DNA from: Bacteroidales bacterium | GTDB taxonomy: Bacteria > Bacteroidota > Bacteroidia > Bacteroidales > UBA12170 | Direction: 5' to 3' | DNA: 32,661 nt | Assembly (NCBI GenBank): GCA_021157585.1 | Contig: JAGGWH010000088.1 | Location: forward strand, 1-32,661 | Shown here: piece by piece, positions 1 to 32,661 of the stretch | How the letters are laid out: every line of letters begins with the position of its first letter | Position numbering within the stretch: the first letter of the stretch is position 1 | The notes under the pieces: generated by a model | The model's input: the letters and a program-made list of their open reading frames with translations, nothing else | The model's database searches: none | Told to the model about the DNA's origin: nothing | Made by a program: the position numbers and the translations under genes

Positions 1-119
1 ATAAAAATATGTTCCGATTCTTGAATTGCACCATGTGTTGAGTGAAAATTCTCATTTTTCCCAATCAGCTCAATCGTTGTACTACCGTCTTCGGTAATTC
101 TTATCGTACGTTTAATCAT
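1..119 (-). CDS. mnmD: tRNA 5-methylaminomethyl-2-thiouridine methyltransferase MnmD, N-terminus only (partial)
   Basis: This minus-strand frame opens with ATG at 119 and runs off the left edge, showing about 39 residues. They begin MIKRTIRITEDGSTTIEL and include NFHSTHGAIQESEHIF. The TEDGS opening and the H-S-x-H-G-A-x-Q-E-S motif are characteristic of the MnmD / MnmC N-terminal methyltransferase family, which converts the nm5s2U34 intermediate to mnm5s2U34 in the tRNA wobble position using S-adenosylmethionine. The SAM-binding core lies outside the window, so the assignment rests on the N-terminal signature. It is transcribed divergently from the exonuclease gene, and its candidate promoter almost touches its start codon. 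Confidence 0.72.
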   Translation of the reverse strand, partial: MIKRTIRITEDGSTTIELIGKNENFHSTHGAIQESEHIF

Positions 120-124
120 TGGCA

Positions 125-158
125 CAAAAATACACTAAGTTATTTTGTATATTACAAA
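125..158 (-). promoter_or_regulatory. Candidate mnmD promoter
   Basis: On the minus strand TATTTTTG (125-132) matches the Bacteroidota -7 consensus TAnnTTTG. TTTG at 155-158 lies 22 bases upstream as a -33 element, at the long end of the accepted spacing. The -7 element ends only 5 bases from the ATG, so the transcript would be nearly leaderless. The promoter also overlaps the extreme upstream part of the open frame of the divergent exonuclease, favouring that gene's later ATG. Confidence 0.45.
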
Positions 159-172
159 AAATTAAACGCCTT

Positions 173-904
173 ATGTTGACGCATTTACACAAAAACAAGA
201 TTATTTTCTTGGATATTGAAACTGTTGCACAGCAGCCAAATTATGCAAAACTACCTGAGCGATTACGATTACTTTGGGATAAAAAAGCCATGCTAATATC
301 CAGAGATGAGAAAGCAAAACCGGAAGAAATATACGAAAGAGCAGGTATTTATTCAGAGTTTGGAAAGATTATCTGTATTTCAATAGGCTATTACGAACCA
401 AAGCTCAAAAAATTTCGTTTAAAATCATTTTTTGGTCATAACGAAAAAGCTTTGCTTGCCTCCTTTGCCAAGATGCTGAATAGGTATTTTAATCATGAAA
501 GTGATTTGCTTTGTGCTCATAACGGAAAAGAATTCGATTTCCCTTACATTGCTCGCCGACTTTTGGTTAACCAAATAAAGCTTCCCAAACTTTTGGATAT
601 TGCAGGCAAAAAGCCTTGGGAAATAAAGCATTTAGACACTATGGAATTGTGGAAGTTTGGCGATTATAAACATTATACCTCGCTTGATTTGTTAACAGCT
701 ATTTTTAATATCCCATCACCAAAATCTGATATCAACGGAAGTCAGGTAAATGAAGTGTATTGGAAAGATGGCGATGTAAAACGCATTGCAGAATATTGTC
801 AGAACGATGTTTTAGCTATTGCCCAACTCTTAAATGCCTACCAAGGAAAAGCTCTTTGGAAAGAATCAGAGCTTGAATATGCCGAGCTTATTGAGATTTT
901 ATAA
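173..904 (+). CDS. PolB-type 3'-5' exonuclease domain protein (DNA_pol_B_exo_2-like)
   Basis: A predicted DEDD-superfamily 3'-5' exonuclease without a polymerase domain, probably acting on single-stranded or mismatched nucleic acid ends; its cellular role is not established. Exo I is DIE (residues 14-16, in KIIFLDIETV), Exo II is in CAHNGKEFDFPYIARR, and Exo III is YCQNDVLAI near the C-terminus; these carry the acidic metal ligands. The length, 243 residues, fits stand-alone members of the family. I chose the ATG at 173; the frame can be extended to a TTG at 119, but that would overlap the mnmD start and its promoter. No membrane segment or signal peptide is visible. It is transcribed alone and faces the hydrogenase operon, separated from it by a short hairpin. 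Confidence 0.8.
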   Translation: MLTHLHKNKIIFLDIETVAQQPNYAKLPERLRLLWDKKAMLISRDEKAKPEEIYERAGIYSEFGKIICISIGYYEPKLKKFRLKSFFGHNEKALLASFAKMLNRYFNHESDLLCAHNGKEFDFPYIARRLLVNQIKLPKLLDIAGKKPWEIKHLDTMELWKFGDYKHYTSLDLLTAIFNIPSPKSDINGSQVNEVYWKDGDVKRIAEYCQNDVLAIAQLLNAYQGKALWKESELEYAELIEIL

Positions 905-910
905 CAAAGA

Positions 911-926
911 TCCCGCCGTAGCGGGA
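911..926. terminator. Hairpin between convergent exonuclease and hydA genes
   Basis: TCCCGC-CGTA-GCGGGA forms a perfect 6-bp GC-rich stem with a 4-base loop. It lies 6 bases after the exonuclease stop and 33 bases past the hydA stop. Only weak T-rich stretches follow on either strand (CCTTTAAT on plus, TCTTTGTT on minus). I read it as a modest bidirectional terminator. Confidence 0.55.
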
Positions 927-959
927 CCTTTAATCATCTTAAAATATTAATCTTCTAGG

Positions 960-2744
960 TTAATACCTATTTCTCTTCTTATAAGTTGTATGCAGAAGTT
1001 TATGAGAAATATGACCAAGTGGTTCTTTTAAAAACTCTTTGTAGATTTTAATAATTTCAGGATTTTCATGAGATTTACGAATAGTCTTATCCATATCTTC
1101 GGCATAAATTGCTTCTATCCTTTTCTTACGAATTTCCTCATTGGTAGGTATTGGCTGACCACCGCCACCGATACATCCACCAGGACAAGCCATCACTTCA
1201 ATAAAATGATACGGTGATTTTCCCGCTGCAACTTCATCCATTATTTTCCGAGCATTAATTAATCCGTTGGCAATAGCAACTTTAAGCTCTACACCCTCCA
1301 AAAAACTCCATTCAGGCAAGCAATTTTCAATTTTTATAGTCGCATCTCTAATGCCTTCCATTCCACGAACAGGCAAAACATTTAGATTATCAAAAGGAAC
1401 ATCTCTACCGGTAACTATTTCATAAGCAGTACGTAATGCGGCTTCCATCACGCCTCCCGTAGCACCAAAAATTACTCCGGCACCTGTGGATTCTCCCATT
1501 ATGCTATCATAAGTTCCATCTTCTAAATCGGTAAAATCCAGACCTGCCTGTTTTATCATATGACCCAATTCGCGAGTAGTAAGACCGGCATCAATATCGC
1601 GATAGCCGCTATCTTTCATTTCCGGACGTCTTGCCTCAAATTTCTTCGCCGCGCAAGGCATAATTGCAACACTTACAATATCCTTGGGATCAATTCCTTT
1701 TTTCTCAGCATAATATGTTTTTGTGAGTGCACCAAACATTTGCTGTGGTGATTTACAAGTAGACAAATGTCCCAAATGATCAGGGAAAATATGTTCAATA
1801 AATTTTACCCAGCCCGGCGAACAAGAAGTGATCATAGGAAGTTTAACACTCTCATCTTTATCAACTATCACTTTTTTAAGTCGTTGTAATAATTCGTGTC
1901 CTTCCTCAATAATAGTAAGATCAGCAGAAAAATCAGTGTCTAACACAGAATCAACACCTAAGCGCTTCATAGCTGTTACCATTTTTCCGGTAACACGCGT
2001 TCCAACAGGATACCCTAACATTTCGCCTAATGCCACACGAACCGAAGGGGCAGTATTCATAACCACATGTTTTTTATCATTACCAATGGCTTCCCACACT
2101 TTATCATAATAACGTCTTTCTGTGAGAGCACCGGTAGGACAATGAATTACACATTGTCCGCAATTAGTACAAACAGCTTCGTTTAAAGGCAAATCCATGA
2201 AAGTAGAAATTTTCATATCCTTTCCTTTTCCGCTCACTGTAAGAGCATTTACATGCTGAAGTTCCGCACAAGTTCTCACACACCGTTGACAACGAACACA
2301 TTTACTATCGTCTTTTTCTATCGACCAAGAAGAACGATCAATTTCTATATCAGGCTTTAATACGCTTAAATACCGATTGTTATCAATATTGTATTCTGCT
2401 GAAAGTTCTTGTAATTCGCAATTCATGCTACGATAGCAAGTAGTACATTGTGTATTATGCTCCGAAACCAAAAGCGCAACAACATCCTTACGTGCATTAC
2501 GTACTTTCGGGGTGTTAGTCTTAATTACCATTCCTTCATCTGCCGGAGTAGCACAGGAAGCCGACAAAGTATTATGTCCTTCCACTTCAACTACACATAT
2601 TCTGCAATTTCCCGCCACACACAAATCCTCATGATGACAAAGTGTTGGAATACGAACATTTACTTTCTTGGCAGCATCTAATATTGTTTGACCCTTTTCA
2701 ACAGATACTTTTTTATTATCTATTATTAAATTTATCGTTGACAT
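960..2744 (-). CDS. hydA: [FeFe] hydrogenase catalytic subunit of a trimeric NADH-linked hydrogenase (HydA/HndD type)
   Basis: Catalyses reversible H2 formation and uptake at the H-cluster in the cytoplasm, exchanging electrons with the HydB/HydC module encoded upstream. The 594 residues show, in order: a [2Fe-2S] ferredoxin domain (C36, C47, C50, C64); the His-Cys3 [4Fe-4S] site (H96, C100, C103, C109); two [4Fe-4S] motifs (C149/152/155/159 and C192/195/198/202); then the H-cluster motifs L1 TSCSPGW (306-312), L2 MPCAAKKFE (362-370) and L3 EVMACPGGCIGGGGQP (516-531). The small-subunit-like tail follows, with SHENP and SHKLLHTTY. L1 normally reads TSCCPxW, so one of the paired cysteines is serine here. 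There is no signal peptide. The three genes are tightly spaced (18 bp from hydB). The HydEFG maturases are not in this window and must lie elsewhere. Confidence 0.93.
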   Translation of the reverse strand: MSTINLIIDNKKVSVEKGQTILDAAKKVNVRIPTLCHHEDLCVAGNCRICVVEVEGHNTLSASCATPADEGMVIKTNTPKVRNARKDVVALLVSEHNTQCTTCYRSMNCELQELSAEYNIDNNRYLSVLKPDIEIDRSSWSIEKDDSKCVRCQRCVRTCAELQHVNALTVSGKGKDMKISTFMDLPLNEAVCTNCGQCVIHCPTGALTERRYYDKVWEAIGNDKKHVVMNTAPSVRVALGEMLGYPVGTRVTGKMVTAMKRLGVDSVLDTDFSADLTIIEEGHELLQRLKKVIVDKDESVKLPMITSCSPGWVKFIEHIFPDHLGHLSTCKSPQQMFGALTKTYYAEKKGIDPKDIVSVAIMPCAAKKFEARRPEMKDSGYRDIDAGLTTRELGHMIKQAGLDFTDLEDGTYDSIMGESTGAGVIFGATGGVMEAALRTAYEIVTGRDVPFDNLNVLPVRGMEGIRDATIKIENCLPEWSFLEGVELKVAIANGLINARKIMDEVAAGKSPYHFIEVMACPGGCIGGGGQPIPTNEEIRKKRIEAIYAEDMDKTIRKSHENPEIIKIYKEFLKEPLGHISHKLLHTTYKKRNRY

Positions 2745-2762
2745 TATTTTCCTTTCTTTAGA

Positions 2763-3929
2763 TTAGTAAATAATTTCTTCTCTGAAATTCTTCACTATGG
2801 AAGAAAACGAATTATGAACTGATTGACCCAAGCCACATTTTGAAGTTATCTTCATTGTTTCGGCTAATTTTAATAATTGATTGAGATATGAAGATGGTTT
2901 TTCGCCATGTTTTACCGCTTTAATACCTTTTAAAAGCTGTTGAGTACCAACTCTACAAGGCGTACATTGTCCACAAGACTCTTCTTCAAAAAATTCCAAA
3001 TAATCTTTTAACACATTATACATAGATCGAGATGAATTAAAAACCATCATAGAACCTCCCGTTGGTATTCCCTCAAATCCAATAATTTTATTTTTAAAAT
3101 CTTTTCTTGGAACACAATGACCAGAAGCTCCTCCAACCTGAACGGCTTTAGTATCGCCATTACCAAATTCTTTAACAAATTCATCTACCCCTATTCCTAA
3201 TTCTAATTCGTAAATTCCTGCTTTTGCAGTATCACCGGAAACAGAAAATACTTTTGATCCTCGAGAATCAGTGGTTCCTAATTTTTTAAAGGGCTCCACA
3301 CCAATCCGTATAATCATACTGCAATACACCAATGTTTCTACATTATTGATAATTGTCGGTTTTCCATTATACCCAGCTTTAGTAGGATAAGGAGGCTTAT
3401 TACGAGGTTCGCCTCGCTTTCCTTCCATAGACTCAAAGAGAGCACTTTCCTCCCCACAAATATACGCCCCGCTACCTGAAAACATTTTAATAGTAAAGTC
3501 TAAACCTAAATTTTGAATATTCTGATTAAACTTCTCTATTAAGGGTAATAAATCTTTTAAAAGAAAGTTATACTCATTTCTTAAATATATAAACCCTTCT
3601 TTTGCTCCAATAGCATAGGCACAAATTGCCATTCCAACAAGAACTTTACTTGGAACAACATCTAATATTTCCCTATCCTTAAATGTTCCGGGTTCACCTT
3701 CATCTGCGTTACAGATAACATATTTAATATCACTATCTTCCTCTTTTGCTAATTTCCATTTTAAGCCGGTGGGAAAACCAGCTCCGCCTCTACCTTTTAA
3801 ACCCGAACTAATGATTTGATCTATAATCTCATCGGGCTTCATAGATAGAGCTTTCTTAATCACTTCGAGTGGTTCACAACTAGCGCAATCGAAAATTATA
3901 TCTACTTTTTTTAATCCTTTATTTTTCAT
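2763..3929 (-). CDS. hydB: NADH-binding flavoprotein subunit of the hydrogenase (HydB/HndC/NuoF-like), short form
   Basis: NuoF-like subunit that binds FMN and NAD(H) and passes electrons through a [4Fe-4S] cluster to HydA. The NADH-binding glycine-rich loop is GRGGAGFPTGLKW (47-59), the FMN region is CNADEGEPGTFKDR (73-86), an SLBB-like region follows, and the cluster motif is SCGQCTPCRVG with C319, C322, C325 and a distant C365 in KCGLGQS. At 388 residues it is the bare NuoF core. The HydB/HndC subunits of electron-bifurcating enzymes are usually near 600 residues, with an added N-terminal thioredoxin-like [2Fe-2S] domain and a C-terminal 2[4Fe-4S] domain; both are absent. The genes on each side begin within 2-18 bp, so no lost fragment is hidden. 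This suggests a ferredoxin-independent NADH hydrogenase, as inference only. Confidence 0.9.
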   Translation of the reverse strand: MKNKGLKKVDIIFDCASCEPLEVIKKALSMKPDEIIDQIISSGLKGRGGAGFPTGLKWKLAKEEDSDIKYVICNADEGEPGTFKDREILDVVPSKVLVGMAICAYAIGAKEGFIYLRNEYNFLLKDLLPLIEKFNQNIQNLGLDFTIKMFSGSGAYICGEESALFESMEGKRGEPRNKPPYPTKAGYNGKPTIINNVETLVYCSMIIRIGVEPFKKLGTTDSRGSKVFSVSGDTAKAGIYELELGIGVDEFVKEFGNGDTKAVQVGGASGHCVPRKDFKNKIIGFEGIPTGGSMMVFNSSRSMYNVLKDYLEFFEEESCGQCTPCRVGTQQLLKGIKAVKHGEKPSSYLNQLLKLAETMKITSKCGLGQSVHNSFSSIVKNFREEIIY

Positions 3930-3931
3930 AA

Positions 3932-4411
3932 CTAAGAATTTGTAAGATGTTGAGGATCTATTTCACATAATATTTTAACTGCTTTTTCAGGGCTTACTTC
4001 GGTATAAATTTCATCATTGATTAGCATAACAGGACCTTTATGACACCAGCCTAAACAATTGGTCTCTATTAAGGAGAATTGCATATTACGAGTAGTTTCC
4101 CCCATTTTTATTTTAAGTAATTTTTCAATTGCAGTCACCAACTCCTGTTTCCCTGCCATTTTACAACTAATCGTCTTACATACCCTGATAATATTTTTAC
4201 CCATCGGTTTAGTATACAAGAAAGAATAAAATGAAGCCGTTCCATAAACTTCGGCAGATGATATATCAAGGGCTTTGGCCACTTCAACCATTGAGCTTTC
4301 TGAAAGATAATTTTCATCGGCAACAATACCTTGCAAAATAGGCAACAAACTATTGCGTGAGTTGCCATGCTTTTCAACTAAATTCCGTATCAAATTTTCG
4401 CTTTGAACCAT
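3932..4411 (-). CDS. hydC: Thioredoxin-like [2Fe-2S] subunit of the hydrogenase (HydC/HndA/NuoE-like)
   Basis: First gene of the hydrogenase operon. It is a NuoE-like protein of 159 residues: an N-terminal helical bundle containing YGTASFYSFL, followed by a thioredoxin-like fold that ligates one [2Fe-2S] cluster through C78, C83, C119 and C123 (VCKTISC ... TNCLGWC). In this family the subunit contacts the flavoprotein and takes part in electron transfer near the FMN. The start is ATG at 4411, preceded by a good promoter match about 30 bases upstream. Only 2 bp separate its stop from the hydB start, which implies translational coupling. The cysteine spacing and length are those expected for the family. 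Confidence 0.92.
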   Translation of the reverse strand: MVQSENLIRNLVEKHGNSRNSLLPILQGIVADENYLSESSMVEVAKALDISSAEVYGTASFYSFLYTKPMGKNIIRVCKTISCKMAGKQELVTAIEKLLKIKMGETTRNMQFSLIETNCLGWCHKGPVMLINDEIYTEVSPEKAVKILCEIDPQHLTNS

Positions 4412-4440
4412 GATAAAATTCTTATTGTTAATTCGTTCAC

Positions 4441-4474
4441 AAATATACTTATTTATTGTTATTAAATTAACAAC
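4441..4474 (-). promoter_or_regulatory. Candidate hydCBA promoter
   Basis: On the minus strand TATATTTG (4441-4448) fits TAnnTTTG. TTG at 4472-4474 lies 23 bases upstream as a weak -33 element at the edge of the usual spacing. The -7 element ends 29 bases before the hydC ATG. Confidence 0.5.
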
Positions 4475-4500
4475 AACTATCTAAAAACATAAATTTATAG

Positions 4501-4577
4501 TCATTCTAAATAGTACCCTTTTATATAATGCTGTTTATAAGATATTTATACGTATTATTATTTCTTATTTAGAATGA
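4501..4577. repeat. 12-bp perfect inverted repeat with a 53-bp spacer
   Basis: TCATTCTAAATA (4501-4512) is exactly repeated in inverted form as TATTTAGAATGA (4566-4577). The spacer is AT-rich and holds no reading frame. It lies upstream of the hyd promoter and downstream of nothing else. It could be a paired regulator-binding site, a large hairpin or the ends of a miniature element. I see no clear target duplication, so the nature is open. Confidence 0.5.
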
Positions 4578-4665
4578 GAAGAAAACAAAACAATTGAAAA
4601 CGACGACAATTAGCTCTACAAATCTCCTTACTGTTTTTACCCCAAAAAAGGGACTAAATAAATGG

Positions 4666-4695
4666 TTTGAAATGTAAAATATCTTTGTAATTTTG
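4666..4695 (+). promoter_or_regulatory. Upstream promoter (P1) toward rplM operon
   Basis: TTTG (4666-4669), 18 bases, then TAATTTTG (4688-4695): a full match to the Bacteroidota vegetative promoter. Transcripts from here would carry a leader of about 225 nt before rplM. A second TAnnTTTG (TATCTTTG, 4680-4687) sits directly beside it but lacks a well-spaced -33 element. Confidence 0.6.
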
Positions 4696-4846
4696 CGCTC
4701 GCTAGTACAACAGCACCTGATTAATTTTAATTTAAATTAATTAGTAATAATCGGACCTGATTAATAGGCAAAACAGGACAATTATTAGGGCTTAAACAGA
4801 AGATAGATGAAATGGTTAAGTTTATCTCGAATTAAGGCTCTGAAAA

Positions 4847-4878
4847 TTTGGTAATTACTGCTTTTGTTTCTATTTTTG
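4847..4878 (+). promoter_or_regulatory. Proximal promoter (P2) of the rplM-rpsI-rpsB-tsf operon
   Basis: TTTG (4847-4850), 20 bases, then TATTTTTG (4871-4878), a full consensus match. The expected start is about 40 bases before the rplM ATG. The short leader includes a small hairpin built from CCATTT and AAATGG just after the start. Confidence 0.65.
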
Positions 4879-4925
4879 CAGCCCATTTTAAAAATGGATA
4901 GGTTCAACAAGTAAAATAATTGTAA

Positions 4926-5381
4926 ATGAATACGTTAAGTTACAAAACACAGAGTGCAAACAAGGAAACTGTTCAAAAAGAATGGTTACTTATTGATGCT
5001 GAAAATGAAATTTTAGGTCGATTGGCTTCAAAGGTAGCGAATATCTTACGTGGTAAAAACAAAGCATACTTCACCCCTCATGTAGATTGTGGTGATTATG
5101 TAGTTATTATCAATGCTGACAAAATCCGTTTGACCGGAAATAAATGGGAACAGAAAACCTATATCCGCCACACAGGTTATCCTGGTGGACAGCGCAGCAA
5201 GACAGCTAATGAGTTAATGGCAAAAAAGCCATTTGCTATGGTTGAAAAAGCTGTAAAAGGCATGCTTCCTAAAAACAGATTAGGAGCTCAGTTATTCCGT
5301 AATTTGCATGTATATGCAGGAACAGAGCATCCCCATGCCGGTCAAAATCCTAAAGCTATTAACTTAAATACAATGAAGTAA
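4926..5381 (+). CDS. rplM: 50S ribosomal protein L13
   Basis: Structural protein of the large ribosomal subunit, one of the early assembly proteins binding 23S rRNA. The 151 residues carry the family hallmarks [16 protein letters not shown] near residue 20, [11 protein letters not shown] (central), [10 protein letters not shown], and the late segment [12 protein letters not shown] followed by HPHAGQNP. The start is ATG at 4926; no Shine-Dalgarno sequence precedes it, only an A-rich stretch, as usual in this phylum. It is the first gene of the operon and ends 2 bp before rpsI, the conserved L13-S9 pair. Two promoter matches lie upstream. Confidence 0.98.
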
Positions 5382-5383
5382 TC

Positions 5384-5770
5384 ATGGATATCATAAATTC
5401 CTTAGGCAGAAGAAAAAAAGCCATCGCTCGCGTATATTTAAAGGAGGGTAGTGGTCAAATAACAGTTAACAAAACAGATTACAAAACGTATTTTCCTACC
5501 GGGATTTTACAATTTGTTGTACAACAAGCTTTTGAATTAACTGATACAGTTGGAAAATACGATATTGTTGCCAATTTAGACGGTGGCGGTATAAACGGAC
5601 AAGCAGAAGCTTTACGTTTAGGTATTGCTCGCGCATTGGTAAAAATTGATCCGGAACATAAACCTGCTTTAAAAGCTAAAGGTTTAATGACACGTGATCC
5701 ACGTATGGTGGAACGTAAGAAACCCGGACAACCAAAAGCTCGTAAGAAATTCCAATTCAGCAAGCGTTAA
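5384..5770 (+). CDS. rpsI: 30S ribosomal protein S9
   Basis: Small-subunit protein whose basic C-terminal tail reaches the P-site tRNA. The 128 residues open with LGRRKKAIARVYLKEGSG, include LDGGGINGQAEALRLGIARAL, and end in the expected Lys/Arg-rich tail with a final SKR. The start ATG at 5384 follows the rplM stop by 2 bp, so translation is probably coupled. Length and all conserved blocks are normal. About 100 bp separate it from rpsB; no terminator or full promoter match is visible in that gap, so the operon probably continues. Confidence 0.98.
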   Translation: MDIINSLGRRKKAIARVYLKEGSGQITVNKTDYKTYFPTGILQFVVQQAFELTDTVGKYDIVANLDGGGINGQAEALRLGIARALVKIDPEHKPALKAKGLMTRDPRMVERKKPGQPKARKKFQFSKR

Positions 5771-5871
5771 AATATTTATAAATAATTGTTTAGTATCTAA
5801 ATTACTAAGACTTCTACACAATAGAGCTACTTATTAATTGTGGTTATTAAAGAATGTAAACAAAAACAAAA

Positions 5872-6702
5872 ATGGCAAAAATTGAATTTGACCAATTATT
5901 AGATGCTGGTGTGCATTTCGGTCACTTAAAAAGAAAGTGGAATCCAAACATGGCTCCTTACATTTTTATGGAGCGTAACGGTATTCACATTATCGATCTA
6001 TTCAAAACTCAAGCAAAACTTGAAGAAGCTGCTAATGCAATTAAACAAATTGCTAAATCAGGCAAAAAGATTTTGTTTGTAGCAACAAAAAAACAAGCTA
6101 AGGAAATTGTTGCCGAAAAAGTAACAAAAGTAAATATGCCTTATGTAACTGAGCGTTGGCCAGGTGGAATGTTAACTAACTTTACAACTATTCGTAAAGC
6201 GGTAAAAAAAATGAGTGCTATCGACAAAATGGCAACAACAGACCAATGGAAAAACCTTTCTAAACGCGAACGTTTACAAATCACTCGCGAACGTGCAAAA
6301 TTAGAAAAAAACTTAGGTAGTATTTCTGATTTAAACCGTCTTCCTTCTGCTCTTTTTGTAGTAGATATTATCAAAGAAAAGATTGCAATCGCAGAAGCCA
6401 GAAAATTAAATATTCCAACATTTGCAATTGTTGATACAAATAGCGATCCTACTTTAGTTGATTTCCCAATCCCTGCTAACGACGATGCTTCAAAATCTAT
6501 TGCTTTAATTTTAGACCAAATGACTAAAGCTGTTGAAGAGGGATTAATGGAAAGAAAACTTACTCGCGATAAGGAAGAAGCAAACAATAAAGAAAAAGCA
6601 GCTGCCAAAAAAGATGCAGCTCCAGCTGAAGAAACTGCAAAACGCCCAAGAAAACGTATTGCTAAACCAAAAGCAGAGGGCACTAAAGCTGAAAACAAAT
6701 AA
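5872..6702 (+). CDS. rpsB: 30S ribosomal protein S2
   Basis: Small-subunit protein located on the solvent side at the head-body junction. Recognised by LLDAGVHFGHLKRKWNP at the N-terminus, the central RWPGGMLTNF motif and FAIVDTNSDPTLVDFPIPAND. It is 276 residues, with the last 50 or so forming a low-complexity tail rich in Lys, Ala, Glu and Pro beyond the globular fold. Such tails vary among Bacteroidota and are probably disordered. The start ATG at 5872 follows an A-rich leader without a Shine-Dalgarno site. tsf follows after 26 bp, the conserved rpsB-tsf pairing. Confidence 0.98.
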   Translation: MAKIEFDQLLDAGVHFGHLKRKWNPNMAPYIFMERNGIHIIDLFKTQAKLEEAANAIKQIAKSGKKILFVATKKQAKEIVAEKVTKVNMPYVTERWPGGMLTNFTTIRKAVKKMSAIDKMATTDQWKNLSKRERLQITRERAKLEKNLGSISDLNRLPSALFVVDIIKEKIAIAEARKLNIPTFAIVDTNSDPTLVDFPIPANDDASKSIALILDQMTKAVEEGLMERKLTRDKEEANNKEKAAAKKDAAPAEETAKRPRKRIAKPKAEGTKAENK

Positions 6703-6728
6703 GATTAAATTACAAATAAGATATTAAG

Positions 6729-7559
6729 ATGGCTAAAATAACTGCTGCTGAAGTAAATAAATTAAGAAAACTAACCGGTGCCGGCATGATGGATTGCAAA
6801 AAGGCATTAGTTGAAACCGATGGCGATCAAGAAAAAGCTGTTGACATTTTGCGTAAAAAAGGTCAAAAAGTTGCTGCTAATCGTTCTGATCGTGATGCTG
6901 CCGAAGGTGTAGTATTATCAAAAGTTAATGATGATAAAACATTTGGAGCCGTAATAATGATTAATTGCGAAACCGATTTCGTAGCTAAAAATGACGATTT
7001 TGTTAAATACGCCCAAAGTGTTCTTGATCTTGCCCTTGCAAATAAAGCAAAAACAAGTGACGAAGTTTTAGCATTGAGTTTAAACGGAGTTACTGTTAAA
7101 GATTCTTTAATTGATCAAATTGGAAAAATTGGAGAAAAAATTGAGTTAGGCGGATATGCTGTTACAGAAGACGCTTATGTTTCGGCTTATATTCACAATG
7201 GCAATCGTATTGCTACTATTATTGGATTAAACAAAGTAGTGGATGGCATTGATGGAGTTGGTAAAGATATGGCTATGCAAGTTGCCGCAATGAATCCTAT
7301 TGCTGTTGACCAATCATTTGTAGACCAAGCAACTATTGATCATGAGTTAGCTCTTTTCCGTGACATTATTCGTCAAGAAGGAAAACCTGAAGCTATGGTT
7401 GAAAAAATTGCTGCGGGAAAATTAAATAAGTTCTTTAAAGAAAATACTTTGTTAAATCAGGCTTATATTAAAGACACTAAACAAAATGTTAGTACATATT
7501 TAAAAAGCTACGATAAAGATTTAACAGTTAGTAATTTTAAACGTTTTGCATTAGCCTAA
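6729..7559 (+). CDS. tsf: Translation elongation factor Ts
   Basis: Guanine nucleotide exchange factor that releases GDP from EF-Tu. The N-terminal UBA-like domain carries LRKLTGAGMMDCKKAL (about residues 12-27), and the core carries the EF-Tu contact motif INCETDFVAKNDDF (about residues 78-91). The 276 residues are a normal length. It is the last gene of the rplM-rpsI-rpsB-tsf operon and is followed by a long perfect-stem terminator, so the four translation genes form a closed unit. Confidence 0.98.
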   Translation: MAKITAAEVNKLRKLTGAGMMDCKKALVETDGDQEKAVDILRKKGQKVAANRSDRDAAEGVVLSKVNDDKTFGAVIMINCETDFVAKNDDFVKYAQSVLDLALANKAKTSDEVLALSLNGVTVKDSLIDQIGKIGEKIELGGYAVTEDAYVSAYIHNGNRIATIIGLNKVVDGIDGVGKDMAMQVAAMNPIAVDQSFVDQATIDHELALFRDIIRQEGKPEAMVEKIAAGKLNKFFKENTLLNQAYIKDTKQNVSTYLKSYDKDLTVSNFKRFALA

Positions 7560-7581
7560 CATTTAAAAATACTCATATATT

Positions 7582-7617
7582 AAAAGAGGGTAAGTTCTTA
7601 AGAACTTACCCTCTTTT
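7582..7617. terminator. Bidirectional terminator between tsf and the convergent histidine kinase gene
   Basis: A perfect 36-bp palindrome (18 bp per arm, centred between 7599 and 7600, core TAAGTTCTTAAGAACTTA flanked by GAGGG/CCCTC). On the plus strand it runs directly into a T tract. On the minus strand it is also followed by T-rich sequence. The histidine kinase stop codon begins 2 bases after the palindrome, so one structure can serve both genes. Confidence 0.85.
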
Positions 7618-7618
7618 T

Positions 7619-9337
7619 TTAAATGTCAATCTCTATATGGTTTTTAATAACTTCAACCAACTTCTCGGGAGAGAATGGCTTACTGATATATTCGTTCATA
7701 CCAACAAAAAAACATTTTTCAACATCTTCTTTTATTGTATTAGCCGATAAGGCAATTATTAATGAAGCCTGAGACTTATTAATCTTTTCTAAAGCCCTAA
7801 TTTTTTTTGTAGCATCAAAGCCATCCATAACGGGCATCTGAATATCCATCAAAACAATTTTAAACTGTCCATTCTCAAATCGTTCTACAGCTTCTAACCC
7901 ATTCTCCGCTACTTCAACAGTAAATCCTAATTTTTTTAAGGTAAAAAAAGCTATTTTTTGATTTATTTTATTGTCCTCAACCAATAAAACAGGCAACTGA
8001 TCGGGTTTTAAAACCCCAACATCTTTGGCTTTTGATAAAGGTTCATCTAAATCGACAGTAAACCAAAAGTTACTCCCCTTAAACTCCGCACTTTCAAAAC
8101 CAATTGTACCTCCTAAATAAGAAACCGTTTTCTCTGCCATTGTTAAACCAATACCCGTTCCCTGATATCCTTTAGTACTTGAAGAATCACCCTGAGTAAA
8201 GGAAGTAAAAAGCTCAGCCTGTAAATTTTTCCGAATTCCTATTCCGGTGTCTTTAACACTAAACTTTACGCAAACACCACCGGTTCTCTTATGATCTACC
8301 TGAACAAACAAATGAACAAAACCTTTATTGGTAAACTTAACAGCATTGCTTAAAAAAATATTTAAAACAAGTTTTATCTTCTCCTCATCACCTATTAAAA
8401 TATTGGGCAAGCCCTGAGCAATAAAGCTTTGCATATCAATCATTTTCGACCTTACTTGATTTGTAAATTTTTCATTTACATCATCAATAAGCTTAGACAG
8501 TTTAAATTCTTCTTTCCGCAAAACCCATTTTCCTTTTTCTAAGGACTCTAAAAGCAACATCGAATCTACCATCTCTAAAAGAGATGCTCCGGAATTATTA
8601 ATATTCTCAAGTAAATCTAATGCTTCATCTTTATCTACTAATGATTTTAAAAGAGCTCCACTACCTAAAATCCCATGCAATGGCGTACGAATTTCGTGAC
8701 TTAAATTAGCCAAAAAAGCATGTTTACTTTTTATTCCAAGAGAAGCATCTTCCCTAGCCTTTTCAAGTTCAAGCTTAAATTGAATCCGTTCTGAGACATC
8801 TAAATAACAGACCATTACACCACTAACATCTCCACGATTATCCGAAATAGGAAAAACATAAGTTTGTAGCAACTGCGGATGCTTATCTAGCGAAAGCGCA
8901 ATTTCTTGACTACGAATAATTGTATTGCTTTTCAGAACATCTTTCTCAATTTTTTCCAATGGCTCCAAATAATGCCCTAAGAGAAGCTGAGAATTACTTA
9001 TCCCAATTAATTCGTTTGTTGGAAAATTTACCCAAGCCGCAAAAGCCTGATTTACGTAGGTATACTCTAAGTTTTTATTTTTAAAATAAACGGGAACAGG
9101 AGCCATCGCCAAGAAATCTTGAAGCTGCTTAAATATAAGACGCATTTCCAAAAGCTTATGCTCCCCCTCTATCTTTTCCTTTAGCTTTCTAATCTCCAAA
9201 TCTTTCAAGCGTAAATCCTCGCGAAGCTGTTTAATAGTTTCCATCTTATCTATATCAAGACTTTTGCGCTTTTCTTTTTTTCGCATTCGTAAAGACGGTG
9301 CAGTGAGTGAATTTTTATTTTTAGAGTCTGGTAACAT
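7619..9337 (-). CDS. Soluble PAS hybrid sensor histidine kinase with receiver domain
   Basis: Two-component hybrid kinase of 572 residues. Order: a charged coiled coil (about 30-70); a PAS domain (about 72-185, with PVYFKNKNLEYTYVNQAF); HisKA with phospho-acceptor H214 in NLSHEIRTPLHG; HATPase with N331 (LSNAVKF), VKDTGIGI (361-368) and GTGIGLTMAEK (393-403); and a C-terminal receiver with phospho-acceptor D498 in MDIQMPVMDG and K553 in ISKPFSP. No transmembrane segment or signal peptide is visible, so it senses a cytoplasmic signal, perhaps through the PAS pocket. No response regulator or output domain is adjacent, so phosphate probably goes to an unlinked partner. It stands alone, convergent with tsf. 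The signal is unknown. Confidence 0.9.
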   Translation of the reverse strand: MLPDSKNKNSLTAPSLRMRKKEKRKSLDIDKMETIKQLREDLRLKDLEIRKLKEKIEGEHKLLEMRLIFKQLQDFLAMAPVPVYFKNKNLEYTYVNQAFAAWVNFPTNELIGISNSQLLLGHYLEPLEKIEKDVLKSNTIIRSQEIALSLDKHPQLLQTYVFPISDNRGDVSGVMVCYLDVSERIQFKLELEKAREDASLGIKSKHAFLANLSHEIRTPLHGILGSGALLKSLVDKDEALDLLENINNSGASLLEMVDSMLLLESLEKGKWVLRKEEFKLSKLIDDVNEKFTNQVRSKMIDMQSFIAQGLPNILIGDEEKIKLVLNIFLSNAVKFTNKGFVHLFVQVDHKRTGGVCVKFSVKDTGIGIRKNLQAELFTSFTQGDSSSTKGYQGTGIGLTMAEKTVSYLGGTIGFESAEFKGSNFWFTVDLDEPLSKAKDVGVLKPDQLPVLLVEDNKINQKIAFFTLKKLGFTVEVAENGLEAVERFENGQFKIVLMDIQMPVMDGFDATKKIRALEKINKSQASLIIALSANTIKEDVEKCFFVGMNEYISKPFSPEKLVEVIKNHIEIDI

Positions 9338-9511
9338 AACGAATAATATCTCTCAAAAAAGACAAGAATTAAGCCAAATACTATATTAGATTTATTACCC
9401 ACGAAATCAGGCGATTAAAAAATAAAATTAATTCCCACTATCCCAAATAGAGAATTATTCCAAAAAACAAACGTTACAAAGTAATTATCAAGAGTATTTA
9501 GCCCAAATATA

Positions 9512-11395
9512 TTAGAAGTTTTTGATGGCTTTTAAAATACCTTCAGTGTCTATTTCACAAATGCTCCGAAGCTCTTCTACCTTACCTTGCTCAATAAATT
9601 GGTCGGGAATTCCTAATGATTTTATATGAGCATTATAATTATGTTTAGTCTTAAATTCAGCAATAGCACTTGCTAATCCTCCCTTCAGACTACCATCTTC
9701 TACGGTAATAATCTTGTCAAACTTCTTAAAGATAGTGTGTAATAAATCTTCGTCAATAGGTTTTAAGAAACGCATATTAAAAAGCGCAATATCATTTTTT
9801 TGAACTTGATAAATAGCTTCCAAAGCATAATTACCAATATGACCCAATGTTATAACAGCCATATTCTTACCGTCTTTTACCATTTGTCCTTTTCCAATCG
9901 GAAGTATTTCCGGTATATTTTCCCAATTATCAAGAACTCCACGACCACGAGGATAACGAATAACGAAAGGTCCGGCATTATAATTTTCAGCCGTAAGCAT
10001 TAAATTTCGAAGCTCATGCTCATTCATTGGCGAAGACACCACGATATTTGGAACTGTTCTGAGATAAGCCAAATCAAAAACTCCGTGATGTGTTGAGCCA
10101 TCTTCACCAACCAAACCGGCTCTATCAAGACAAAAGACTACGGGTAATTTTTGCAAAGCAACATCATGAATTAATTGATCGTATGCTCGCTGCATAAATG
10201 TAGAATAAATAGCGCAAAAAGGTTTCATTCCGGCAGCAGCCAGACCGGCAGCAAAAGTAACCGCATGCTGCTCTGCAATTCCCACATCAAAAGCCCTATC
10301 CGGCATTGCTTTAATAAGCTTAATCATAGAGCTGCCTGTAGGCATAGCCGGAGTTATTCCTATTATTTTTTCATTTTTCCGAGCTAACTCAACCAAAGTA
10401 TCACCAAATACATCTTGATATTTTTGAAACTTATTTACCTTGGATTTAGGTGTTAATTTACCGGTCACCTTATCAAAATTACCGGGAGCATGATAAGTTA
10501 TAGGATCTAATTCTGCCGTATTTAAGCCCTTCCCTTTTTTTGTTATAATATGTAATATTTTTGGTCCGGGTATATCTTTTAAACCATTTAACACCCTGAT
10601 TAAGCGTAAGACATTATGGCCATCTTCCGGACCTAAATACCTAAAATTTAACGACTCAAAAAGATTACTTCTACGTAAAATAGTTGTTTTAATAACCGAC
10701 TCAAGATGTTGAAAAAACCTCTGAGTTTTTGTAATAGTTTTATTCCTAGAACCTAAGATATTCCAAAATTTATTTTTTATCTTATTATAGGTTTTAGATG
10801 TGGAAATATTAGTAAAATATTGATGTAATGCACCTCCGCCTTCATCAATAGAAATCCCATTATCATTCAAAACTACGAGTAAGTTTGCATTTGAAACTCC
10901 GGCATTATTCAAAGCTTCCATCACCATTCCACCAGTCATTGCTCCATCACCAATAACAGCAATATGCCGGCGATCCGTTTCGCCCTTCAATTGAGCAGCA
11001 ACAGCCATTCCCAAAGCTGCCGAAACCGAAGTAGATGCATGTCCGACCCCAAAAGCATCATATTCACTTTCGCTCATTTTAGGAAACCCCGAAATGCCAT
11101 TTAACTTTCGATTATTTTTAAAGTCATCTCTCCTACCCGTTAAAATCTTATGTGAATAAGCCTGATGTCCCACATCCCAAATTAATTTATCATAAGGCGT
11201 ATTAAAAACATAATGCAGAGCTATACTCAATTCTATAACGCCCAAACTGGAAGCTAAATGCCCGGGATTTGTAGACATAACATTGATTATATACTCTCGC
11301 AGTTCATCTGCAAGAATATGTAAATCAGCTAAATCTACTTTCTTCAAATCTTTCGGACTATCTATTTCCGATAATATGTTCTTCTTGTTTTCCAC
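9512..11395 (-). CDS. dxs: 1-deoxy-D-xylulose-5-phosphate synthase
   Basis: Thiamine-diphosphate enzyme that condenses pyruvate and glyceraldehyde 3-phosphate, the entry step of the MEP isoprenoid pathway and a supply for thiamine and pyridoxal in many bacteria. The 627 residues include WDVGHQAYSHKILTGR, GHASTSVSAALGMA, the ThDP motif GDGAMTGGMVMEALNNAG and GPEDGHN. The transketolase pyrimidine-binding domain carries DVGIAEQHAVTFAAGLA and EDGSTHHGVFDLAYLR. The frame opens with GTG at 11395. A TAATTTTG element ends 16 bases upstream of it, leaving room for only a very short leader. The gene diverges from dxr, so two consecutive pathway steps share a 220-bp control region. Confidence 0.96.
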   Translation of the reverse strand: MENKKNILSEIDSPKDLKKVDLADLHILADELREYIINVMSTNPGHLASSLGVIELSIALHYVFNTPYDKLIWDVGHQAYSHKILTGRRDDFKNNRKLNGISGFPKMSESEYDAFGVGHASTSVSAALGMAVAAQLKGETDRRHIAVIGDGAMTGGMVMEALNNAGVSNANLLVVLNDNGISIDEGGGALHQYFTNISTSKTYNKIKNKFWNILGSRNKTITKTQRFFQHLESVIKTTILRRSNLFESLNFRYLGPEDGHNVLRLIRVLNGLKDIPGPKILHIITKKGKGLNTAELDPITYHAPGNFDKVTGKLTPKSKVNKFQKYQDVFGDTLVELARKNEKIIGITPAMPTGSSMIKLIKAMPDRAFDVGIAEQHAVTFAAGLAAAGMKPFCAIYSTFMQRAYDQLIHDVALQKLPVVFCLDRAGLVGEDGSTHHGVFDLAYLRTVPNIVVSSPMNEHELRNLMLTAENYNAGPFVIRYPRGRGVLDNWENIPEILPIGKGQMVKDGKNMAVITLGHIGNYALEAIYQVQKNDIALFNMRFLKPIDEDLLHTIFKKFDKIITVEDGSLKGGLASAIAEFKTKHNYNAHIKSLGIPDQFIEQGKVEELRSICEIDTEGILKAIKNF

Positions 11396-11411
11396 ACTAA
11401 ACGGTAAGCAA

Positions 11412-11419
11412 CAAAATTA
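11412..11419 (-). promoter_or_regulatory. Candidate dxs -7 element
   Basis: On the minus strand TAATTTTG fits TAnnTTTG and ends 16 bases before the GTG start of dxs. No well-placed TTG is seen 17-23 bases further upstream, so the -33 part is weak. Confidence 0.4.
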
Positions 11420-11591
11420 CTGAAGATTTTTGGTTTAATCTCCTTTCTTTTACGTTTAAAGAAGTTTATATTTTAGGCTGAAGCTGTTTAATGTTAAAGG
11501 GAGATTTTGAAAGAAACATATTGGTTTTCATTTTAACTTCAGACAACTTCTCTATCAATAAAAAATAAATAATAGCCAAAACATAAATCCT

Positions 11592-11599
11592 TACTTTTG
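11592..11599 (+). promoter_or_regulatory. Candidate dxr -7 element
   Basis: TACTTTTG fits TAnnTTTG and ends 16 bases before the TTG start of dxr, the same distance as for the divergent dxs. No clear -33 TTG is seen at standard spacing. Confidence 0.42.
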
Positions 11600-11615
11600 T
11601 AAAAAAATAAATATA

Positions 11616-12776
11616 TTGAAAAAGGGTATTGCCATACTTGGATCAACAGGATCTATCGGGACACAGGCACTCGGTGTTATCAGTGCTACTCCAAATATTT
11701 TTTCTATCGAACTACTTAGTGCACATAGTAATGCCAAATTATTACTTGAACAAATAAATCAATACAAACCAAAATTTGTAGTTATAACTGACAAAAAAGC
11801 CTTTAAAATTGTTTCTAAAATCATTTTAGATTCTAACACTCAGGTTTTATTTGGAGAAAAAAATCTTCTTCAATTATTAGAAAAGCCCGAAATAGAAATA
11901 GTTTTAAATGCAGTAGTTGGATTTGCCGGTTTAAAACCGCTTATACATTCTATAAAATATAAAAAGCAAATTCTACTGGCAAATAAAGAAAGCATAGTTA
12001 TTGCCGGTGAGGTTGTAATGTCCTTAGCTAAGAAAAATAATAGTACAATTATTCCTATTGATTCCGAACATTCTGCTATTTTTCAATGCTTATTAGGGGA
12101 AAAAAATAATACTATCGACAAGGTGATACTTACCGCCAGCGGAGGTCCTTTTTTAGATTATACTCAAAATCAACTCAGGCATATCAGTCCTGAAGACGCC
12201 TTAAAACACCCCAACTGGAAAATGGGACAAAAAGTAAGTGTTGATTCTGCAAGCCTGATGAATAAAGGACTTGAGCTTATTGAAGCCCGCTGGCTTTTCG
12301 ATTTAAAGCCTAAACAAATTGATGTAATTATTCATCCTCAATCAGTTATTCATAGTCTTGTACAATTTACCGATGGAAACTTAAAAGCACAACTTAGCTC
12401 AGCTGATATGCAACTTCCCATACAATATGCTCTACATTATCCTAAGCGTGCAGAAAATTCATTATCACAATTTTCGTTAACAGACAATCCTGAACTAACT
12501 TTTAGGCAGGTAGATCGCAAAAAATTTCGTAATCTTGCACTCGCATTTATTGCTATGGAAAAAGGCGGTAATATGCCTGCCATTTTAAATGCAGCAAATG
12601 AAATTGCAGTTAAGGCATTTTTGAATAGAAAATGGCCTTTTTATAGGATTCCGGAAGTGGTTGAAGAAATGATGAACTCCCAAAATTTTATTTCAACACC
12701 CAAGCTGGAAACTTATTTTGAAACAACAAATAAATGCTTTGCAGATAGCGAAGCTTACATTAGAAAGCATATATAA
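11616..12776 (+). CDS. dxr: 1-deoxy-D-xylulose 5-phosphate reductoisomerase
   Basis: Converts DXP to 2-C-methyl-D-erythritol 4-phosphate with NADPH and a divalent metal, the second MEP pathway step. NADPH loop ILGSTGSIGTQAL (7-19); the KES motif in LLANKESIVIAGE; metal and substrate residues in PIDSEHSAIFQCL and VDSASLMNKGLELIEARWLF; C-terminal AANEIAVKAFL. The 386 residues are standard. The start is TTG at 11616, directly before KKGIAILGSTG as in homologues; no in-frame ATG precedes it. A -7 promoter element sits just upstream, which supports this start. rseP follows after 3 bp, and lpxH after that, so dxr leads an envelope-related operon. Confidence 0.96.
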   Translation: MKKGIAILGSTGSIGTQALGVISATPNIFSIELLSAHSNAKLLLEQINQYKPKFVVITDKKAFKIVSKIILDSNTQVLFGEKNLLQLLEKPEIEIVLNAVVGFAGLKPLIHSIKYKKQILLANKESIVIAGEVVMSLAKKNNSTIIPIDSEHSAIFQCLLGEKNNTIDKVILTASGGPFLDYTQNQLRHISPEDALKHPNWKMGQKVSVDSASLMNKGLELIEARWLFDLKPKQIDVIIHPQSVIHSLVQFTDGNLKAQLSSADMQLPIQYALHYPKRAENSLSQFSLTDNPELTFRQVDRKKFRNLALAFIAMEKGGNMPAILNAANEIAVKAFLNRKWPFYRIPEVVEEMMNSQNFISTPKLETYFETTNKCFADSEAYIRKHI

Positions 12777-12779
12777 AAT

Positions 12780-14117
12780 ATGGATATATTAATAAAAATA
12801 CTTCAATTACTACTTAGCCTCTCAATTTTAGTAGTCATACACGAATTTGGGCACTTTGCTGCCGCAAAATTTTTCAAAACTAAAGTAGAAAAGTTCTATT
12901 TATTTTTTGATCCTTGGTTTTCACTTTTTAAATTTAAAAAGGGGGAAACAGAATATGGAATTGGTTGGTTACCATTAGGTGGTTATGTTAAAATAGCCGG
13001 TATGATTGACGAATCTATGGATAAAGAACAAATGAGCCAAGAGCCTCAGCCTTGGGAATTTCGTTCAAAACCAGCTTGGCAAAGATTAATAATTATGCTT
13101 GGAGGTGTAATTATGAATGTTGTTTTAGCTATCGTCATTTATATTGTAATGATGGCTGCCTATGGAGAGCAATATCTTCCAACCTCATCTATAAAATACG
13201 GTATTCAAGTCGATTCTTTAGGAATGGAGATGGGCTTACAGACCGGAGATAAGATTTTAAGCATAGACGGAAATGAAGTGGATAACTTCATGAGAATTCC
13301 TGCTTATATCATTATGGAACAAGCTAAAACGATTCAGATTGATCGTAGCGGTAAATTTATTGATATACAAATTCCCGAAGGTTTTATTGCCAAATTAATA
13401 AAATCTGAAAATGCAGGATTTATACTACCCCGTATGCCTGTTAGAATTAATGGATTTGCAAAAAAATCAGCTGCTCATGAAGCGGGATTAGAAAAAAACG
13501 ACTGGATTTTAGCTGCCAACGGTAAAGAAATTACTTATGTTGATCGTTTTTCCGATTTTTCTAATATTGTAAAATCACATGTCTCAGATACAATTAGCAT
13601 ATTGGTAGATAGAAATGGCGAGCAACTAACATATAGAGTAAATGTAAACGACAAAGGTTTAGTAGGAATAAGCGTTGGTGCAGATCCCGAAAACGACTTT
13701 GTTTGGACCAACCATAAGTATAGCATAATAGCAGCTATTCCTGCCGGATTTAAAAAAGCTAACGATGGTATTACCAACTACCTTAAACAACTTAAACTGC
13801 TTTTTGCTCCTGATGTACAAGCCTATAAATCGGTTGGCGGATTTATACGTATCGGAAGTATTTTCCCTGCAACTTGGGATTGGATTCGCTTTTGGGAATT
13901 GACAGCATTTTTATCTATTATGTTAGCCGTTTTAAATATTTTACCAATTCCGGCTTTAGATGGCGGACACGTCCTATTCCTAATTTACGAATTGATTGCA
14001 AGACGTGCCCCAAGTGATAAGTTCTTGGAATACGCTCAAATGGTAGGAATGTTTCTTTTATTTGCTCTGCTCATTTTAGCTAATGGTAATGATATATACC
14101 ATTATTTTATAAAATAG
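12780..14117 (+). CDS. rseP: RIP metalloprotease RseP (site-2 protease family)
   Basis: Inner-membrane zinc protease that cleaves substrates within the membrane, classically anti-sigma factors after a first cut by another protease. The zinc motif HEFGH is at H21-E22-H25 inside the first membrane helix (VVIHEFGHFAAAKFF). The third ligand is D394 in PIPALDGGHV. Two PDZ-like regions lie between, with GLQTGDKILSIDGNEV and GLEKNDWILAANGKEI. Hydrophobic segments are visible at about 3-25, 105-125, 375-393 and 425-438. The 445 residues are standard. It starts 3 bp after dxr, an arrangement seen widely, and precedes lpxH. No anti-sigma factor gene is in the window, so its substrate here is unknown. 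Confidence 0.95.
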   Translation: MDILIKILQLLLSLSILVVIHEFGHFAAAKFFKTKVEKFYLFFDPWFSLFKFKKGETEYGIGWLPLGGYVKIAGMIDESMDKEQMSQEPQPWEFRSKPAWQRLIIMLGGVIMNVVLAIVIYIVMMAAYGEQYLPTSSIKYGIQVDSLGMEMGLQTGDKILSIDGNEVDNFMRIPAYIIMEQAKTIQIDRSGKFIDIQIPEGFIAKLIKSENAGFILPRMPVRINGFAKKSAAHEAGLEKNDWILAANGKEITYVDRFSDFSNIVKSHVSDTISILVDRNGEQLTYRVNVNDKGLVGISVGADPENDFVWTNHKYSIIAAIPAGFKKANDGITNYLKQLKLLFAPDVQAYKSVGGFIRIGSIFPATWDWIRFWELTAFLSIMLAVLNILPIPALDGGHVLFLIYELIARRAPSDKFLEYAQMVGMFLLFALLILANGNDIYHYFIK

Positions 14118-14125
14118 TATCTTTG
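14118..14125 (+). promoter_or_regulatory. Possible internal -7 element at the rseP-lpxH junction
   Basis: TATCTTTG fits TAnnTTTG and begins immediately after the rseP stop codon, overlapping the TTG start of lpxH. No -33 TTG is visible at correct spacing. If active, lpxH would have to start at the GTG at 14138. Confidence 0.25.
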
Positions 14126-14923
14126 AATAAAAAAGACGTGAAGACGCCAATAACAAAAAGAGTTTACTTCTTTTCAGATGCTCATTTGGGCATCCCAGAT
14201 CGTATTTCCAGCCTAAAGCGCGAACGTATATTGGTAAAATTTCTTGATAGCATTAAAAATGATGCTTTGGAAATTTATATAATGGGCGATTTATTCGATT
14301 TTTGGTTTGAATATAAAACAGCTATTCCGAAAGGATATGTTCGTTTATTAGGTAAATTGGCCGAAATAACTGATTCAGGAATCCCAATTTTCTTTTTTAG
14401 AGGCAATCACGATATTTGGGCTTTTGACTATTTGAAAGAAGAATTAAATATAAAGATTGAGCGCAAACCCCAAATTAAAGAAATATTAGGTAAGAGATTT
14501 TATCTTGCCCACGGAGATGGATTAGGAAAAGGCGATCATGGATATAAGTTTTTAAAAAAAGTATTTGAACTAAAGCTAAACCAATGGCTTTTTAGTTGGA
14601 TACATCCCGATATAGGCTTACGGATGGGTTTGTTTTTTAGTCGCAGAAGCCGATATGCCAACGAAGCCCGTGGCGATAAAACAAAAAAAGAAAAGAAAAA
14701 TAACCATATTGCCGAAACCAGACTTCCCTCTTTTGCAAAGGAATTATTATTAAAAGATGGAAGTATAGATTATTTCGTTATGGGTCATTACCACGTAAAA
14801 GAAAATATCGACTTAGGAAATAATTCCCGATTTATTTTTCTTGGCGACTGGATAAGTAGGTTTTCTTATGGAGAATTCGACGGTACTACCTTTGAATTAA
14901 AATCTTTTAATACGGAAGATTAA
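14123..14923 (+). CDS. lpxH: UDP-2,3-diacylglucosamine diphosphatase, LpxH-like metallophosphoesterase
   Basis: Calcineurin-like phosphoesterase, most likely the fourth step of lipid A synthesis: hydrolysis of UDP-2,3-diacylglucosamine to lipid X and UMP at the cytoplasmic membrane face. Metal motifs: SDAHLG (D19, H21), MGDLFDFW (D57), RGNHD (N96, H97), AHGDG (H131) and MGHYH (H223, H225). Residues 175-195 form a basic stretch with RRSRYANEARG typical of this branch. The frame starts with TTG at 14123, 5 bp after rseP; a GTG at 14138 is the alternative. It ends overlapping the convergent trxA stop codon by 4 bp. Generic phosphoesterase function cannot be excluded, but length, motifs and the envelope operon support LpxH. 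Confidence 0.82.
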   Translation: MNKKDVKTPITKRVYFFSDAHLGIPDRISSLKRERILVKFLDSIKNDALEIYIMGDLFDFWFEYKTAIPKGYVRLLGKLAEITDSGIPIFFFRGNHDIWAFDYLKEELNIKIERKPQIKEILGKRFYLAHGDGLGKGDHGYKFLKKVFELKLNQWLFSWIHPDIGLRMGLFFSRRSRYANEARGDKTKKEKKNNHIAETRLPSFAKELLLKDGSIDYFVMGHYHVKENIDLGNNSRFIFLGDWISRFSYGEFDGTTFELKSFNTED

Positions 14924-15216
14924 ATATGCTGTTTTACCAACTGAATCAATTGATTAGCCTGAAGAACTCCTGCCTGTCTAAATAACTGATTTCCATTTCT
15001 ATACAAAGCAATAGTAGGCACATTTCTGATTTGTAACTTTTGAGCGATAGCTTGATTCTTATCTACATCGATTTTCAAAATCTTAACATTATTTCCTAAA
15101 GTAGCTTTGACTTGCTTTAAAATAGGAGGCATCAGTTTACAAGGAGCGCACCATTCTGCAGAAAAATCTATTAAAACCGGCACGTCAGATTTTATTATTT
15201 CAAAAAAATTAGCCAT
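14920..15216 (-). CDS. trxA: Thioredoxin family protein with CAPC active site
   Basis: Small cytoplasmic dithiol-disulfide protein of 98 residues with no signal peptide. The active site reads EWCAPCK (C23-C26) where classical thioredoxins have WCGPCK; the cis-proline segment RNVPTIALYRNG is intact. The Gly to Ala change is conservative but may shift redox potential or partner choice. It is the last gene of a tight minus-strand group (DUF4296 lipoprotein, rsmE, trxA; gaps of 5-6 bp). trxB lies 14 kb away in this window and is a plausible reductant. Its stop codon overlaps that of the convergent lpxH in a shared TTAA. Confidence 0.88.
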   Translation of the reverse strand: MANFFEIIKSDVPVLIDFSAEWCAPCKLMPPILKQVKATLGNNVKILKIDVDKNQAIAQKLQIRNVPTIALYRNGNQLFRQAGVLQANQLIQLVKQHI

Positions 15217-15222
15217 TCTCTA

Positions 15223-15930
15223 TCAGCTTTTGTTTATAAATGCAATACTATGACAAGCAACAATAGCAGCTGTTTCTGTTCTTAATCTGCTATCCGAAAT
15301 CGAAACTAAATTTACAGCAGCATCTTTAGCTTGCTTTACTTCATTATCGCTAAAACCACCTTCCGGACCAATAAAAACCAAAATATCTTCTTTCGGTTTA
15401 ACAAAATTATCTATTCTATTCTCTTTAGTAGCGTCACACCATGCCAAAAGCATTTTACTATCTCTATTTTCTTTCAATAAATCGCTAAATTTCCTTAAAC
15501 CGTTAAGTTTAGGATGATATGCTTTTAAGGATTGCTTGACAGCAGCCGTAATAACTTTATTTAAACGATCTACCTTTATGGTATTTCTCTCCGAATGTTC
15601 GCATAGAATTGGTGTAATCTCATCTATCCCTATTTCTGTTGCCTTTTCTAAAAACCATTCAAAACGCGAAATATTTTTAGTGGGAGCAACCGCCATATGC
15701 AAACGATAATCTCGCTTGGCATATTTTTCTATCCGTTTTACAATCTTAAGATTACATCTTTTAGGATGATTATCAACAAGCTGAGCTTGTATCATCGTGC
15801 CTTTTCCATCAGTCAACCATACTTCATCGCCAATATTTAGCCGCAATACACGAACAGCATGCTTTGATTCCTCTTCATTCAACTGATAAAAATCGTCTTT
15901 CTCAATATCGGGAGTATAAAATAAATGCAT
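15223..15930 (-). CDS. rsmE: 16S rRNA m3U1498 methyltransferase RsmE
   Basis: SPOUT-class methyltransferase that methylates N3 of U1498 in 16S rRNA using S-adenosylmethionine. The N-terminal PUA-like region includes LNEEESKHAVRVLRLNIGDEV. The SPOUT domain carries the knot motifs FIGPEGGFSDNEV and SRLRTETAAIVA near the C-terminus, and LEKATEIGIDEITP in the middle, all diagnostic of RsmE. The 235 residues are normal. The start is ATG at 15930, 5 bp after the stop of the upstream lipoprotein gene; trxA follows after 6 bp. Confidence 0.95.
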   Translation of the reverse strand: MHLFYTPDIEKDDFYQLNEEESKHAVRVLRLNIGDEVWLTDGKGTMIQAQLVDNHPKRCNLKIVKRIEKYAKRDYRLHMAVAPTKNISRFEWFLEKATEIGIDEITPILCEHSERNTIKVDRLNKVITAAVKQSLKAYHPKLNGLRKFSDLLKENRDSKMLLAWCDATKENRIDNFVKPKEDILVFIGPEGGFSDNEVKQAKDAAVNLVSISDSRLRTETAAIVACHSIAFINKS

Positions 15931-15935
15931 GGATA

Positions 15936-16403
15936 TTACTTTTTTATTTTCCGAACAACTTTTTTAAGACTATCTTTTAAAAACGTTTCCTCCACTTTAC
16001 GAATAGAATCTTGACGAATGCTATCCAATTTCATTTCCAAACGAATTTCTAAATCTTTTGCCTTTATTTTATTAAGAATAATTATCGACTTATCATAAAT
16101 AGAAGAAATTACTTCTTCATTTTTAGAGTAATAAGCTAAATTATCAAGAAAATCTTTTTGATTTATTTTATATTTTTCAAAAAGCAAAGGGTAATAAACA
16201 TAAGCAGTATCGTTTTTACCACGTTTACTGTAAGGAATCTGGTCAAGATAAGCTTCTATAAGTTGAACCTCGCTAAGTATTTCAGCCATTTCTGCTTCTG
16301 CAATAAGCACATCCGGAACATTAACAGTTTCTTGTTTTTTCTCGGAACAAGACGATAAAAGAAAAACAATCCCTAATAATCCAATAAAACGGCGAATATT
16401 CAT
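15936..16403 (-). CDS. DUF4296-type lipoprotein
   Basis: A 155-residue predicted lipoprotein. The N-terminus MNIRRFIGLLGIVFLLSSCS has a basic start, a hydrophobic core and a lipobox with Cys19 as the lipidation site. The following Ser-Glu and charged region is compatible with outer-membrane sorting. The mature part is helical and highly charged (AEMAEILSEVQLIEAYLDQ, then a Lys/Asp-rich C-terminus), fitting the DUF4296 family of Bacteroidota. No function is known for that family. It heads the group with rsmE and trxA, with a -7 promoter element 19 bases upstream. Family membership is from memory of the pattern, without a profile search. Confidence 0.75.
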   Translation of the reverse strand: MNIRRFIGLLGIVFLLSSCSEKKQETVNVPDVLIAEAEMAEILSEVQLIEAYLDQIPYSKRGKNDTAYVYYPLLFEKYKINQKDFLDNLAYYSKNEEVISSIYDKSIIILNKIKAKDLEIRLEMKLDSIRQDSIRKVEETFLKDSLKKVVRKIKK

Positions 16404-16422
16404 TTTAGTAAAATTTTAAGGA

Positions 16423-16430
16423 CAAAGGTA
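16423..16430 (-). promoter_or_regulatory. Candidate -7 element of the lipoprotein-rsmE-trxA group
   Basis: On the minus strand TACCTTTG fits TAnnTTTG and ends 19 bases before the ATG at 16403, inside the 57-bp gap after recQ. No clear -33 TTG is seen. Confidence 0.4.
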
Positions 16431-16460
16431 GGTTTTTATAAGAAACTGAAATAAAAAATA

Positions 16461-18659
16461 CTAATTTCCCACATCCGACATATACTTAATACGCATCAAG
16501 CGAATTTCTTCTTCAGAGAACTCGTCTTCGCCTAATTCTTCAAGTGCATCTTCCAAAGAATCTGATTCGGCTTCAGAAAAATATTCCAAAATATCCTCTT
16601 GATGATATTCATCTATAGTTTCGTTTATATAATACGTCAAATCCAGTTTGGTACCGGCAGACACTATATGTTCAATTTCGGTTATCAGATCTTCTACACT
16701 CAGATTTTTAGATCGTGCTATTACTTCTAAAGGTAATTTTTTGTCTATACTTTTAATTATAAACACTTTCATACCCGATTTATTCACAACTGATTTAACG
16801 ACCATATCTACCGGACGTATAATCTCATTTTCTTCCACATAGTTTTTTATAAGACGAACAAATGGTTCTCCATATTTAGCCGCCTTTCCAACACCAACTC
16901 CCGAAATGCTTTTTAATTCTTCCAAGGTTGTCGGATACTGTATAGTCATATCTTCCAAAGATGGATCTTGAAAAATAACAAAGGGAGGCAAATTATTTTT
17001 TTTTGATATATCGCGACGCAAATCTTTTAACATATTAAATAACATAGCATCAAGCGCATCTGTTTTAACAGCACCTCTACCCGAGCTCCCATCATCAAGA
17101 CCATCGTAATCATGATCTTTGGTAAGCATTATGGAGTATGGATTATCTAAAAATTTATAACCCGCCTCAGTAACCTTCAGCAAGCCGTAATTCTCAATAT
17201 CTTTAGCTAACAGCCCACGTATAAGCACCTGACGGATAACGGCATGCCAATGTTTTGTATCATAATCCATACCTTGACCAAAAACATCTAATTTATCGTG
17301 TTTAGCATTTTTTATATCTGCATTTCTGTCTCCCACTAAAATATTCACAAGATATTCGCGCTTAAACAACTGCTTAACGGCCAATACGGACTCTATTACT
17401 AATTGTACATTTTCTTTCCCTTCAAATTGCTCTTTTGGGTTTAAACAATTATCGCAAGCACCACAGTTTTCTTTAGGATAACCCTCTCCAAAATAATGTA
17501 AAAGCTGACGATGTCTACAAACAGAAGATTCGGCATAGGAAATGGTTTCCTGTAATAACTGCTTTGCAATCTCCTGCTCGGCAACAGGCTTATTTTTCAT
17601 AAACTTTTCCAGCTTCTCAATATCTTTATAGCTATAAAAAGTAATACAATTTCCCTCTCCATCATCACGTCCGGCACGTCCCGTTTCCTGATAATATCCT
17701 TCAATACTTTTGGGAATATCGTGATGAATTACAAAACGGATATCGGGTTTATCTATCCCCATTCCAAAAGCTATGGTAGCCACAATTACATCAACATCTT
17801 CCATCAGAAACATATCCTGATTTCTTTTCCGTGTAGATGCATCAAGACCGGCATGATACGGAAGAGCTTTTATGCCATTTACCTGTAGAGTTTCAGCAAC
17901 TTCTTCTACTTTTTTACGACTAAGGCAGTAAACTATTCCGGATTTACCCGGCTGTGTTTTAATATATTTTATAATATCTTTATTAACGTCCTTTGTTTTA
18001 GGTCTTACTTCATAATATAAATTAGGGCGATCAAAAGAAGATTTATAAACTTCGGCATCTTCAATACCCAAATTCTTCAATATATCTTCCTGAACTTTTA
18101 ATGTTGCAGTTGCAGTAAGAGCAATTATCGGAACATCATGTCCAATCGTATCAATTATAGGGCGTAAACGCCGATATTCAGGACGAAAATCGTGACCCCA
18201 TTCCGAAATACAATGAGCTTCATCTATTGCATAAAAAGAAATGTCAATCTTTTTAAGAAATTCCGCATTTTCTTCTTTAGTTAAAGACTCTGGAGCAACA
18301 TATAACAATTTAGTTTTTCCACTTAGCAAATCAGATCTAACCTTATTCATTTCCGTCTTAGATAAAGACGAGTTCATAACATGTGCAATACCCTCATCAG
18401 CACCAAAATTCCGGATAGCATCAACTTGGTTTTTCATTAATGCAATTAAAGGAGAAACAATTATAGCTGTTCCGGGATTACTCAGGGCAGGCAGTTGATA
18501 ACACATTGATTTACCGCCACCCGTAGGCATAATAACGAATACATTTTTCCCTTCTATCAGACTTTCAATTATCTCTTCTTGATTCCCTTTAAAACTATCA
18601 AAACCAAAAATTTTTTTCAATAGTTCCGAAAGTGTATCCTTATCTTTTTTTAATGACAT
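16461..18659 (-). CDS. recQ: ATP-dependent DNA helicase RecQ
   Basis: Superfamily 2 3'-5' DNA helicase acting in recombination repair and fork restart. Walker A is PTGGGKSMCYQLPAL (K50); motif II is DEAHCISEWGHDFRPEY; motif III is ALTATAT; motif VI is YYQETGRAGRDDGEG. A zinc-binding region follows with cysteines in VCRHRQ and CGACDNC, then an RQC winged helix and an HRDC domain around FQDPSLEDMTIQYPT. The 732 residues exceed the roughly 610 of E. coli RecQ; the extra C-terminal part after HRDC ends in an acidic tail, as in other Bacteroidota. The start is ATG at 18659 with a promoter about 95 bases upstream. It diverges from kdsD. Confidence 0.95.
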   Translation of the reverse strand: MSLKKDKDTLSELLKKIFGFDSFKGNQEEIIESLIEGKNVFVIMPTGGGKSMCYQLPALSNPGTAIIVSPLIALMKNQVDAIRNFGADEGIAHVMNSSLSKTEMNKVRSDLLSGKTKLLYVAPESLTKEENAEFLKKIDISFYAIDEAHCISEWGHDFRPEYRRLRPIIDTIGHDVPIIALTATATLKVQEDILKNLGIEDAEVYKSSFDRPNLYYEVRPKTKDVNKDIIKYIKTQPGKSGIVYCLSRKKVEEVAETLQVNGIKALPYHAGLDASTRKRNQDMFLMEDVDVIVATIAFGMGIDKPDIRFVIHHDIPKSIEGYYQETGRAGRDDGEGNCITFYSYKDIEKLEKFMKNKPVAEQEIAKQLLQETISYAESSVCRHRQLLHYFGEGYPKENCGACDNCLNPKEQFEGKENVQLVIESVLAVKQLFKREYLVNILVGDRNADIKNAKHDKLDVFGQGMDYDTKHWHAVIRQVLIRGLLAKDIENYGLLKVTEAGYKFLDNPYSIMLTKDHDYDGLDDGSSGRGAVKTDALDAMLFNMLKDLRRDISKKNNLPPFVIFQDPSLEDMTIQYPTTLEELKSISGVGVGKAAKYGEPFVRLIKNYVEENEIIRPVDMVVKSVVNKSGMKVFIIKSIDKKLPLEVIARSKNLSVEDLITEIEHIVSAGTKLDLTYYINETIDEYHQEDILEYFSEAESDSLEDALEELGEDEFSEEEIRLMRIKYMSDVGN

Positions 18660-18754
18660 TTATTTTCTTTTTACTATAAAAAACCTTTTCCCCCATAATA
18701 AATAGATGTGCTTTTTAGTGGTCATTTATATCTTTTCAATAATTTGTTTGATAA

Positions 18755-18785
18755 CAAATATAATAAAATAATTATCCAATTACAA
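18755..18785 (-). promoter_or_regulatory. Candidate recQ promoter
   Basis: On the minus strand TTG (18783-18785), 20 bases, then TATATTTG (18755-18762): a good consensus match. The leader to the recQ ATG would be about 90 nt. Confidence 0.5.
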
Positions 18786-18971
18786 GAAAGAAACATAAGG
18801 ATGACGCAGCCCTAATTCCCTCAAAATGCGCGCGAAGGTACGAATTATTTTTTAAATTATCACTATTAATTTGCATCAAAAATTAAAGCTTGGAAATTCT
18901 AATTGTTTTTTCTCGAATTAGTGTTTTATCATTTTTTTTAAGCAGAAAAATGCCTGCTTCTAAAAAGAAAT

Positions 18972-18979
18972 TATCTTTG
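18972..18979 (+). promoter_or_regulatory. Candidate kdsD -7 element
   Basis: TATCTTTG fits TAnnTTTG and ends 18 bases before the proposed TTG start of kdsD. If used, it excludes the upstream ATG at 18950 as the start. No clear -33 TTG at normal spacing. Confidence 0.38.
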
Positions 18980-18997
18980 TGTTACAAAACTTATATT

Positions 18998-19963
18998 TTG
19001 GATAAAAGTATCGACATAAAACAAATTGCTATCCGTACTATCTTAGAGGAGTCCTCTGCTATTAAGCAGCTTTCTTCCTTAATCGACCATCAGTTTGAAC
19101 AAGCGGTAAATTGTATTGCCAAATCGAGCGGTAGGCTAATTATTACCGGTATTGGGAAAAGCGCCAATATTGCTAATAAAATAGTTTCTACATTAAATTC
19201 TACCGGAACCGCAGCCGTTTTTATGCATGCTGCGGATGCCATCCATGGCGATTTAGGGATTATTCGCAAAAACGACATAGTGCTTTGTATATCTAAAAGC
19301 GGCGAATCGCCGGAAATAAAAGTGCTAATTCCTCTTATAAAAGGATTTGGAAATACGCTTATTGCTATTTCGGGAAATACAGATTCGTTTTTAGCCAAAC
19401 AAGCCGATTATGTTTTAAATGCCAGTGTTGAAAAAGAAGCCTGCCCAAATAATCTTGCTCCAACTTCCAGCACAACAGCACAATTGGTTTTAGGCGATGC
19501 TCTTGCTGTTTCTTTATTAGAGTTAAAAGGATTTACTACTGCTGATTTTGCAAAAATACATCCGGGAGGAGCTCTTGGAAAACAACTATATCTTCAGGCA
19601 AAAGATATAATTTCACAAAACGAAAAACCCGAAGTAGATATAAATGCTTCTATTCAAGAAGTTATTATTGAAATGACATCAAAAAGATTGGGAGCCACAG
19701 CAGTATTGAATACAGGAAAATTAGTCGGTATAATTACCGATGGCGATTTACGAAGAATGTTAAAAAACAATAGGCAAATTGATAGGCTTAATGCCGAACA
19801 AATTATGAGTAAAGACCCTAAACAAATTAATCCTGACACCTTATTAGTAGATGCTTTAAATTTAATGAGAAGCAATAATATTACTCAACTACCTGTATCA
19901 AAGGCAGGCAAATATTTGGGGATTTTACATTTACATGATATTCTAAAAGAAGGAATTTTATAA
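18998..19963 (+). CDS. kdsD: D-arabinose 5-phosphate isomerase (KdsD/KpsF family)
   Basis: Interconverts D-ribulose 5-phosphate and D-arabinose 5-phosphate, the first step of KDO synthesis for the LPS inner core. An N-terminal SIS sugar-isomerase domain shows GIGKSANIANKIVSTLNSTG, HGDLG, SKSGESPE, APTSSTTAQLVLGDALAV and HPGGALGK; two CBS repeats follow (GIITDGDLRRML and LPVSKAGKYLGILHLHDIL). From the TTG at 18998 the protein has 321 residues, close to E. coli KdsD (328). Longer starts are possible (ATG 18950, TTG 18890), but a -7 promoter element lies between them and 18998. lptB follows after 12 bp, the same LPS pairing as in Enterobacteria. Confidence 0.9.
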   Translation: MDKSIDIKQIAIRTILEESSAIKQLSSLIDHQFEQAVNCIAKSSGRLIITGIGKSANIANKIVSTLNSTGTAAVFMHAADAIHGDLGIIRKNDIVLCISKSGESPEIKVLIPLIKGFGNTLIAISGNTDSFLAKQADYVLNASVEKEACPNNLAPTSSTTAQLVLGDALAVSLLELKGFTTADFAKIHPGGALGKQLYLQAKDIISQNEKPEVDINASIQEVIIEMTSKRLGATAVLNTGKLVGIITDGDLRRMLKNNRQIDRLNAEQIMSKDPKQINPDTLLVDALNLMRSNNITQLPVSKAGKYLGILHLHDILKEGIL

Positions 19964-19975
19964 GCCAAAGCGAAC

Positions 19976-20701
19976 ATGCTATTAAGAACTGAAAATATCG
20001 TAAAAAAATACGGAAAAAGAACCGTTGTAAAAAACGTAAGTATAGATGTAAAACAAGGAGAGATAGTCGGTTTACTTGGTCCTAACGGCGCAGGTAAAAC
20101 CACCTCTTTTTATATGATTGTAGGCTTGATTAAGCCAAATAACGGACGTGTTTTTTTAGATAATCAAGAGATTACCAAAGAGCCTATGTATAAAAGAGCT
20201 CAGTTAGGCATTGGTTATTTAGCGCAAGAAGCATCGGTATTCCGTAGTATGTCTGTAGAAGATAATATTAGTTCTGTTCTTGAATTTACTGAGCTTAACA
20301 AAACAGAGCGTACGGAAAAGCTAAACTCTTTACTCGACGAATTTGGATTACAGCATATCCGAAAAAGTAAAGGAATTCAACTTTCCGGAGGAGAAAGACG
20401 ACGTACAGAAATTGCCAGAGCCTTGGCTACCGATCCTAAGTTTATCCTTCTCGACGAACCTTTTGCGGGAGTTGATCCTATTGCTGTAGAAGATATCCAA
20501 ACTATTGTTTCCAAGTTAAAAGAAAAAAATATTGGAATTCTAATTACCGACCATAACGTCCATGAAACCTTAAAAATTACCGATCGTGCCTATTTACTCT
20601 TCGAAGGCTCTGTTCTTAAAGCAGGAACGGCAGAAGAACTTGCATCTGATCCACATGTACGTAAAGTTTATTTAGGAGAAAGTTTTGAACTCCGAAAATA
20701 A
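19976..20701 (+). CDS. lptB: LPS export ABC transporter ATP-binding protein LptB
   Basis: ATPase that powers LPS extraction from the inner membrane with LptFG and the LptCA bridge. Walker [18 protein letters not shown]-loop region [18 protein letters not shown], signature [15 protein letters not shown] and Walker [16 protein letters not shown] followed by the switch His in [10 protein letters not shown]. The sequences ASVFR and [13 protein letters not shown] are typical of LptB rather than generic ABC proteins. The 241 residues are standard. It begins 12 bp after kdsD; no lptA, lptC or kdsC is adjacent, although kdsC-lptCA usually lie between the two genes in Proteobacteria. Confidence 0.95.
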
Positions 20702-20743
20702 GCTGTATTGATATACTATTCTGTGCTTTATCACAAAAAAATA

Positions 20744-22033
20744 TCAATCTCTTTTATACGACCAAATCATCAATAAAACAGCACTTAACAATAAAGCAAT
20801 AGCTATTCCAAAAGAGACAGTATAACCAAATAACTCAAAAAATAGTATTCCAATTAAAGGTGCAAACAAAGCCCTAACGCCCGTTAAAGAAAGATGAACA
20901 GCTTGTAATTCTCCGGCTTCGGAATCCTTCCCAAAATAAGCAGAACCAATAAACCAAAGCAAAGACATAGTTGCAGCAAAAACACTTTGAAATAAAATAT
21001 AAAACAGCAACATATAATAAATCTTGATATTTAATATTTCTATATGAGCCGGAAAATATTCCGTCAAAGCCAAAAAGAAAATAAACATCATCATAGAACC
21101 AAAAGTTATAGCGGCAAACTTACGCGGATCGATACGCCCCAACAACCTTCCAAAAAAAGGCAATAATAAAATAGCTATAATATTATAAGAGTTTTTGTAA
21201 AAAGCTATACTGGAATAATTCAAGCCCAAGGCTTTATCAAAATAAATAGTAATTACAGCTACTGTCGACATAAATGCAAAACCATAAAGCATAAAACCCA
21301 TTTCAAAATGCAGATACGGCTTATTAGAAATCATTAAAGTCCACATATTTCGCCAAGAACTTCTGACCGATTGCAAAAAAGTTTTCTTGATTTCAACCTG
21401 CTCTATAGCTTGATAAGGAATCTTTGTTAAAAGATGTATCGACCCTATACCAAGAACCGCTATTATTGGAAAAACATAGGTATAAGCATAAGGATTCCAA
21501 TCCAAAAGCATTCCATAAGCAAAGGTTACTATCAGCATTACAATTTTATTGATTGAGGTTGCAAAACTATACAGCTTACTAAAATTTTGATGACGATAAG
21601 ATTTTTTCAAAAACAGATTAATATTTGGCAATACTACGGGCGCAGCCAAATAATACATAAAGAATATGGCTAAAAAAAACAGATGATAAATTCCGTTTGC
21701 TTGCACAGCCACATCACTTTTAGGAAAGAATAAAAGAAAAAATAAGGGCAAACGGCTAACTAAAGCAGTAATAATAAGTAATTTCTTCTTGTTTTTTATA
21801 CGTCTTAGAAATTCGTTAATAAAAATTAAGCCTGTAAAAACAACTACACTAAATTGAAAAAGAACACCTAACTCAAAATTACTTCCATCTAAACTTTTAA
21901 TAAAAACAAATTCGTTCAAGGCTAAAACACCTAAAACAAAACCCTCCAAAATACTATAAAACAAATGAATACGGAAAGTATTCTTTTCGATTAAATTCAG
22001 ATGGTCTGTTTTATAAAACAACATGTTTCTCAT
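20744..22033 (-). CDS. MFS-type multi-pass membrane transporter, substrate unknown
   Basis: A 429-residue integral membrane protein with about twelve hydrophobic segments (roughly 27-45, 55-75, 86-103, 115-135, 160-180, 187-205, 245-268, 280-300, 310-328, 340-362, 385-403, 408-426) and a central charged loop around 210-235. The RRIKNKKKLLI stretch after the second helix resembles the MFS loop 2-3 basic motif. Substrate cannot be told. The start is ATG at 22033, with a second Met three codons on; a TACCTTTG element ends 9 bases upstream, so the leader would be only a few bases. It is convergent with lptB; a weak inverted repeat (20707-20714 with 20741-20748) lies between. Confidence 0.72.
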   Translation of the reverse strand: MRNMLFYKTDHLNLIEKNTFRIHLFYSILEGFVLGVLALNEFVFIKSLDGSNFELGVLFQFSVVVFTGLIFINEFLRRIKNKKKLLIITALVSRLPLFFLLFFPKSDVAVQANGIYHLFFLAIFFMYYLAAPVVLPNINLFLKKSYRHQNFSKLYSFATSINKIVMLIVTFAYGMLLDWNPYAYTYVFPIIAVLGIGSIHLLTKIPYQAIEQVEIKKTFLQSVRSSWRNMWTLMISNKPYLHFEMGFMLYGFAFMSTVAVITIYFDKALGLNYSSIAFYKNSYNIIAILLLPFFGRLLGRIDPRKFAAITFGSMMMFIFFLALTEYFPAHIEILNIKIYYMLLFYILFQSVFAATMSLLWFIGSAYFGKDSEAGELQAVHLSLTGVRALFAPLIGILFFELFGYTVSFGIAIALLLSAVLLMIWSYKRD

Positions 22034-22042
22034 TTATGCGCG

Positions 22043-22050
22043 CAAAGGTA
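22043..22050 (-). promoter_or_regulatory. Candidate -7 element of the MFS gene
   Basis: On the minus strand TACCTTTG fits TAnnTTTG and ends 9 bases before the ATG. The 15-base string ATGCGCGCAAAGGTA (plus strand 22036-22050) recurs with one change upstream of recQ (18826-18840). No -33 element is evident. Confidence 0.4.
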
Positions 22051-22121
22051 ATTTGTTTTTTGATGAAAAAACTAAATACATCCTCAATTAGAACTCAATT
22101 AAAAATCTATAATAAATCACG

Positions 22122-22151
22122 TTTGCATTCTACAAAATTGGCTTAACTTTG
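22122..22151 (+). promoter_or_regulatory. Candidate wlbA promoter
   Basis: TTTG (22122-22125), 18 bases, then TAACTTTG (22144-22151): a full consensus match ending 29 bases before the wlbA ATG. Confidence 0.6.
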
Positions 22152-22180
22152 CTATATCTTTAAATATCTAAATTTCTATT

Positions 22181-23143
22181 ATGCCCACTACTAAAAATTT
22201 TGCTCTGATTGGTGCTGCGGGATACATTGCTCCTCGTCATATGGCAGCTATTCAAGAAACCGGAAATAAGTTAGTTGCTGCTCTCGATAAATTTGACTGT
22301 GTTGGGATTATGGATCGTTTTTTTCCAAATGCCAATTTCTTTACCGAACCCGAACGTTTCGACAGACATTTAGATAAACTCAGAAGACTAAATCAAGGTC
22401 GCGATGTTGATTATGTCAGTATCTGCTCCCCAAATTATCTCCACGATTCTCATATCCGACTTGCACTTCGTAACCAAGCTCATGCAATTTGCGAAAAACC
22501 AATTGTATTAAATCCCTGGAATTTTGACGGATTAGAAGCTATCGAAAAAGAAACAAATAAAAATATCTATACTATCTTTCAACTACGCTTACATCCTTCG
22601 GTAATTGAGTTGAAGAAAAAAATCGAAAACGGACCAAAAGATAAGATTTACGATATTGATTTAAGCTATATTACCTCTCGTGGAAAATGGTATGATGTAA
22701 GTTGGAAAGGTGATATTTCTAAGTCAGGAGGAGTAACAACAAATATTGGCGTTCATTTCTTTGATATGCTTGCCTTTGTTTTTGGAAAGGTAAAGCACAC
22801 AGAAGTCCATGTTTTACAACACAATAAAGCCGCCGGACTTTTAGAACTTGAACGGGCTCGAGTTCGTTGGTTTTTAAGTATTGACAGCAATGATATCCCT
22901 CCGGAAAGAAGAGCTCAAGGGCAAAGTACTTTTCGTTCTATTTTAATGGAAGGAGAAAATTTTGAATTTAGTGGTGGTTTTACCGACTTACACACTGTCA
23001 GTTACAGAGAAATTTTAGCTGGTAGAGGTTTCCGTATTCAAGAAGGTCGACAAAGTATTGAAACAGTTTATAATATCCGCAATAGCGAACCTATTGGATT
23101 AAAAGGAGATTACCACCCTATTCTTAAACATCTTCATTTATAA
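22181..23143 (+). CDS. wlbA: UDP-N-acetylglucosaminuronate 3-dehydrogenase, WlbA/WbpB type (Gfo/Idh/MocA family)
   Basis: NAD-dependent oxidoreductase that oxidises C3 of UDP-2-acetamido-2-deoxy-glucuronic acid on the way to di-acetamido uronic acids of O-antigens. The N-terminus KNFALIGAAGYIAPRHM matches the WbpB/WlbA signature closely; VSICSPNYLH, CEKP (104-107) and NIGVHFFDML (H192) are the Gfo/Idh/MocA cofactor and catalytic motifs. The 320 residues are normal. It has its own promoter and is followed after 7 bp by an UpxY-like antiterminator. None of its usual pathway partners (aminotransferase, acetyltransferase, C6 dehydrogenase, epimerase) is in the window, so they must be elsewhere. 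Confidence 0.88.
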   Translation: MPTTKNFALIGAAGYIAPRHMAAIQETGNKLVAALDKFDCVGIMDRFFPNANFFTEPERFDRHLDKLRRLNQGRDVDYVSICSPNYLHDSHIRLALRNQAHAICEKPIVLNPWNFDGLEAIEKETNKNIYTIFQLRLHPSVIELKKKIENGPKDKIYDIDLSYITSRGKWYDVSWKGDISKSGGVTTNIGVHFFDMLAFVFGKVKHTEVHVLQHNKAAGLLELERARVRWFLSIDSNDIPPERRAQGQSTFRSILMEGENFEFSGGFTDLHTVSYREILAGRGFRIQEGRQSIETVYNIRNSEPIGLKGDYHPILKHLHL

Positions 23144-23150
23144 AACTATT

Positions 23151-23666
23151 TTGACCTTTCAAGCAACATATAATTGGTACGCCTTATATACTAAGTCGCG
23201 AGCAGAAAAAGCTGTTTTCGACAGGCTTATAGAACAAAATATCGAGGTTTATCTTCCACTTCAAAGAAAATTACGTCGTTGGAGCGATAGGAAAAAATGG
23301 GTGGAAGTACCCTATATTAATTCCTATGTTTTTGTTAATGTAAGTGAAAAAGAATATTATAATGTTCTGAATACACAAGGAGCTGTTCGCTATATTACCT
23401 TTGAAGGAAAAGCCGCTCCTATCCCCGATTGGCAAATTGAGGCAATGAAAAAAATTATCGATTCCGATCAGATGTTTCATTTCAGTAGTCAACGTTTCCG
23501 TAAAGGAGAAAAAATTTTAATCGAAGAAGGAGCATTAGCAGGCTATTCCGGAGAAGTTATCCACGATAGTGACGGAAAGAAAAAAATCTTAATTCGTATC
23601 GATCAAATTGGTTATTCTTTGGTTGTTGAAATGGATATTTTGGAAATAAAAAAGGTGAAATCTTAA
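23151..23666 (+). CDS. NusG/RfaH-like transcription antiterminator, UpxY family
   Basis: Specialised NusG paralogue of 171 residues. The NGN domain (about 7-95) shows WYALYTKSRAEKAV, the YLPL segment and VPYINSYVFVNV; the KOW-containing C-terminal domain (about 118-150) shows KGEKILIEEGALAGYSGEV. In Bacteroides, UpxY proteins are encoded at the start of capsular polysaccharide operons and prevent early termination in them. Here it follows wlbA, with no polysaccharide cluster downstream. The frame starts with TTG at 23151; no ATG precedes the conserved WYALY block, so a non-AUG start is needed. It is too short and too divergent for the housekeeping NusG, which normally sits by secE and rplK. 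Confidence 0.85.
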   Translation: MTFQATYNWYALYTKSRAEKAVFDRLIEQNIEVYLPLQRKLRRWSDRKKWVEVPYINSYVFVNVSEKEYYNVLNTQGAVRYITFEGKAAPIPDWQIEAMKKIIDSDQMFHFSSQRFRKGEKILIEEGALAGYSGEVIHDSDGKKKILIRIDQIGYSLVVEMDILEIKKVKS

Positions 23667-23679
23667 ACTAAAAATCCCC

Positions 23680-23687
23680 TACTTTTG
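23680..23687 (+). promoter_or_regulatory. Candidate -7 element of the thioesterase gene
   Basis: TACTTTTG fits TAnnTTTG and ends 11 bases before the ATG at 23699. No -33 TTG is seen at normal spacing. If used, the leader is only a few bases. Confidence 0.38.
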
Positions 23688-23698
23688 TAGAAAAAAGT

Positions 23699-24079
23699 AT
23701 GGAACTTCAAATTGGCTTAAAAGCCGAATTCGAAATTATTGTTAGTCCTAAAGATACCGCTGCCCAATACGGTTCAGGAAGCCTAAACGTTTTTGCCACA
23801 CCGGCAATGATAGCACTGATGGAAAAAACAGCAATGCTTTGTATTTCCAAGCAGCTCAAAGAAGGTCAAAATAGTGTTGGTACGGAAATTAATGTAAAGC
23901 ACATCAAAGCAACTCCCATTGGCGAAGCCGTTCTTTGTATTGCAAAACTTATTGAAATTGACCGCGCTAAATTAACTTTCAGCGTCGAAGCTTTTGATAA
24001 TGAAGGGATTATTGGACTTGGAACCCATAAACGCTTTTTAATTGACGAAGAACAATTTATGGCTAAAGTTAGTCGCTAA
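23699..24079 (+). CDS. Hotdog-fold thioesterase, FlK-like
   Basis: A 126-residue protein of the hotdog thioesterase superfamily. The arrangement T34 (FATPAM), E42 (LMEKTA) and H68 (VKHIKATP) has exactly the spacing of the catalytic Thr42, Glu50 and His76 of fluoroacetyl-CoA thioesterase FlK. The phrase GSGSLNVFATPAMIALME is typical of the broad FlK-like family in bacteria that do not meet fluoroacetate. The physiological acyl-CoA substrate is unknown; removal of a toxic or dead-end acyl-CoA is plausible. No membrane segment. The M16 peptidase pair follows after 16 bp, so it may be cotranscribed with it, although no functional link is evident. Confidence 0.82.
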   Translation: MELQIGLKAEFEIIVSPKDTAAQYGSGSLNVFATPAMIALMEKTAMLCISKQLKEGQNSVGTEINVKHIKATPIGEAVLCIAKLIEIDRAKLTFSVEAFDNEGIIGLGTHKRFLIDEEQFMAKVSR

Positions 24080-24095
24080 AAACTAAAAAATACGA

Positions 24096-25352
24096 ATGAT
24101 CAATTATAAAAAATTCACACTCTCAAACGGATTAACATTATTAGTCCATAAAGATGAGTCGACACCCATAGTAGCCGTTAATATTTTGTATAAAGTTGGA
24201 TCGAGAAATGAATCTCCCGATAAAACAGGATTTGCTCATTTGTTTGAGCATTTAATGTTTGGCGGATCTGTTAATATTCCTGATTATGATAAGCCTCTCG
24301 AAAAAGCCGGAGGCGAAAATAACGCCTTTACAAATAGCGATATCACAAACTATTATATTACGCTTCCAAAAGAAAATTTAGAAACGGCTTTTTGGTTAGA
24401 ATCCGATCGTATGCTGAACCTTGCTTTTTCAGAAAAGAGCTTAGAAGTACAGCGACAGGTTGTTATTGAAGAGTTTAAACAATCTTATTTAAATCAGCCT
24501 TATGGCGATGTGTGGATGCTTTTAAAACCTTTAGCTTACAAACAACATTCTTATCAATGGAATACCATTGGGAAAGAAATTAAGCATATTGAAGATGCTA
24601 AAATGGAAGATGTAAAAGCTTTTTACAAAAAACATTATAATCCAAACAATGCTATTTTAGTTGTGGCAGGAAATGTTGAAGCCGATGAAATTTTAGCACT
24701 TACCAAAAAGTGGTTTGGAGACATTCCTTCAGGAGATTCTTTAAACAACGAATTGGTTCAAGAGCCCGAACAAAAAGAGGCGCGTTTTCAAGAAGTTTAT
24801 CGCGATGTTCCTATTGATGCACTCTATAAAGTATTCCATATGGATAAACGCGGCAGCAAAGATTATTATTCGGCTGATTTACTTTCCGATGTTTTATCTA
24901 ATGGAAATTCTTCACGACTTTACCGTAAGCTCATCAAAGAAGAGGGGATTTTCTCTGAATTGGATGCCTATATTACAGGTGATTTCGATCCTGGTCTTTT
25001 TGTTTTTAATGGTAAACCTGCCGAGGGTATTTCCTTAGAAGAAGCAGACAAAAGACTAACAAAAGAAATAGAACTGATAAAGAGCGAAACTGTTTCAGAC
25101 TTTGAATTACAGAAAGTAAAAAACAAATTGGAAGCAAGTCGTACTTTTAGCGAAACCAGTATATTAAATAATGCTATTAATTTGGCTATCGCCGAAAGTT
25201 TAGGTGATGCTGATACTGTAAATTTAGAAGAGGAAATCTACAATAAAATTAGTGTAGATGAAATTCAGCAAATAGCACAAAAAATATTTCAAACAAAAAA
25301 TTCTTCTACTTTGTATTACCGCTCAAATCAAAAAAATGATGCAACTAAATAG
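24096..25352 (+). CDS. M16 family zinc metallopeptidase, catalytic subunit
   Basis: Peptidase of the pitrilysin/processing-peptidase clan. The inverted zinc motif HLFEH is at H48-E51-H52 in GFAHLFEHLMFGG; a third ligand is expected at about E125/E126 in QVVIEEFKQ, 73-74 residues on as in the family. The 418 residues form one half of the usual clamshell (two roughly 210-residue domains). No signal peptide is visible, so it appears cytoplasmic. It overlaps the next gene, a partner lacking the zinc motif, by 17 bp. Such pairs form heterodimers in the M16B subfamily, one chain providing zinc and the other substrate-binding Arg/Tyr residues. Substrates unknown; peptide degradation is likely. Confidence 0.92.
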   Translation: MINYKKFTLSNGLTLLVHKDESTPIVAVNILYKVGSRNESPDKTGFAHLFEHLMFGGSVNIPDYDKPLEKAGGENNAFTNSDITNYYITLPKENLETAFWLESDRMLNLAFSEKSLEVQRQVVIEEFKQSYLNQPYGDVWMLLKPLAYKQHSYQWNTIGKEIKHIEDAKMEDVKAFYKKHYNPNNAILVVAGNVEADEILALTKKWFGDIPSGDSLNNELVQEPEQKEARFQEVYRDVPIDALYKVFHMDKRGSKDYYSADLLSDVLSNGNSSRLYRKLIKEEGIFSELDAYITGDFDPGLFVFNGKPAEGISLEEADKRLTKEIELIKSETVSDFELQKVKNKLEASRTFSETSILNNAINLAIAESLGDADTVNLEEEIYNKISVDEIQQIAQKIFQTKNSSTLYYRSNQKNDATK

Positions 25353-26622
25353 AATCGACTCCCCACAAATTCAAATAGTTAAAGAAATAACTTTGCCCAC
25401 TATCGATAAATCAAATCTATCAAATGGCATTCCTGTTTTTTCCATCAATGCCGGAACACAGGAAGTTGTAAAAATACAATTAGTCTTTAAAGCCGGCACT
25501 TGGTTTCAGTCACAAGCTCTTGAAGCCTTTTTTACGGGACAAATGCTCAACGAAGGAAGCGAGAATTATACCGCAGTTGAAATTGCTGAAAAACTTGATA
25601 ATTACGGTGCTTTTGTAAACAAAAAAATAAATAGGGATAATGCCTGCATAGATATTTTCACTCTCAACAAACACTTAAAGTCTGTTTTAACTTTAGTTGC
25701 GGATATGATAAAAAATCCACTATTTAGCAAAACGGAATTAAACCGTTTATGTGATCAGGAAAAACAAGAGTTTATTGTTCGCAACCAAAAGGTAACACAT
25801 ATTGCTCAAAAACAATTTACAGCTTTACTTTTTGGGAATAAGCATCCTTATGGAGCTTCAGCAAAGGTTGAAGATTACGATAAAATTACACCTTCGCTAT
25901 TAAAAAACTTCCATCAAAATCACTACGGTAGTGGAAATTGCAAAATTTTTATCTCCGGAAAAATAAATGATTTAACAATAAATCTTGTTAATCAGTTTTT
26001 CGGTCAAGAACAATGGGGTGTAGATAAAACCGTTCCTATACCTGCTTTCACCGCTTCTTCAAGCTCAAACTTACACCACTTTACTCCCAAAGAAAATGTA
26101 CTTCAATCGGCTATCAGAATGGGCAAAAGAACTATCGGAAGAAAGCATGCCGACTATTTTTCTCTAAGTGTAGTGTCAACATTATTTGGCGGCTATTTTG
26201 GTTCACGACTAATGAGCAATATCAGAGAAGACAAAGGCTATACCTACGGCATTTATGCAGGAGTAAGTCCAAAATTACACGACAGCTCGTTTACAATTAG
26301 TAGTGAAGTTGGTGCCGATGTGGCACAAAAAGCCTTAGATGAAATTCGTTTTGAGTTGAAACGATTAAGAACAGAAAAAGTCAAAGACGAAGAGCTAAGC
26401 TTAGTGAAAAATTATATGTCGGGGACTTTTTTACGCACATTAAACGGACCTTTTGCTTTGGGCGAAGTCATAAAATCTCTTTACGAATATAATCTGCCCG
26501 AAGATTTTTACCAACACTATTTAAATCAAATTCATAAAGTTAGTACTGATGATGTAAATACTATTGCTAATAAATATTTACACGAAGACGAAATGATAGA
26601 ATTGGTTGTGGGGAGAAAGTAA
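25336..26622 (+). CDS. M16 family peptidase-like protein, non-catalytic partner subunit
   Basis: A 428-residue M16-fold protein. At the place of the zinc motif it reads AFFTGQMLNEGS (about 64-75), with no HxxEH, so it cannot bind catalytic zinc. It keeps NIREDKGYTYGIYAG in the second half, where M16B partner chains carry the Arg and Tyr that hold the substrate. The first codons overlap the end of the catalytic gene in another frame (start ATG at 25336, stop of the upstream gene at 25352), implying translational coupling and equal amounts. I infer an obligate heterodimer with the upstream protein. No signal peptide. Confidence 0.9.
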   Translation: MMQLNRIDSPQIQIVKEITLPTIDKSNLSNGIPVFSINAGTQEVVKIQLVFKAGTWFQSQALEAFFTGQMLNEGSENYTAVEIAEKLDNYGAFVNKKINRDNACIDIFTLNKHLKSVLTLVADMIKNPLFSKTELNRLCDQEKQEFIVRNQKVTHIAQKQFTALLFGNKHPYGASAKVEDYDKITPSLLKNFHQNHYGSGNCKIFISGKINDLTINLVNQFFGQEQWGVDKTVPIPAFTASSSSNLHHFTPKENVLQSAIRMGKRTIGRKHADYFSLSVVSTLFGGYFGSRLMSNIREDKGYTYGIYAGVSPKLHDSSFTISSEVGADVAQKALDEIRFELKRLRTEKVKDEELSLVKNYMSGTFLRTLNGPFALGEVIKSLYEYNLPEDFYQHYLNQIHKVSTDDVNTIANKYLHEDEMIELVVGRK

Positions 26623-26651
26623 TTACATAAAGTAGAATTCTTTGATTTTGA

Positions 26652-26682
26652 TTGCTTTATAGTAAGGGAATTCCTACTTTTG
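26652..26682 (+). promoter_or_regulatory. Candidate glyA promoter
   Basis: TTG (26652-26654), 20 bases, then TACTTTTG (26675-26682). The leader to the glyA ATG would be about 60 nt. I see no clear riboswitch fold in it. Confidence 0.58.
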
Positions 26683-26748
26683 TCCTCCGCTTTTTTGAGT
26701 ACTTTAAACGGTTGAAAAAGAATTTTAGAAACACAAAAAACATCCATT

Positions 26749-28029
26749 ATGATACGAGATAAAGAAATATTTGACCTGATTAACAAAGAAAAAGATCGCC
26801 AAATGCACGGCATTGAGCTTATCGCTTCAGAGAATTTTGTAAGTGACGAAGTAATGCAAGCTATGGGTTCTGTTTTAACCAACAAATACGCAGAAGGCTA
26901 TCCCGGAAAACGTTATTACGGAGGTTGCGAAGTAGTTGATCAAACCGAACAAATTGCTATTGACAGAGCTAAAGAATTATTTGCTTGCGACTATGCGAAT
27001 GTTCAGCCACACTCTGGTGCTCAAGCAAATATGGCGGTAATGTTGGCCTGTTTAAATGCTGGCGATACCTTTATGGGTCTTGATCTTTCACACGGCGGAC
27101 ACCTTTCGCACGGCAGTGCTGTTAATTCTTCAGGGATTTTATATAATGCCATTTCTTATGAAGTAAAAGAAGAAACCGGTGAAGTAGATTATGATATGAT
27201 GGAAGCTAAAGCTTTAGAAATGAAACCGAAGCTAATTATTGCAGGTGCTTCTGCTTATTCACGAGATTGGGATTATGAACGTATGCGCGAGATTGCAGAT
27301 AAAATTGGAGCTATTCTTTTTGCCGACATTTCTCATCCTTCCGGATTAATTGCTAAAGGCCTTTTGAACGATCCAATTCCACATTGTCATATTGTTACAA
27401 CAACTACTCATAAAACTCTACGCGGTCCACGTGGTGGTTTAATTCTAATGGGCGAAGACTTTGAAAATCCTTGGGGAAAGAAAACACCCAAAGGAGTAAC
27501 CAAAATGATGTCTGCACTATTAAATTCAGCCGTATTTCCCGGCATTCAGGGCGGTCCTTTAGAGCATATTATTGCAGCTAAAGCAGTTGCTTTTGGCGAA
27601 GCTTTAACAGACAACTATATGGAATACATCCTTCAGGTACAAAGAAATGCTAAAGCGATGGCCGATGCTTTTATGGACAAAGGATATCATGTAATTTCTG
27701 ATGGTACCGATAATCATTTAATGTTAATCGACCTACGTTCAAAATTCCCCGAGATTACAGGAAAAGTAGTGGAAAACACTTTGGTAAAAGCCGATATTAC
27801 CGTAAATAAAAATATGGTTCCTTTTGATAGTCGTTCTCCATTCCAAACTTCCGGTTTGCGTGTGGGAACTCCCGCTATTACTACTCGCGGATTGAAAGAA
27901 GAGCAAATGCCAATCATTGTTGATTTAATTGATGAAGTAATTTCTAATGTTGAAAACGAAGATGTTCTTGTAAGCGTGAAAAAACGTGTTAATGAATTGA
28001 TGAAAGATTTCCCATTGTTTAAGTGGTAA
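26749..28029 (+). CDS. glyA: Serine hydroxymethyltransferase
   Basis: Pyridoxal-phosphate enzyme interconverting serine and glycine while charging tetrahydrofolate with a one-carbon unit; cytoplasmic and central to purine, thymidylate and methionine supply. N-terminal [61 protein letters not shown]; and the PLP lysine K232 in [14 protein letters not shown]. The segment [13 protein letters not shown] is the cofactor-stacking region. The 426 residues are normal. The start is ATG at 26749 with its own promoter, and two hairpins follow the stop, so the gene is a single transcription unit. Confidence 0.97.
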
Positions 28030-28040
28030 AATAAATAATA

Positions 28041-28071
28041 GTCAAGGTTTGACTCAAAGTCAAGCCCTGAC
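28041..28071 (+). terminator. First hairpin after glyA
   Basis: Arms 28041-28053 and 28059-28071 form a 13-bp stem with one A-C mismatch and one G-U pair, loop TCAAA. No T tract follows directly. Together with the next hairpin it probably ends glyA transcription. Confidence 0.55.
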
Positions 28072-28082
28072 TTATCATAATT

Positions 28083-28113
28083 AATGAGGGTTTGGCTAAG
28101 TCAAACCCTCATT
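28083..28113 (+). terminator. Second hairpin after glyA, rho-independent terminator
   Basis: A perfect 12-bp stem (28083-28094 with 28102-28113), loop GCTAAGT, followed by a T-rich run. Its 3' arm closely resembles the 3' arm of the first hairpin, suggesting a duplicated terminator. Confidence 0.8.
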
Positions 28114-28175
28114 TATTTTTATGGCAATATTCAAGAAAATGTCTAATTTTATCCACTAATCATTAAACCAAAACC

Positions 28176-29540
28176 ATGAAAAACCTTTTTAAACTAGTAC
28201 TACTCGTTATACTTCTACAAAATACAGCTCTTGCACAAGAAGAAAGTGCTGCAAGCATTAAAAAAATCTACGATAATGCTTTAACAACTGACTTGGCTTA
28301 TAATCAGCTTGGGCTTTTATGTGAAAAAGCTCCCGGCAGATTGATTGGTACACCCAATTCTTTTATTGCCGTTGATCTAATGAAGAAATATTTGGAGGAT
28401 TTGGGTGCAGATACTGTCTTTTTACAGCCTTTCTCCTCTCCTGCTTGGATTTGTCATTCGGCTTCAGCAACGATGAATATCGATGGCCAAGAAATTCCTT
28501 TGAATATTGATGCATTGGGGCCATCAGGCTCAACTCCCGAAAAAGGGATTAATGCTCAAATTATTGAGGTGATGAGCTTGGATGAAGTGCGTGAATTGGG
28601 TCGAGAGAAAATCGAAGGCAAAATTGTTTTCTATAACCGACCAATGAATGCGAGCTATTTCAATACTTTTCGTGCCTATGGAGAAGCTGTAGACCAACGT
28701 TATTGGGGACCTTCTGTAGCCCAAGAGTTTGGTGCAATTGGTTCTATTACACGTTCCGTTACTGGCAATTTAACAGATTTTCCACATACGGGAAGCTGCA
28801 AAATGGAAGGCGATAAAATTCCAGCCATAGCCATCTCAACCAATGATGCGGAGAAACTAAGTACAGCTTTAAAGAGCAATCCGCATTTAAAAGTAAATAT
28901 TAAACTCTATGCAGAAGATATTATTACAAACACTTACAATCTTATTGCCGATTTAAAAGGAAGCGAAAAACCTGATGAATATATTGTGGTTGGCGGTCAT
29001 CTTGATGCTTGGCACAATACGCAAGGCGCTCACGATGATGGTGTTGGATGTTTACAATCTACCGAAGTATTGCGTTTGTTTAAAGAGCTAGGATTAAAAA
29101 ATAAAAGAAGCATTCGTGTTATTCTGTTTATGGATGAAGAATTATACCAATCGGGAGGAAAGGCCTATGCTGATTATACCAAAAAGAATAATATCAAGAA
29201 TTATTTTGCAACGGAATCGGATGCCGGCGGATTTACACCTCGTTTTTTCACCATTGATGCAAATAAAGAAATTCTAGCCAAAATTCAGGAATACCAACAT
29301 CTTCTTCAGCCCTATGGTCTTGAGAAAATTATTGCTGGCGGCGGCGGCGTGGATATTGGTCCGTTAAAGGCATTTGGTGTTCCGCTCTCTGGTTATCGCT
29401 CTGATTGGCAGCGCTATTTCGATATGCATCATTGCGCTAACGATACTTTTGAACATGTCAATCAAAGAGAAATGCAATTGGGAAGTGCTGCTATGACGAG
29501 TTTGATTTATTTAATTGATCAATTTGATTTGGCTGAGTAA
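28176..29540 (+). CDS. Exported M28 family zinc peptidase, carboxypeptidase Q-like
   Basis: Secreted aminopeptidase/carboxypeptidase-type enzyme with two co-catalytic zincs. A signal peptide (1-20, ending ALA before QEES) sends it to the periplasm or beyond; no lipobox Cys. Order: a helical N-terminus; an inserted PA-like domain (about 120-250, with EGKIVFYNRPM and SIRSV-like ITRSVTGN); and the M28 core with H275 (GGHLDAW), bridging D287 (AHDDG), E321-E322 (MDEE), D349 (ESDAGGF) and H418/H419 (DMHHCANDTF). The overall order and the PHTG and LLQP segments match carboxypeptidase Q. The 454 residues fit. It likely trims dipeptides or short peptides for nutrition. Stands alone between glyA terminators and trxB. 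Confidence 0.9.
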   Translation: MKNLFKLVLLVILLQNTALAQEESAASIKKIYDNALTTDLAYNQLGLLCEKAPGRLIGTPNSFIAVDLMKKYLEDLGADTVFLQPFSSPAWICHSASATMNIDGQEIPLNIDALGPSGSTPEKGINAQIIEVMSLDEVRELGREKIEGKIVFYNRPMNASYFNTFRAYGEAVDQRYWGPSVAQEFGAIGSITRSVTGNLTDFPHTGSCKMEGDKIPAIAISTNDAEKLSTALKSNPHLKVNIKLYAEDIITNTYNLIADLKGSEKPDEYIVVGGHLDAWHNTQGAHDDGVGCLQSTEVLRLFKELGLKNKRSIRVILFMDEELYQSGGKAYADYTKKNNIKNYFATESDAGGFTPRFFTIDANKEILAKIQEYQHLLQPYGLEKIIAGGGGVDIGPLKAFGVPLSGYRSDWQRYFDMHHCANDTFEHVNQREMQLGSAAMTSLIYLIDQFDLAE

Positions 29541-29560
29541 AATCTACTGGTTCTCTATCA

Positions 29561-29600
29561 GGAGATTTCTCCTTCGCTACGTTCAGTCGAAATGAGCGAA
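29561..29600. repeat. Possible dispersed intergenic repeat
   Basis: The stretch contains GGAGATTTCTCC and TTCGCT ... CAGTCGAAATGAGCGAA, with stems GGAGA/TCTCC and TTCGCT/AGCGAA. Strings of the type TTCTCCTTCGCTACG-(G/C)TCAGTCGAAATGA are a familiar scattered repeat in Bacteroidota intergenic DNA, as I remember it. Only one copy is in this window. Confidence 0.45.
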
Positions 29601-29625
29601 TACTTTTAAATTCGAGTCACAAAAA

Positions 29626-29647
29626 AAGGCCAGATTTCGCTGGCCTT
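29626..29647 (-). terminator. trxB terminator
   Basis: AAGGCCAG-ATTTCG-CTGGCCTT forms an 8-bp GC-rich stem with a 6-base loop. On the minus strand it is followed by a run of T (complement of A at 29620-29627), 27 bases past the trxB stop. On the plus strand no T tract follows, so it serves trxB rather than the peptidase gene. Confidence 0.8.
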
Positions 29648-29673
29648 CTCACAAATATATAAGTTCTTTCATC

Positions 29674-30627
29674 TTATTCGTTTTCGCCAATAAAGCGTTC
29701 TGATTCAATGGCTGCCATACAGCCTGAACCGGCAGCAGTAATTGCCTGACGATAGATAGTATCCTGAATATCACCAGCAGCAAAAACACCGGGAATATTT
29801 GTTCTGGTACTTCCGGGAACAGTTTTAATATAACCTGCCTCATCCAATTCAATTTGACCTTTAAATAAGTCACTGTTTGGCTTATGTCCAATCGCTACAA
29901 AGAAACCGGAAATATCAATTTTCTTTTCTTCATTAGTTTTATTGTTCAATAAAATAGCACCATTCACCGATTTGTTAAAGCCCATTTTTTCACCAACAAT
30001 TTCTTTAGTATTATGATTCCATAATATCTCAATCTTAGGATTATTCATTACACGATGCTGCATTGCTTTAGAAGCACGCAATTCATCACGGCGAACAATC
30101 ATATATACTTTATTACACATATTTGCTAAATATGATGCCTCTTCGCAAGCGGTATCTCCACCACCAACAACAGCTACATCCAATCCTTTGTAGAAAAAAC
30201 CATCGCAAGTAGCACAAGCCGAAACACCTCCGCCATTATATTCTTTCTCTGAATCCAAGCCTAACCACATTGCAGAAGCACCAGTAGCAATAATTACTGT
30301 TTCTGCGACTATCGTTTTACCATCATCGGCTTTACAAGTAAACGGACGTTGTGAAAAATCAACTTCAGTAATCTCTCCCCAACGTACATCAGCACCAAAA
30401 CGTTTGGCTTGACGTTGCATATCTTCCATCATTTTCGGGCCTTCAGCACCATCAGGATAACCCGGGAAATTATCTACTTCGGTAGTAATTGTTAGCTGTC
30501 CACCAGGTTGCATTCCTTGGTACATTACTGGATGTAAATCGGCTCTTGCCGCATAAATTGCTGCTGTATAACCGGCTGGACCGGAACCAATAATAAGGCT
30601 TTTTACATTTTCAACTGCTTCACTCAT
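29674..30627 (-). CDS. trxB: Thioredoxin-disulfide reductase
   Basis: FAD enzyme that reduces thioredoxin with NADPH in the cytoplasm. FAD-binding IIGSGPAGYTAAIYAARA (12-29); PGGQLTITTEVDNFPGYPDG; redox pair CATC (C138, C141); NADPH-binding GGGDTACEEA (155-164); C-terminal FAD segment GVFAAGDI and ITAAGSGCMAA. The 317 residues are standard for the low-molecular-weight class. The start is ATG at 30627 and a T-rich terminator follows. The thioredoxin gene at 14.9 kb could be its partner. Confidence 0.97.
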   Translation of the reverse strand: MSEAVENVKSLIIGSGPAGYTAAIYAARADLHPVMYQGMQPGGQLTITTEVDNFPGYPDGAEGPKMMEDMQRQAKRFGADVRWGEITEVDFSQRPFTCKADDGKTIVAETVIIATGASAMWLGLDSEKEYNGGGVSACATCDGFFYKGLDVAVVGGGDTACEEASYLANMCNKVYMIVRRDELRASKAMQHRVMNNPKIEILWNHNTKEIVGEKMGFNKSVNGAILLNNKTNEEKKIDISGFFVAIGHKPNSDLFKGQIELDEAGYIKTVPGSTRTNIPGVFAAGDIQDTIYRQAITAAGSGCMAAIESERFIGENE

Positions 30628-30753
30628 TATATATATTTTTTTGTTTTTTTATCTTTAGACTTGTGCTACTCAAAAATTATTCCAGATGAAATCATCGCTA
30701 TTTAGACCTAATCTTTTGTCGTTTTTTATTAAAAACCTGACAGAATGGCGAAA

Positions 30754-31443
30754 TTAAGAAAGCATTCTCATTAAAGAAGAAATACTCAGTTCTTCCATTT
30801 TCGGTTTTGTTATGTATTTGCTACATAGATTGCACGCATAATCAGGGTGGACTTTATAAGAGGTAAATTGATAACCCATATCTTCCGATGAATAGCGCAA
30901 TCTGAAATCTGTATAGAATTTTTTAAAGGAAAATGAACTAAGCGACATACTTATTCCTTTTCCAATAGCTTTCATATAACTCTCTTTCAAAGTCCAAAGC
31001 TGATAAAAATATTCGATCTGCTCTTTTTCTACTGAAAAAGCAAATAAATCGTCTAATTCCTCTTGAGTAAAAAAACGCTTAGCAACTTTTAAGCGATTTC
31101 CTTTGTTTTTTTCGATATCGATACCAACAGAACAATCAGAAAAAGCAACTACCACATAATCACCCGAATGGGAAATATTAAAATGAGCTTTTGGATGATT
31201 TTTCAAAGCTGGTTTATCGTGCTCGTTATACTCAAATTCTAATTGAAAAGGATCTATTTTTAATTCTTTTGCATAAAATTGGCGCACGATTAAATTGCCT
31301 ATCAAGCTTCGCTGTTTATCGGCCGAAAACCTGAATCCCTCAATCTTAGAAAGTAGAGATTGTGGTAATTTCGGTTTTGCTTTTTGATAAAAATCTTCAA
31401 ATTCAACTTTATCAATTAAACGGTATGAAAACACTTGAAGCAT
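30754..31443 (-). CDS. 4'-phosphopantetheinyl transferase, Sfp type
   Basis: Transfers the phosphopantetheine arm from coenzyme A to a carrier protein. Motifs: HFNISHSGDYVVVAF (88-101), the Mg2+ site SVGIDIEK (G107, D109, E111) and WTLKESYMKAIGKG (150-163, with E154 as a second metal ligand and K153/K158). The 229 residues and the two-lobed pattern match the Sfp subgroup rather than the short AcpS. No carrier protein, polyketide or peptide synthase lies near, so it may serve fatty-acid ACP or an unlinked aryl polyene-type cluster. I use the ATG at 31443; the frame also has a TTG two codons earlier. Confidence 0.9.
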   Translation of the reverse strand: MLQVFSYRLIDKVEFEDFYQKAKPKLPQSLLSKIEGFRFSADKQRSLIGNLIVRQFYAKELKIDPFQLEFEYNEHDKPALKNHPKAHFNISHSGDYVVVAFSDCSVGIDIEKNKGNRLKVAKRFFTQEELDDLFAFSVEKEQIEYFYQLWTLKESYMKAIGKGISMSLSSFSFKKFYTDFRLRYSSEDMGYQFTSYKVHPDYACNLCSKYITKPKMEELSISSLMRMLS

Positions 31444-31480
31444 AAGCAAATTTAATTATTTCGTTTAAGTAAAATAAAAT

Positions 31481-31509
31481 TTCTCGCTAAGACGCAGAGA
31501 CGCAAAGAA
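31481..31509. repeat. GACGC-type dispersed intergenic repeat
   Basis: TTCTCGCTAAGACGCAGAGA followed by CGCAAAGAA: an AAGACGCAGAGACGCAAAG unit built of 9-base near repeats. This string recurs in intergenic DNA of many bacteria including Bacteroidota, as I recall. It sits in the 85-bp gap between the E1 gene and the phosphopantetheinyl transferase gene. Confidence 0.5.
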
Positions 31510-31528
31510 TATAGTTTCTCATATAAAT

Positions 31529-32661
31529 TTAGAAAATCTTTGGAAAACGCACTGGATTTACCTCGTGCATAATATTGTAAACCGCTTCAAAAACATCTTC
31601 GGCATTGGGATTAGAAAAATAATCGCCATCGGTACTGTAAGCCGCCCGATGATCTTTTGCCGTTAATGTTTTAGGCTCAGCATCCAAAGAGAAATAGCCT
31701 TTTTGTTCTTCCAAAACCTTTTGCATCATAAAAGCCGTTGCTCCACCGGGAACATCCTCATCAAAGAAAAGTACTTTATTGGTTTTATTTAAAGATCGGC
31801 CAATAATGCCAGAAGTATCAAAAGGCAATAAAGTCTGAACGTCTATCAATTCCACATCAATACCGTATTCGGTAAGTTGTTCCACGGCATCTTCTGCAAT
31901 ACGCACACAAGAGCCGTAAGTCACTAAACTAATATCTTTTCCTTCTTTTAGAATTTCCGGTTTTCCTAAAGGAACTCGAAACTCACCAAGATTGTCGGGC
32001 ATTTGTTCTTTCAATCGGTAAGCATTTAAAGGTTCTATAACCAAGGCCGGCTCATCCGAAGCCAATAAAGTATTGTAAAAACCTGCGGCTTGCGTCATAT
32101 CTCTTGGCACACAAACGTGCATTCCACGAATAGAATTGATAACCATACTCAAAGGGGAACCCGAATGCCAAATGCCTTCCAGACGATGACCGCGCGTACT
32201 GATAATTATTGGGGCTTTCTGCCCTCCTTTTGTGCGATAAAGCAAAGTAGCAATATCGTCGCTCATAACCTGTAAACCATAGAGCAAATAATCGAAATAC
32301 TGAATCTCAGCTACTGGTCGAAAACCACGAATGGCCAATCCTAAACCTTGTCCAATAATAGTTGCTTCACGAATTCCCGTATCAAAAATTCGATTTTCAC
32401 CATATTTATCTTGTAGTCCCTCATAAGTTTGATTAACGCCACCAATCTTTCCAACATCCTCTCCAAAACCAACAACCAAAGGATTATTCTTATAGATATG
32501 ATCCCAATTATCACGCAAGATTTCACGACCGGGGACCCATTTAGAATCTTTGGAATATAGCGCTGGAACTTCTTGAATTAAAGTCGCAGCTTCATTGGTT
32601 TGACTGTATAAAAAAGAATTATAACGATAAGCATTCTCAGCCATTTGCTTTTCCAGCCAAA
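31529..32661 (-). CDS. 2-oxoacid dehydrogenase E1, beta (C-terminal) part of a probable alpha/beta fusion, partial at right edge
   Basis: Thiamine-diphosphate E1 component of a branched-chain 2-oxoacid or pyruvate dehydrogenase complex. The visible part carries the E1-beta motifs FGEDVGKIGGVNQTYEGL, DTGIREATIIGQGLGLAIRG, EIQYFDYLL, RTKGGQKAPIIISTRGH and EPALVIEPLNAYRLKE, then the C-terminal domain with VELIDVQTLLPFD and LFFDEDVPGGATAF. An ATG exists at 32644, but the frame stays open to the edge (residues W-L-E-K-Q precede it), and the linker MAENAYRYNSFLY is what one expects inside the fused E1 alpha/beta proteins of Bacteroidota, near 650-690 residues. So the alpha half should lie to the right. 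Substrate (isovalerate-type versus pyruvate) cannot be decided here. Confidence 0.88.
   Translation of the reverse strand, partial: WLEKQMAENAYRYNSFLYSQTNEAATLIQEVPALYSKDSKWVPGREILRDNWDHIYKNNPLVVGFGEDVGKIGGVNQTYEGLQDKYGENRIFDTGIREATIIGQGLGLAIRGFRPVAEIQYFDYLLYGLQVMSDDIATLLYRTKGGQKAPIIISTRGHRLEGIWHSGSPLSMVINSIRGMHVCVPRDMTQAAGFYNTLLASDEPALVIEPLNAYRLKEQMPDNLGEFRVPLGKPEILKEGKDISLVTYGSCVRIAEDAVEQLTEYGIDVELIDVQTLLPFDTSGIIGRSLNKTNKVLFFDEDVPGGATAFMMQKVLEEQKGYFSLDAEPKTLTAKDHRAAYSTDGDYFSNPNAEDVFEAVYNIMHEVNPVRFPKIF

Follow-up and report, generated by a model that had tools for sequence, protein, structure and literature searches.

The three-subunit HydABC enzyme of Thermotoga maritima contains a HydB of 626 aa that has a C-terminal 2[4Fe-4S] bridge arm and a Zn site, and the arm and the Zn hinge near FMN have been proposed to serve the ferredoxin branch, according to the description by Furlan et al. 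(2022, PMC9499530); in the sequence comparison made here this HydB showed A/M at the NADH site, F near FMN and a GGPSG motif. Non-bifurcating enzymes of a similar build are already known and were described in 2017 and 2020 from syntrophic bacteria. As reported by Losey et al. (2017, PMC5626996), Hyd1ABC of Syntrophomonas wolfei is a trimer that produces H2 from NADH without ferredoxin and whose HydB (407 aa) has neither the N-terminal [2Fe-2S] nor the C-terminal [4Fe-4S] regions; the loss of B3/B4 in S. wolfei has been tied to lost bifurcation (PMC11406978). HydAB of Syntrophus aciditrophicus, whose HydB carries HydC as an N-terminal fusion, is likewise described as a non-bifurcating, NADH-dependent enzyme that needs no ferredoxin to form H2 from NADH (Losey et al. 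2020, PMC7311640). The same authors proposed a linear electron path for non-bifurcating enzymes and gave as marks of their HydB a smaller number of Fe-S domains, T or S at T. maritima position 232 with K, S or A at 234, Tyr for Phe near FMN, and the absence of GGPSG from the SLBB region.

The window, that is, the whole stretch of 32,661 nucleotides analysed here, carries a hydC-hydB-hydA locus on the minus strand, with gaps of 2 bp between hydC and hydB and 18 bp between hydB and hydA. On the basis of Pfam, PDB matches and a HydA tree, hydA (960-2744) was assigned as a 594-aa subunit with NuoG-like [2Fe-2S] and [4Fe-4S] domains, an H-cluster domain and a small-subunit tail; its Pfam matches (E up to 0.001) included Fer2_4, NADH-G_4Fe-4S_3, Fer4_Nqo3, Fe_hyd_lg_C and Fe_hyd_SSU among others. 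The two best solved-structure matches, both near full-length, were 7q4v_A and 8a6t_A, from complexes which we take to be HydABC of Acetobacterium woodii and Thermoanaerobacter kivui, respectively, both with a long HydB chain (599 and 630 aa). Beyond HydA residue 591 no Pfam domain match was found, unlike T. maritima HydA with its extra C-terminal [2Fe-2S] domain (PMC9499530). hydC (3932-4411) encodes a 159-aa NuoE-type thioredoxin-like subunit with one [2Fe-2S], as indicated by its Pfam match (2Fe-2S_thioredx, E up to 0.001) and by its best PDB match, the HydC chain 8a6t_C.

The middle gene, hydB (2763-3929), encodes 388 aa, for which Pfam, alignment, residue comparison and a tree all pointed to a NuoF core alone, with sites for NADH, FMN and one [4Fe-4S] cluster. 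Its only Pfam matches (E up to 0.001) were Complex1_51K (41-201) and NADH_4Fe-4S (306-386), and residues 157-553 of T. maritima HydB (PDB 7P5H chain B, 626 aa) aligned to it. The T. maritima protein extends beyond the matched part by about 156 residues at its N-terminus and 73 at its C-terminus; both end regions are thus missing from the window HydB, and the adjoining genes, 2 and 18 bp away, leave no space for either. The sequence-only reading, which had recognised a 388-aa NuoF core with one [4Fe-4S] motif between closely flanking genes, was borne out by the Pfam search and the T. maritima alignment, as the three subunits comprised a HydB devoid of extra Fe-S domains, a HydC with one [2Fe-2S] and a HydA with the H-cluster. 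C319, C322 and C325 (2955-2975) and C365 (2835-2837), invariant in all 11 aligned short HydBs, probably coordinate the single [4Fe-4S] cluster, a role that we presume by analogy with NuoF.

Since PMC7311640 rates the number of Fe-S domains as difficult to use as a mark of mechanism, domain count alone was set aside as evidence, and the residues at the cofactor sites were compared. T82-F83-K84 of the NADH site (3678-3686) lay opposite A232 and M234 of T. maritima HydB, Y156 near FMN (3462-3464) took the place of the F of bifurcating enzymes, and the SLBB region had GGASG at 266-270 (3120-3134) where bifurcating enzymes have GGPSG. T82, K84, Y156, GGASG and the lack of extra Fe-S domains thus agree with every mark of non-bifurcating HydB cited from PMC7311640 above. 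In the alignment Y156 stood opposite T. maritima F312; the Phe is printed as position 367 in PMC7311640, which we take as a slip for 312 because T. maritima 367 aligned as Val.

A further comparison concerned the B2 site, for which C438, C476, H525, C531 and C536 are given as ligands in A. mobile BfuB, its His being absent in non-bifurcating homologues according to the account in PMC9304861. With 7t2r_B used as the A. mobile chain, whose numbering fits, C438 corresponded to S302 and C476 to K340 of the window HydB, and H525, C531 and C536 fell beyond the end of the chain. The window HydB lacks these B2 ligands and also the C-terminal B3/B4 [4Fe-4S] pair of the Bfu family, and the F conserved in that family near FMN and the A and M conserved at its NADH site (PMC9304861) are replaced by Y, T and K. 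Among 129 sequences besides the window's, divided into those with A/M and F (A/M-F; n = 39, the tailless T. maritima stretch included) and those with T or S/K and Y (T/K-Y; n = 90), Cys at the C438 position was found in 38/39 A/M-F vs 1/90 T/K-Y proteins, and the His-Cys-Cys tail in 36/39 vs 1/90. The C476 position was Cys in just 10 of the 39 A/M-F sequences, so K340 was not counted as a mark.

Taken together, the domains, the alignment, the T/K, Y and GGASG residues, the missing B2 site, the HydB and HydA trees and the lack of a spare subunit gene argue strongly that hydCBA encodes a trimeric non-bifurcating NADH:H+ oxidoreductase of the [FeFe]-hydrogenase type, whose likely function would be the production of H2 from NADH without ferredoxin. 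The NADH-only, S. wolfei-type trimer suggested by the sequence-only reading is thereby supported at the sequence level by residue and domain marks and by the absence of a second set of subunits. The likeness to S. wolfei Hyd1ABC (407-aa HydB vs 388 aa here) and to S. aciditrophicus HydAB holds by published description rather than by alignment (PMC5626996, PMC7311640); the window differs from the former in phylum and in the presence of PFOR and RnfC in its genome, and from the latter in that hydC is a separate gene. With the T. maritima enzyme it shares the three-subunit plan and the core electron path but not the long HydB (PMC9499530).

From these comparisons we infer an activity and an electron path for the window enzyme. 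NADH would deliver a hydride to FMN in HydB, from which single electrons would travel via the [4Fe-4S] cluster of HydB and then the clusters of HydA to the H-cluster, the site of proton reduction to H2; the [2Fe-2S] of HydC would be a side cluster off the main path. With neither the flexible C-terminal 2[4Fe-4S] arm in HydB nor the B2/Zn hinge site, the enzyme would have no ferredoxin-linked branch.

The host genome (2.93 Mb, 183 contigs, 95.5% complete) contained a single Fe_hyd_lg_C match, indicating one [FeFe]-hydrogenase, together with HydF (477 bits). PF01512 was found in two proteins, HydB and RnfC, and PF01257 in HydC only; no second [FeFe] HydA, NuoF-type HydB or NuoE-type HydC was found in this 95.5% complete genome. 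Also present were a full-length PFOR (1926 bits), RnfC (575 bits), NqrA (596 bits) and a succinate dehydrogenase/fumarate reductase flavoprotein split into two pieces that sit at contig ends (C77 and C61), neither of which reaches the family cut-off. A 316-aa frame upstream of rnfC looks like RnfB given its two Fer4 matches, and a 328-aa frame lies downstream. This inventory suggests that the cell probably makes reduced ferredoxin, converts it to NADH via Rnf and has outlets for NADH other than H2. Ferredoxin reduced by PFOR would be re-oxidised by Rnf to yield NADH, and H2 release would on that route be limited by the NADH/NAD+ ratio and by H2 pressure.

H2 formation from NADH would be favoured at low H2 pressure. 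The life with H2-consuming partners that the sequence-only reading drew from this does not follow, given the genome's capacity to reduce ferredoxin (PFOR), its RnfC, the other possible NADH sinks (NqrA, flavoprotein pieces) and the caution of Losey et al. (2020), who considered such a hydrogenase unlikely to serve as a sole indicator of syntrophy, the same type occurring in genera not known as syntrophs (PMC7311640). The same non-bifurcating enzyme could instead run mainly in reverse, oxidising H2 so as to supply, for instance, Nqr and fumarate reduction with NADH. In vitro the S. aciditrophicus enzyme does reduce NAD+ with H2 (PMC7311640), and NqrA and the sub-cut-off flavoprotein pieces would suit such a role; PFOR and RnfC are in keeping with a fermenter that has to shed electrons, and although sequence cannot tell direction, we regard predominant H2 oxidation as rather unlikely.

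It is very improbable that the enzyme still bifurcates with the aid of an unlinked ferredoxin-like subunit that supplies the missing Fe-S domains. Two small 2[4Fe-4S] frames that might be suspected of this role do occur in the genome (65 aa on contig C56 and 76 aa on C58), but the latter adjoins a weak PFOR-family match and may belong to another oxidoreductase, the genome has a single PF01257 gene, and the NADH- and FMN-site residues of HydB are of the non-bifurcating type and its B2 site is missing. The window contig offered no candidate for such an additional subunit, since its sole PF12838 match was HydA itself, and that variant was rejected. The use of NADPH instead of NADH as the carrier seems more improbable still, because T82 and K84 match what the NADH-dependent enzymes in the comparison of PMC7311640 have at these positions.

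As to the distribution of HydB forms, 37 short HydB loci were examined, 12 from the genus (the window's own copy included) and 25 from the order, with the duplicate L003 left out. All 37 had a HydA neighbour, T/K and Y, and no GGPSG; the stop-to-stop frame measured 388-425 aa in 36 of them and 510 aa in L053. Within the genus the short HydB occurred in all 11 genomes, and a long HydB (599-651 aa frame) adjoining its own HydA was present in seven of these (G002, G003, G004, G005, G006, G008 and G010). An eighth, G009, had an A/M-F frame broken off at a contig end (L030), and no long HydB was found in G000 (the host), G001 or G007, the last of which is only 74% complete. G009 also carried two short HydBs, L014 and L015, which share 67 and 65% identity with the window HydB and each adjoin a HydA. 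Across the order, which we take as Bacteroidales in the GTDB sense, a close relative of the window HydB (E 1e-130 or better) was detected in 153 of 393 genomes drawn, representing 90 of 206 genera, with 59-100% identity among the matches listed; length and residues were determined at the 37 short loci rather than for the matches of all 153 genomes. The short form thus looks common in the order.

A HydB tree was built from the core of 96 of 131 sequences by a quick search with SH-aLRT support and was midpoint-rooted for drawing. It separated 58 rows, all T/K-Y and including the query, from 38 rows that comprised T. maritima and every A/M-F sequence (SH-aLRT 100), a split obtained in a set that does not include the characterised non-bifurcating sequences of S. 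wolfei and S. aciditrophicus. The short and long HydBs of sister genomes sat on opposite sides of this branch. The query and 20 short forms chosen at an identity of at least 59% formed one set with support of 99, which included records labelled Spirochaetales (L100), Bdellovibrionales (L082) and Marinimicrobia (L073). Three T/K-Y HydBs (L111, L117 and L148) had long branches and were attached on the T. maritima side, a placement that may reflect convergence or early branching. In the HydA tree (56 rows), 33 partners of T/K-Y HydB and 23 partners of A/M-F HydB were separated by a single change (support 77), and 31 of the 33 fell into one set with support of 99; the program warned of long branches that meet around L142.

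Judged by these trees and loci, short HydB is a separate lineage and no truncated bifurcating HydB, and its description as reduced in the sequence-only reading is misleading, as it mostly occurs alongside a long HydB in sister genomes. That hydB is merely a truncated or misassembled bifurcating HydB, as the 599-651 aa frames beside HydA in seven sister genomes might suggest, was rejected as next to impossible, since all 37 short loci are alike, the adjoining genes lie 2 and 18 bp off, and short and long forms coexist in sister genomes across a fully supported branch. The domains that had been attributed to long HydB were checked in three long HydBs of sister genomes as a control: the C-terminal Fer4 was present in 3/3, and the N-terminal thioredoxin-like match in 2/3, so the latter is not universal.

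The relation between the Fe-S tail and the residues was surveyed at 128 loci besides the window's own, of which 127 were distinct, the HydB frames of L071 ('Marinilabiliales bacterium isolate BM520', a named record within the order) and L036 (an order genome) being identical. A C-terminal ferredoxin motif was found at 33 loci (two motifs in 32, one in L127), and all 33 had A/M, F and GGPSG. Of the 95 loci without such a motif, 90 had T or S/K and Y, and five were A/M-F: the broken L030 and L118, L122, L147 and L150. L147 and L150, from records named Verrucomicrobiia and Hydrogenedentota, were frames of 549 and 560 aa with A/M, F and GGPSG. L118 and L122 were frames of ~1030 aa with ~500 extra C-terminal residues, which may represent a fusion.

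As a strict mark of bifurcation GGPSG was rejected, because 11 of the 90 T/K-Y proteins possess it. These carriers (L099, L102, L103, L105, L106, L108, L115, L130, L134, L144 and L146) were NuoF-like frames of 599-779 aa whose fetched flanks showed no [FeFe] HydA on the same strand; they look HoxF-like to us. A similar caution applied to the family label of HydA. The window HydA scored 870.8 bits against NCBIfam NF040763 'NADH-dependent [FeFe] hydrogenase, group A6' (cut-off 765 bits), and this cut-off was passed by all ten HydAs tested, six of which stood beside a long bifurcating-type HydB (L129, L132, L149, L159, L163 and L164). The label was therefore rejected as evidence of an NADH-only mechanism: its name fits partners of both HydB forms and can mislead on mechanism. 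Since the two forms separate in the HydA tree, a finer HydA classification may be possible.

What is new here is the spread of the short form in the order, its coexistence with the long form in one genus, and the cautions on NF040763 and GGPSG. No title on short HydB in Bacteroidales was found among the titles listed in a literature search of openly accessible papers, and no word beginning with 'bacteroid' occurred in the main text of PMC7311640. Whether NADH alone or NADH plus ferredoxin is used sets the workable H2 pressure and the ATP yield of a fermenter, and genome-based assignments of mechanism should take into account how long HydB is and which residues it has at the NADH and FMN sites. 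We raise as a tentative suggestion, somewhat short of probable, that the NADH-only route through short HydB is standard in much of the order, with ferredoxin oxidised by Rnf, energy conserved, and the resulting NADH used for H2 without confurcation. In that case the thermodynamics of H2 would be misjudged by any survey that labels all trimeric enzymes with such a HydA 'electron-confurcating', and H2 pressure would decide which of the two forms is used in sister species that carry both.

HydBs of the short form that share 60-68% identity with the window HydB were also observed in L073, L077, L082 and L100, from records labelled Marinimicrobia/Neomarinimicrobiota, Bdellovibrionales and Spirochaetales; these occurrences may reflect gene transfer or binning mistakes. 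Within the window, a 514-bp intergenic region (4412-4925) precedes hydC. It contains TATATTTG at 4447-4440, in our view similar to a Bacteroidota -7 box; a TTG lies upstream of it at a poor spacing, and the genes divergent from hydC across this region are presumably rplM-rpsI.
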